Assembly (NCBI GenBank): GCA_002104935.1
Contig: MCGT01000011.1
Location: 620,001 to 684,000, forward strand
DNA: 64,000 bases
Origin: Hesseltinella vesiculosa
Taxonomy: Eukaryota; Mucoromycota; Mucoromycetes; Mucorales; Cunninghamellaceae
Direction of reading: 5' to 3'
Part shown: piece after piece, positions 1-64,000 of the stretch
Position numbering within the stretch: position 1 is the first letter of the stretch
Layout: every line of letters starts with the position of its first letter
Notes under the pieces: model-generated
What the model saw: the letters and a program-made list of their open reading frames with translations, nothing else
The model's database searches: none
What the model was told of the DNA's origin: nothing
Program-made: the position numbers and the translations under genes

Positions 1-1415
1 AATATAGCCAAGTCATTGTTCACCTCGACAACCTCCTCACACAGCACCGACTTCCCCAACCCGAGGCCATGCGCGACGCCATTGCTCACGTCGGTAAACA
101 AGGCCAGATGGATCTGGCTTTGCGCATGTATGACGGGTGCCTCCAGGCCTACCAAGACCATCCCCAGCAACAAGACACAGACGAAAAGGACCGGGCCACC
201 CACGCCATTTATGAAATTACCAACAGCCTTCTGGTCGGGTACGCACAAATGGGCGACATGACCAAGGCCAAGGTGTACTACGACCGCATCAAGCAGCTGG
301 GCATGTTTCCAGACAGCAACGGTTATGCTAGCCTGCTGCTAGGCAGCGCCAAGTGTGCCTCAGATGAAGCTTCGGATGCCCTGACGATCTATGACGAAGC
401 CAAACGCCACCACGTCAAACCAACCACCTTTTTCTACAACGTCATCCTGTCCAAGCTGGCCAAGGCCCGCAAGCTCGAGCTTGCCCTGACCTTGTTTGAA
501 GAAATGCGCCCGCTCCATGTATGCCCCAACGCCATCACCTACGGCGCCATCATCAGTGCCTGTGTGCGAGCCGGTGCCGAGGGCCATGCCCGTCGCTTGT
601 TTGCCGAAATGCTGTCTGCCCCCTCCTACCAGCCCCGCGTCGGGCCCTTTAACAACATGATGCAGTTCTATGTCCGCCAACACCCAAGCCGTGAATCTGT
701 ATTGGACTACTTTGCTGAGATGCGCCGCCGTCACATCAAGCCTTCGCCCCACACTTACAAGCTGCTCATCGAGGCTTATAGCACCATGATGCCTTACGAC
801 ATGCCCACAGCTCACCGCATGCTGGGCGAAATGACCCGGCGCGATCACATCCGTCCCCAAGCAACCCATTTTGCTGCCTTGATCTATGCCTATGGCACAC
901 TGCAGCGCGACGTGCAATCAGCCGATCGCGTATACGATGAAATGCTCAAGCTCAACCTGTCCCCTGATGAAGCCGTGTACCAAGCCATGCTTGACACCCT
1001 GATCAGCAACGACCACATGGATCGAGCCCAGCTGCTCTACCGTGACATGGTCTGTTCCATCGACAAGACCAGCTCGCCCTACATCGAGAACCTGTTCATC
1101 CGTGGCTACGGTTGCCAAGGTCAATTGGACTGTGCCCAGGCTATCTTTGATGCCATGGTCGATGACCCTGCCCAGCGAGAAATCAAATCCTCCTGGAAGC
1201 AGCTGGACCTTGCCAACCCCGAGGCCAAGTCCGTTGCTGATTGGATCCAAGGCATCGTTGTCGTCCGAGAACCCAGCACCTATGAAGCCATGGTCAAAGC
1301 CTACCAGGACAATCACCAGCCCGACCGTGCCAAAGCTATCCTGCAACAAATGCTTGACCGAGACTTTCCAGAAAAAGTCGTCGCCGTCGTTGCCGATCTG
1401 GTCGACGCTGCCTAA
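1..1415 (+). CDS. Pentatricopeptide repeat (PPR) protein, 5' end outside window
   Basis: The reading frame is open from the first bases of the window and ends at TAA 1413-1415, so about 470 C-terminal residues are visible and the true start lies upstream; the ATG at 69 is only the first internal Met. The sequence is a run of helical-hairpin repeats of about 35 residues with the PPR pattern, for example ITYGAIISACVRAGAEGHAR followed by a LFAEM-type second helix, and similar units at VYQAMLDTLISNDHMDRAQ and STYEAMVKAYQDNHQPDRAK. Fungal PPR proteins usually bind organellar RNA in mitochondria and support its processing or translation; the targeting peptide would be in the missing part. No intron is seen in the visible portion. 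Which fungal PPR family it belongs to cannot be told from this part. Confidence 0.85.
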   Translation, partial: YSQVIVHLDNLLTQHRLPQPEAMRDAIAHVGKQGQMDLALRMYDGCLQAYQDHPQQQDTDEKDRATHAIYEITNSLLVGYAQMGDMTKAKVYYDRIKQLGMFPDSNGYASLLLGSAKCASDEASDALTIYDEAKRHHVKPTTFFYNVILSKLAKARKLELALTLFEEMRPLHVCPNAITYGAIISACVRAGAEGHARRLFAEMLSAPSYQPRVGPFNNMMQFYVRQHPSRESVLDYFAEMRRRHIKPSPHTYKLLIEAYSTMMPYDMPTAHRMLGEMTRRDHIRPQATHFAALIYAYGTLQRDVQSADRVYDEMLKLNLSPDEAVYQAMLDTLISNDHMDRAQLLYRDMVCSIDKTSSPYIENLFIRGYGCQGQLDCAQAIFDAMVDDPAQREIKSSWKQLDLANPEAKSVADWIQGIVVVREPSTYEAMVKAYQDNHQPDRAKAILQQMLDRDFPEKVVAVVADLVDAA

Positions 1416-1618
1416 TCATACTGTACCCTCCCCACTCCCCACTCTTGTTTATATGTCCCTCTCCCCCAATTCTTGTAATATATCGGTTGTCTTTTTTATA
1501 TAAAATAATGAATGTAAAAAAAAATTTCAAAAGCTTGAACCAGCCAACAAGCTGGTTTTGAATCTGGAAAAAAAAGGGATTTTCTTCTCTTCCTGCTAGT
1601 CTCTTTTTTTTTCACACT

Positions 1619-2836
1619 ATGGATGCAACAACTTTAGGTAAGCAATGATGGAGGCTGTAGTCATAAAACATGGAATACCATGGCCTGACATGGCTGCCCA
1701 TTACATAGTTGAACGCCTGTTACAAATACCCACGGTCAAGATTCGCCAAGTGTCAGCCACCACGAACAAGCTGGCCAAGATTATCAAGGATGGCCGTGCC
1801 AATCTACACTTCATTTGCGGTAAGCAGATGGTTCATGATGACTAATATGAAGGCTAATCTATTGCCGCCTTTTTCTTTCTTTTTTTTTTATTTTTCCTTG
1901 TGCGGGGGGTAATGGATCGGCAACAGATTTTGATATGACCATGTCTCGTCACTGGGTACGAAACAAAACCACGGATGCTTTGGAACGTAATTCATCTTCG
2001 CATGGCGTGCCAGCTCGCTATGACAAACTAGGTACCGAGGTATCAACACGGAGCATAGACGCAGAGCCGCCAGAACCTTAGTTTGTTTTCTTTTGTAGTT
2101 CAAAAAAGAAACGGCTCGCCTCTACAATACTTACTACCCCATCGAAATTGACAAATCCATGGCTTTTGAAGACAAGGTGCCTCATATGATCAAATGGTGG
2201 CAACAGGCTCATGAAATCCTGCTGGCACAAAATCTGACCCGTCAAGGTAATACCAGAAGGAAATGAGGATTTGATTTTTGGCAGCTCATCCTCTCTCTAT
2301 TTTTTTTTCCTTGCCCTACCCTCCTGCCTGCTTCAGACATTGTGAGCATGGTGGGGCAGGTGAATATTGAGTTGCGCCCGGGTCTTGACAAGGTGCTGGC
2401 AAGATGCTGCGACACACAGGTGCCTTTTTTGGTGTTCTCGGCTGGCATTGGCAACATCATCGAAGAAATCCTGAAACGACAAAGCCTCTTATATGACAAT
2501 ATGCACATCGTCTCCAACATGATGAAATTCAACAACCAAGACGTCTGCGTCGGCTTCAACGATCCTCTGATCCATGTCTTCAACAAATCCGAATTCCAGC
2601 TGGAGACCACACCCTACTTTCCTTCTATCAAGGATCGCAGTAATGTCATTTTGGTCGGTGATTCCCTGGGCGATTTGCAAATGAGCCAAGGCGTCAAGCA
2701 TGATCTCTGCTTGAACATTGGCTTCTTGAACCACGACATTGAACAACTTGCCCCTCGCTACCTCCAAGCTTTTGACATTGTCATTGAAGGCGATGCCAAC
2801 ATGAACCCCATTTTGGAAATCCTACGCGAAATCTAA
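1619..2836 (+). CDS. Cytosolic pyrimidine 5'-nucleotidase (UMPH-1 / NT5C3 family)
   Basis: Five exons are inferred: 1619-1637, 1709-1819, 1927-2039, 2099-2246 and 2337-2836, giving 296 residues. Diagnostic HAD-superfamily motifs are present: motif I FICDFDMTMSRHW, with the nucleophile and acid/base Asp residues, is created by the exon 2/3 junction; the serine motif lies in FSAGIGNIIEEI; the Mg-binding acidic motif is VILVGDSLGDLQM. The family dephosphorylates pyrimidine nucleoside monophosphates (CMP, UMP) in the cytosol. Length matches the roughly 290-300 residues of NT5C3 proteins. The first exon is only 19 nt; an in-frame ATG inside intron 1 (from 1645) is an alternative start but would put intron sequence in the protein. 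The gene is tandem to the upstream PPR gene, about 200 nt apart, and converges on the WrbA fragment. Confidence 0.9.
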
Positions 2837-3029
2837 CCCCCCCCCCTACTCTCCCTGTTAACTTAAACTTTTGTAGCAACTTATCTGTAGAAAGTAAAAT
2901 CAAAACTCAACCTAAACCGATCGATCACCTGCCTTGAAAAAAAAAAAAGCTCCTCCCGCAACAGCTGGACGAGATGCGTAGCTGACATTCGTGCATGTTT
3001 GCTGATGCTTGCATTTTGGAAAAAAGGAC

Positions 3030-3281
3030 CTACCCGAAACGAGTAGGGAGACCAAATATCACACCATCAGCTTCTTCCAAGTCGGCAATAGTGGCAATAG
3101 GGACATCTGGGCGTTCGGGAGCGTGCAAGACGTTCTTCAACAAGTCTTCAGGCAAGGTTTCAGCAACTTGCAAGATCTTGACTTCGACACCAGCTTCCTT
3201 GAGACCAGCTTCGACGCTTTTGGCCAGGGTATAGATATGATGATACAAAGAATAGATGATAATATTAACCTTGGGAGCCAT
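3030..3281 (-). pseudogene. Truncated WrbA/Pst2-type NAD(P)H:quinone oxidoreductase (first exon only)
   Basis: From ATG 3279-3281 the minus strand encodes 83 residues matching the N-terminal half of WrbA-family flavodoxin-like quinone reductases: an initial beta strand MAPKVNIIIYSLYHHIYTLA (FMN phosphate loop region) and the conserved end FGLPTRFG. In the family this is followed by an NxPxQxKAFxD-type helix and about 110 more residues. Here TRFG is followed by TAG, which overlaps a possible donor (GTAGGT). The remaining 190 nt before the 3' end of the nucleotidase gene contain no recognisable continuation in any frame. It therefore looks like a 5' duplicate or a gene truncated at an exon end. 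The retained part has no disabling change, so the event may be recent. A short expressed protein cannot be excluded. Confidence 0.6.
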
Positions 3282-6200
3282 TGTTGTGTTTTTTGTTACG
3301 TGGATAAAGTGTAACAGCCTTGTCAACATTTTAGACTGCTCCTCTTGCTTTAATAATACGATGATTAATGCAGTCAACTTCGGCTTGAAGACAATAAAGG
3401 TGTCGTTTTTTTTTATTGGCAGTTGAGCGTGGCATGCTGAGTTTGTCTGGGACAAACAGACAGGACAGCCGCCTTGGCGCGCAGGATAGAAATTTTAGCA
3501 AGCAAAAGAGAACCAATTCACTGGCAAAATAAATTTGAGTGCACGCAAACCAGGTCTGATTTGTCGACGCTCGTTTTCCTTATTCAAAAAAAAACAAAAA
3601 AACTGGTGTTTGTATGTTGTGTACCTTAATGATTAGTACATTACATTAAAGTCCGTTCTGTTCATAAGAGCTTGCGCGCATGCTATATTCCACATTGATG
3701 TGTTAACTAAAAATGGATTTACAATTTGGGCTGATCGCCTTGGTGATCCCTGGCTAAAATGGCTGATTTTTTCATTTTTTTTAGCTGGTGGAGCGGAATT
3801 ATGAAATCGAGCTCTATCAAGAGTTGGCTGGGCAACCTTTGCCAGTCCACCTGATAGTTTCACCGCCATTCGCATTCATGCTCATGCACACCCATACAAA
3901 ATTTCACATCGATCGAATGGCCCAAATGTGCTCTGCAGCGCTTGGTGGATTTTTTTCAAAATGAAAAGAATTGGGCTGATGATTCAGTCTCCGCACTGCC
4001 CCCGTTTTTTTTTTTTTTTTTTGGCTAAAGAAAGCCTATCCGGTAGCATGGTCCCTTCACGAGGTAGATGTGAACATTTATTTATTGGCAAGCATTGGAG
4101 TGATTGCGGAGGTGGTTGACCTGGTGCCCAAGGGGTGCTGAGGTTGACTCACTCTGTAGGAGGATAGGGGGGAAAAGAGTCAGCCTGAGATGGAATCGTG
4201 CTTTTTCTTCACGTCTGGTGACTAACAGAAAGGCCGCCAGAGGACCTCCAGGCCATCTGATCAAAAACCACAGTGCAACATCTTTCTAAAAACTTCACCC
4301 CAAATTTAGCAAGCAAGTACAAGATGATATGAAATGACGCTGGTTTAAATGAAAAGTCGCCCAGACATGGCGCCAAAAGTTAGAACGTTGATAACCAATT
4401 GCCTTTTCGCACTGGCCATGAATCGAAGGCTCTGCAGAGGTTAAATATGGCAATTCAAATTCTGTGTTCATTTTGGAAAAAAAGGCACAACACTTTTGAG
4501 TGATTTGATGAATGTGAAAGTTTGTAAGAGTGTGCAAATGTATGGATGATGATGGCCCTGAAAAAAATAGGCTGAACGGTGAAGTGCCCAGCCGGCTTTT
4601 ATTCAGCTTATGGATCCCTACGAATCCTTAGCTTGAAAAAAAAAATTAAAAACCATCAAAAACCGCTCCAAGTCAACTCATCCCAGATTTTGCATACCAG
4701 GGCAAATTGATATGTGACCATGATTCATATTGTAAGTCACTTTGACATCTTTATCAGAAAATGTATTAGATGGCAATCATAGATACTGGATGGAGCTGTC
4801 ATTAGGAAGTTATGTGTGGCGTGTCATTCTCAAGACTTGGAAAACTGCGTCCCCATACATCATTGCCAGATCTGATTTATTGCGCAATGATATGATACAT
4901 TAGGGCAATATCGTAATGGCAGGTGTATCTGTAAACTGAAATGACTGTTCGTGTGTCACGAGCAATAGCCACATTGTCATGAACAGCACAAAAAAGGGTG
5001 CAGTTGTTGCCGTGAAAGGCGGTTTCATCGTCCCACAATTCGTTCTTAGGCACGTGACCAGGGGCTTCTCCTTTTGGCAAGTCAAGGACCCGGGTCAAAA
5101 AAAATGAAAAAGTATAAATACAGGACGATTTCGTTCAGGTTTTTTTTTTTTTTTCTTCACTGAAGCCCCTTTTGAAGTGAAGGGCCTGCCTATAAACTCC
5201 TGACTCTTTGAGTTTGAGGAGGCATTACGAGAATGATGCGCAGGACGGTAGCCACATGTCCGTCATTGCCTTGGCATAGGGTATTCTTCCTTCTTCAGGA
5301 CAAGCTTCACCCTCTTATTTTACTGAAAAATGAAAAAGACTTTGCTTCAGTCTCTGAAGCTCCCCTATTACTGAAAAATGAAGAAGACTTTTCTTTTGTG
5401 ACAGTTTTTATTTTGAGAATTTCAATCTGCGATGAGAGCAGCTTGCTTGGTTTTTTTTGACCTGCAATGAGGACTTTACCAGTGCCAGTGCCATCAGTCG
5501 CATGTAGTTTTACTTTTTGTTGTAGCTGAGTGCCTGCCATATTGACTAGAAAAGAGCTTGTATTGGCGAAGCCTCTTTTGTTCAGTTTTAATGAACATGA
5601 AGCGATCGTGCGTTGGAGGCATCTGAATCCTGGGGATCCTGAACGGGCGATGAAAGGAGTAGAAATGCTAGGATCGACCCCCAAGCCTGATGGAGAGATG
5701 ATTCAATCCCGACAGGGTCTAGCCTCAAAAAGGATCACATGCTGACTCTGCAATGAGTCAGCCGTAGCGTTTCCAGAGAGTCAAAGGCACTCATCCATCG
5801 CCTGGCGGTGGCGATTCCCAGCCTCTGCCAGCTGCTGGTGGGATTGTCAGCACGATCTTGAAACAATGGTCTCATGCGGGGATGCTTCAAACCAACCACC
5901 CCCACATTTCCCATGAGCGGCTATTTATTTCAAAGAGTGTGGCACTGAGAAGTGAAGTCATGGACGACTGGATCGAGGCAGTTGCCTTTTTGAGCCAAGC
6001 CCATCCACATGGGAGAGAATACTTGGCTAGCGGCCTGATCATCCCAATTCAAAAGGCCTGTCTATTATTTTCTGCTTCGTGTGTCCAGAAGAGGGGTTTC
6101 TGGAGATCTTCCTAATTTTTCTATTTTTTGCAACGCTTTTGGTATCGAGGATCTGGGCTAATAAAAACGTTTGTGCGACCAACATGCGCACCAATCCGGC

Positions 6201-6339
6201 CCATTTTCATGCACCAAAAAAAGATTTTTTTTCGGGTTTCCTTTTTCTGTGCACTTCCTTTTTGTTGTCAACCCCCCTGCCTCCTTTTTTTTTCTGTCTT
6301 GCGTTTTCACTTGGTTTTGTTTCGATTAAACATTAATTG
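3282..6339. other. Gene-poor interval, no supported gene
   Basis: This is about 3 kb of AT-rich sequence with many A and T homopolymers. Open frames are short and show no family signature. The best is on the minus strand, 5307-5540, 77 codons beginning MAGTQLQQKVKLHATDG and carrying a Ser/Phe/Lys-rich C-terminal repeat; it is not recognised and may be chance. No tRNA or rRNA signature was seen. Confidence 0.5.
5320..5391. repeat. Imperfect 24-bp direct repeat, 48-bp spacing
   Basis: The motif TTACTGAAAAATGAARAAGA plus the following CTTT occurs at 5320-5343 and 5368-5391. Because 48 is a multiple of three, the repeat keeps frame in the minus-strand open frame 5307-5540, giving the related peptides SSSFFS and SFSFFS. 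Function unknown. Confidence 0.6.
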
Positions 6340-6346
6340 TATATAA
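6340..6346 (+). promoter_or_regulatory. Candidate TATA box of the arrestin-like gene
   Basis: TATATAA lies 48 nt upstream of ATG 6394, in a plausible position for a short 5' UTR. It is a sequence match only. Confidence 0.4.
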
Positions 6347-6393
6347 TACATCCTTATACCCCTCGACTTTTTTTTATTACAGAATTCACAACA

Positions 6394-7603
6394 ATGGATC
6401 CTCGTAAAACGAATGCGAAACTTGACATCACCGTTGAAAATGATTGTTTGATCATGTTTGGTTCAGCTATGGAATCGAGAGGTTGTATCCTCCGAGGAGT
6501 GGTACGCTTATCATTAGCACAGTCCATAAAGGTCAAATCCCTGTTTATCCGTTTTTCTGGCAAATCCTTGGTTACTTACTGTGACGGTAAACCTCTTTTC
6601 TTTTTTACGTCCGCTGTCTCGGGCTTGCTTCTTTTTTTTTAATGCCCCACTCCCCCTTTCACTTGTAGGCCTAGGCAATAGCTCAGAACGACTGTATCCT
6701 CAAGAAGAATGTGTGGTGCTGGATCAACAAGTGGTGTGTCTAGAAAAGCGAGCCAAACCACATGTACTGGAATCCGGGGAGCATTCGTATCAATTTGAGT
6801 TTGCTGTTGGTGGGAACGTGCCAGAAACCACCCATGTGGCGAACTTTTATCAGGTGGAATATATGCTCCGAGCCACCGTCGAACGTCCTGCCTTTATACC
6901 CAACCTGACTGCCCGTCAACCCATCCACCTGGCTCGCCAATTATACTCTCCCTTTTCTTCCGAATTCATGGAGCCCGTGCAAGTCATTAAACGACATCTG
7001 CACCTTCTCGAGGCCCGAGTCGCCATCCCGACCAAGATCTATGCCTATGGTGATGTCATTGATCTCACTGTCCGTATCATTGGCCACCAACCACATGTAC
7101 GACCCACCATCTTGACCTGCAATCTCAAAGAATACGTCGTCCTGGGCAACAGCAGCCCTAGCGACGAAGACAATGCTCGTCACGGCCGCCACCTCTACTC
7201 TAACCGCATCACCCAATTCACCCGCAGCCAGCATGACCAGTCTTGGACGAAAACCCTCAACATCCAGGTCCCCAGCAGCCGCACCAATATGCATTGTGAT
7301 ATGGACAATGATCGAGTCAAGGTGCGTCACAAATTCAAACTCATTCTTGAAGGCATAGACACCGAGACAGGCTCTGTCTTTCAACTACGCATCGGCATCC
7401 CTATCACCATGTGTGCCCTGTCCTTGAATATGCATGCCCTTCCGCCTTACGAAGCTGCCTCTATTGCCTACGATGCTACTGCTATTCGGGATCTCAGCCA
7501 AGTCGATGTCCAACGCCCCCAGAATACGGGCCTACCGTCCTATGATGACATTGAGCGCCTTCCTCCAGTCTACGATGCCTCACCTTCCGCTTTAGCATAC
7601 TAG
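6394..7603 (+). CDS. Arrestin-like protein (alpha-arrestin / ART-type ubiquitin-ligase adaptor)
   Basis: Two exons, 6394-6586 and 6669-7603, give 375 residues. The N-terminal arrestin fold is seen in LDITVENDCLIMFGSAMESR, then a strand-rich domain with the linker ESGEHSYQFEFAVGGNVPET typical of alpha-arrestins (the SGxHxFxFxFxLP-like motif). A C-terminal arrestin domain (VEARVAIPTKIYAYGD-like region to about residue 320) follows. The tail carries Nedd4/Rsp5 WW-binding candidates: PPVY near the C terminus, plus the LPSY and LPPY variants. In fungi such proteins bring the Rsp5 ubiquitin ligase to plasma-membrane transporters and drive endocytosis. The splice joins CDG to LGNSSERL in frame (phase 1). 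Cargo cannot be inferred. Confidence 0.85.
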
Positions 7604-7802
7604 TCATCGGCTACTTTTTAACTTTGCACATATCAATCTCCTGGCTACCCTCTTTACTGTTGTTCTACTGTCTTTGCCGCCTCGAACGCTTTATTTTTGC
7701 TATTTCCCCCGTTCTTGTATCCTCATCCCATTTTTATCACTCTTCATTCCTAATAATTATTTTTTTCATCAGAGATAACCAATAAATGACGAACTCCAAT
7801 TT

Positions 7803-7858
7803 TGTGTTTTTTTTTTTCTTTTTCTTTTTCGTTTTCGTTTTCGTTTTCTTTTTCTTTT
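7803..7858 (+). repeat. Pyrimidine tract with GTTTTC units upstream of the DnaJ gene
   Basis: A 50-nt T-rich run contains TTTTTC and GTTTTC units at 6-nt period and ends 25 nt before ATG 7883. It may be a promoter poly(dT) element or an unstable microsatellite; there is no functional evidence. Confidence 0.5.
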
Positions 7859-7882
7859 GATACGCATTCAGCAGTGTACAAC

Positions 7883-9200
7883 ATGGCAGTACGCAACTAT
7901 TATGATATTCTGGAGATATCATCCGATGCCACAGAGGCGGATATCAAGCGAGCGTATCGGAAACTGGCATTGAAGTACCATCCAGATAAGAATCCATCGC
8001 CAGAAGCAGCTGAACATGCAAGTAACTGATTCTATTAGCCATTCGACCCTTGCTCACCTTTTTTTCATTGCTGAATGAGATAGTTCAAAGAAATCAGGTA
8101 GAGTGATCTTCTAACGCTCCAACGTTCGGTGACCTGTAACATTGATTCTTTTTTTTTTTTTTTTTTTTTTTTTTTCGTTTCTGCACTGTAGCCATGCGTA
8201 CGAAATTCTTTCGGACGGTAAGCAGCAGGCTTGAGTCACCCCCCCCCTTTTTTTTGTTTTTTTGCTTTTACTTACCTTTGTTTTTTAGTAAGCAAACGAC
8301 GTATGTACGATGCCGGTGGTGACCAAGGGACTACCTCGCATGGTTATTCGTCGAATGTCCCGGCCGATTACAACCCTTTTGCAGGCTTCCAGGTAAAAAA
8401 AGCTGAATGTCACGAGACAACATTGGGAAAACTGTTTGGCGGCGATGCAGATTAGATAACGTCTCTTTTTTTGTGTGTGTCTCATAGTTCCATTCGCCTC
8501 AAGATATCTTTGCTCAGTTTTTTGGCGCCTCTGATCCCTTTGGCATGTCAAGTGAGTGTTGCTTTCTATTTTTAGCACGGACAATCTCATGCATGATGAT
8601 ACTTACGCGTCGTTTTTTTTTTCCCTCTCCCTCGGCTAGACATGTCACAGTTTGGCCATGGTCACCACCATAGGCATCGTCAGCATGGCTTTCACAACAC
8701 CTCTTCAGCATGGGACAATGACCCTTTTTTCGCACAAGCTCATCGGTCCATGACGATGAATGACCCTTTCCAACAAATGTCAATGCTTGACCAAGGATTC
8801 CCAGCAATGCCCTCCTTTAGCAGCGTTTCATCATCCTTTGGCGGCCAACAAGGCTATTCACAAAGAACATCCACTTCTATTCGTGAAATCAATGGCGTCC
8901 AGGAACAGGTCACAGTGACAGAAATCCGAGACCAAAATGCAAGTGATGGATGGCTCATATCAAAAGCTTAGAACTGATTCGGTCTTTTCTTTTATTCATT
9001 TTTTTTTTCAGGGAACAACCCTGACGGAAGATTATGGTCATGGACGACGACGTGTGGTAGTGAATGGTGTTGAGCAAGAAAACAGTTTGGGTGCCTATCA
9101 ACCTTCCCTTCAAGTTGACTATCGCCAACAAACCCTACAGCCCATGCGCCCTGGTCGTGCTTCCGATCACTCTACATTTTCCCACTTCTTTGGATTTTAA
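7883..9200 (+). CDS. Class B (type II) DnaJ / Hsp40 co-chaperone, DNAJB6/DNAJB2-like
   Basis: Seven exons: 7883-8017, 8084-8097, 8192-8217, 8289-8392, 8488-8551, 8640-8938 and 9012-9200, giving 276 residues. The J domain starts [18 protein letters not shown], contains the HPD tripeptide in KYHPDKNP, which stimulates Hsp70 ATPase activity, and ends in [13 protein letters not shown]. After it come Gly/Phe/Asp-rich segments ([20 protein letters not shown]), a His-rich stretch and a C-terminal [12 protein letters not shown]...[10 protein letters not shown] block like that of DNAJB6. There is no zinc-finger domain, hence class B. Two introns (8018-8083, 8939-9011) must use GC donors (GCAAGT), because only these keep frame and conserved sequence. 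Exon 2 is 14 nt. It acts with Hsp70 in folding or aggregation control, in cytosol or nucleus. Confidence 0.88.
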
Positions 9201-9493
9201 TACCTTCTCCTTTGTCTTTTTAACACTCGTGAAGCCATGATGACAATGATGTATTCCCCTCCTCCTTTCTCTACCCCCTTGGTTTACCTTTAATAAACCG
9301 CTTGCCTGCGCAACACCTATTTCCATGCCCTGGCTTTCAATCCCAAAAAAAGAAGAGAAGGGCGCGTTGAATTTTTTTTTTCTCTTTTCGTTTTCGTCTC
9401 CTTCCTTCAACCTTTGTTATTTTATTGCTGCAAGTGGATAGCAAAACACCATCTTCCTTTTCTCAGCATCCATAGATATCAACAAGCCTGATC

Positions 9494-12400
9494 ATGTCGG
9501 TGTCAGATGGTAGGCTTTTTAACCAAGAGAACATCAGCAGCGATAAAACATAGACTCACTCTGAAGACTTCATAGGTTCTCAGGTAGACAACTCTGTTGT
9601 TATCGATCCGACAGATTATTCCAATGTTGATGGTAGCAATGTTGATGAGCATCTAGATCATATGATTGGCTTGATGCATTCCCGTACGTTATAGCCCCAT
9701 GGCTAAGCCTCGTAGATTGGACTAACCTTGCTTTGATCTCGTCTTCCTGTCTGTATAGGCCTGCAGCAAAATGGGAGGCGTATATGGCGAAAAGACTGTT
9801 CTGGACTGGTACCCCTTTCCAAGAAGTTTGGTCTCAAAGCCATTCAAATCAGTGGTTTGCTTGATGTCGTCTTTTCGCAGAAATTAAGTAAGAATCACCC
9901 CGCCCGGCAAGCCTTCATTTTAACCTTGGCTTCTTTTTTTTTTTTTTCAGGTGACACTGTAGCCTGCAGCTTTGTTTCCTGCCTTTTCCCAAGAGACTCG
10001 GTGCCTGAACGGGAAATCACCCGCATCTTTGGCAATTTATCCTGCCGTGATTATTCACCCAATCTCATGGTAAAACAAAAATAAGAGAGACGTATAACAA
10101 CGCGCTCATCCACAAATGATAGGCCCGTTTGTTGAGCTGGGTGATTCTTGTCTATGACTTTATCTCACCAAAGAAGCATTTACCCCGACTCTATGGTGTC
10201 CTCTTTCACTACCTTACTGTGGAACATACCCGGCCTTGGACTTGCCATCTGCTCTATTTAATGACCCAACGCCAACACGTTCGCCCCTATCGCATGCGCC
10301 AACTGTAAGCTCATCCTCTGCACCTTGAAACTCTCTAACGGACTTTTTTCGTTTTTATCCTCGTGTATGCAGAGCCAATTTGATTGATGCCTCCGAGCCT
10401 GAGAAGCAACTGGTTGGCCTGTTTCTTTTGTTCCGAAAATATCGACCTGATATGGATGTGGTCATGCGCAAGGACATCTCTACCGTGCTCTCTGGATTTC
10501 CTGTAAGTACTTAGGCCAGAAGACCAATGACTTTCATCCAGCATAATTTCTGTACGACGCTAGACTCCCAACCGTGAATGGCAAGCCGGATTGATCGACA
10601 TACGGCAATGCTGGCTGGATGAATCCACCTATCTTCCGTCCACATTGACCACACCGCTCATCACCAACACGGTGAGTGAGGACCTGGACGCTCCTCTCTC
10701 TCGGGTACAAATAGAAAAAAGAGCAGCACTGGACTTTTTTTTTGTTAAACTCTTCTCTCACATCCCTAGCCAAGCAAACGCCAGCGACCAAGAAAACAAG
10801 ATACCAACCTTGTGACATTCGAACTAGAACAAGTAAGTGCCATAGCGTAAGAGAGTGCAGAAAACACGCGTTGATCAGCACAAAACTCACAAACTTGTCT
10901 CCCTCCTTCCCTCAATATTTTCGACATTTGTTAGCAACGACGAATCGACCAGAGCTTTGACCCTGAGGTTCTACTAAATCATTTAGAAAATCAAGATGCC
11001 ACCAATCAAATTATGGAAGTGCTGGAAAATCGAATGGCCCAGCATCTATTGATTTGCCAGCGTTCAGGTAACTTAGTAAATAACCTGCTACCAAGAATTC
11101 ACCCTCGCCCCCAATTTTTTATGTTTTACTCTTTGCAGATGCCATTGTTGATCGAATCGGAACGCTCCTAGCCCAGCAGCTGATGGATTTGCTTTACTGG
11201 CAGCCCCAGTCACCCATCAATATTGCCCGATTCCGCTTGTTGCTGAAAAGAGTATTGACATTGACCAAATTCACCGAGACCCAGATACCCATGATGCAGA
11301 TGTTTTTACAACGCTTCATGCCCACTTGGAATGGCCTCGACGTCACCAACGAAATCTTTGAACTCTTAACCTATACCAAGCCCGGCCATTTTTATGGTAT
11401 GAGGCGCCATTCAACAACATGCCTTTTATTTTTCTAGTCACTCACCCACCTTTTTATCACTTCCTTTTTAGAAATCTACGAACATTATCTACAACCACTG
11501 GGTCGATTGTATTGCGTGAATGATGCCCGGTGGAAGGTAAGGACTAGCAAGTGAAACGCGCTCACACTGACGCCCCCTTTTTTGATTCCGTCGGTATAGG
11601 CACAACTGATCCTTGCACTTCGGGACATGCTTGCCACTTGGTCCAAGATCGATTGGAGGTCACATTCAGATCTACGTGAAGAAGCTCGTGTGAAGAGCAA
11701 GCATCGATGGACCGATCGACAGTAAGGACCGGAGTGGGAAAAAAAAGGGCATGCGCATTGCCATTTTTTGACGCGCTTTATTTTTACCCATCGGCAGAAA
11801 CTGGCAATTCCATGGACTTGAAATGAACGTGGACTACTTTTCCACCATCCAAAAATTCATCTATTATGTTGATCGGCTTTCTGTGCAAGGTCTGGTCTTG
11901 GAAGAAGACAATCCTGTTCTATTTCATGCTAGCCTCTCGTTTTTCGAATTGGTAAAAACAGAAAATAGTTGATTGAGTGCTGTTTAGCTCATTTTTTTTT
12001 CCTCGCATCAGGTGTCGAACTTGACATCGGTCTACGATGTGCCGATCATTATTGTGCCCAGTGCCTCCTTTGTCTATCGATGTTTCTTCTCTGATAGTGC
12101 CATGGCCGTGTCCCGGCTGTGTGGCTCCCTGGATCTGTACAAGCAAGCGTTTGAAAACAATGATCGATCGACGGACGACTGGTTTGACCGAAGCAGTGAA
12201 TTGTTTCTGGATCTTTTCAATTCGTACATCATGGATACCTGCACGTATCTTTGGCGCAACGAAGCTTTCCTGCGCACCACCTCCTTCTCCTTGTCCAAGT
12301 AAGTAGTCCTAGCTTGGATCCAGCTTATGTGGGTTGTGGGTCTCATGTCTCCTCCCCTCGCCCCCTTTTTTTTATAGGGAAACCATCGAAAAATTGGTAC

Positions 12401-12871
12401 AATCCTATTCCGAAAAGGGTCAGGCATTTAATTGCATGTTCTCCTTGACCCACTCCTCGGTGTTTGCTGGTTTTTCCAAGGCTTTTATGACCGTGAGTAG
12501 CAAGAATGATGAGTCTTTGCCTTGTCGCCTGGCTCATTTCTCTTTACTTTCAGAACAAGATGATCGAAGCTAACCTAGAGGATGACAAGAGTGGCGCGCC
12601 TGTGACGGCAGACAAGGTCGCGGAGGTCTTTGATGTGAGTCGAGATAGAAAGAGGTCGACGAAGAACTTTGCATTAACCTTACTTTTTCGCGACCTCTAG
12701 AACCAAATTTCCTATTCCGATTTCCGTGTGCAATATCTCGACTACCTACAGGACCTGGGCTTCAATGGGCTTGTCTCATTGTTGTACAGCAGCATTACCT
12801 CCCTCATGAAGCGCCGTAGCGATGAAAACTTACCCTCCCAGCTCGCACTTGAGCAGGACGAAGACGAATAA
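9494..12871 (+). CDS. Centromere protein I / Mis6 (inner kinetochore CCAN subunit)
   Basis: Seventeen exons are inferred: 9494-9509, 9576-9683, 9759-9887, 9951-10069, 10123-10304, 10373-10502, 10564-10671, 10770-10832, 10935-11067, 11139-11396, 11472-11536, 11600-11721, 11798-11951, 12012-12298, 12378-12492, 12554-12634, 12701-12871. All phases fit and give 746 residues, close to vertebrate CENP-I (about 750). Similarity recalled from the family covers the helical-repeat core: LYGVLFHYLTVEHTRPWTCH followed by LLYLMTQRQHVRPYRMRQL, the MPTWNGLDV segment, the FHASLSFFELVSNL segment and the C-terminal YLDYLQDLGFNGL. CENP-I is an alpha-solenoid CCAN protein bound to CENP-H/K that supports centromeric chromatin and kinetochore assembly. 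The family call rests on recognition, not a search. Exon 1 is 16 nt. Confidence 0.8.
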
Positions 12872-14247
12872 AAAAGTGAGCGTGCATTTACACCGATAGG
12901 TGTTGCATATGCAAAACCGAGCTTTCCCCACAAAATAAAAAAAGCGAAGCATCACCTGTCATACTATCAAAAATTACGGTTGATCTTTAGCTCACCGATG
13001 AAGAGCTGGATAGCATTGAATTTACATCATTAGCGTCATACTGTACATCTTGGAACCTTTTTTTTTTTTTTTTTTTGAGGTCGGATGTCTGACCAGAAAT
13101 TTTTATTTACCGATAACATAGAGACTAAGAGGCTAAAGAGGCTATGACAGGAGGTTGGAGGAGGTCAACTACGTTCATGCAGAGGTGGAAAAAAGGGATT
13201 CGTGGGAGAGCGAAGAAAGATGTCGATGGATCGAGGGCACTATATGAGGTGAGAAAGGAACGGAATGAAGAGCAGAAGCCCAATGTGCTCGCCAGAGGCC
13301 AACAATGATGGTTCTTGCCAGAAGGGAAAGGGAGACCTGCATCAGGGGTGATAGGTACTACAGTAAAATTTGTATCAAAGTTGAATATCCGAACAATGAT
13401 AAACGCGACAAACGCACTTTCTTCTTTTTTATCACCCTCTACAACCTTCGCTTCCATCGGCTCGTTGAATTGCTATGGTTAAACTCGTAAAGAGGGCTTG
13501 CCCTTTCTGTGACAAGCAAGAGCGCTTCTATGAAGCAGGAAATGTCATTCACATTGTTTGAAAGTACATAACACAACAAAGATGGGACCTATCAACGACA
13601 AGCATCGTCTCTTATTCCCAACTGCCGAAATCAAATTTAGCTGCTGCTCTTGTGATGCAACATTGGACAGCAAGGCCGAGCTTACCGAATGTTTCCCGTA
13701 GATTTTGCAAGACGATTTCAAGGCTTGCTCCAGGTTCAATCGATTCAAAAATTGACAAGTACGTCAGGGGGGGGGGGACAGTAAGACTTGATGAGTTATG
13801 CCAATGACAGGGTACCGATGCCATTGTGTTACTCCCTTCCGCCTTTGGGGTTTCAAGTTCGTTCTTGCTCTTGTTGTATATCTGACTGCTAAACGAAATA
13901 ATGGCACCTTTATTCATGATAAAAATAATTATGAGTAATTGAGACAAAGTGGAAAGGCATTCAACAAACAACCTACCGAATCCGTTTCGATGCTTAACCT
14001 TGGAAATAAAAAGGAGCAGTAGAAAAAGGGGGAAGAGAAGGGATGGGCGGCGATCAAAAAGGGCGACTTGATTTTTTTTGACACAAAAAAAAATAAAAAA
14101 TATGAAGACAACAACGGTTCAAGGCTCGGGATAATTAACCAATAAAAAGTCAACTTGAACACTGTCCTTTTCATATTGAACGGTGACTTTTATTATTTAC
14201 GACGCAACCCTAGGCATTGTACTTCTTTATCCGCTACGTACCGTGCA
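12872..14247. other. Interval between convergent genes; one weak minus-strand open frame
   Basis: About 1.4 kb separates the 3' ends of the CENP-I and Vps5 genes. A minus-strand open frame (13612-13971) ends LSIFESIEPGASLEIVLQNL and continues for a few dozen residues; it looks mildly protein-like, with a possible donor (GTAAGC) near 13681. It has no recognisable family or complete gene structure. Poly-C (13769) and long T tracts occur. No RNA gene was recognised. Confidence 0.4.
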
Positions 14248-16237
14248 CTAGTCTTTATCCCCACCGTCGCTATCCTGATCTAAAGTTTCTGTCTGTTCAA
14301 AATAAGATTCCCAGAGCGCGATGACCTAAAAGAATAAAGCGTCAGGCTCAGAAAACAAAAAAATAAAGAGGCACAACGATTACCTTTTTCTGATGGTCAA
14401 TCATGTGCTGCAGAAATGCCTCGACGCTGGCACGGAAATCCTCGACCTTTTCCTGGTCAAAGCGGTCTAGTTCGTTGCGTATTAGCTTGGATATGTCTTC
14501 GACTTCTTGCTGTGCATCGACCAAGCGCTGTTTAACCTGGCGATATAGTAAATGAAAATAATGAATAGGATATATGACCATCTCGTCCACTTTCAGTCTT
14601 CCCCACGCAAGCTGTGCCTCATTTGCCTTACCTCTTCCATTTCTTGAGCAGCAATCGTTACTTTTTCGGGTTTGATTTTTTGTTGTGATTTTAATTTGTC
14701 GTGGGCGGTTACTTTTTTCTGTAATTCCAGCTCGGTTTGTTGGTATGCCTGATATGCACGTGTACGTGCATTGAATGAGAGCTAAAGGAAGGTGGGCAAC
14801 GGTTGAGCATCCAAAAAAAAAAAAAAAGCACTTACACGAATAGAGCCAATAATACGAATGTATTCATCAATGGTATGTTCCAGAGTCAAAATATCAAACC
14901 GAGCCTATGCGTATAAAAAAATAAATCAGTGGTCCACGATACTTCTTTTGAGCAACCCTTCTCCTCTGACATACCTGCTCTTCATGCAGTTCCTTGAGCT
15001 CCTTCTGTATGTTGCCGAGGACAGTGAGGTGGACTGAGAGGTTGCGGTTGAGTTCAGCAGAGGCAAGAGGGAACATGCTTTCACCGAATTCAAAGCTGGC
15101 AGCGCCAAGCTCCTTCCGCTGTTTGACCAGGGCCTCGACGCTCTTCATCAACGCTTTCAGTTGTGCTTCCAAGGTATCCAATTGGGTCTTTTTGGTGATA
15201 AACCAGTCGTCCGTCTCGATGAATTTTGCAAACGGGTTTGCACCTGCATTCGACAGCGTTTCACTGAATGACCGCATAAATCCTAGTTTGGGCATGTCCG
15301 GCTCTGTCCGTTTCGTCCGCTTCTACAAAAAAAAAAAGAAGAATGGAGGCTCAGCTGACGTATCACACTTGCCCATAGACGTTTCTTCATCTTTACCTCG
15401 CTGTTGAAGGATTCGCTTTCCAAAAACACTTTCAGATCAGGGTCACCATGGAGCATGGGGTGGGTGACGATTTTCCGTAGGCAGCGTTCCAGGGCAATCC
15501 GCCTTGATTCGACAAACTCATCTTGAAAACGTCCCAAGGCATGCTTTTCAGGCACGGGCGGCACGATCACACCCGGGTTGCCAAAGGTCAGTTGGTTGTA
15601 GAGCCATAAGAAGTCGCGATACCGTCGAGCCACCACCATTTCAGACGAACGAAACGCAGGTGAATCCGTCTAAGGTGTACCAAAGGAGGAAGAAAATGGG
15701 TCTGAGCGGTGAAAAGAATGGGGAGAGGTGAAACGTACCTTTGTTTTCACCTTGTAGACAATATGAGCATTGATGGCATCGCCAACCTTTTGAGGATCTT
15801 CAACGGACACTTCAAAGTAAGGGCGCTGGTATTGTTCAACAATCTCTGACGGTTCATCAGCCTAAAGTTGGGAATGGAAAGCGAATGAACAAGGCCGTGT
15901 GAGCAAGGTGCTTCGCATCATTATTATTTTTATTTTTTGCTTTGTCGCTTACAATGTCAGATGCCAGAGAAACTGCAGGCTGGTCGAAGGCTGACACGTC
16001 TTCTAATGGCTGCTCTTCAGAGGGTTGCTCGTCGTCTGGCTGACATAGCTGCACAGGGAGATCACGCTGGGGCTCATCCGTGGGCGTCCCATCGGTTTCA
16101 GTGGTATCAGGTGGAGGTGGATGGCTGTCTTGTTGCTGCCAAGGATCTTGCGGGAATGTATCATTGGAGGCAGGTAGATCTTGGAAAGGATTTACTTCTA
16201 ACGCATCGTCAAATTTAGGGCTCGCAGCTCCATCCAT
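14248..16237 (-). CDS. VPS5: Sorting nexin V (Vps5/SNX1), PX-BAR retromer subunit
   Basis: Eight exons on the minus strand, every intron in phase 0: 16237-15953, 15861-15739, 15669-15397, 15322-14975, 14904-14836, 14781-14632, 14536-14384, 14325-14248; 492 residues. An acidic, Pro-rich, disordered N terminus (about 95 residues) precedes a PX domain: RRYRDFLWLYNQL carries the basic residues that bind phosphatidylinositol 3-phosphate, followed by PPVPEKHALGRF and a LKVFLESE-type end. A C-terminal helical BAR domain (about 200 residues) runs from FAKFIETDDWFITKKT to the acidic last residues. Vps5 pairs with Vps17-type nexins to tubulate endosomal membrane in retromer retrograde transport to the Golgi. 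Length is shorter than yeast Vps5 and close to mammalian SNX1. The ATG at 16237 is chosen because it opens the acidic N terminus. Confidence 0.92.
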
Positions 16238-16456
16238 ATGCACAAAAAAATAAAGCTTCTTGAAAAAGACACGAAGAAAGAGCCTGAAAAAAAAAAAAGA
16301 AACGAGCGCTATTCTTTTTTGAAGGTCAGGTGCACCATTCAGAAAAGTCGAGGGAGCGTGCACGTGGTTTTTCTAGTTGAACAAAAGACTGTAGGAAACT
16401 TTTTTATTAAAACTTTTTTTTTAAAAAAAAGTCTGCAGAGAGGGGAGGGCAATAGA

Positions 16457-18257
16457 TTATTCTTCTTCCAAGACTTCTTCTTCTTCAAGATAGTCTTCAT
16501 CTTCAAGATATTCATCATCGGCAGTAGCATCCTAAAGGGAGAAAGATGAGAGGTCAGCCATGCTTACAGCGAAGGGTGTCAAAGACTTACTTGGTATTGT
16601 TGGTATTCAGAGACAAGATCGTGCATGTTGGATTCGGATTCGGTGAATTCCATTTCGTCCATACCTTCACCGGTGAACCAGTGCAAGAAAGCCTTGCGAC
16701 GGAACATGGCGGAGAATTGGTCGTTGACACGTTGGAATAATTCTTGGATGGCAGTGCTGTTACCAATGAAGGTACCGCTCATCTTGAGGCCAACAGGGGG
16801 GATATCACACAAGGAGGTCTTGACGCTGTTGGGGATCCATTCAACAAAGAAGGAAGAGTTCTTTTGTTGCACAGCCAACATTTGGTTTTCGACTTCCTTG
16901 GTGGACAAGCGACCACGGAAGATGGTGGCGGCAGTCAAGTAGCGACCGTGGCGAGGGTCAGAGGCAGCCATCATGTTGCGAGCATCAAACATTTGAGCAG
17001 TCAATTCAGGCACAGACAAGTTGCGGTATTGTTGGGAGTTGAAGGCGGTCAAAGGAGCAAAACCAACCATGAAGAAGTGGAGACGAGGGAAAGGCACTGA
17101 CCAAAAAAAAATATGAGCCAACCATCGTGATGCTCCATCTCAGGGCTTACCCATGTTGACAAACAATTTGCGCAGATCCGAGTTAAGTTGACCGGGGAAA
17201 CGCAAAGAGGTGGACACACCAGACATGACGGCGGAGACCAATTGGTTCAATTCACCATAACCGGGGTTGGTCAATTTGAGAGTGCGGAAACAGATATCAT
17301 ACAAGGCTTCGTTGTCGATACAGAAAGTGGCGTCACAGTTTTCGACCAATTGGTGGACGGACAGGACAGCGTTGTAAGGTTCCACAACGGTATCAGAAAC
17401 CTTGGGCGAGGGTACAACAGAGTAGGTACACAACATACGATCAGGGTATTCTTCACGGATCTTGGACAACAAAAGCGAACCCAAACCGGAACCAGTACCA
17501 CCACCAAGAGAGTGGGCCAGTTGGAAACCTTGCAGACAGTCAGTGTGTTCAGCTTCCTTGCGCACGATATCCATGATGGATTCGACCAATTCAGCACCTT
17601 CGGTATAATAACCCTAAAATAAACGAATAAAAAAATAGTGAGTGTCTCTCTCGAAAAAAAAAAAAAAAAATACTTACACGAGCCCAGGAGTTACCAGCAC
17701 CAGATTGACCATAGACAAAGTTATCAGGGCGGTAAAGCTTACCATAAGGGCTGGAGCGCACAGCATCCATCGTGGCAGGTTCCAAATCCACCAACACAGC
17801 TCTGAATTAGAAAAAATAAGGGGGGGGGGAAGGATGAGAACGGGCGTTTACCCCACAACCATCTTTGTTCCTGTTTTTTGTTTGTTTTGCATCCCACCAC
17901 ATACCTGGGCACGTATTGACCACCTGAGCCTTCGTTGTAGTAAACGTTGATACGTTCCAATTGGAGGTCGTTGTCACCAGAGTATTGACCGTTACCATCT
18001 AGGCCGTGTTCTTGCGAGATGGTTTCCCAAAACTTTTGACCAATCTACAAGATGAAAAGAAAAAGGTGAATAAAAAATGTTATTTTTTATATTGCATGTT
18101 CATCATTTACTTGGTTACCACATTGACCTTTATGGATAATAAAAAAAAAAAGATGATGGTGAGTCGACCATCCCTTTTTCATCTTTCTTGATTTAACCTC
18201 GCTCCTCTATTCTAAATCCTTCATCTTACCGGCTTGCACATGGATAATTTCTCTCAT
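16457..18257 (-). CDS. Beta-tubulin
   Basis: Seven exons on the minus strand: 18257-18230, 18127-18111, 18044-17905, 17801-17678, 17613-17151, 17096-16591, 16531-16457; 450 residues. The start [15 protein letters not shown] (the tubulin MREI autoregulatory peptide) is assembled across exon 1 and a 17-nt exon 2. The GTP-binding loop [28 protein letters not shown] and the C-terminal [19 protein letters not shown] are all canonical. The acidic tail is encoded by its own last exon (24 residues, with a Tyr-Leu-Glu repeat). It forms microtubules with alpha-tubulin. Introns clustered in the first 100 codons are usual for fungal beta-tubulin genes. The gene lies about 220 nt upstream of VPS5 in the same direction. 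Confidence 0.98.
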
Positions 18258-19049
18258 GATGATATATTAATACGAAATAAGGTTGGCTACAAAAAAAAAA
18301 GAAAACGAGAAAAAGAGAAAAGAGGAAAAAAAAAGGAGAGTTGGGCAACACACAAAAAAAAAAGGGGAGACGAGAGGTTTTTGACGTGCCTTGAGCTAAA
18401 CTCCGCACCCTAAACAATTGATTTGTTACTGTTTTTTGCATCTCACCATTCTCCCCTGCTTGACTCCCTTTCTCCCTTTTCTCTGCTCCCTGAGTTTTGT
18501 TGCTTATGATCTCTTACAAGGTAGGCATCCCTTTTCATTCTTTTTTATGCTCATCATCAAATCACTTCGATATGGAAGGAATGCTGCCGAGCTATTTGAT
18601 TCCCCGTTCCACCGCATCACGAGCCCGTTGACCAAATTAGGCACAGCCGGCTGACGGCTGTCTCGAAAAAGCGGCGAGGCACTCTTCCTTTTCGCTCAAA
18701 AATAATTTAACCAACGTCCTGGGCACCCCACTTGCTGATGACAATTTCAAAATCAAAACATTGGCGCTTTTTCATGCCATGCATGATCCAAAATAGTCTT
18801 CCAAAGAAAAATAAAAAAAAAAGGAAGAGCTTGCCAGTCACATGACCCTTGATAATCCCGCTTCATGCTCAACGTGTCGAAGCACTTTTTCCAGCTTTTT
18901 ATTCTTCGTTCCACTGATTTGATCACTACCCGCATCCCAACCTTTTTTTTTTTTTTTTACCTATTCGAATGTGAAAGAGAACATTGAAAAAAAACGGATG
19001 CCCGTAACCTCGAGGTTGGAATCACCCCCAGTTAGGGTGATCACCACGT
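18258..19049. other. Upstream region of beta-tubulin, no gene seen
   Basis: T/C-rich sequence with long homopolymers (18290-18365, 18940-18960). It presumably includes the beta-tubulin promoter; no clear TATA element and no open frame with a family signature. Confidence 0.5.
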
Positions 19050-21290
19050 TTTTTTTATTTTTTTTTTTCGTAGCGTAACAATGAGCTACCGAGAATAAAA
19101 ATAACACTGTACTTCCTTGCTTCTCTTATAAAAAGGAAAGGTGCATTTGCCATGCAAGTTTCTACCAAATGCGATGCCTCCTCTGACAACAATGGACCAA
19201 TCAGTTTGTTGCTGCCCTGGTAAACCATCTCCGTCAAATATTGTTTCCCGCAACCTTCTCTTCTTTCCGTATAAAATTCTACCATCACTTCACATACCGC
19301 CTGAACCAGGGATGTTCATTCCCGTTCATTTCATTTATTTCTGGTACGTTTCGATGCCAGAAGCTCCATCGCATCACCGTCCCACTGCAAAATATCTATC
19401 GTTTTTGTAGGAATGGACTGGCTCCACCGACCAGGTGTCGTCATGGTTGATTGGAAGCCAATCCATGCTACTGCTTTCTTAGCCTGTTGTTCATTTCCGT
19501 TGATCGATCTGTCAACGACAAATGTTTTGCAGCGATACTGCCATCCTAGGCAGTAAATCAGTGTGCGCCCAAAGGGCTTTTGGTACCTGCGCTGTCGTTG
19601 ATAGCTCAGTGTGAATGAATCTTGCTCCTTGCCATAATTGAGCCTATTCCTCATAACCTTGAGCATATTATTTCATACGACGTATACTCGTCCGCAGGCA
19701 AATCACTGACTTTTGGACTTTTGCCCAAATTTTGAAAAAAAAAAAAAAAAAAATTAAGCAGGTATAAACATGCCTGCCTGACCAAATGAATTAATGTGCC
19801 ATTTTACAAAAGGCAGGATCGCTTATGCTGAATTGATGCTAGAAAATTCACACCGATTGGTAGTGGCTGTCCAGCCTATTTGTGCCAGTTTAAAAATGAC
19901 ACCTCGAATCTCTCGGCTTCTTGAGCCAACATTCAGTCACCGTCATGCCCGCCGGATTGCCGCTTTGAACTCAACGGCCGTAGGAGCTGCTCCAGGCTCT
20001 TCGAATCGCGTATGCTGTACATAAATCAAGTAACAATGAATGAAAGATAGCACTCAGGCTTCCTAATAATGGTTGGCAAACTGCAATGCATGCAAAGTGG
20101 GCAGTGGCCTGGATGGACCCGGCGCAAGAGACCTCTTTTTTTTCCGGCTGGTTGCACGACAGCTGTGAGACCTGCCGAATTGGACAGCATAGTTAGCATC
20201 TGCATGACAGCAACACTTGTCTCCGGATCAATCTTTACGTTCCTTCTTCCGTTCTACTTTCATTCTTCAAGGATTACTTGTCTTTCTGAAAGTATCAAAG
20301 AGAAACTGGCTTTTGACCTTCACCATGAAAGGGGAGCTTCTGATTGGCCACACTCCTTCACCGTCACAATTGTTTCAATAAAAAAGGCGGTTTCGGTAAA
20401 CAACCCATTTTCTTTTTTTTTTTCATCATCATCTGATCATATCACCACTTAAACGTCAACGGTCACTTGTGTGCTACTAGGATTCTCCCGACTTTTGGAA
20501 CCCTCGATCCACACATAAAAAAAGATCCGAAGTTGCCTACGGGCTATACTGTCCCTGTATGTTGGGGGGTGCTGCAGGTATTTTTCAACCCTCTTGAGGT
20601 GCATCCGACTAGCAAACAATGATGATGGGCATTTTGCGGAATGCCTGATGACACCAAGATAAATAAGAGCATCGAACCAAAACCGCACCTCTTGATTGCG
20701 CACTTGGAGCAAGTCCATTGGTTTCAAGTTCTCGACCATGCTTTTGGTCGTCTCTTGGTAAAAGTCGCCTTTTGCCTCGGCGTGTTACTGTCAAGTTCTT
20801 CCTCCAATGGTGGTTTACTGTCATTGATTCAAGTTTGTTCGGGCTATTTCCCATTCCTACCAAAGCAAATGGGCCATCGTAGAAGTCTTTGGTGCTCAGA
20901 TTCTTCCCTTTCAGGGCTGATGGAGCGTTTGGTTTTGACAAGTTTGGATTAACTGTGGTTTCTTGCCGTTTGAGAATATCATGGCCGACTTGATCTTTGC
21001 AATGCGACAATGGGATCACTCCCATTTAGCATTCAAAGATATCGCTGCTAGCCCAAGTTTGTCCTTTTGCTGCCTTGGGCTACCTCCTTTGATGCCATGC
21101 GACGCTGGTGAGCTAACAGCTACCATGGATGTTCACTGGGGCCGAGGTTTTTGCAACTGGACGTGCAGCGCATTCAAGCCAAACCGACCTTGGATGGTTT
21201 CCCCCCTGGTCAGCAAGATCTGTGCCAAGAGACCCCATCAAGAAGGGTTATGCAAGATCTTTGGGATTCCATTTTCAGGATGACATGGAA
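19050..21290 (-). pseudogene. Decayed protein-coding sequence of unknown family (several fragments)
   Basis: Minus-strand translation gives successive protein-like pieces broken by stops and frame changes: about 21000-20840 (STKDFYDGPFALVGMGNSPN), 20739-20449 (RFWFDALIYLGVIRH and later RRQLRIFFYVWIEGSK), about 20260-20040 (AGKKRGLLRRVHPGHC with a following CPLCMHC-like Cys cluster) and 19666-19331 (RTLIYCLGWQYRCKTFVVDR). None matches a family I recognise, and no consistent exon structure joins them. Composition and orientation suggest a single degraded gene or transposable element read right to left. No terminal repeats were found by eye. Confidence 0.3.
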
Positions 21291-22496
21291 GCAAAGCAAG
21301 AAAAGTGTGTCCGTTTCTCCCTAGTCCTTGGCTTGTGTTGTGCCCGCCGGAGCTGTGCCCCAGGGCAGCAATGATGGTGTTCTGCCAGATGTATTTTTGA
21401 CAAACTCTACGTCTGGGTCCCCCCCGCTATTTTCTGGACTTTATTGGGCTACCCTTCTTGCTTCCATCGACCAAGTTTTTTTTATCTGAATCAACAGACC
21501 CTCACTGGAGTACTGTGGAAGACTCAACACCTGGTGAGGTGGCCATCCTAGCTGTGCCCTGCTCAGACCGGTCATGGGGTGGCTGTGGTTTCTCTCGGTC
21601 ACTAAAAGGTGAAAAGAAACTCCATTTAGCTCAGTGGTGATCGTTGATAAGTTGGCGGCGGCCGTGATTAAAAGGCTAACAGTGCGTGTGGTATAACTTG
21701 TTTATGACTCGTTATACAGCGTCCGTGTCGGCCTGGTCGTCGTCAAATTAGGGTAGAAATGAATAGGATAGAACTATTGCTCTTTCGTTTTTTTTTTTTA
21801 GCTTTTTTTTTTTTTTTTAGTTTTTTATTTATTAAGGGAGAAAGGGGGGACGGACGTGGACGTCAACTACCTCCTCGTGGTCACGTCTGGGCAACCAATC
21901 TTGGGCCGAAAGTTGACAACCCTGTCTCTCTCATTTTTTTTCATAGGCACACTCTTGGCTTACTTACGGCTGATTTTGGCTCACTTTGGCTCACTTATAC
22001 GACTCGTCTAATCCTGGTAATGAAGAATCCACTTCCTCTTCTACTTGATAGCAATTGCCATTTGCCAGTGGCTACGGTTTTGTTTTTCCTTTGCCACATA
22101 AATTGGAATAAAAAGCGACAAGTAGTTCATCGACAGCGTCAGATCGTTTCCATGGCGCTGGTAAGCACTCCGTTTTCGGAGCAGCGGGGCACGGGCATCG
22201 TAAAGCGATCGGCCATGATGACATTGCAAGAGGATTTCTTGCTTTGGAGCTGGCTGGGGTCAGCAAGGCGGATTTGGTGGAACATCGAAGCAAGCAGACC
22301 AAAGTACGTTTGGCCATTTTACCTTGACACCATAATCCTCTTTATAAAAGATTTCATTCTCAAAGAAATGACGACGATTGTGTGAAAAGCATATCCTTGA
22401 ACGCTGTTGGACTCAATATGATCACTGTGAAACCCTCTCCACTTTTTCATTATTACATTATAAAAAAAAAACCGCCTAAATAGCAGACGGCATTCA
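21291..22496. other. Non-coding interval with one unassigned open frame at about 22110-22327
   Basis: Mostly T-rich sequence without a recognised gene. On the plus strand, one frame from about 22110 (no ATG) to a TGA near 22327 is protein-like: it includes SDRFHGAGKHSVFGAAGHGH and LALELAGVSKADLVEHRSK. It could be a last exon or a relic; no upstream exon could be joined in frame. Confidence 0.35.
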
Positions 22497-22640
22497 CTTC
22501 TTAAATAACAAGAAACCATCACATCCACTTCTTAAATAACAAGAAGCCATCACATCCACTTCTTAAATAACAAGAAGCCATCACATCCACTTCTTAAATA
22601 ACAAGAAGCCATCACATTCTCTTCTTACAAAACAAGAAGA
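22497..22640. repeat. 31-bp tandem repeat, about 4.5 copies, each with a hairpin
   Basis: Copies start at 22497, 22528, 22559 and 22590, with a diverged partial copy at 22621. Each unit begins CTTCTTAAATAACAAGAAG, a 6-bp inverted repeat (CTTCTT/AAGAAG) with a 7-nt loop, followed by a 12-nt linker (CCATCACATCCA). Copies 2-4 are identical and copy 1 differs by one base in the stem. The repeat lies about 190 nt upstream of the small gene at 22824. Confidence 0.9.
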
Positions 22641-22823
22641 ATAGAAGAGAAATTTTCTTCACCGTCTTTTTATATCCGAAAAAGGAAAAAGATCAATCAT
22701 CGGCACGCTGGGATATTTTTTCACTCGTCGTTTTTTCTCTACTCTTTTCATTACTTTTCAATGTGTAAATCTTGCTTTAAGCCACAATATCAAGTTATCT
22801 GAAAGGGGGATGTTCTAGTCAAC

Positions 22824-23420
22824 ATGGATGGCCGCGAAATCTTTCATATATTGATGTCCTGCTCAGCGGCAAAGCCCATGCACGTTGCAAAACCTGCTCA
22901 ACAAATGTAAGACAAGCACCTCTTGAACTAGCGCTCTTAGCATATTTCTTATGTTTGGTAGATTCTATTTTCTTCATTTTTCCACGGAAGAAGATGCTGC
23001 CACGATTTTCTACTTCCATGGCTTGAAGGGACCCAACCTTTTGTCGCTGTGCTAGTCCAATCGTGCCTACAACTGCATCACCTGCTGCTGATTCTCCTGT
23101 CCCTACACCGCGCATAACGACAGTGACAACGCCTACCTCACTTGATGTTGCTGCACCCCCAACTCCAACCCCAAGCTCGACCTCTGTCGCCTCACCTCCT
23201 GCAACTTCTACAACAGCAAATGCAAAGAGAAAGGCACCGTAAGAAATCAAGTCAGATGAATCGATCCATGTTCAGTGTAACTTTCTTTTTTCACAGTTGG
23301 TTGGAATCGCTTGCACAAACCAAGGGATTGCTTGACGAGGAAATTAAGGACTTGGAGAAGCATCTTGCTCATTTGAAAGAAAAACGACAAAAAATTGACG
23401 AATTGCTGACCTATGAATGA
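22824..23420 (+). CDS. Small unrecognised protein with C-terminal coiled coil (possibly frameshifted)
   Basis: Candidate exons: 22824-22906 (MDGREIFHILMSCSAAKPMH), a second from about 22961 (FYFLHFSTEEDAATIFYFHG) and a last exon from about 23297 to the stop at 23420 (WLESLAQTKGLLDEEIKDLE, then a Lys/Glu-rich heptad region). A Ser/Thr/Pro-rich linker lies between. Between the HGLKGP segment and the linker the frame shifts by one base with no plausible intron, so the gene may be broken or the sequence may contain an indel. The C-terminal 40 residues would form a coiled coil. Family unknown. It ends tail-to-tail with the Fanzor relic, about 20 nt away. Confidence 0.35.
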
Positions 23421-23439
23421 TTTACACTTTTTAAAAACA

Positions 23440-25076
23440 CCACTTGAACATATACCTCGGGTATCCAAGCTTTTCAAAAGCAAACCTTTGCCAAAAGACG
23501 TGTTACTTGCGCAAAAAGGGGGGCAATCTTGTCACTTGGTTGTTTGGTGATTGCCGAGAGCCTGTGAGTGATATGACGTTTTCAGGTGTGACGTCCACGA
23601 ACCGAGGTTTGGATGAAGGAAGCGGCAAGAGTGTGAATGAGGGCACTTCGACATCGTTTTCATCACCATTAGTTGCACGGTAATGATCATATACGTCGAG
23701 TATTGTTCGTAAAATTGGTAGATGTCGGCCTGGGTCCGCACGCAGCGTCTCTTGGGTAATCGTTGGTAACTGTGGAGGTTTCATCGCCCATAGTTCGTTC
23801 AAAACAAGCACCGTAAGCGGCCTATGTCGTTCTGGTATTTCCACAGGTAAGGGTTCCATATTTCGGGTAACCATGGCAAAGTTTTGGTAGACGTAATCCT
23901 TGATGATAGCAAGGTTTCTGGAAGGAGGTGCCTACAAAGAAATGAAAAAAAAAATATGGATGTCAGTCAAGTTTGGACAAGTTGCTTTTTTTTTCTATCT
24001 GCTTCCTACCTCACCGTCAACAGCAAAGCGAAATTTCACGAACTTCTTGATTCGGCCTTCAAAGTTCTCCTAATGTGATTACGGTTTGCAGAAGCCTGAA
24101 GCTTACAGGCCATGGACAGCTCGGTGGTATGACCAGGGGTGTCATATGTGGCGACGTTGATCAAATCTTGGTTGAATTCATGCCAGTGAGTTAGCATAGT
24201 ACCTGGCACACGTTCATCGGACCGTTCCAGGAATGCATTCAAGTGACCACGTGTTAATTGAGTCATTAAGTAAAAGCCGTTCTGTGTAAACAAAAAAGGC
24301 GGGACTTGATCGGGGTGATGGGTGGCATAATCCAGCAGGAAAAGTTGTAGCCGTGTCATTGTCCTACGCAGATAATCGGACTTGGCGCGAATGTTGGTGA
24401 TCAGGACGTTGCGATAGGTTGGTCGGGCAATGGCATCCAAGCTACGGATGCGAGTGTAATCTTCAGAGGCAGGCAAACGTGATGCCATGAATTGCTTCTT
24501 GCTTAAAGCTCTGAATGGGCAGGCAGGGTTGGACGATCGCGAGTGGCCAGGAAGACCGCAGGTTGGGCATGTTTCAGGCGGGTGTTGATTTCGTGCTGCC
24601 TCTCGCAGCTGCTCATCGCCAAGACGCTGAAGATCGTTGATCTCGTTCATCATATCCCGATCAGAACTTGTTGTGGCCACGATTGCTATCAAAAATAAAA
24701 GGTAAATAGCCATGCAAAAGCTGAAAAGAAGCTGCATTTACGATGTGATGGAGGGACATCCAATGGACATTGTCGAGATCGGCTTGTTTGATGATGAGGT
24801 GAGCCACAAGCCTCGCAAACACGTAATCCTAGTTATAAAAACGAAGTCAATACCAATGCCGACGTTGTACTCTCATTGCATATTACCACTCCGGTGCTTC
24901 CGCACCCACGTTAGCAGGATCATGGCTTGCTGGCGTGTCAGTAGATGAGTTGTAGCGAAGCGGTCTACATCACGTATCATTTCAATCAGCTTTGCTGTTG
25001 GTACATTAATATGGATCAAAAACCAACATTGCATGATATTTTTGCTGGCTCCTAACGGTAGATGTTGTTGTTCCAT
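23440..25076 (-). pseudogene. Truncated, frameshifted Fanzor-family relic (N-terminal half only)
   Basis: Minus-strand exons: 25076-24887, 24828-24742, 24685-24010 and 23931-23503, then a short remnant to about 23440. The exon 1/2 junction makes RVCEACGSPHHQTSRSRQCP and exon 3 has CPTCGLPGHSRSSNPACPF, two CCHC-type zinc knuckles (CX2CX4HX7C). The body (residues with HHPDQVPPFLFTQNGFYLMT and ENFEGRIKKFVKFRF) corresponds in order to the N-terminal half of the intact Fanzor gene at 46526. Near 24070 a single-base deletion in a G run shifts the frame between NHIR and ENFEGR. After GSRQSPNNQVTRLPPFLRK comes a stop; a homologous piece, FAFEKLGYPRYMFK, follows 21 nt later. The RuvC nuclease and C-terminal zinc finger are absent, so it cannot be an active nuclease. 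Confidence 0.65.
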
Positions 25077-26137
25077 GAATACAATAATAGGGAATGATGA
25101 AATAAAAGAAAAACGAGAATAAGAGAGGAAAAAAAAGCGCGACGCTTTTTCCTTCCGCTAATCCTGCATAATTTTTTTTTCTCCTTCAAACAACTTTGCT
25201 TGATGTTACAAACGAACTACCCATCTGTTCGGCCGCCTCTTCCTGGTATTTCTGCAGGTGCAGAACACGTCAGAGATATGCTTGACAACCTTCACCATCT
25301 TCCTATCAAACAACAGCGTTTTGTATTACGGTTGTTGATTGAAAATTTCCCCATGGAACCCCTCGTTTGGATATTAGCCATCGAGCTATGGTAGCCGTAA
25401 TACATTGTCCAGCTCCGTCTTGGTCTTTCTGTGGTCCTTGGCATTCTACAGTTTCGCCTTAATGTGCCGTTGGATTTCAAGAATGGGGGCCTCCTTGGCC
25501 TCCGTTTCATCGTTAATGCTTAGCAGAGGTTTTTGATCCTATAATTGCTGAGCACGACGCTTACCCATCAGGACGAAAGTACAAAGGAAAAAAAAACGCG
25601 AAAAACAGAAAAAAGAACAGGGATGAAGTGATGAGTTTGAATCGACGTGAAAACGAGGGTTTGAGAGTGGGCACGGAATGAAATGTTTTTGGAAATCAAG
25701 GGCGGAAAGCGTTTGTCCTTCAGCAAATGGAGGGAGGTGCAGTGATATTCTTCCAAGTACCAAATCTCTTCCCCTTTAGTCAATCAAGGAAAGCTCAGGT
25801 TCTGAAAACATGCAGGGTGAAAAAGCTTGAATGTGGTCTATTGGCTATGTCTCCGTTGACTTTCTATCCTCACCTCTTGGCATTCATTTCGCCAGACGAC
25901 ACATTTATCCTGAAACATGCGACATTTGAAAGTGGAAACACTGTAAAAACCACATTTATTTTTCTGTTAAAAAAAGATGGCCGAGCATCTTCAAGCTACC
26001 ATTCCAACCTGCTAACGCTCGCGAGATTTGATATCATCCATAATTCGGGTTGGCATCCAATGACCAGACTGGTTCAGACGTGTAGCGCCATCGGTATTCA
26101 TTGTGGTAGAGGTTTGCAACGTCAGAGATGAGGTGGG
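25077..26137. other. Interval without a supported gene
   Basis: The only notable frame is plus 25203-25394 (63 residues including LDNLHHLPIKQQRFVLRLLI), helical in character and unrecognised; it has a short GT...AG stretch (GTATTTCTGCAG) that is too small to be an intron. The rest is low-coding sequence. Confidence 0.4.
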
Positions 26138-27613
26138 TTAATGCTGGTCGAGAATGTCGGCCAGTGGCTGGGCAGGAGCTGGTTGATCCGACGGCTGGTC
26201 ATCGAGAAGGGTAAGACGAGGCTCAGAGACAGTCGCTTTTGGCCAGGGCTTGTGATTGAGGAAGCGGGGCTCGCCAGTAGCTGCAAATGTGCAGAGGCCA
26301 TGCTGGATCTCATTTGAAAGGGCGACGTCCTTGCGGTCATAGACATCCCCTTCCGTTACGTGGGCAAAAAAGTAAGGGATCTCGCTGCAGTGGTAGGCCA
26401 TTTCACCGGAGGCTTGCGATCCAGGCGACACCCGAGCAAAGCAGTACATGTACGCTTGCATGCCATGGGTAGCATAATAATCAAAGGCTTGTCGCGCAGG
26501 AGCTTTCCACAGAGCAGTCGTCACCAGGGCATCGATGGCTTCGTAAGCGGTCAGGGTGCTGGAGGAAAAGTAGGCGATGAGCTGGGCTGCACACGGTCCA
26601 GCCAGGCGATGGCACAGCTGGTGCAGCGTTGTCGTGTTGTACAAGGTTTCTGGGTCTTGAAGCCTGGGCAATCCATACCGTCCCCATGGCCGGAGGAAGA
26701 ACCGTGCTTCATGGTTCGTATAGCCGAATAGCAGAGGCACATCCTTGGCACACGCATCCATGGAAAACACAATTTTGTCGTCTTGCACAGGCGCCCAAAT
26801 GAGATCAGCTGGGACTTGGAGTTGCCCATCCGGCAGTGAGACAGCCAAGCACTCTCCCAGTTGGCGCTTGATGGTGTCAAGTGGTAGCTGACGCAGGGTA
26901 GAGAGGTCGTGTGTGCCCAAACGATCAAAAAAGCGCAAGCTATTTGCTTTCAGCCGGTCCAAGTCCACGGGTGGCAGATGGGCATAGTCGCTGGCAACAG
27001 GGCTCATCAATACAGCCTTGTGGAAGAGGCCACGGGCAGAGGGAGTGCGTAGCAAGGCATGGACGGCCATGCCACCAGCAGAATGGCCAAAGATCGTCAC
27101 ATTGTCGGGATTGCCGCCGACGTGCCGGATATGGGCGTTTACCCACGCCAAGGCGCAGACCCAGTCAAGGACAGCCAGGTTGCAACCAACATCAGGGTGG
27201 TAAGCAAAGCCAAGTGGCCCCATGCGGTAGTTGAGCGACACCACAACGACATTGTTGTTTTTGGCCAGTTGCGTGCCATTCCATTCAGCCATGCTCGCGG
27301 TCCAGGTGACAAAGCCTCCGCCATGGAACCACACTAACACCGGTCGATTGGCCAAAGCTGATAGAGATGCTGGTGTCCATATGTTCAGGTTGAGGCAGTC
27401 TTCACTTTCTGGTACATTAAGGTGGGTCATCGGAAGGGATTGAATCGCAGCAGGACCAAACGTATGGTTGTCCATGGTGGGCTTGTCATGGCGGAGTGTG
27501 GGTGGGCCCCAGCGGACCGGGACATCCGCGTACTTTACACCTAAAAAACATCTCGCACCAAAGTCGTTCATTGTTTCCAAAGACCAGTGCAAGCATGCGA
27601 AATATGTTTGCAA
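26138..27613 (-). CDS. Type-B carboxylesterase / lipase family protein
   Basis: A single long minus-strand frame of up to 491 residues (477 from the Met at 27571) has the alpha/beta-hydrolase signatures of the carboxylesterase type-B family: the entry motif GVKYADVPVRWGPP, the EDCLNLNIWTP signature, the oxyanion hole WFHGGGF, the nucleophile elbow FGHSAGG (Ser), an acidic candidate in GYTNHEARFF and the catalytic His in MAYHCSEIPYFF. It would hydrolyse carboxylic esters. There is no signal peptide. TTTTTTAG directly before GVKYADV (27540) looks like a splice acceptor, so an upstream exon with the usual N-terminal strand may replace the first 25 residues; no donor could be pinned down. No other intron is seen, unlike most neighbours. 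Confidence 0.88.
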   Translation of the reverse strand: MQTYFACLHWSLETMNDFGARCFLGVKYADVPVRWGPPTLRHDKPTMDNHTFGPAAIQSLPMTHLNVPESEDCLNLNIWTPASLSALANRPVLVWFHGGGFVTWTASMAEWNGTQLAKNNNVVVVSLNYRMGPLGFAYHPDVGCNLAVLDWVCALAWVNAHIRHVGGNPDNVTIFGHSAGGMAVHALLRTPSARGLFHKAVLMSPVASDYAHLPPVDLDRLKANSLRFFDRLGTHDLSTLRQLPLDTIKRQLGECLAVSLPDGQLQVPADLIWAPVQDDKIVFSMDACAKDVPLLFGYTNHEARFFLRPWGRYGLPRLQDPETLYNTTTLHQLCHRLAGPCAAQLIAYFSSSTLTAYEAIDALVTTALWKAPARQAFDYYATHGMQAYMYCFARVSPGSQASGEMAYHCSEIPYFFAHVTEGDVYDRKDVALSNEIQHGLCTFAATGEPRFLNHKPWPKATVSEPRLTLLDDQPSDQPAPAQPLADILDQH

Positions 27614-27766
27614 TAGGCCGGAAGAAAGAAACTAGCCAGGGAAAAGGAGGGGATGCTGAAAGAGGATTGGAACAAAAGGCTGCGCTTCAAATGTGGTCCT
27701 TAAAAAATGCCCTGGCCAATTTTTTTTTTTCTCTGTCTCTAGAATTTTCTCTGTTTCTGCTTTGCC

Positions 27767-29290
27767 ATGATTTCTCGTCTTGCATCATTAAAGTCCCTGG
27801 CACGATCACATGTGGTAAGTTATATATTAAAGGCAGACTATAATGCAGGGAAATCTTATCGATATTATTGTCATGCTAAAAAATAACAGCATAGGCGATC
27901 CCTTGCAACGGCCACACAGCTGCTGCCTACGTTGCGCAAGACTATTTTACCTAATGGGTTTACGATTGCCTCGGAAGAAAACTGTGCATCACAAACTGCT
28001 ACTGTGGGCGTCTGGATTGATGCAGGATCTCGTGCAGAAAACCTGCAAAACAATGGGTCTGCCCACTTTCTGGAACACATGTCCTTCAAGGTGAGAGAGC
28101 AATAGCAGGATAAAAAGGAAACATTTAGATGCTGAGCCTTTTTTTTTTTCTCGATGGGAACAACTTAGGGGACCAAAACACGAACACAGCGCGATCTAGA
28201 ACTGCAAATTGAAAACATGGGAGGCCATCTGAATGCCTACACCTCTCGCGAACAAACCGTCTACTACGCCAAAGCATTCAAGCACGATGTCCCTCAAGCG
28301 GTAGAGATCTTGTCTGACATTTTGCAGCATTCTCGCTTGGATCTCGGAGCGATTGAACGAGAGCGAGATGTGATCTTGCGAGAACAAGAAGAAGTCGAAA
28401 AACAGATGGAAGAAGTCGTCTTTGATCACTTGCATGCCACAGCCTTTCCTCAAGACTCCCTGGGCCTGACGATCCTGGGTCCCAAGGAAAAGATCCAGAC
28501 GCTGCAGCAAAACGACCTGCGTGACTACATTCGCACCAACTACACTGGCGAGCGCATGATCCTGGTTGGCACTGGTTCGGTGGACCATGACCTGCTGGTG
28601 AACCTGGCTGAAGAGCACTTTGGCCGGCTGCCCAACGTGCGTGATGAGGCTTCGAGCAAGAGCGCCATGCGCAAGGCTGTGTTCTCACCCTCGGAATTCC
28701 GCTTGCGCAAATCCGACCCTTTGGCCCATATTGCTGTCGCTGTCGAAGGTGCCAGCTGGACCTCGCCCGATTATTTCCCTCTGCTGGTGATGCAGTCGAT
28801 CATTGGCTCCTGGGACCGGTCGCTCGGTGCCACGGGCCACAACGTCGAAGGCTTGTCGTCGGTCATGCACCACCACCAACTGGCCAATTCGTTCATGTCG
28901 TTCAATACCTCTTACAAGGACACCGGCTTGTGGGGCATCTACGCTGTGACCGAAAACACAGGTGCCATCGACCAGTTGCTGCAGAGCATCCGTAACGAAT
29001 TTTACCGCCTTTGCACCTCTGTCACTGCTGAGGAAATCGAAGGCGCCAAACAACAGCTCAAGGCTGGTCTGCTGCTCAGTCTGGACGGCAGCACACCCAT
29101 TGCTGAAGACATTGGCCGTCAGCTGCTGACGTCTGGTGATCGCATGTCGCCCAAGCAAGTGGAAAAGGCTGTGGAAAAGGTCTCGGTTGAGGATGTGCGT
29201 CGTGTTGCCAGCCAATACCTCAATCGTGAAGCTGCCACGGTTGCCATCGGGCCTGTGGACAAGATGACAAACTTTAACCAGGTGCGATAG
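27767..29290 (+). CDS. Mitochondrial processing peptidase beta subunit (M16 metallopeptidase)
   Basis: Exons 27767-27814, 27890-28090 and 28169-29290 give 456 residues. The N terminus ([16 protein letters not shown], then [10 protein letters not shown]) is Arg/Ser-rich and acid-free, as in mitochondrial presequences. The inverted zinc motif HxxEH is intact in [13 protein letters not shown] (His75, Glu78, His79), followed by the family block [20 protein letters not shown] and the downstream Glu-rich region [20 protein letters not shown], which supplies the third ligand. MPP-beta is the catalytic subunit that removes presequences in the matrix. The intact zinc site argues against a core-1 subunit that has lost activity. 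A Pro/Gly C-terminal domain reaches the stop normally. The gene converges with RPC25, 154 nt away. Confidence 0.93.
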
Positions 29291-29444
29291 ATCCCCCCCT
29301 CCCCCTGCACCAGGAAATAAACACTTTTTTTGGATGATGTATTTTATTTTTGAAGGGAATGCAGATAAAAATATTTTTTTTAAAATAAGGAAGGGACTGG
29401 GGGATGATCGGCAGTTGTAAAGAGGTTGGTCCAAACGACAGGCG

Positions 29445-30402
29445 CTAGCTTCCCCACCATGAGCACAATCCTAGTCCGTCCTGTTGAAGTGTGCCCTTTT
29501 CAGAAAAGAGAGATTGAGTGATGTTATTTTTCATTCATCCATGCTTACCGTCAATGCATAAGGAGGTATTTTTGTTGAGTTGGCAACCAGGTCATTGCTG
29601 GCGGTGGTATCTGCAACGGATTGGCGTCGACCAGCGGCGGAGGTGGAGGGATGCACGGATGGGGTAGCGTCGGCAAAGTTCTCGGCGAGCACCTTGAAAC
29701 GGATGCGTTCATCGATGTCCATGAACAGTTTTTCCCCTTCGTAGTTCCACACAAAGATCTGTTCGGCTGGGTCACTAAAAGGTAGAGAAATCATGGGGTC
29801 AGTGGTCGTTTGGATTGTACTGGCAACCACTTTACAAAGATGTCCCATCCAACAAGGTTTCCTTTGGCAGGTGGATATCGTCAAAAAATTCCATGGAGAC
29901 TGGCAAAAAAAAAGTTCGAGGACGGGGTTAGTGTTCGGGTGACAGCAGCACGATCTGCTCCTGGCTCTACCTCGAATGCCCTGAGGAGAGCAGCTTTTGA
30001 TTTTGCCAGTGAGGACTTCACCAATGTAGGGTCGGAAAACGGTCATGCGAAATGTCACTGGTGGAAGAGACAAAAAAAAAAATGAGTGGCGCAAGTCCAC
30101 ATGGTGGCATCCATTACCTTTGACATAACTGCAGCCATCGCCGTAGAGAATATATCGATCTGAAGTCGACAGGATATCAAACACACATATACATAAACCA
30201 ACTTCTTGAACAACCTAAAGAAGAGTGGCAATCAACAGCAAATTAGGGCAAACAATGAAAAAACACGGGTTGACAAGACGGATTAATTTACCTTGTTGGC
30301 GTATTTTTCATTCAATACATCGGTGATGGCATCATGGTCTCGTTTTATAAATGCTGAAGGTTCTATTTTTACGGTATCCTCGAGTTCAGCCAAAACAAAC
30401 AT
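29445..30402 (-). CDS. RPC25: RNA polymerase III subunit RPC25/RPC8 (Rpb7 family)
   Basis: Six minus-strand exons: 30402-30292, 30214-30118, 30057-29971, 29899-29836, 29774-29549, 29495-29445; 211 residues. The SHS2 half starts MFVLAELEDTVKIEPSAF and contains NKVVQEVGLCICVFDI and the conserved GDGCSYVKVTFR. The OB/S1 half has FRPYIGEVLTGKIKSCSPQG and FFDDIHLPKETL. The last exon encodes the characteristic RPC25 end DGLGLCSWWGS. With RPC17 this protein forms the stalk of Pol III used in initiation of tRNA and 5S transcription. There is a Ser/Thr-rich insert near residues 165-190. The start at 30402 matches the family's first residue. Confidence 0.93.
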
Positions 30403-30685
30403 AGCAATTCATGAATGAGATAAAAGAGAAAGAGTCAAAAAAAAAAAAAAAGATGCGCTGCTGCCATTTTTCCCACCGCTGCTTGCCAATTCAGGCATCG
30501 GCGCTGTGGCTTTGCCGCTGGTTTTTTTTTTTTTCGTTTTGACCGTGCAATGCGCGTAGCATAGGCTAACTTGTATACGAAAAGAAGTATTTATGGAAAG
30601 ATATCATTGATACAGAGAGCCTATAGATGGAGCTCTTTTAGGGAAATAGGTGGATTACAAAATAAGGAAATAAAAAGCAGACGGA

Positions 30686-33448
30686 TTAAACACCTTGCCA
30701 TTGTTCAGGAGGGATGATACCAGGAATACCATACTATCGACGGTCATGAGCATAACGACTTTTTTTCTCTTTTTTTTTTTTTTTTTTTTACCTGCTCAAC
30801 ACAAGCGATAACGCCAATACAGCAGACCATGATGATAGAGTGAAGGATGGTGCGACGTAACACGAGCCCTTCCTTGCCGCGAAGGCCGATGGTGGTGACG
30901 CCCGTGGTCAGGTTTTGAGGGCTGATCATCTTACTGCACACAGCCCTGAATAGGAAGGAAAAGGAGGTGAGTGTGATGATCAAAGGGCGTGACCGTTCGG
31001 CTAAGAAAAGTAGCGTTCTTACCCGGAAGAGTTGGTGGCAGCCATGAGCACCGTGGACAGACCGATTTCACGAGCAGCCACGACTTGCAGGTTACCAAAC
31101 AAAGAGTTGGCTAAAATAAATTCAAAGCATCAGCTCACTATAGCTTCTGTGTTATCTTTGAAGCATTTACCAGAGGTGTCACTGCCGGAGAGGAAACAGG
31201 CCAGCCAGCCTAGCCATGCGGATAAAAATGGGAAAGCACGGCCCACGGACGACAGCGTCAGACCAACGGTGTAAGCAATGCCTAAAAAAAAAACGCGCCC
31301 ACATAGCAGTCAGGACCATCATGGTAGAACGAAATCCTCGAGGTACCTGAAAAGTTGTAAAGGTAGGCAAGCGCAATGATGAACGAGACGGTGAAGACGG
31401 GCGAGACCAGCTGCTTGACGGTGCGGACCAGAGCTTGGGCAAAGATCTTGGGTGGGTGACCGCGAAGCATCACAATGATATGGAAGGGAATGCCTGATAC
31501 CAGAATGGCAGTACCAGTGGCCATGGGTTGGAAGTTCCAGATGGCAGCGTATTTTTGACCATACAACGTGATCCAAACCTGCGTGGGTGAAAAGAAAAGT
31601 AAGCGCCAGGCCCTTTCTTGACACGAGTCGTTTTACCCTTTCGTGCAAATTGGGCCAGTGCACAGCAACCTGACCAACGGCGGAAGCCTTGCTGAAGGAC
31701 CAGCTGTTCCAATCATAAAAAGAAAAATCAGCGACCGGTCGGCCGTCAGCCTGCTTGGTTCTTACATGATGACAATCACAATGATCAAGACCCATGGGCT
31801 CCAGCACACGACACTCTCCAACAAAGAAGGCTTTTCCACATTCATTGTTTGAGTGACGTCATCCGAGACGTTGGTTTCTGCGAGAGTGTCGGCCAATGGC
31901 GCATCGCGCTCCTCCACTTCGACCTTGCCTTCGTCGGAGTCGGTGGAGTCGGGCTTGACGGCTACTTTTTCTTCGTCGTTGGAGCCAATCGACACCGTGG
32001 TGGTGGTGACAAATTCTGGGCGGTAAGGAGGTTTCCAAAATTGGACAAAAACGAGCAGGGACAGTAAGCAGACGACACCAGCAATCAAATCGGGCAATTC
32101 TAAAGATGGCTAGAAGGTGAGAACGAGGATCCGTCGGACCGTTGGTTCGTACCTGGGCCGACCAGGTTGGAGAATATGGCTTGGACGACGGCAAACGACA
32201 AGCCAGCAACCAGACCCAGGGGCCAGCATTCCAAAAGACCAGCTCGGAACCCGGCAAAGAAAGTCAAGGCGTAAGTTGGCAAAAACAAACTGACCAGTGG
32301 CAATTGGCGGCCAGCCATTGCACTCAGAGCCATGGGACTAGATGGAGAGAGGCAGGTGATGAGATGGCCGGCAACCATGCACTGTTTTGCACTTACGAGA
32401 GCTTGGTCAGCGTGGCCAGGGTGGTGATCTGCAAAAACAAATAAACCGAAGGGTTAAAGAGGCTGATCCTGATTCCTTTTTTTTTAAAAAAAAAAAAGAA
32501 AAGTGCACTTGCTGGAATCCCAAGGGCACCAAAGGCGACGGGGGTGGTGTCAAAAATTAAAGTGTACGTCAACGCGTCAATAGGTTCAAAACTGTTACAC
32601 AAAAGAGTGAGCGATCATGGTTTTTGGGTGTTGCACCAATCTTACCCAAGCGACACCAACATCGCTGAGCAAATAGCCCCAGGAGTTCCCTAAAAAAAAA
32701 AAAAAAAAGAAAAGTGCACACATGATCAGTGTCAGGTAGAAATTCATTCAAGCCCAAAACACAATCATTACAAAGCCTGAAGTAGCAAAAGAAAAAAAAA
32801 AAAGAGAGAGATCAGTCCCATGAATGGTTATGAGACGGTGGTGGATTACCAGCAACTCCTTCCAGCAAGGCACCAAATGCGTAACCAATGATCAGCAGCA
32901 CCACACGCTGATCGCCAGGTGTGTACGCAACGATCCACCGTCGGAAAAGATCAAAGATACCGGTCACTACCGCAACATTGAAGATAATCATCTACAAAAA
33001 GAAAAGCCGATGAGGTGTGTCCTTGGCTCGGGATTTTTTTTTTACCGCGTTCACCACGATCCACATAATAGGCCAGTTGGCATAGACGATGCCATTTGCA
33101 ATACTTTCAAAACACTGCTGTGCTGGCATGTGCCATCCAAATATTGCTATAAATATACTAAATAGAATGATGATGAGCTTTGGTTGCATGGTGCCTGTCA
33201 AAAAAAAAAAAAAACGCATGTCGCACCCCTATTTTTTTTTAGTTGACTTACCACACAATCAATCCTGTAGCAGATGCATAGTGAGCAGGTATCCGAAGTA
33301 CGCCGAGCATCACCAGCACAACCAAAAGTGGGATCACACCAACAAAAAAGGAACCAACCAGACTGCCACGGATAGGCGCCAACTCTTGGACAAAAATACC
33401 AGCATCAATGATTTCCTGCGGCACGGGAGGCACGTTTGCTAAAGACAT
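30686..33448 (-). CDS. L-lactate permease (LctP/LldP family, TC 2.A.14)
   Basis: Fifteen minus-strand exons: 33448-33252, 33157-33046, 32991-32850, 32776-32772 (5 nt), 32689-32646, 32591-32513, 32428-32397, 32337-32153, 32099-31766, 31703-31637, 31578-31347, 31281-31171, 31110-31023, 30945-30792, 30733-30686. Phases fit throughout; 609 residues. LctP signatures: WPIMWIVVNAMIIFN, LLEGVAGFGTPGA, PVAFGALGIPITTLATLT, GRQLPLVSLFLP, LVAGLSFAVVQAIFSN and SSGAVCSKMISPQNLTTG. About a dozen hydrophobic segments are expected; an acidic hydrophilic loop of about 60 residues (with GSNDEEKVAVKPDSTDSDEG) is extra compared with bacterial proteins. The family imports L-lactate, D-lactate or glycolate with protons. 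It is best known from bacteria. Intron 32512-32429 must use a GC donor. Confidence 0.9.
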
Positions 33449-36349
33449 TGTTTTTTTTCTTTAGACCGCGGTAAGCAAGAAGGGAATGGATCAATAGATA
33501 GAAGAAGAAGAGGCGTAGAAATTAAGGAAAAGTAGAAAGGAGAAAAGAAATAAAAGGCTCAAAAAAAGGGGGCCGATCCCTTTTTATAATTTTCCAAAAC
33601 CAGCCTGCCTATGTAGTAAGGGTCTTGACGAGCCATGGATAATTTTTTTCTTCTCACGAACTTTATTACTGTTGCACTGATTTTGGACAATTTTCTGTGA
33701 CAGGCCTGAGATGGATAATCCCATAGCCTTGTTTGATTCACGCTTACATTCCAGATGTTCCAAGCTCTCATTTTAGTTCTTCCCATGGTCATTTGAGGCA
33801 CAACTTGATACTGGCTGGAGAGTGACGGGGAAAAAAAACGAGGAGCCACAAGCTGCCCAACGATTTAGACGGCACAATCATAGGCGGGTTGGGCGAGGTT
33901 GGACGCCTTGTCTGATTCTTGCTCAACAACAAAAAAAATGGGATATTCCTGGCGTTCCCATGAGAACAAACGTGCCTATTACCCCACACCTGGAACTGGG
34001 GTTGTGAAACCCATCTCAATTGAAACTCTATCGCTTGTCATCGTTACGGCCAACGTATCTCTTCAGCGGCTGATTCAGTGATAGTGAGAAGGCGACACCT
34101 TCTTTTTACTCGTTCAAATTACACGTACCGATGTGGGACGGAGGAGCATCTCCTTGGTGAGATTTCACCGAGGAAACAGTGACACGGTGCCAGAAAAACG
34201 AAAAGAAAAAGAGAGTTTTGGCGCCACAGTTTTAGGTCTTGCTGTTTTTGCCGTTGCTACGCCGTTTCATGGGCCTGCCTCTCTTTGTTTTTCTGAGCTT
34301 ACACATCTCTTCAGTATCATTGATCTAGGATACCCCCGTGTCAGCGGTAATATTACCAAAACAAAAGAAGCAATAATAAAGAACCATGGACGATCATGCA
34401 CAGCGGGATGGAAACCAATGGAAAGGGCGGGAGGATCTCACCACCCCTATTTTTGTTTCCCCAGGCTGAATGGCGGCATTTCAAAAGGTACCAAAGTTTG
34501 GTATTTATTGTCGTGTGACGTTTCCAACGCGAGGCATTTCTTCAAGCGATGAAAAGCTGGTGTGTTGCTCCTGTTGTTGCTTGAGTAAGGGTAGGCAAAA
34601 CGTCCTGCCAGTTGAAAGGTGATAGCGGAGCTTTTTTTGTGTTTAGGTCCTTGGATCAAAACGTCAGCATTGGGGGTGATGTGGTTTAGAGTTTTTGCTC
34701 ACGCCGAAAACGAAACTCCCCTGGAAAAGCCAGAGGTCATGTGCCTCACTGGATCTTTTATTCGCCGGCTGTGAGAAATGTATTCTCGTCATGAGCATTC
34801 CCAAATCATTCCAGCTCGTCCTTTTTTCAAGATTGAGGCACCGCATTTTTTCATTTATTTTTTGCTTTTGGCCTCCGCATCACTCTAGGAAACAGCGGCA
34901 TGCCCGTAAAATGCCTCTCACCCTATACCTACTACTGCCAAGGTTGGGGCGAATCCATGGAAGGTTGTTCTGGCTTGGTAGTGCTTCAGCCCGCCAGCTA
35001 GTTTGAGCTGGCCACATTGCCGCGCCTGAAGAGTCTGTAAGAACACAATCAGAGTACAAAAGTTGAGGGCATCTCTCTTCGATGGTCCGCTCTAAATTTT
35101 CCTGAGTATGCCTCCACAGCACTTTTTTTGAGAATAGACTGAATGTTGCTTGGGAGCACAATTTCATAACCAATGACAATGCTAAATCTAGGATGAATCA
35201 GCGGAGGCTGGATTTCTGAGGTTTTTGGCCAGATCAGCAAGGGGTTGTCAAGGCTTTTTTTTTTAAAAAAAAAAAAAGAAATGGCTCTCTAGCCACTTTG
35301 AGTGGATGAACCCATGTATCATTTTGCATGCAAACGTTTTCTTCATAAAGGAATGGATGCTGAAAAATTAAAAGTCGATGAGTGACAACCTTCCTACCAA
35401 CTCGGTATCGTTTGCGTTTTGGTACCACCACTTCCACAGCCAAAAAAAAAACCAAAAAATCAAAAAAACAGCCCAGTGAACATTAAAAGGCCGACATTCA
35501 CCTGTTTTCATTCACTTCAAACACACAGCCTGGTCATGCTGATGGAAGCCGTTGATGAAATGCCTACATTGTGGCGCAAGCGTGAAGCACTCTTTTCATT
35601 TCCCGTCACAAACAAAGGCGGCCAAAGGAAAGGTCAACCGGCCTGTCATCTAGCCAAACAGGATGGAGCTTTTGCTTTTTTAAAAAGAAAAGGAAGAATG
35701 GACGCCACCAAGGGTCCACAGCATGTTTGTTTTGGGAAACTTTAAACAAGCAGACGGCCGTGTTGCTGGAATGAAGTCGTTAGGGCGAGAGCGGAAGCAC
35801 GTGATGCTTGCTTTATATTAGGCGGGAGGCCGAGGGTTAGATCGACTTGGCAACAATGAGGCGAACAGACAAGTAGAGGGCGCCAAGAGGTGCATGATGT
35901 CGGACCACGGAAGGGCGGCATGCAAGCCGAGCCAAAAAAACAATAGGGTTGCAACCGTTTTTCGTGTGTGACAAACGGGAATCGCCAAGGCAAAAAATTC
36001 AAAAAGAATTGGAAAGGAGCACTTTTTTTTCGGGCATGCCTCTGTTTTTGGCAACAGCGTGTTTGACAAGGGAAAGAAAAAAAAAAGAAAGTGGACTTTT
36101 TCATCATGGGCAAGGGCCTATCTTTCCTTGGCATTGTTTAAAAACGTCGAGATGCATCGACTTGGGCCACACAACAATCAATAAAGAAAAAAGAAAAAAA
36201 AACAAACTCGCATCACAGGCTCTGAAACGTTTTTTTCGCGACGGGGTTTAAAAATGCCTCCCCTTTTTTATTTTGGCCATTTTTTTTTCCTTTTAACCAG
36301 TTTTTCCCTTTCCCACCCATTTTTTTTTCCTCGAGCCATCTGACTCAAC
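33449..36349. other. Long divergent intergenic region, no supported gene
   Basis: About 2.9 kb between the divergent starts of the lactate permease and tricalbin genes. Short protein-like pieces occur on the minus strand near 34880-35455 (for example HPRFSIVIGYEIVLPSNIQS and RTIEERCPQLLYSDC) but are broken by stops and unrecognised; they may be relics. T/A homopolymers are frequent, including an A-T mirror tract at 35257-35279. No RNA gene recognised. Confidence 0.45.
33581..33588 (-). promoter_or_regulatory. Candidate TATA box of the lactate permease gene
   Basis: On the minus strand TATAAAAA lies about 133 nt upstream of the ATG at 33448. It is a match to consensus only; a spliced or long 5' UTR would be required. 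Confidence 0.3.
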
Positions 36350-39300
36350 ATGTCGTCAGAGGATAAACAAGAGGCAGGCGCACCTGTCGTGCCTGATATC
36401 GTCGTGCAAAAAACGGAGCCCATCCAAGAACCATCCACCAGCCCATCGTCGCCGGTGCCTGGCGAGTTCAAAGATAAGCGTGAACGCAATCACGGTTTGC
36501 CTGAATGGTACAAGGTTGGATGGACTGCCTTTTCTGAATTGCCCGATCCTGCCTTTGAAGAAAACGTAGATGGGTTCAAGAAAGAGCTCAATGACTCGAC
36601 CGAGGCCGTCGCTGCTAAATACTCCACGGCTCGTCCTGACAAGCCCGTGGAGCATACCGACATGCTCTCGCAATATCTTAGCGAAGCTTACTATGGCGAA
36701 TGGTATCATAACGCCGGGGCCCTCTTTGTCGCAGTTGCTTCCACTTGGATCCAAACCAAACTTGGTGGTGGTTTGATGGGCTGTTTGGTGATTGGTGCTT
36801 TCCTAGGTAAAGCAGCCGTCATGAAAAAACGCGCTGGCCTGCTGACCTTTTTTTTTTTAATACAACAGGAACTTACTATCAAACATCTCTCCGACGCATG
36901 CGACGTAACATTCGCGATGACATCCATCGTGAAATGATGCAAACCCGCCTCAGCAACGACTTGGAATCCGCAGAGTGGATCAATAACTTCATGTCCAAGT
37001 TCTGGCTGATCTATGAACCCAATTTGTCCGCCCAGATCATCTCTACTGCTGACGCCATTCTGATTGAAAGCACCCCCTCCTTCTTGGACTCCATCCGCCT
37101 GTCCACTTTCACTCTTGGCACCAAAGCTCCCCGCATTGAAGCCATCAAGACCTACCCCCGCACCGAACCCAACGTCGTCGTAAGTTCTGAAAAAAAGAGT
37201 TCCCCATCGCCTCACTCTCTTCTCGCAGATGATGGATTGGAAGGTGTCGTTTGTGCCTAATGACGTCACCGATTTGACGCCCCGTGATCTCGAAAGCAAG
37301 GTCAACCCCAAGATCGTCTTGACCATCCGTGTCGGTAAGGGTATGATCGGTGCTGGCATGCCCATTTTGCTCGAGGACATTGCCTTTTCTGGCAACATGC
37401 GCCTGAAGTTCAAGTTTTACAATGAATTCCCCCATATCAAGACCATCGAAGCCTCCTTTTTGGACACCCCTATGATTGAATACTCGCTCAAACCCGTCGG
37501 TGGTGAAACTTTTGGCTTTGACATCAACAACGTAAGTCCCCTCCCCCCCTCTTTACATAGAACGAGCACTCAACGCTCCCCTCATAGATTCCGGGCTTGG
37601 AAAGCTTCATCAAGGATCAAATCAATGCTACTCTTGGCCCTATGATGTATGCTCCCAACGTTTACACTGTGGATATGACCGGCAATGCCGCCTCTCTTGG
37701 TAAGCTTGATCCCCTCAAAAAAAAAGTCACACTGACCCCGGCTTGGGTCTAGATGACAAGAACGGCGTGGTTGCTGTGACCTTGTACAGCGGCTCCAACC
37801 TCAAGGCCGTCGACTTCTTTGGCTCGCTGGATCCTTATGTCAGCTTCCATCTTGGCAGCGTTCAAAACGAAGCCTTGAGCGTGTCCAAATGCATCGAAGA
37901 CAGCAGCAACCCCAAATGGAACGAAAGTCACTATCTACTGATCAACACCCTCAACGAAGAACTCGTTTTCCAAGTCATGGATCGCAACTCTGGTCGCAAG
38001 GACACCGCCGTCGGTACCATCACTGTCGCTCTCAAGGATCTCGAAGAAACTCCCTCAATGGAAGGCCTGTAAGGTGACAGCCGTGCGTTCTGTCTTACAG
38101 GCTCATCTCTCTCTCTCTCTCTTCGATAGGAACCTCGTTGTCATGCGCCAAGGCAAACCAGTGGGTGAAATCAAGGCTGACATTCGTCACTTTGCTGTTC
38201 CCAAACCTGAAAAGAAGGAAGACGGCACCGTTCTCCCTCTCCCTGAATCCAGTAAGCCTCACTCTCCCCCCCCCCTCATGCTACATTTGTGCTCACTCCT
38301 CCTTTCTCAGACTCTGGCATTTTGCGCTTCTCGGTCCTGGACTGCCAAGAGCTTGGCGGCGGTACCAAGAAGGGTGCCTTTGGCCTTTTGAAATCCGACA
38401 TTGATTCTTATGCCGTCGTCACCATCAACGGCCGTGAAAAGCTTCGCACAAAGACCTTCAAGCGTAGCGCCAACCCTACCTGGAACAAGTTTGTGGATGT
38501 GTTTGTGGCCAACAAGGATGAGGTGGACATCAGCGTCACCGTCTGGAACGCCAACGAATTCACGGATGACACTGTCATGGGCCGCTGGAATGCCAGCTAC
38601 AAGGCCATGCAAGAAGAAATCGAAAAAGACGGTCATGACTACTGGAACCTGAAGGACGGTACTGGCCGGATCCATTTGACAGCTACTTGGAAACCCGTTC
38701 CCATGGGTGCCATGGATGGCTCCACCAGCTTCGCCGATGGTAAGAACAGTCATGACGCTTCCCTGAATTCTCAATCCACCTTTTTTTTTCCAGCTCCTCC
38801 CATTGGTGTTGTACGTGTCAAGATGCATTCTGCCAAGGACCTGAAGAATGTCGAAGCCTTGAGCGGCGGCAAATCCGACCCCTACGCCCGTATTCTCTCG
38901 GGCATGATGGTCCGTGCTCAGACCGACTACATCCTCGACAATTTGGACCCCGTCTGGAACCAAGCCTTGTACGTTCCCGTGCACTCCATTCGTGAAGATC
39001 TGCTGCTGGAAGTCATGGATTACAATGACATCCAAAAAGACAAGACCCTTGGTATCACCAACCTCATTCTCAAGGACATCATTCAAGAAACCATGACCGA
39101 AGACGATCAAGTCATCTACACAGGCCGTGACACCCTCAAGCGGTAAGTTGTCCTGCACCCAAAGCTGGTCTGAAAAGGAGGAGGGAAAAAATCTGACACC
39201 CAGTTTTTTTTTTTTTTTTCCAATCCTTGACAGAACCGTCGACTTGCAAAATCATGAACATACAAAAACCAAAGGTACTCTCAGCTACGAAGTTTCATTC

Positions 39301-41213
39301 CACCCTACGCTGGAATTGGCTAAGGAAAAGGACCAAGCCGAAACCGATACTGAAAAAGAAATCAAGGAAACCGCCGTGGGTGAACAACCTCCTGCAACCG
39401 ACGCCGCCAAGCCCGAATCCGAAGCCACCAACGGCTCCACCGAACAAACCGAAAACGGTACACCTGCTCTGCCTGAAAAGGATATCCATGGCGAATTGAT
39501 CAAGTATACCGCCGATAACAAGGTCGATAACATTGCCTACAATCACGGCATTCTGTCCGTCATCGTGATCCAAGCCAAGCTGCAAGAACGTGAACGCGCC
39601 TGCGCATCCATCATGATCGACACCAACGATGCTCAATACACAACCGCCCCTCTCAAAGGCACCGTCCTGCCCTTCCACGAAACCGGCGATGCCTTTGTCA
39701 AGGAAATGGACTTCTCCCACGTTACTGTGCAAGTGCGCGAATGGTCTGAGAGCGAAAAGGAACGCCGTGTCCTCGGCCGTGTCAACCTGCCTGTGCGTGA
39801 TGTCCTTCGCAAGATCGCCGAAGATGGCTATGACCATACCGTTGGCGCCTCCTACCCTCTGCTCGACTGCACCGGTGGCAGTATCCAACTTGGCTTCAAA
39901 TTCAAGCCTATTATCCACTACCAAATGGATCCTGCCGAAAGTCTGGAGAGTAAGTAGCAACAACCCGTTTTTTTTTTCTCGTGGCTTCCTTTATTTATCG
40001 TCTCCATTCTATTTTTTTTTCCCATCCCACGTAGACCAAGGTAACTTGACTGTCACTGCTGTTCGCGCCCAAAACCTCAAGGCTGCCGATCGATCGGGCA
40101 CCAGTGACCCCTACATTGTCTTCCATTTGGATGAAGCCAAGGTGCACAAGACCGAGCCTATCAAGAAAACCCTCAACCCCGTGTTCAAGAATGAAAAATT
40201 CACCGCCCCTGTGGTAAGACACCAAGCTTTTTTTTAACGATATGTTTGACAGCGACACTCACGATTCACTTGAATGACAGATGAACCGAACTGTCTCTGT
40301 GCTCAAAGCCTCTGTGTTTGATTGGGAACAAATCGGCTCGGACACATTGCTGGGTGAATGCTCCATCCCCTTCGCTGGGGATGTATTGGAAAGCTTTGGT
40401 GCACGCGACTTTGAATTGCCTCTGTCCAACAACGCCGGCAGCCTCACCGTCCGTCTGCTGTGGCAACCCCAGCTACTGGCTCGCAAGCGCACCGGTACAT
40501 CCCTCTTCTCCGCCACCACTCGCATCTTCACTGGAGCTCCTCAAAACGCATTGGGCGCCAGCAAAACCATCGTCGGCGGTGGCATCGGCGCTGGTGGGAA
40601 AGTCCTTGGTGCCGGTATCGATGTCTTGGAAAGCGGCTTCAGCAAACTGAATGTGTTTGGCAAGAGCAGCAGCAACGACAGCGCCCCCCCAGCCGCTACC
40701 GAATCTTTCATGACCCGCTCTAGCATGTCCACCACCAGCCTCCAAAGTTCTCTACAAGACGCTGGCAACGACGCCGCCTCCATCCAAACCGACGGCAACT
40801 CCACCTACCAAATCACCCTTGTCGAAGGTCGCAACATCAAAGCCATGGATCGCGGTGGCACTAGTGACCCCTATGCCCGTGTCCGCATCGGCAACAAGGT
40901 TGCTTACAAGACCAAATGCATCAAAAAGACCCTGTCTCCTGTCTGGTAATGTCTTCAAAAAAAAAAAAAACGAGAAAATTTACCATTTTTCTTTCTTCTC
41001 TTCTTCAGGAACGAATCTTTCTTGGCCAAAGTCGACAATGGCAAACTGGACATCAAGGTCAAGGACAAGAACACGCTATCGGATGTCGACATTGGTGATG
41101 TCAACGTCGATCTAACCCAATTGATGCAATCTGGAGCTCCATATGATGGCTGGCTGAAGTTGTCTCCCTCGGATGCTGGTGAAATCCATGTGCGCATTGA
41201 AGCTGCTTCTTGA
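36350..41213 (+). CDS. Tricalbin / extended synaptotagmin (SMP and multiple C2 domains)
   Basis: Twelve exons: 36350-36806, 36869-37179, 37229-37531, 37588-37699, 37753-38068, 38130-38251, 38311-38739, 38794-39142, 39234-39949, 40035-40213, 40281-40945, 41009-41213; 1387 residues. Order: disordered acidic N terminus; hydrophobic membrane hairpin near residues 122-160 (GALFVAVASTWIQTKLGGGL onward); SMP lipid-transfer domain (SAEWINNFMSKFWLIYEPNL, then LSTFTLGTKAPRIEAIKTY); C2 domains beginning VVAVTLYSGSNLKAVDFFGS, ILRFSVLDCQELGG, VVRVKMHSAKDLKNVEAL, LTVTAVRAQNLKAADRSGTS and YQITLVEGRNIKAMDRGGTS; plus one degenerate C2-like segment after a Glu/Pro-rich linker. The last two carry SDPY with calcium-site Asp residues. 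Tricalbins tether ER to plasma membrane and move lipids at contact sites. Confidence 0.95.
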
Positions 41214-41475
41214 TCTGCACACTACCTCTCACGAAAATAATACCAAAAAGCTATCGTCATGTAATAAAGCTATAGCATTTTCTTTGCCCTGCATGCCTCT
41301 CGCGCCGGCTGTTCTGTGCCTTTTTTGTTGTGTGCGCTTGTGTGCGCGCTTGGGAAGAGGGACTCTCTCCACCAGACTGTGACCATTGCTCATCAGTGGC
41401 TGATTGCCTGCAGACTCTGGCATCCGTCGGAGGAAACCGATTTTATTGAAAGGGACTGCTCATGGGATTCCCAGC

Positions 41476-42081
41476 TCAACTAAAAAAAGAGTAAACAGAG
41501 GTATAGGGCACCAAGAGCCATTTGTCTTTGGACACGTCACAGTACGGATGTTCTGGCACGCCACCATATGTTTGAGTGCGGGAGACAAATTTTGCAAGGT
41601 TGCCTTCCACTGTTTCGACAACGAGCCATGGAACGTTCTGCGTGCCATCGGGGCTGGCCATCGAGCCGGTTTTTTTCCCGATTAGGAAGCTGCTGCTACC
41701 ACCGTGTGGCTGGCTCAAAGAGAGATCCCATTCGGGTGAAAGCACCCCATCAGCATCCACAAAGTAATGATAACCCACCACCTTGTCTTTTTCAAACTTG
41801 AGAGTCGCATTGGAAAGTTCAGCTAATGCACCAACGTTCGTCCACAAGCCATGGGTGCAGGTAAAGTTCTAGAGATAGATATCAGGTGTGCAAAGGCATG
41901 AAGGTCAATGTTGGGTATCAAGAATGTCTGCTCCTACACGTACCTGCGTGCCTTTAGCAAACAAAGCAAAGTCCAACGTGACTTGGACGGGGAAGCTTAG
42001 CGAAGATGGCATCTCACGAGACTTGATCGGCACGGCGCTGGCTAGCAACAAGAGCGAAAACATAAAGGCAATGAAGAGCAT
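41476..42081 (-). CDS. Secreted DUF3455-family protein
   Basis: Exons 42081-41944 and 41868-41476 on the minus strand give 176 residues. A signal peptide is clear (MLFIAFMFSLLLLASAVP). The mature part has the DUF3455 pattern: a first strand with FAKGTQNFTCTHGLW, an SPEWDLS segment, a GKKTGSMASPDGTQNVPWLV block and the end LLVPYTSVYSFFS. The family is common in fungi and bacteria as small secreted proteins without a known biochemical function. The ATG at 42081 is preferred over the in-frame ATG at 42150 because the latter overlaps the TATA box and would bury the signal peptide. The gene is tail-to-tail with tricalbin, 262 nt between stop codons. Confidence 0.8.
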
Positions 42082-42149
42082 TATTTTTCTAGAGGTGGTA
42101 CTTGAGGTGAAAAAAGTAAGGAAAAGGATATGTTCAGTACTCGAGGGCA

Positions 42150-42157
42150 TTTATATA
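42150..42157 (-). promoter_or_regulatory. Candidate TATA box of the DUF3455 gene
   Basis: TATATAAA on the minus strand, 69 nt upstream of the chosen ATG, flanked by GGGG on its 5' side. Strong consensus match and good spacing. Confidence 0.5.
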
Positions 42158-43082
42158 CCCCATCGTCCAATAATGAAAATGGCTGACACGCAGTGCAAAA
42201 TGGAGGCTCAGATCAAACGAGTTCCAAGCCATGCATGACATGACAGTGACTTTTCAAGACCAATGACAAGAATTGAAATATCACCAGACGTGTCCCATGA
42301 AGACGCCAGTTTGATAGCATGTTTGCTTTTATTTTTATTTTTGTTTTTCTCTCCAGCCTACTTCCTATGTTTTGTCAGCGCCGTTGCCTGCCTTTGATTG
42401 GTTGGAGAGTGCTGGCAGCCACACTCATCCTTTGACCACCACTTGTCACTGGCTCTTGTGGCTCATTGTTAAAGGATTAAAATAAAACGATGATTTTTTT
42501 GTTTGTCATACAGCAGTCTAGCATACGAGTGAACGACCATCATCAGTAAGAACGCTCGGCCAATCAATGGCATTAAATCATCACCCCAGCGTGAGGCTGC
42601 CAATGTTTTTTTTTTTTTGGGTGCGGAGTCCTGGCTTTGTTTTTTTTTTTTTTTTTTTTCTTTCTCTCCCTCCATTCACTGCTACCAACGCTTGCGCCCT
42701 GCCGGTACTTTCTCTCAACTTATACCCAATCAAAGTGACAAGCAATCTTGATCGTTGTTTGATTATCGTATTTGGCGCTCCTTTTTGCCTTTGATAGCTC
42801 GGATCTAGTACTTCGGCCTCCATCACCTTCTCTATTCTCTTCCCCTCCTCTCCGATCTCAATTCAACGTTTGGCAACACACTGCTTTTATTCAGATCAGC
42901 CGGCTCTTTTTACTGTCCTCGCCTCCTCCAGATTGTTTTTTGTAAGCCATTCATTCACGCTGGTGCTATTTTAAAAACATATCACTGACATTTCGTTTTG
43001 CTCTATTCGTGTGTGCAAAGATTTTCGATCTGTTTCTCTTATATTCAATCAGCTTGTGTGTACTGAAGTCATAGAATCCTAG
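42158..43082. other. Divergent promoter region
   Basis: About 0.9 kb between the DUF3455 and large PPR genes. It contains CCAAT/ATTGG-type motifs (near 42400 and 42725), T tracts at 42605-42660 and pyrimidine-rich DNA before the PPR start. No gene seen. Confidence 0.45.
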
Positions 43083-45596
43083 ATGCCAACCACCCTGGGG
43101 CTTGCTGGTCGCACCAACAAATCGAGGCCTTGCTGTCCTTCTAGTCGCACCCTGTGGTTCACCTACTTTCGTCATCTGCTGGCGCCATCGCCGGCCAGCC
43201 GACCATTCTCCACCACATCCATCCAGTCGAGACATGCTTTACCCTCACCTTCGCACCAACCACCTCAGCGCCTGCATGATCGTCGGCGGAATCTTTGGCG
43301 TCCAATGTCATCCGCCTCTGCATCATCGTCAGAATCGTGCGACAAGTCTAACTTGCCTGGGGCCGCCGGCAAGTCACAAAAAACGTTGCTGCATCCCCGA
43401 TGGTTCAAAACCACCAGCGATTTCCAGCGCCAGCTCGATCTGCTCCGGGAGCAGCGTCATCAGCTGGACGACCACTTTGTCTTCAAATCGTTGCGGTCCT
43501 TGCTGTACAATGTCGCCAACAAGGATCACCGCTGTGCCTGGAAGGTCTACCGTGCCATGGTCGATCTGCACGTGACCAGCCAATTAGGCGCCAATCACTA
43601 TGGTCGACTGCTGAACATCCTGAGGCACCACCCCAATGGCTCCAAGCTGCTCATGACCCTCCACGATGACATGCAGCGTGCCCAAGCTGCTGGCCAACTT
43701 ACGATCAGCGCACAGCATTACGAGCAGCTCTTTTATGGCCTAGCCCGTCAGGGCAATGTCGCTGACCTGTACCGGCTGATGGTTCAACTGCAGCAGCACC
43801 AACCTCAACTGCTGCAGCCTGTCCACTACACGTCTCTCGCCACTGCCGCCAAACGCTTGGCCGACCTCCCATCCTCCATCCAAGTGGCGCAACTGCTGGT
43901 GAAAGCCATGCACACCGGTGTCTCTCTGGAGCCGCGTGCATGTGTCATCATGGTCAGCGCCTTGGCTGCGGACATGGAAGCCACCGTCGATTTCCTCTCC
44001 TCCATGAAGCAAGCAAACCTCTTCTCGGAAACCCCGACCACCTCCTTCACCTCCGATCACCCAGCGGCCTCTCCCTCTGATGATACCCGGCCAAATACTA
44101 CCACCTCCATGCCTTCTGCGACGTCGCCTTCCTCACGATCCTCACTTCGAACCGCAAAAGACCATGATCGATTCAACGTTCACATGTACACCTCCCTGAT
44201 TTCTGGCCTGGCCAAGAACGGCGACGCTTTTAATGCCAAACGCCTCTGGGATGAGATGACCAAGCTAGGATTGCGCCCTACGAAGATGACCCATGCTGCC
44301 ATGGTGGATGCCTTTGGCCGTGCCGGTGAACTGGGCGAGGCGCTGGAATGGATCCAACAGTACACCTATCAGCACCATGGCCGCCTCGACAAGTACATGG
44401 CCACCTCGCTCCTGGCCAACGCGCTTCACCACCGGCAACTTGCTTTTGCAAAGTCCACGCTTGCCTTTTGGGAAAAGGAGTTCAAGAGCCAGCTGCTGGA
44501 AGACATGGATGCCCAGTATTATTCGGTGGCGATGTGGGTCAAGGTCATGGACGATATGCAGCAAGCCCAGGTCTTTTTTGAAGACATGTACCGAAATAAC
44601 CCGCAGTTCGTCGATTCAGTCATGGTCAACCATTTGGTCAAGGGCTATGGCAACCAACTTCAAAATGACCGCGTCCTCTCTTCTTACGCCATGCACAAAA
44701 AACTGAAACTGGCTCCGGACGACAGAAAATACTACAAGCTACATGATCCGGACCACTACTTGGTGGATGCCCTCTTCAAGTGTCGGGACGTGCCATCTGC
44801 GCTCTCTGCATTTGTTTCCATGCGACAACGGGCCGTGCCTGACGACGTCACCCTGGCCATGGTGGTCCGTGGCCTGCTCATGAACGACGAAAAGGAGATT
44901 GCTTGGAAGCTTTTTAAATTGCTCAAGGCCGACGGCTTGGAGCCTAACCTGCACGCATACACAAGCATCTTGAGAGCATGCACACCTTTGCATGGCTATA
45001 CCAAAGCCGACAACCACCAGCCTGGCATGGAAGACACCGACAGTCACGTGGCCTCTTCCACCGTCGTCCCTGACTTGGTCCAGTCTGCTCTTTACCAAGG
45101 CGTGCCCTGGCATGACCGCCATAATCGCTCACTCCCACGGACCACAACCTCCTCTCCGTCCGCCCCACCTCTTACCCCACCCCTGTCCGACGGCAAACTC
45201 GGGCCGACACAAGCCTATATCCTCTTCCGCAAAGTCACTCAATTCCACCAGCCCAATGTGTATACCTACACCGCCTTGATCTCGTGTTTTGCCAAGGACA
45301 ATATCGCGCGGGCCATGGATGTGTTCACCTTTATGTGCTCCGATGGGGTGCGACCGGTGCTGCCGACGTATGTGGCCCTTCTGCAAGGCTGCGCCATTTT
45401 TCGTTCTGGCCGCATGGCCATGTTGGTTTTCAACCATTTGCAGCAGCAGCCTGATCTTGAACCCGATGACAACGTTTGGCATTATTTACTCAAGGCCCTG
45501 GTGCGATCCCGTATGGACAAGAAAGAAATCGACCGTGTCGGTACCATGATCCGTGCCACCAAAGCCAACACTTCATCATCGACCACTTCCTCTTAA
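43083..45596 (+). CDS. Large pentatricopeptide repeat protein, probably mitochondrial
   Basis: One uninterrupted frame of 837 residues. The first 75 residues are rich in Arg, Ser and Thr and nearly free of acidic residues (for example RTNKSRPCCPSSRTLWFTYF), as in mitochondrial presequences. PPR units include MYTSLISGLAKNGDAFNAKR, THAAMVDAFGRAGELGEALE, AYTSILRACTP and YTYTALISCFAKDNIARAMD, separated by Ser/Thr/Pro-rich linkers (about residues 320-360 and 660-700). Such proteins bind specific organellar transcripts. It lacks introns although most neighbours are intron-rich, a feature also of the PPR segment at the left edge. The start is the first ATG of the frame and yields the presequence. 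A related role to known fungal PPR factors is likely but the ortholog is not identified. Confidence 0.88.
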   Translation: MPTTLGLAGRTNKSRPCCPSSRTLWFTYFRHLLAPSPASRPFSTTSIQSRHALPSPSHQPPQRLHDRRRNLWRPMSSASASSSESCDKSNLPGAAGKSQKTLLHPRWFKTTSDFQRQLDLLREQRHQLDDHFVFKSLRSLLYNVANKDHRCAWKVYRAMVDLHVTSQLGANHYGRLLNILRHHPNGSKLLMTLHDDMQRAQAAGQLTISAQHYEQLFYGLARQGNVADLYRLMVQLQQHQPQLLQPVHYTSLATAAKRLADLPSSIQVAQLLVKAMHTGVSLEPRACVIMVSALAADMEATVDFLSSMKQANLFSETPTTSFTSDHPAASPSDDTRPNTTTSMPSATSPSSRSSLRTAKDHDRFNVHMYTSLISGLAKNGDAFNAKRLWDEMTKLGLRPTKMTHAAMVDAFGRAGELGEALEWIQQYTYQHHGRLDKYMATSLLANALHHRQLAFAKSTLAFWEKEFKSQLLEDMDAQYYSVAMWVKVMDDMQQAQVFFEDMYRNNPQFVDSVMVNHLVKGYGNQLQNDRVLSSYAMHKKLKLAPDDRKYYKLHDPDHYLVDALFKCRDVPSALSAFVSMRQRAVPDDVTLAMVVRGLLMNDEKEIAWKLFKLLKADGLEPNLHAYTSILRACTPLHGYTKADNHQPGMEDTDSHVASSTVVPDLVQSALYQGVPWHDRHNRSLPRTTTSSPSAPPLTPPLSDGKLGPTQAYILFRKVTQFHQPNVYTYTALISCFAKDNIARAMDVFTFMCSDGVRPVLPTYVALLQGCAIFRSGRMAMLVFNHLQQQPDLEPDDNVWHYLLKALVRSRMDKKEIDRVGTMIRATKANTSSSTTSS

Positions 45597-46525
45597 AACC
45601 ACTCTAGATTCCAATTATTTTTTCCATGCATCCCACCCTTTGCATCTTCAATAAAGCCTCCCTCTTTCTCTTTTCTCTCTCTTCCTTTTTTTTTTTTTTT
45701 TTTTTTCATTTTGAAAGTGATTAACCAAACAATTTTGGTAAGCTTGCCAAACGGAAATCTGCAAAAAAAAAAAAAAAATAGGCCCAAAAAAATTGACAGG
45801 ACCTTCGGAGCTGAAAACCAATTTCCAGATTCTTCAAAAACGTCACACAGAATCGACACATGATTGACAGTGAACAAGACATCCTGACAATGACCACAGC
45901 CCTCATTTGTTCCATTGTCATAAACAAAAGAAAGCATGCTTTTTGGTTTCTAGAAGGCTGGATCCATTGAACACTGTTTAAGCGAATAAAAAGAGGATGA
46001 TCACAGCCTCACGTTGGACAAAAAAAAAAAAAAAAAGGCCGCCTAGTTATTTTCTGTGCTCTCACAGCACGGGAAATGCGAAATGGTGAGCCAATTAAAA
46101 ACGCTTTAATATTGATAATACTAAAGTGAGGAAGCGCTATTAAACCAACGAAACGAGGTACAAAAATACCATGAAGATTAGCACTGGTTCATGAAGGCGA
46201 CGTGAATGGAGAAAAGAAAAAGTGAGAGTTGCTGCATGTACTTTTTATTTTAAGTTCGCATTCAATGGGTTATATTTATTATCAATACAAAAATGAATAC
46301 TTTCCAAGGTAATAAAAATTGTAGCAAGGTCAAAAAAAGCAGGCAAGAAAAACAACGAGCGGGGTTTATTGAAAAGGGCGTGCCGCGTTCAAAGAGTTCT
46401 TTTTCTTTCTTTACTTTTTTTTTACAGCCTTGCTTCAGCATTTATTTACATTTAAAATGGGGCATCATATAAGAAGAAGGCAATTACGAATAGATGCAAA
46501 TAAGACTTGGCTGTATAACTTGAAA
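45597..46525. other. Upstream flank of the Fanzor gene, no supported gene
   Basis: A/T-rich sequence with several long homopolymers. A minus-strand frame (45593-45937) contains GCGHCQDVLFTVNHVSILCD but no family signature. No terminal inverted repeat or target-site duplication matching the 3' flank was found by eye. Upstream exons of the Fanzor gene may be hidden here. Confidence 0.4.
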
Positions 46526-49500
46526 ATGAGGAAATATTACATTCTCAAAGGTAAATCCTATTATTGACCTTGTTTGTTTATTTTTTAAAACGCGTTGCTT
46601 CATGATCTCATTCTCTTCCATTAGGTTTAAAGTGTACTTTGTGCCATGAATTAGGGCACAAGCGAGCAGATTGTCCTTTCAACCGTTAGTATTGATCGCC
46701 CCTACATTGCCAGTTTCTAACATTTACTTTTAAAGGTGGCAAACGAAAGTCCAAAACCCAGCTCAAAAGGGCCAACAAGCTTCTACGTAAGGCTGGCTCC
46801 ATGGCCCGCAAGGAAAAGCAGAAGAACCCTGATGGGAAAAAAAGGGCCAAGAAATTTAAGTTGAAGGATCTCCAGTCTCTCTTGCTTGGTACCAATTTCA
46901 AAACCCGTGTTCGCAAGATATCTCTTTGTCATGCTCTTAACATGGCCCAAGACAATATCCAAGACCAACGCCAAGCAAAGATGGACGTCCAAGAAACCAT
47001 CCTCCTATGGGTCGATCACATCCGCTATGTCTTTATCTGCGCCCAGTCGTTCTTCAACTATTATGTTCTGCATGTCATGTCTGAGGGTTCTGTGGTCAAC
47101 GATACTGTATTCTGTAAAGATTTTTTCTATGGGATCTGCCAACTGGTGACTGGCAAGGCTGTGACCTCCCCCAACTCGAACATACCTGATCCTACAGCAA
47201 TTTATCACCATTACCAGTCTCTCTTGGGTGACTGCCGCTTCGAATTATATTGGATCAAGGGTGCTAGTAACATGATTTCTGAAATGGCGGATGAGTTAGC
47301 CCAAATCAATCTCTTGGCTGTGACTGAACGTTTTGAAGAAAAGTGTATCAAGTATATTCGCTTTCGCTTGGTCAACACCCTCAAGGATCAGCTGTCTGAA
47401 GGCCAGGTCAGTAAGAAAGAGAGAGAAAATAAGAAGGTGCGAGTTGCTCACTTTTTTTTTTTTTGACAAAGGAAATGCCAAAGTCCGGTTATATTATGAA
47501 CGCATGCCAGAATATTTACGACACTGTCACCCGTCAAGAAAAAGTTGAACCACTGTCAGAAAATAGCCCCGATCTCTTGCGAACGATCGTCTCAACATTT
47601 ATCTCAACCCTGAACTTTGGTCCAAGTCCAGTTACGCTGAAGGAACTTACTGCAAGTCCTGGAACGTATTTGCAAGCACTTTACCGACTATTGCAAGAAA
47701 TGGAACAAGGCAACGACCTGGAACCATCTGAGATGGGGCATGACGATGTGCATGATCAAATGGACACAATCACCATGAAGCTCATACTATCATCTAACAT
47801 GGACTATCAGGTGCTGCCTCGTCGCTGTCGCCAAAGAGTATTCAAGGGCATGATGCAATTGCTGGAGCACCCAGACAATCCAATTGACATCACCTGGAGT
47901 CTACCGGAAGAATTTAAGACCTGGCTGTCAGATCTCGTCCTTGGCCTTCGTGTAAAGTTGGCAAACTCCAAGGCGAAACTGGCCGGCACTGACATATCAG
48001 CAGACCTTTGCTTCTCCTCCTCCACCATGAGGCAATCCAAGTCAACAGCCCTCTTTTCCCTTGTGCCGACTCTGTCCTTTCGTCGCCGGTTTATCACTTT
48101 GGATGCCTACTCATTTCGGTCAATTCTCAAGCAAGCCGGTATAAACGTGACTGTGCCGTCGGGTGACCATTCTCATCCTTATATCCGCCTTGCTCGCGAT
48201 GCCACTCTCTTTTTCACCTACCTGGACTTTCAGAAGGCTCGCCTTCGAAAATGGTAACTGAGTAACATTGTGATGGCAGGAATCGCGACTGATTTTTTTT
48301 TAGTACTGCCGCATTTTTGCATTATCCAACGCTCACTGAAACTGACAGCGACAGTGATGATGACGCTGGTGGTGCTGATCCCGATGCTGACAACGGTGAT
48401 GCCGAAGATGATAGTGGGAGTGTTACTGATGGAAATGCTAATGACATCGGCAACCCTGCTGACGGTTCTGATGGTGCTCACAATACCCCATCGGAGGGCG
48501 AAAGCGACGATGGTGATCAAGATCAAGGCAGATTTAATGACGAGACAACACGCCAGGACGATGGCAGCGATATTCAATTGACTGAAATCGATAGTAGCGA
48601 TGAAGAGGAAGAGGATGATCCTGCCTCCTTGGTATTTTCCAACCGTGTTCGCACTGATGGGCTTCAATTGGAATTTATCTATGGCAAGCGCACACCCCAA
48701 ATTGAACTTCCCGATCTCGAAATGGACGACTTGCATGGTGAACCACAGGAACGTATGCAGCTGTATGGAGTCGATCCAGGACATAGTGAGCTTTACACAT
48801 CTGCTCAAGAAGACAAGCACCTCCCGGGAAATGATCGCACTGCCCTGGGCACTGAGCACAGCAGCAACAGCACCAATGGTTGGCATGGTCGGTACATGCG
48901 ATTCTCGAATAATGAATGGCTATCACTCTCTGGTCGACATGGGCGCTCATGCATTCGAAAACGTTGGCTCAAAGATTCTGGCATGGAGGAGATCCTCACG
49001 CGTATACCACCAGCAAAAACTAGTCATCCTGACCGCTTCATTCAGCGCACCATCTACGTATTCCAACACCTTGATGACATCACCGAACATTTTGCTGACG
49101 ACTATACCCTGCATCGGTTCCTGGACTATTGTGGGGACAAGAAGATGTTCGCAGAAGTCGTTAACCACTTCGTCCATGGCGGTAACAAGTACAAACACCA
49201 GAAGGATGACTATGATAGGTATGCACTACACAAAAAAAGGTGTGATGCCTGGACTAACTTTTTTTATAGCCGCAAACTTCCAGTGATTGCCTATGGTGGT
49301 GCATTGTTTGCGCAAACCCGTAGAGGGAAAATGTCCACTCGCTCCGGAAAAGTGTACAAAGCACTCAAAATAGCGGAAAAGCAAGGGTTACTTCTTGTTA
49401 CAAAAACAAATGAATACAACACAAGCAAGGTAAATCATGAGGAGAGGGAAAAATGAAGCGCAAAATGACCTTTTTTTTCTATCTCATTTTTTTAACAGGT

Positions 49501-49786
49501 CTGTCCAATGTGTGATGAAAAAGACCTTGAACACAAGACCGTCGGTGACCCATTCCTGCGAGGTGCAAGCATGTCTTTGTGGTCGGTTCTACAGTGCCAA
49601 CACTGTAAAATCAACTGGGACAGGGACAAGCTTGCGGCTTGGAATATGTTGCGTCTTGGCAAGACTGCCCTCCAAGGATTGCCTCGCCCAGCGTTGTTCT
49701 GCCGACCACGATCCACCTCCACCGACCAATCATCACCACACCAACAAACTTCAGCAGTTGCTTCTTCGTCTCGGGACCCTCACTAA
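46526..49786 (+). CDS. Fanzor: eukaryotic TnpB-like RNA-guided nuclease, apparently intact
   Basis: Six exons (46526-46550, 46625-46684, 46736-47406, 47472-48253, 48304-49429, 49499-49786) give 983 residues, or 966 if a 51-nt in-frame intron at 49219-49269 is removed. Order (983 numbering): CCHC zinc knuckle CTLCHELGHKRADC near residue 12; basic segment GGKRKSKTQLKRANKLLRKA; helical wedge/recognition region; acidic D/E/S linker of about 90 residues; RuvC-I YGVDPGHSE (Asp670); RuvC-II-like strand PVIAYGGALF lacking the usual Glu; TNEYNTSKVCPMC with a candidate relocated Glu883; zinc finger C890, C893, C921, C924; RuvC-III NWDRDKLAAWNM (Asp931). Fanzors use a guide RNA to cut DNA and derive from transposon TnpB. 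No transposase is adjacent. Codon use is less C-rich than the flanking genes. The start is tentative: ATG 46526 is the first in frame after a stop at 46454. Confidence 0.82.
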
Positions 49787-50197
49787 TGAATATCTTTACC
49801 TCGTTGGCCAAAAAACCAGCTTATTTACGTAAGCCTGAGGCAGAATGTGAAGAGGAAATGCTGATTTTTTTTTTGGCAGGTTTGTCATGAAAATGAATAA
49901 AGTAAGTTTAGATGAAAATAATTCAAGCGCCTGATTGGCTACTAACATTGGATTTTTTTCTGTAGTGTCACAGCCAGTTTTCTCTTTTCTTTTTCTTTCT
50001 GTTCTTCTGTTACTTCTTTTTTGAATTGTATACCATTGCACCTGGCTCTCCTTATTTTGAAAAGACTTAGGGGAATCTTGGTTTAGTTTATTGCATTTAT
50101 TTTATTGTTTTATTATTATTTTTTCTTTGCCTGTTACATCCTTTTTTTTTTTTTCCCTTCTTTTTTTTTTTCCACCACTCCCTCTCATTAATTCTTC
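49787..50197 (+). other. 3' flank of the Fanzor gene; candidate guide (omega) RNA region
   Basis: About 400 nt of T-rich sequence between the Fanzor stop and the next start. It holds an intron-like GTAAGC...GGCAG stretch (49829-49880) and AATAAA at 49896. In known Fanzor loci the guide RNA often overlaps the 3' end and its flank; no structure was demonstrated here. It also contains the promoter of the DIP2-like gene. Confidence 0.3.
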
Positions 50198-53100
50198 ATG
50201 CCAGACCCACTTGATGATCTTCCAGCAGATCTTCAAGAGGAACTTCGTATCCTAGAGCAAGAGCTGGAAGAAGGCGACCTGACACAGAAAGGCTATGAAA
50301 AGAAAAAGACAGCCCTGCTGAACTCGTTTTTACAATCCAATCCTGGAACACCACTGACCGACGCACCACTGCCTCCTCAGCCATCCAACGGCACTTCACC
50401 TGTTGTCACCCGTACTTTCCGACCAACCGAAGGTGAATACTACCATCAGTCACCTGCCAGCTGGATACCGACAGATGAACAAGATGACCCTGCGCCTTCT
50501 CCTAATCCTGCTGACTTTGAGCCTGAACCATCTGCTGCTGATGCCATGGACTTTTTGGACTTTTTGCCTTCACCGACCCATTCCCCTGCACGAGTCCCTT
50601 CACCTCCACCACAGTCTGCTTTACCACCGCCAACACCCTCCATCGCACCTGCACCATCCCTTCCTGCTCATCAGCCCGCCCGCCTCGGCCTTCGCCCCCT
50701 TCTTACCGACCGCAACACCCACAGCCACAACAACAGCCTTGGCCCTATGCCCGTCCCATGCCACGTCCTCCCTACGGCAATCCGGGCATCATGCCTCCGC
50801 GCCCCTCCTATGGCGGTCCACCACCTATGCCTCCATCGCATGTGTATTCCGGCCAACGACCTCCAGCCATGCACCCTTCCTATCCTGGTTACCGACCCCG
50901 CCCTCCCGCGACGCAGTATCCGAACCCTCCTGCCCGTCCACCCTACTATCGGCCGGGTCCCCCAAGTCAACCTGCACCAGCCATGCACCAACGCACTTCG
51001 TCTATGGACTCTTCATCTTTGTCGGTGGATCGGTCCCTCGCCTCCACCGCTCGCCACAGTGCCGAACCTCTGGAATACGACCCAGTTTCCCCTGGTGGGA
51101 TGCGCCAAAAAGAAACGGATTGGGGTAAACATAGCACATCAGCACATCGGCTGCGATTTCTCATCTTTTCTTCTCCTTTTTTTTTTTTTTTTTTCTTTCT
51201 TTCTTGGTCTTGCCCTTTTGTAGAAACAACAAGTCAACGACAAGCACCATCCGGCCGTGCCCCATCCATCATGTCCAACGCCACCGCAAGACGCCCCACG
51301 ATGCCCGTGCGGACCGCCGATTATCGTAACCGTGGCCGCAGCCGCTATGGTGACAGCTATTTGGCCACCAGCTTCAAGGCCATCGAACCTGCACCCTTTC
51401 CCACCGTCCGTTGGGATGATCCATATGAGCAAATGATGGTGGCCGACCTTGCCGGACGACAGATGCGACCATTGCAGGCCCGTGCTCTCCCCGCCACCCA
51501 AGAAGACGCGTTTGAAAACCTGGCCGCGATCCTTCGCTTCCGCGGCACCAACGAAGCTCACCGACTCGCCACCGCCTTCTCCGCCGTCGATGCTAAAGGC
51601 AAGGATCCCGTCAGCCTCACTTGGGATAAACTGCTTGCCCGGTCCGAGAAGATATCGTCCATGCTGCGCGATACCAAGAAAACCGGGCTGCAAGTCGGCA
51701 GCCGCGTCGCCCTGCTGTACCGCAAAGTGGAAGTCCTCGAGTTTATTGTATCGTTGTTTGGCTGCTTCTTGGCCGGTATGGTGGCCGTCCCCATCAACTC
51801 TGTCGATGATCTGTCAGAAATGGGCTTCATCCTCAACGTCACCAACACCAACCTGGTCTTGACCACCGACTACAACCACAGCCTCCTGTTCAAGGATCTG
51901 CAAGCCCACAATATTGACCTACCGACCGGCCTGGACTGGTGGCGCACAAATAACTTTGGCACCTGGTACCCTCCTAAGAAAACCAAAGAATACCCACCCA
52001 TCAAGCTACCCGAGCTGGCCTACATCGAATACGCCAAGGCTATCAATGGCGAACTGAAAGGCGTGGCTATCACCCACCGCACCCTCATGTCCGAAGGCAA
52101 GTTGTATAAATCTTCGACAATCAACAACCAGGTCACCATCAACGATGCCGACAACTCGCTTCAGATCACCCCCAAGCAGCAGCACTATTTTGACACCATT
52201 GTCTCGTACCTTGAGCCTCGTCAGCAAATCGGCTTGATTGTCACTGTGCTGTGCTCCGTCTTTTGTGGCAATCACACTGTTTTCACCCCTGGCGCTATTG
52301 TCAACTCACCACCTGCTTGGATCTATGTTATTTCGAAATTCAAAGGTAGGTATCCATTGAAAAAATAAGAGAGAGCAGAGAACAAAAGAATGCATGGTCA
52401 TTGATGATGGTGCACCTTCTTTTTACAGCCTCGGTTGTCCTAGCAGATTATCCGGCCATGACCAAAATCACCCATTATTACCAGCAAAATACCAAAGAAG
52501 TACAGAACCACAGCAAAAAGGTAGCACCAGACCTTTCCTCGTTGCGATACCTGTTCATCGATAGCTGTGTGGTCAAGCCTGATGTGAATAGGCTGATAGC
52601 CGACAAGCTGCTCAGTCCATTGGGTAACACCGATGACCCAATGGCTGTCGTGTGTCCTGTTGCCTCTCTCCCCGAATACGGCGGGATGCTGCTCTCATTC
52701 CGCGACAATCTCGGACCTGCCCAGTTGGATGATTACGACGATCATGGCCACCGCTCTGTGTTTGCCGAAGGTACCTCGAGCGACTACTGGAATTGTGCCT
52801 TGGACGCCGATGCCCTGAAATCCAACAAGGTTGTTGTTGTTGCCGCTGGCGAAGCTGCCAATCGCATGCAATCCGAATCCCGTACGCTCTTGGTCGGGTC
52901 CTTTGGCTTCCCAATTGCTGAAGGTATGTAGACCACCGGGCTGCAATGGAAGGTGAGACAGGTGATTGAGACTGATTTTTTTTTTTTTTTTTGTGAACAC
53001 ATAGGGACGGTGGCAATTGTTGATCCAGACACAACGACATTGTGCCCTGCCGACACCATTGGTGAGGTGTGGATTGATGCGCCTTCGATTTCCGGTGGCT

Positions 53101-56100
53101 TTTGGGCTTTGCCGCGTCATAGCGAAGCTGTGTTCCATGCCAAACCCATTGTGGTCAACTCCGAAACTTTGCACCCAGAAGTCTATGGCCAGGAATTCCT
53201 ACGCACTGGCCTGGTCGGTACGTTGATCGGTGGCCGCTTGGTGCTCTTTGGCAATTATGAAGATCGTATCCGCCAGCAGCGATTTGGTGATTCCAATGGT
53301 GTGGAGGACGTCTTTTTCTCCAACGATATCTTGAACGTCATCGAAACCCGTATTGGCAACGATCGCTGGTAAGGCAGAGAAAGAAAAAAAAAATGGCATT
53401 TTTAAAAACCTCCCTGCCCAATTTTTTTTTTCTAACTTTCTTACTTCACCTCAGTACGGTATTCGACCTGACCATCAATGACCAGCATTTGCCGGTGGTG
53501 ATGTGCGAGTCATCGGCACAACGAACTGAATTGATCAAGCTCACGTCTGAAATCGAAGAATGTGTCTCTGAGCTACTTGGGCTGCGCTTGTTTGCGATTG
53601 CTGTGGTGCCAAAGGATGGTCTGCCCCGCCAACTGAAACATGGACGTGAACAAATTCATATGCTCATGGCCAAGCGGGCCTTCCTCATGGGCCAAGTCCC
53701 CTTGCGCTACGTGCGTATGGACGTCGACCGCACCGTCTTCAACCTGGCTGCCAATGACAACCCCGACATCTCGCTCTGGCGCTCTGGCATGGCCTATGAC
53801 CGCGCCATACGCATGCGCGCCGTCGTTCCTCACCACCAGCAGCAGCATACCGGCATGGAAACCATCCGAGCCGTGGTGGACGAGCGCACCGATTTTGACC
53901 TGTCCAAGTTCAACAACATCGTCGATATCCTACAGTGGCGCACGGTCATCCACCCAGAAGAGCCTGCATTTGTCTCTCTATCCCACAACAGCTCGGGCAT
54001 CGTTGAAACCAAGCCATACACCTGGCGTAAGATCAATTACTCGATTGCTTATGTGGCCATGTACCTGCTCAAACGCGGCCTGAAGCGCGGCCAGACCGCC
54101 CTGGTGGTCGTGTCCTTTGGTATCGACTGGATCTTGGCCATCTTTGCCTGCTTGGCCATCGGTGTTGTGCCTGTGCCTGTGGCCATGCCGGACTCGGAAC
54201 AGCAGCAGGTGCAGCGAATCAAGGACGAAGTCGAAGCCATCTACACGACAGCGCGCGATCTCAGCGTTCACCATGTGCTCGTCAACAACATCTCCGATGC
54301 CACCTTCAAGCACAAGTACGTTCACCAAGCCATTCGCCAGCTTGTCACAACCTCTTACAAGGGCTATAAACTGCCCGAGTTCACCAATGTCAATCGCGCC
54401 TCCAAACACCACAAGCTCTTGGGCAAGGAAAGCGGTATTCTCCTTTCACCTGACTGGGCTACAGCCGACCAGACTCACATGATCGTCTCGACCTTGGATT
54501 CCGATGGCCGGCGCACGTACACTGCTGTTCGCCACAACACCATTGTTCAGCAGTGTCGCGTCCAAAAAGCCACCAGCCAGATGAAGTGGCAGCGAGGCAT
54601 TGTGGCCACCGGTCTTGGCGCGCATGAAAGCCTTGGTCTACTCTACAGCACCTTCTGTGGCATCTACGTTGGCTGTATTACCGTTCTTATCCCCACCGAC
54701 GATTACTACTTGGACCCTTTTTGTTACTTTGAAATGGTCCAACGCTACAAGGGTAAAAATTAGTCCTTATTTAGAAATGCCCGGCCGCCTGCTCATCGCC
54801 GTTTTCTTACTTTAGCCAAGGACATCTGCGTCACGCTGCCTATGATGCAATATGCTATGAACCGCATGAACTCGAGCGCCGATCAGCAGCGACGGTTGAA
54901 TCTTCAAGGCGTGCAAAATGTGATGCTCATTACCGAAGGCCGTCCTCGCCCTCTGTTCTGTAAGTCCCAAGAAAAAAAGTGCTTTAGACAGCGACTCACC
55001 TTGTTTTTCCCCCCCCCCCTGCCATTGTAGATCAACACCTTGCTCGATTCTTTGCCGTGCACCGATTGGAAAAGGAAGCGCTCAACACAGCCTACAGCCA
55101 CATTGCCAACCCCATGATCACCACACGCTCCTACATGCTCTCCGAGCCGATCATGCTGATTGCCGATATGTACTGGCTTCGTCGAGGCATCATTCGAGCC
55201 CTGCCCCTCGAGGAAGAAAGCAACGGCGTGGTGCTGAACGACTCGGGGATTGTGCCCAGCAACACCATGATCGCCATCGTGAACCCCGAAACCCACACCC
55301 TTTGCCCCAGCAATATGGTCGGCGAGATCTGGGTGTCGTCGGATTGCAATGTGCGCGGCTTGTTACGCAACGGCACCAGCGATTCCCAAATGCTCGAAGC
55401 GTCGTTGCCCGGCGCTGACCCCCGTATAAAGTACTTGCGCACCGGCGACCTCGGCTTCCTGTGGAATGTGCACCGGCGTGGCAACATGATGGAGTACGTG
55501 ATGGAAGAAGGCCAATGCCTGTACGTCCTCGGCCCCAAGAGCGATGTCCTTGAACGCAACGGCCTGATGCACTTCCCTGTCGATGTCGAAGCTACCATCG
55601 AGCGCTGCCACTCATCCATCCCTGCCAACGGAAGGTAAAGAAAACCCAAAAGGGTGACAAAGACAATGACCAATCATTCCCACCCGTCACTTTTTTTGTG
55701 TAGCATTGTGATCCAAGTCAACGGCGAAATCATCGCCATCGTTGCCGTCAAGGCCAAGGACCAGGCCGTTGCTGTGACCCCACTGATTGTTAGTGCTGTG
55801 CTGGAAAACCATGCCTTCTTGATTGATACGGTTGCCATTGTCTTGCAAGCCAATTTGCCGCGCTCGCGTTTTGGTGAAAAGCAACGTGACAAAGCCCTGC
55901 GTTCTTATTTGGACAAGAAATTGTAATGGATCGTCCTCGTTTATTTTTCCGTTGTTCATTTTTTTTTTTTTTTGTTTAGGTCATCTGTGTATGTGAAACG
56001 CATTACCAATCAACACGAACCTTTGCATCTTAATTGGGACCAGTCTTCGCAATCGAATGACAACAACGATGCCATGTCGCTTCGTACGACCACCACTCGC

Positions 56101-56241
56101 CCAATGTCCACACGAGCCTCTTCTATCGCTGATACGACCGACTTTGACTTGAAACATCTTTCCTCCAACAGCGAAGATGGGCTGACCCGAAACGATTCTG
56201 TTGGCACAAGGCGATCTGCCGCCACCACCAACCATCTTTGA
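50198..56241 (+). CDS. DIP2/Cps1-type protein: DMAP1-binding domain plus two adenylate-forming domains
   Basis: Nine exons: 50198-51124, 51224-52345, 52429-52923, 53005-53368, 53455-54752, 54816-54959, 55031-55634, 55704-55922, 55980-56241; about 1811 residues. N terminus: DMAP1-binding helix pair LPADLQEELRILEQELEEGD. Then a Pro/Tyr-rich disordered region and two AMP-binding (FAAL/acyl-CoA-synthetase-like) modules, starting near FENLAAILRFRGTNEAHRLA and VDILQWRTVIHPEEPAFVSL. Both lack the usual TSG(S/T)TGxPKG loop (the first has EYAKAINGELKGVAITH), as in DIP2 proteins, so catalytic activity is uncertain. DIP2/Cps1 homologs are linked to lipid homeostasis. Within exon 1 the frame changes by one base near 50675-50690 in a CCCGCCCGCC stretch, both sides being clearly coding; an assembly error, real frameshift or unusual intron is possible. 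Confidence 0.88.
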
Positions 56242-56860
56242 TGCTAACCTTTCTACCCTTCCACTTCTCCTTTCCTTCCTGTAAATTCAATCATTGACCT
56301 CTTCGTTACCATCCTTTAGTTTACCACTTTTTTTTTATATATTACGCTATTACTGCATTCCTGTCTCTCCCTCACTTGCCCACCATTCATTTAATTTACT
56401 TCTCCACGATCCCTCCGGCCTTTTCTTTCCTCGTTACCTTTTTTTTTTTTTTGCTCCTGTCATCTAATTTTTGTATTTTGTTTATTTATACAGCACTTTT
56501 TTTTTTTTTTTTTGAATGTCATGCTGTTTTCTTGCCCGTTACCTTTGTTTAGACCTTTTTTGAAACCGTGATCATGATTAAAATCATTCAACAGGAAACT
56601 ATTCTACGTGGGAAACGGACTATCGATGACTTGTTAAGGTGGCAAGTCATGCAACAACTCGCTTGCTGCGCACGCTGAATGACCCAAAGAAAAAAAAATA
56701 CCTAATATAGTCCCCGATGGAACGTTTCCCGTCAAGCCTTTTTTTAAGGTTTTTGGTTTTTGCAAATGGTTCGGGGAGATTGAATAAAAAAGTTTTTTTT
56801 TTCCATTCTTTCTTTTCCAGCTCTTCTTTCAAGAATAACATTTTTGTTTTATTTTGGAAA
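56242..56860. other. Intergenic, T-rich; no gene seen
   Basis: 3' untranslated region of the DIP2-like gene and promoter of the MFS gene. Contains T tracts (56330, 56440, 56500) and no recognisable open frame. Confidence 0.5.
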
Positions 56861-58937
56861 ATGAGCGATAAACAAGAACGACCAAGCCCTGCTACTTTCA
56901 ATTCCACAGCAACAGTGTGTGATGAGGATCTGGTAGAGTCTCCTAATACCGTGGTAGCCGAGGACTCGGAGAAAAATGCTATCCCAACAAGTGGTAGGCT
57001 AGACTAGTCTGCATAGACGACCTGGATCTTGATCTGACATTTATATTGTTTTATCCTGTGTATAGATGAGAGCAAGCTTGACCCTTTAAGCGATCCTAGT
57101 CTACCACCGTTGGATGGTAAACGAGGTTGGATGGTGGTCATTGGTGCTTTTGCTATTCAGATCCTTGCATTTGGGGTAGCAAGTTCGTGGTAGGCAAACT
57201 CAGTTACAAGCTGTCAGAGTGTCGGGGTCTGATTTTTATTCTTTTATTTTATTCATTTCCGTCCTTGACAAAATTCAGGGGTATGTAACCAGTGACAAAG
57301 AAAAAAAAAAAAGAAAAGAAGCTCAGGATCATGACAATGCCTTTTTTCTTGGTGGGCTTGTTCAAATGGCAAGGGATCTTTACGGGTTTATATTTAAGCA
57401 TATATTGTCATTGTTGGAACCATGGGTTGAACTGACCGTTTAAAAAAAAAATGCACAATTTTTTTTTCGGGTTGCTATGATCACTTTTTTTTTCTCTCTT
57501 CCTCTTCTATACTGTAGGTATCATGCAAGCCAAATACGAAGATATCTTTTCAGACCAAGCCAATGTGCAATTGAACTTGAGCTTTGCTGGTACACTCCTA
57601 GAAGTGTTTGTCAATCTAATGGGTCCTGTGGCTCAATTTATTTTGGCTAGATATGGCCTGCGGGTGCTGCTTCTCCTTGGAAGTTTTCTGGCCGTGCTTG
57701 GTTTAGAGATGGCCGGGTTCACGACTCAGGTACATCTTTGCCTATGCCATTTTCGCAGAGGCACAAACTCACCTTGTTTTATTTATTTGCATAGATTTGG
57801 CACCTGTACCTGTGTCAAGGTGTTAGTAAGTCATAGCATGATGCTAAAAAAAAAAAAAAAGAAGAAAAAAAAGGCAGGAGCCCAGCATTGACTTTTGTTT
57901 TTTTCTTCAGTCTTTGGCAGTGGGGCTTCGCTTGTGTACGCAGCGGTCATGACCATTCTGCCCTCGTGGTTTGACAAACATCGGTCGCTGGCTATGGGCT
58001 GTGCAGGCTCAGGCTCAGGCCTCGGTGCGATTGTGCTGACATTTGTACTCAATGCTTTGAATGGCTCGCTCGGCCCATCCTGGGCCTACCGTATCCTGGG
58101 CTTCATTGTGCTCGGCCTTTGTGTCGTGGCGAATTTGCTTGTGCGGGAACGTGTCAAGGTCCAGCGACGCGCACGGAAGCTCAATGAAATCTTTAGTTTT
58201 TCCATCCTGAAAGACACCACGTTTTTGCTCTGGATGGTTGGAAGCGTCACGTCCTTGTCGGGTTTTTTCCTTCCTTTTTGGTTCATTCCTTGTAAGGCCG
58301 TTTTTTTTTTTTTTTTTTTTTTTTGGCTCCTTGCGGAGGCTGATGGCTCGCTTTTTTTTTTTTTTTTCCCAGCTTACGCTCAATATATTGGCTTGTCTGC
58401 GGACCAAGGCACAGCGTGCGTGTCTGTGATGTCAGCGGGCCAGTTTGTTGGTCGTATTTTCATTGGTTTTGTAGCCGACCGCATTGGCCGCCTCAACACT
58501 GATATCCTTGTCACTTTGGTGTGTGGCCTAAGTAGCTTTCTGATCTGGACGTTTGCCCACAGCTACGGCGTGCTCATGCTTTTCTGTTTCGTGTTTGGCT
58601 TTACCTGTTCTTCCTATTTCACCCTGAGTAAGTCACTGGCCACGACTAGTATTACATTCGCTCGAGCTGACCTCCCCTCTTTTTTTGCCTTGCAGTGTCT
58701 CCTATCACCTATGACATTGTTGGCCACGATAAGTTTCCCACAGCCGTCAGCACCATGTTGCTGAGCAACATCATTTCTGTTTTTGGCCCAAGTATTGCCA
58801 GTGGCATCCAAACCGCCGTGGGCAGCGAACCTTACCTCGTTTACAAAATGTTCACCGGCACCGCCTACATTTTGGGCGGCTTGATCCTAATCGTCGTCAA
58901 ATTCCGCATCAGTCGCCAAATTAGATACCGTTGTTAA
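56861..58937 (+). CDS. MFS transporter, monocarboxylate transporter-like (MCT/Mch family)
   Basis: Eight exons: 56861-56993, 57066-57189, 57279-57280 (2 nt), 57518-57729, 57795-57825, 57911-58291, 58373-58627, 58696-58937; 459 residues. A charged cytosolic N terminus leads to TM1, KRGWMVVIGAFAIQILAFG, and the MCT-type SSWGIMQ motif, then about 11 more membrane segments (LLEVFVNLMGPVAQFILA, FGSGASLVYAAVMTILPSWF, QFVGRIFIGFVADRIGR). The WFDKHRSLAMGCAGSGSGLG block is characteristic of fungal MCT-like carriers. These move monocarboxylates or related compounds across membranes; the yeast members are not lactate importers, so substrate is open. Frame is only restored between TM1 and GIMQ by the 2-nt exon (or by a weak donor that deletes conserved residues). 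Confidence 0.88.
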
Positions 58938-59059
58938 AGTACAAAGTAAATAAACATCACATACATTGTACCAAAGCAATATATTTTTTTTTATTCTCGC
59001 AAAGCCATTCAAAAATCGAATAAGTTATAAAAAGGAAATAAGCGGCTGAGGAAAACCGG

Positions 59060-60767
59060 TTATTCATCATCTTCGTCGCTATCGTCTTCGTTTTCGCGAA
59101 GCCAGTTGACAAAGGGTTCGATTTGCTTCATCAAGACAGTCTTGCCTTGAGGCTTGTGAGCCTTGTCGGCCCAGTAGAGAATGGCGTTGTCCGAGAGCAC
59201 ATCGTTCTTGTACAAGAGTTGCACAATGCGGCTGAAGATCTTGGTCAGCTTGGCATCCTCGTAACAGTTGATCTGCACCCGTTGAAGTAAGACCACTTCC
59301 GATTTGGGCGAGTGGGTGTAAGCTTCCAGCAGCTCGTTCCATCGCTTCAGCGCGCGCATGATGTAGCTTTCCACCTGATCAGGACGAGTGTTGATCAGAT
59401 CGACAGTGTCCAGCACAGCATTCCACACAATAGGAATGGTATCGGCCTCGGTCAGATCGCCTTGTTTGACATTTTCTTTGATAAAGGTCAAGACCTATCC
59501 AACAAACGAGTCAGTCTCTATTTATCCCACTGCGGTGCATTGCTGTTTCTGTTTTTGCTAGCGCTGTGCTTTACCTCGGCAGTGGATTGCTCTTCCTCAT
59601 CTAGGCGAAGCATCTGCTTCAAGCCGAGCAACAGGTCCTTCTTCACCGAGTCCTTTTGGTTTCGGTGGTGGAATTCGACCAGTTGCTTCATGCCCTGGGC
59701 TTCGAAATGTTCGTCGAGAGCCTTGTCGGTGCGGTTGTTGGGAGGGAAGAATTCCAACAAACTGGTTTCCAAGCCAGCAGCAGTGAGGTATTTGCCAAGC
59801 TGATCGACCGATTGCTCTTTGAGAATGGTGCCAAAGACGGTGGTGACAAAGTCAAGAGAGTGACCTAGTAAAAAGGGAGAAGTACGCCATGTAAGCTTGT
59901 GTGTCCTGATATATTCAATAGCATTACCATCCTTCACCAAATAGTCCTTGGACACAACCTTGAGCACGGTAGGAGGAACGAGCTGGGTGGTGATAAAATA
60001 GGCGGTGGCTTTGGCCAATTTACTGTTTTCTTCAGGAGTCCATTTGTTGATAAAGAGCAAGATGTTCTTCAGGGTTTCTTCCAAAGGACGTTGTAAATAC
60101 TTGTAGCGACGGATCAACTTGTTGAACACATCCACGCTCTTCTTGATGCTGGCAGCGTCATCTTCGCCACCTACAATGCTAAAGGGACTGCGTTCCACGT
60201 CATCCATCACAATACCACCAGGCTCTATAAAAAAAAAAAAAAAAAAAAAGGTGCGTTGAGACATGGGTGTGGCTCAATAAGGCAAGCTGCCAGTAAACAA
60301 AAAAGTTTTTTTTTTTTTTTTTCTTGCAATGACTTACGGAGAATGCCACCAATAATCAACACCTCAAAGATGTTTTCGCCATATTTGCGATATTCCATGG
60401 TGTTGCCAGCCTTGTCAAGGATGCTTGAAATCTCTTCGAGATCACCGGGTTGAGCCTTGGCTATTTGAGCCAAAAGGCTATCACGGAATACTTTTTTTTT
60501 TTTAAAGATCAGTGACTGGGAGTTCTCGGTAGCATTAAAAAAAATAGGTCTTCATGTTACCTTCAGGTTCATGTTTTGCTTGTGCTTTTTGAATGCCCTA
60601 AATAAAGGTGAAAAAAAGTGGTCAGAACTCGATGACGTTTTCAGCGTTGTTAGGATCTTTTTTTTTTTATTATCTCTGCGAGTGTTTACCTTTCTTTGTT
60701 TTATTTTGACACCATGTAAAGTAGGCTTGATGTTGCTGTTGGCTGGTTGAGTTTGGGTAGAATTCAT
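59060..60767 (-). CDS. BZW1/BZW2-type eIF5-mimic protein (5MP), W2 domain
   Basis: Six minus-strand exons: 60767-60690, 60597-60561, 60490-60338, 60224-59928, 59864-59575, 59494-59060; 429 residues, close to animal BZW (about 420). Diagnostic parts: TLHGVKIKQRK near the N terminus, MEYRKYGENIFEVLIIGGIL, the FNKLIRRYKYLQRPLEETLK block and the C-terminal W2/MIF4G-like HEAT domain ending with QIEPFVNWLRENEDDSDEDD, an acidic patch like that of eIF5. These proteins bind eIF2 and eIF3 and compete with eIF5, raising start-codon stringency. The acceptor before exon 3 is preceded by a run of A rather than pyrimidines, which is unusual. The gene converges with the MFS gene, 122 nt away. Confidence 0.92.
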
Positions 60768-61007
60768 GTAGTTGCTGCTAACCGGTGTTTTCTTTTCTCT
60801 AAAACTATCCTAAAAGCAGTCTTTTCTTATGATGATAAAAAAAAAGTGATGAGGAAAAAAGAGAAGCAGAAAGCCCTCCTCTTTTTTCCTCTTTTTTTAT
60901 CCTTGTTTTTTTTTAAGCGCCAAATGGCCGCACCAATCACTTTTTTTTTCCTTTTTCTCTTTTTTTTTTCTCTCTCCCCAACCACTCATTTTCACTTGTA
61001 CGCAACA
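60768..61007. promoter_or_regulatory. Short shared promoter between BZW and MED22 genes
   Basis: Only 240 nt separate the two divergent start codons, so the promoters must overlap. The sequence is rich in T tracts and has ACCAATCAC at 60931-60939 (a CCAAT element). No TATA box is evident. Confidence 0.45.
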
Positions 61008-61493
61008 ATGAATACCAACGCTGCCAGTACCTCTTCACGACCCGTGTTAATTCACATGGAAGATCAGTATAATAAGCGCATTGATGATGATATATCCAAG
61101 CTGGTCGATTGTTTCACAGATATCGTCAAGGCTGGCGAGGTGAGGCTAAATATTCATCAGGTTTGCAAACGGAGCTGATCACGTTTGCTTTTCATTTTTC
61201 AGATCGCGGACAAAGACAAATTCAAGGTGTCTCAAGAAGGTTACCAAATCGAAAATCAGGCCACCCAGATTGTTCGATCGACGGAATCCTTGCTAGGCTT
61301 GATCAAGGAACTGAAGCAATTCCTGCTGCTGAACGATACCAGAACGCTGACCGCCTTGACCGAATACCGCTCCAACGCCCTGACCAGCCAAACAAACGAG
61401 ATCAAAAAATCCATTCTTGACCTAAGGCAAGAACTCACAGATGCTATCTATGATATGGAATCGGTTTATTTTCGATCGGTCGTGGACCCTTAG
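61008..61493 (+). CDS. MED22: Mediator complex subunit 22 (Med22/Srb6)
   Basis: Exons 61008-61139 and 61203-61493 give 140 residues. The family pattern is clear: EDQYNKRIDDDISKLVDCFT, DIVKAGEIADKDKFKVSQEG, then ATQIVRSTESLLGLIKELKQ, FLLLNDTRTLTAL and a C-terminal helix with ELTDAIYDMESVYF. Med22 pairs with Med11 in the head module of Mediator and is needed for Pol II initiation. Length agrees with fungal Srb6 and with the conserved part of animal MED22 (Surf5). Intron 61140-61202 is phase 0. The gene ends 157 nt from the end of the ABC transporter gene. Confidence 0.9.
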
Positions 61494-61615
61494 ATTTGTT
61501 TTTGTGCATAAAAAAAAAAAAAGAAAAAAAGAAAACAATGATGAAAGTGCAGTGAAGCTATAGGTGTGTCATCTATGGGTTGCATTTTGTCTAGTTCTAT
61601 GGAGTGGGGAGGGAC

Positions 61616-61648
61616 AGAGAGAGAGAGAGAGTGTGTGTGTGTGTGTGG
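61616..61648. repeat. (GA)n(GT)n compound microsatellite
   Basis: Seven to eight GA units followed by eight GT units, directly beyond the stop codon of the ABC transporter gene and so probably within its 3' UTR. Confidence 0.95.
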
Positions 61649-61650
61649 GT

Positions 61651-64000
61651 TTAGGAATGGTGTGTTTGATCCGAAGACTGTAATTCGACAAGTCGCCGGA
61701 ACACGCCGTTTTCGATATTGAGCAGTTCATTGTAGGTGCCGATTTCGGCAATGTGGCCATGGTTGATACAGGCGACCACATCAGCGTTGCGGATGGTTGA
61801 GAGTCTATGCGCGATGGTAAACACAGTACGACCATGCATCAACCGGTTCAGCGCTTCTTGTACAAGTACCTCGCTTTCGGAATCTACAAGAAAAGGACAA
61901 AGTAAGAGGGTTTGCTATTGCTTGGATGCATGTCTTACCGAGCGCACTGGTTGCTTCATCCAAAATCAAGATGGAAGGATTCTTGAGCAAGGCACGGGCG
62001 ATAGCAATGCGTTGCTTTTGGCCGCCGCTCAAGGAAACAGACCGTTCGCCGACCTGGGTGTCGTACTGGTCGTGGAAGGATTCGATGAAACTGGCGCAGT
62101 TGGCCAGCTGGGCTGCCGATTTGATCTCGTCCATGGTAGCGCCTGGTCGACCATACGCTATGTTTTCGGCAATGGTGCCATGGAATAAGGTAGGTTCCTG
62201 CGACACGATGCCCACTTGCTCGCGCCACCAATGTAGGTTCAGGTCCTTGATATTCACATCGTCCACATACACATTGCCCTGGTCAGGATCATAGTAACGC
62301 AGTAGCAAAGACCCAATTGTGCTCTTGCCGCAACCTGAAGGTCCCACGACAGCAACAACTGAATGAAAAAAAAAAAAAAAAAAAACTTAGCGACTTGTCT
62401 AGGTGATGGGTGGTATTCTATTTTTCTGCTTACCAGAGCCTGGCTTGACAGAGAGCGATAAATTCTTGAAAATAGGATTCTGGTCGCGCGTAGGGTAGGT
62501 AAAGAAGACGTTTTCAAACCGGATCTTGCCATGTAACGGATTCAGGGACTGGCCACCTACGTAGAAAAAAAAAAAAGTGAGTGATGCATTTTTTATTCAA
62601 AAGCGTCCTGCTTACCTGACATCTGAATCTTGCTCTTGCGACCCAGCAATTCGAACAATCGGTCTGATGCACCAATAGCTTTGGCAATTTCCGAGTAAAA
62701 TGAGGTCAGGCCTGCCAAACAAGAAAAAAATAAACGTCCACCGTCAGCATTGTTATTCTGAAACTCTTTCACTTACCACCCAGTGACGTTCCGACATAGG
62801 CTGTGTATAACATAAAGGATGCCAGCTCACCAATGGTGATCACATTGTTCAGGACCATGTCGCCGCCATACCATAGCACGGACAAAACCGCCAGGTTGCC
62901 CGACAGACCAGCGCCTCCAAAAAAGGCACCGCTTGCCAAGGCTTCCTTCTTTGCAAGCTTGAACAGATCGCTGACCTTGATGGCATACATCTTGCTTTCG
63001 GCTTCTTCCTTGGCAAACGCCTGCACCGTCCGGATCGCGCTGATCTTTTCCTCTGACACCTTTGTGATTTCGGCCACGGCCGTCTGGGTCTTTCTGGACA
63101 GTTTCTTCACATAACGACCATAGACTATCGCAAACATAGCCACCGGCGGCACTACCAGCATCATTGTCCCTGTCAGCTGAGGACTATCTCACCGAAATTA
63201 AGAATCAAATGAATCAGTGCCATTCAAGAACTCCATTTTCGTTTTTTTTTTTTTTTTTTTTTTTTACCTGACGTAAAGCATCATGCCTGAGCCAACAAGG
63301 GCTGTGGCTAAAGCCCTAAAAGAGAGAAAAAGAGAGAAGCAATGGTGAGAAGACGTCCATTTTCACGTGATTCTTATGATTTCATGCATTACCGAAGGCC
63401 GTCGCTGACGTTGTTGGTGACGCTCTTTCCGACAATGGCGGCATCTGTGGATAGACGTGAGATCAATTCGCCAGTGCGGTTACGATCAAAAAAAGCCATT
63501 TCTTGCTGGAGGATGTTCTTGTACAGGTCATTGCGGAGCCGCTGGATGATACGCTCGCCAGAGAGTCGGAACAGAATGACCCGGCCCACGTTGGCGGTAG
63601 CGCCCACCGTGAACACCAAGGCTAGAGCGCCAAAAAATTCAGGGAGGGTCAGGCCAAAAGCATTTTCCTTGGCTGATTCGGGTTTCGTCACAATATCAAT
63701 AATGCGGCCCATCGAAAACGGCACAGACATGGTGATCGACGAGGAAATAAGCAGCAAACCAATCGCCCCTACGAAGCAAAAAATAAAAAAACAGGTCAGT
63801 CCCGTCCTCTTGGTTGCCCCACTTTATCTTTCTTACTTACCGGTGATGCTCTTTGCTTCAGGCTTGGCCAAGGCAAACAGCCGTTTGGTATCTTTCCAGT
63901 TGGTGGTTTTTTTGGAGGAATGACTGGTTGATTCTTCGACAGCGGCAGCTACTTTTTGCTTATCAGAGAGGACTGATCGTGTGTTCGAGAGCCATCGACG
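61651..64000 (-). CDS. ABC half-transporter, Mdl1/ABCB10-like (mitochondrial type), 5' end outside window
   Basis: Minus-strand exons visible: 64000-63841 (open to the window edge, in frame), 63768-63393, 63315-63268, 63183-62777, 62711-62616, 62556-62434, 62358-61939, 61883-61651; 620 residues seen. One transmembrane domain (for example [15 protein letters not shown] and [20 protein letters not shown], a coupling-helix region typical of ABCB8/ABCB10/Mdl1), then one nucleotide-binding domain: Walker [11 protein letters not shown]-loop VSQEPTLF, signature [10 protein letters not shown], Walker [15 protein letters not shown] and the H-loop His in [13 protein letters not shown]. Half-transporters dimerise; this subfamily sits in the inner mitochondrial membrane and exports peptides or related substrates. 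The targeting sequence would be in the missing part, so location is inferred. Confidence 0.92.

Follow-up and report, generated by a model that had tools for sequence, protein, structure and literature searches.

Several elements that carry Fanzor1 alone, with no transposase, have been described, including MuDr-like ones in Rhizopus, Phycomyces and Mucor (parts of Bao and Jurka 2013, PMC3627910). As characterized in those parts, the ROr, PBl and MCi elements of these genera, compared here by description, are MuDr-like with 9-bp target-site duplications (TSDs) or have TSDs of 6 or 11–12 bp; several lack a transposase of their own, and one family has fuzzy 5′ ends and no terminal inverted repeat (TIR). 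The same parts present SPu-1 of Spizellomyces punctatus as multicopy, with 17 full-length copies of which 9 are intact, and its protein SPu-1-1p, which may differ from SpuFz1, as a 633-aa protein from a single ORF, the element itself bearing 33-bp TIRs and, putatively, TA duplications. PpFz1, the Fanzor1 of a related mould, Parasitella parasitica, has a solved structure, cuts DNA in vitro and bears a cyclophilin-binding insertion in RuvC (sections of PMC11423790). Bacterial IStrons are mobile elements that are also introns, their insertions being silent in RNA (sections of PMC4227781). Fanzor1 in Mucorales is already known, and the gene reported here adds a member to a known enzyme family.

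We analysed a 64-kb stretch of the Hesseltinella vesiculosa genome (the window; contig MCGT01000011.1, positions 620,001–684,000), in whose coordinates all features are given. The apparently intact Fanzor gene of a preliminary description proved to be so and is, specifically, a Fanzor1 gene (46526–49786), whose seven exons splice into 966 aa without an internal stop. The gene model and the residues predicted to be catalytic are as follows.

46526..46550, + strand: exon 1 of the spliced gene model (another in-frame ATG lies upstream at 46457)
46625..46684, + strand: exon 2, which holds the zinc knuckle
46633..46674, + strand: CCHC zinc knuckle CTLCHELGHKRADC, CX2CX4HX4C, with C12, C15, H20 and C25 (residues 12–25)
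46736..47406, + strand: exon 3
47472..48253, + strand: exon 4
48304..49218, + strand: exon 5, with the acidic linker (about 48307–48630), the WED TDG motif and RuvC-I
48773..48775, + strand: predicted catalytic Asp670 in YGVDPG, aligned to SpuFz1 D383
49219..49269, + strand: intron 5, 51 bases, in frame and without a stop, with GT, CTAAC, a pyrimidine tract and TAG
49270..49429, + strand: exon 6, including the alternative RuvC-II glutamate
49412..49414, + strand: predicted catalytic Glu866 in NEYNTSK, aligned to SpuFz1 E541
49499..49786, + strand: exon 7, with the TNB zinc finger, RuvC-III and the stop codon TAA
49502..49606, + strand: C4 zinc finger C873–C907, C-x2-C-x27-C-x2-C (C873, C876, C904, C907)
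49625..49627, + strand: predicted catalytic Asp914 in WDRD, aligned to SpuFz1 D606

SpuFz1 residue numbers follow the relevant part of PMC10432273. The motifs named in the preliminary description, namely YGVDPGHSE (RuvC-I), NWDRDKLAAWNM (RuvC-III), the CxxC-x27-CxxC finger, the knuckle and the acidic linker, all lie where they had been placed. Its numbering of Asp670 stands; Glu883 and Asp931 were numbered 17 too high because intron 5 had been read as exon, and are correctly E866 and D914. In an alignment of relatives, the 17 residues matching intron 5 are missing from P0001 (the NCBI protein of the same species), P0002, P0011 and P0017, and P0003 and P0012 have different, longer inserts near its position.

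By motif and profile, the window protein is a Fanzor1 with a complete predicted catalytic set (D670, E866, D914). A profile search, the check earlier proposed, places it in TnpB/Fanzor through the TNB domain PF07282 in exon 7 (E 5.2e-8; 33.4 bits, cut-off 26.3); NCBIfam TnpB models gave matches below their cut-offs only. The Fanzor pattern D-X(125,275)-[TS][TS]XX-C4 finger-X(5,50)-RD, as set out in part of PMC3627910, is present as D670, T869-S870, C873/C876/C904/C907 and R913-D914, with spacings of 198 (D670 to T869) and 5 (C907 to R913). Sections of PMC10711439 define Fanzor and pro-Fanzor proteins by DPG in RuvC-I and a glutamate 6 residues ahead of the first CxxC, and call a WED ‘TDG’ characteristic of Fanzor1; here we found VDPG, E866-YNTSKV-C873 and T630-D631-G632. 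Two profiles were compared with the PDB, one of the family (A2, 17 rows) and one of the window protein and its paralogue only (A1). Profile A2 matched SpuFz1 (E 6.7e-15, WED to RuvC-III), GtFz1 (4.1e-11) and mimivirus L79 (1e-5), and the next 18 matches (TnpB at 0.005; E up to 0.053) are by name Cas12, TnpB/OrfB or related nucleases, among which we presumptively count LaTranC and one plain ‘Transposase’. The best three of five matches to A1 were SpuFz1 (E 0.0079), L79 (0.2) and GtFz1 (0.26), and the protein by itself matched no PDB entry at E up to 1. With SpuFz1 and GtFz1 ranked first by profile E-value, and with the TDG motif, Fanzor1 fits better than Fanzor2 or TnpB. A non-Fanzor identity is rejected on the PF07282 score above cut-off and the matches of both profiles to PDB Fanzors.

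The WED TDG, RuvC-I DP, alternative glutamate and RuvC-III RD align in order with those of SpuFz1 (PDB 8gkh and others). Compared with SPu-1-1p, the window Fanzor is larger (966 aa) and is encoded in seven exons; it has a CCHC knuckle and an acidic linker, and its element shows neither a clear TIR nor a clear TSD. Its additions are N-terminal, unlike the RuvC insertion of PpFz1; when profile A2 was run against the PDB, none of the 24 matches with E up to 1 bore the name PpFz1. Relatives were found in Apophysomyces, Mucor flavus and Parasitella; protein search gave no full-length relative, a result that its word-based method may limit. One relative, the hypothetical protein DFQ30_003989 of Apophysomyces sp. 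BC1015 (P0002), shares 37% identity with the C-terminal query, 99% of which is aligned, and has all catalytic residues and PF07282; as deposited, its predicted model of 442 aa has a short linker and lacks a knuckle. The knuckle gave a sub-threshold Pfam match to zf-C2H2_10 (19.3 bits, cut-off 26.2), and its residue E17 in the window copy is G in all five other intact copies. It had been put forward as possibly new; it is present, but a differently spaced knuckle is common to a paralogous family of the same genome (33%-identical paralogue), so the feature is not unique to this copy.

The gene is not solitary: the near-identical copies that the preliminary description proposed to count lie at 17 places in the 27-Mb genome, forming a 3.9-kb element family that is 94–99% identical, with ends common to the dispersed copies; Fanzor1 is here carried by a eukaryotic transposon. 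Because the element occupies 17 dispersed places, a domesticated single-copy host gene is rejected. The window copy (about 46060–49969) is delimited as follows.

46060..49969, + strand: whole mobile element, where alignments begin and end, at 17 genomic places
46060..46068, + strand: variable left tip, TCTCNCNC in most left-ended copies, element- or target-derived
46068..46100, + strand: conserved left end CACGGGAAATGCGAAATGGTGAGCCAATTAAAA, common to non-autonomous relics elsewhere in the genome
46303..46347, + strand: length-variable spot, 45 bases between two shared blocks in the window copy and L025

The frame is kept in 6 of the 17 copies, with GT-AG at all six introns in each, and the other 11 are broken, truncated or abnormally ended. 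D670, E866 and D914 are retained in all six intact copies, among which dS is low (0.03–0.06). Pooled pN/pS is 0.31; by region, from pairwise counts that are not independent, it is 0.13 in the nuclease half, 0.10 in residues 1–70 (the knuckle end) and 1.28 in the acidic linker. These substitutions indicate that the Fanzor1 copies evolved under purifying selection, and together with the six in-frame copies, all with GT-AG, they put the gene beyond chance. The selection pattern makes activity plausible, and the window copy is likely to be active. The linker, presented earlier as a notable feature, is indeed long (108 aa, 37 D/E, 2 K/R) and, at pN/pS 1.28, looks free of sequence constraint.

No transposase is encoded inside the element. 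Its absence, already noted for the gene's surroundings, therefore holds, but it had also been offered as possibly new, and it is ordinary for Fanzor1 elements as described in parts of PMC3627910. The left boundary is uncertain within 46060–46068, and in the left-end relics L049, L051, L053 and L057 resemblance to the element starts only at about (C)CACGGG; a 24-base core of the left end has 15 genome matches at up to 3 mismatches, against none for a reversed control. The length-variable spot measures 179–480 bases in 13 other copies, 2 of the 17 not being measurable. On the right, the element stops sharply after ...CTGTAGTGTC, an end matched at 16 places, one of them in part.

Both the superfamily and the mode of movement were judged from these ends. 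EnSpm/CACTA elements have CACT...AGTG inverted termini and a 3-bp duplication. Here the CACT...AGTG-like terminal match is weak (mononucleotide-shuffle p 0.046, left end of L012-type copies), and no terminal inverted repeat appears among the 25 longest repeat pairs listed. A third-base match, scored as a TSD, occurs in 7 of 10 copies (p 0.022; the score excludes seven copies that lacked both ends or a clear register), and no uniform TSD stood out in a register scan. PF02992 (Transposase_21), which we take to be the EnSpm/CACTA transposase, has seven matches in the genome and none in 14 control genomes; a simple search of one such region (6 kb) gave no matching CACT/AGTG pair. On the short CACT...AGTG-like ends and the seven PF02992 matches, EnSpm/CACTA is our best guess for the superfamily; we found no literature joining Fanzor and CACTA. 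Helitron2-like rolling-circle movement, with a precise 3′ and a fuzzy 5′ end as in Chlamydomonas Fanzor1 elements, seems to us rather unlikely. It would suit a right end that is exact in all 15 complete right ends beside a variable left tip, and also L018, whose first bases are missing and which sits between the two copies of a 14-base duplication, 12 bases of it inside the scored window, in which unmatched pairs share no more than 10; TSDs absent from full-length copies and of 7–19 bp in most 5′-truncated ones are described for such movement in part of PMC3627910. Yet L018 alone beats unmatched pairs, L009 (7), L014 (8) and L021 (10, a T run) failing to do so, the folds computed showed no hairpin preceding the 3′ end, and insertion is not fixed after TTTT.

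The least expected feature is an intron-like right end with an invariant micro-exon.

49829..49879, + strand: predicted 3′UTR intron X, GTAAGC...TTGGCAG, donor altered in L013 and L022
49880..49901, + strand: micro-exon GTTTGTCATGAAAATGAATAAA, 22 nt, invariant, able to form a GAAA-loop hairpin
49902..49965, + strand: predicted terminal intron Y, GTAAGT...TACTAAC...CTGTAG
49966..49969, + strand: terminal four bases TGTC, followed by host DNA, the same in all 15 complete right ends

Intron Y is the sole full intron-pattern match in the window (0.01 expected), and its predicted 3′ splice site lies 4 nt inside the element boundary; the first host base after TGTC in the 15 complete right ends is A in 10, G in 3, C in 1 and T in 1. 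The right 90 bases have a pi of 0.018. Intron Y (pi 0.026) is not above other introns in conservation, and the micro-exon alone stands out (pi 0; no difference across 15 copies, L016 and L024 lacking the right end). A similar layout occurs at C12:116.8 kb, L049 and L057, and a second Fanzor remnant with such an intron-like end is probable. The C12 paralogue family has 3′UTR introns, but its element end lies 63 nt past the last one; a right end common to that family is thus rejected, and a terminal splice site is no general feature of the genome. Literature on Fanzor and introns contained, among the matches listed and as judged from that listing, none on terminal introns. The strings ‘intron’ and ‘splic’ are absent from the main texts of PMC10711439 and PMC3627910; ‘intron’ is also absent from PMC10432273, with ‘splic’ in a reference only, and from PMC11423790, where ‘splic’ appears twice, in connection with cyclophilins and in a reference.

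Folds of the unspliced right-end RNA (six stretches) were no better than shuffles (z −0.60 to 0.16), so a conventional fold is rejected there and an omega-RNA scaffold is not evident by folding. A known structured RNA is likewise rejected: Rfam over 45900–50300 gave no match bar one within the coding part (E 0.47), which falls far short of the gathering score. No tRNA was found in the window. The predicted spliced tail (39 nt) folds at z −2.49, with p 0.05–0.26 against random partners, and unspliced stretches of equal length fold nearly as well, the longest better (−8.9 versus −8.2), which leaves a splice-made hairpin as only a lead. The spliced-tail control at C12:116.8 kb formed no structure when 12 left bases were taken and gave p 0.06–0.33 with 16 or 24.

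Taken whole, the best explanation, which we consider probable, would be a non-autonomous DNA transposon family, active in recent times, that carries an intact Fanzor1 acting by guide RNA and that is moved in trans. Partly by analogy with TnpB, transcription would run through the right end of the element; the 3′ part of the RNA up to the boundary would serve as omega-RNA scaffold and the adjoining host DNA as guide. Fanzor would then cut guide-matching DNA beside a short adjacent motif, chiefly at the empty insertion site, and repair from the occupied copy could keep or spread the element, with movement driven by a transposase encoded elsewhere. Were Fanzor instead a non-cutting passenger, its frame conserved merely through the recent spread of one master copy, the 11 defective copies and the low dS between intact ones would follow readily; a linker ratio an order apart from those of the nuclease half and residues 1–70 is hard to obtain without selection on the protein, and with the catalytic residues kept in every intact copy we regard this as quite unlikely.

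For the terminal intron, a role unrelated to guide RNA is conceivable, if somewhat unlikely: as an exon trap or stealth device, element or host RNA would be spliced at the right end, and insertions into promoters or 5′UTRs would consequently do little harm. The 3′ splice site so close to the boundary agrees with this, as do the location of the window copy, which stops 228 bases short of the start codon of a gene in the sense orientation, and a 5′ splice-like ATG|GTGAGC near the left end, where splicing would leave 30 nt if the left boundary is 46060 (counted by eye). The left GT, however, is missing in three relics (L053, L054, L057), and open frames and coding scores gave no demonstrable orientation bias of insertions. 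We give little credence to the idea that the spliceosome assembles the guide RNA, removing the terminal intron and joining the 22-nt hairpin exon to TGTC and the host flank. In that event scaffold and guide would be contiguous only after splicing, splicing would choose between mRNA and guide RNA, and the element would be a spliceosomal counterpart of the bacterial IStrons. In IStrons, TnpB guide RNA and splicing compete; their splicing is of the group I self-splicing kind, whereas the signal at this right end is of spliceosomal type and predicted only.

This young, apparently functional, multicopy Fanzor1 family from a Mucorales mould joins a group of which few enzymes have been tested so far, and it offers several intact natural Fanzor1 variants within one genome. 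Use of the terminal splice site would join Fanzor RNA to the flanking host sequence, from which the guide usually comes, and would shed light on how guide RNAs arise from transposon ends in eukaryotes, a process poorly known for Fanzor1.

The window protein almost certainly belongs to Fanzor1. Alone, it matched the TNB domain in Pfam above the cut-off and had no PDB match with an E of 1 or less; a two-row profile of the protein and a paralogue returned SpuFz1 (0.0079), mimivirus L79 (0.2) and GtFz1 (0.26) as the best three of five PDB matches. A 17-row profile of relatives, which included same-species sequences and left out the window protein itself, reached SpuFz1 at 6.7e-15 and GtFz1 at 4.1e-11. 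With E up to 1, 22 of its 24 PDB matches were named Fanzor, Cas12, TnpB/OrfB or related nucleases, two kinds of which we presume to be related nucleases; the others were a ribosomal PPR protein and a small zinc-finger protein, and PpFz1 was not named among the 24. In the profile alignment, from which the correspondences were placed by reading, the RuvC-I Asp, the glutamate and the RuvC-III Asp align with SpuFz1 D383, E541 and D606 (numbers from passages of PMC10432273). Since Fanzor1 was described in 2013 from Rhizopus, Phycomyces and Mucor (passages of PMC3627910), the window protein adds to that group and founds none. It is likely an active nuclease.

The seven-exon model, in a genome of 27.05 Mb and 85 contigs, is backed by six frame-keeping copies and by GT-AG sites conserved in nearly all copies, the exceptions being GC donors in copies L019 and L022 and two introns missing from copy L025. 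Intron 5, 51 bases without stops, had been read as exon in the preliminary description, a reading we discard; it is absent from four of the proteins that cover this part (P0001, P0002, P0011 and P0017), and other, longer inserts occupy its place in P0003 and P0012. In P0001 (NCBI DM01DRAFT_1338899), the protein deposited for one of the copies, the part carrying the RuvC-I Asp is missing, probably through a gene-model error; automated annotation thus conceals the catalytic site.

The 3' half of the gene occurs at 17 genomic places: the window, 15 copies at 94–98%, one of them cut by a contig end, and a 415-base piece at 99% within an internally deleted copy. Right ends are complete in 15 copies, that of L016 being replaced and L024 running off its contig. 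TGTC terminates all 15, and the adjoining DNA varies from copy to copy. The left tip is variable, with TCTCNCNC preceding (C)CACRGGAAATGCG in most copies having a left end. In the 5' region, a single site ahead of the gene carries (GA)n expansions, of unequal lengths, in four copies (L013, L019, L020 and L022). Neighbours of the window insertion are a PPR-repeat protein gene upstream (43083–45596, + strand) and, 228 bases downstream, open frames with DMAP1-binding and AMP-binding domains (50198–52368, + strand).

The six intact copies gave a pooled pN/pS of 0.31 (pairs 0.24–0.42 as dN/dS). Regional values, from pairwise counts that are not independent, were 0.10 for residues 1–70, including the zinc knuckle, 0.37 for residues 71–513, 1.28 for the acidic linker (514–618) and 0.13 for WED-RuvC-TNB (619–940); the last 26 residues yielded no rate. 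A paralogue on contig C12, 33% identical overall and with exons joined by eye, has the knuckle with different spacing and no linker. On these grounds, the knuckle appears to be functional, and the linker seems to be a lineage-specific insert that is disordered.

Hesseltinella vesiculosa appears rich in Fanzor relatives, with 89 PF07282 (TNB domain) matches in the genome with an E of 0.01 or less, some 15 belonging to the window's own family; by score and frame, the 89 fall into several groups. The left end of the window element is common to short non-autonomous elements or relics at L049 (C34), L051 and L057 (C45), L053 (C39), L054 (C29) and L052 (C10). At L049 and L057 it is joined to a different right end, of which L051 has a 27-base piece. 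That right end also occurs at C12:116.8 kb, adjoining a TNB match whose 25.4 bits fall slightly short of the cut-off of 26.3, which makes it a probable but degraded Fanzor. The Fanzor family at L055 and L058 (C12) is divergent, 33% identical to the window protein, and occupies two places that are 98.7% identical to each other; about 1.2 kb upstream of its gene lies a second TNB match below threshold, and the family's right end appears to read ...AATAAAGTGTATRAGT. Visual inspection showed a tandem array at L056:1-760, with a unit like GGTTACCATTTTCACGCYGTCTCATTGGTTTARCAAAGAGAC...; another Fanzor remnant follows it after about 3.5 kb.

No transposase lies within the element; seven PF02992 matches occur elsewhere in the genome. 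The short, CACT...AGTG-like ends hint at the EnSpm/CACTA superfamily. The terminal match is weak (p 0.046), as is the duplication test (7 of 10 scored copies, p 0.022), from which seven copies that did not have both ends or a clear register were left out, and the 25 longest repeat pairs listed include no terminal inverted repeat. A 14-base duplication flanks L018, a copy without its first bases, recalling the Helitron2 Fanzors of Chlamydomonas in passages of PMC3627910.

The right end itself has a predicted intron-like structure:

49829–49879, + strand, predicted intron-like stretch X, 3' of the stop
49880–49901, + strand, micro-exon of 22 nt between X and Y
49902–49965, + strand, predicted intron-like stretch Y, with GTAAGT, TACTAAC, a pyrimidine run and TAG

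The TAG of Y sits 4 nt before the element boundary, and Y's intron pattern is the sole fit in 64 kb, with 0.01 expected. The C12:116.8-kb end reads GGTAAGC...TGCTAAC...CTCTAG followed at once by TGTG; most of this is common to L049 and L057, where the last bases are altered. Scanning the genome for the TTGGCT-branch-acceptor-TGT block gave 12 places, namely 11 window-family copies and C12:116.8 kb, and its reversed control found 0. The micro-exon is identical in 15 copies, next to a preceding 3'UTR exon with pi 0.046; pi in Y is 0.026, equal to other introns. GTAAGT, TACTAAC and TAG are kept in all five intact copies still having the right end. Among the ten remaining right ends, four (L019, L021, L022 and L023) show an altered donor, branch or acceptor; because the other six (two with CAG) are unaltered, any link between these putative splice signals and an intact frame is no more than suggestive. 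The predicted micro-exon hairpin would grow longer when joined to TGTC, with p no better than 0.05–0.26 against random partners, and unspliced stretches fold about equally well as the spliced micro-exon–TGTC form. In passages of PMC10711439, the Fanzor1 guide-RNA scaffold is predicted to include element ends and duplications. The predicted terminal splice site is the most interesting loose end of the element.
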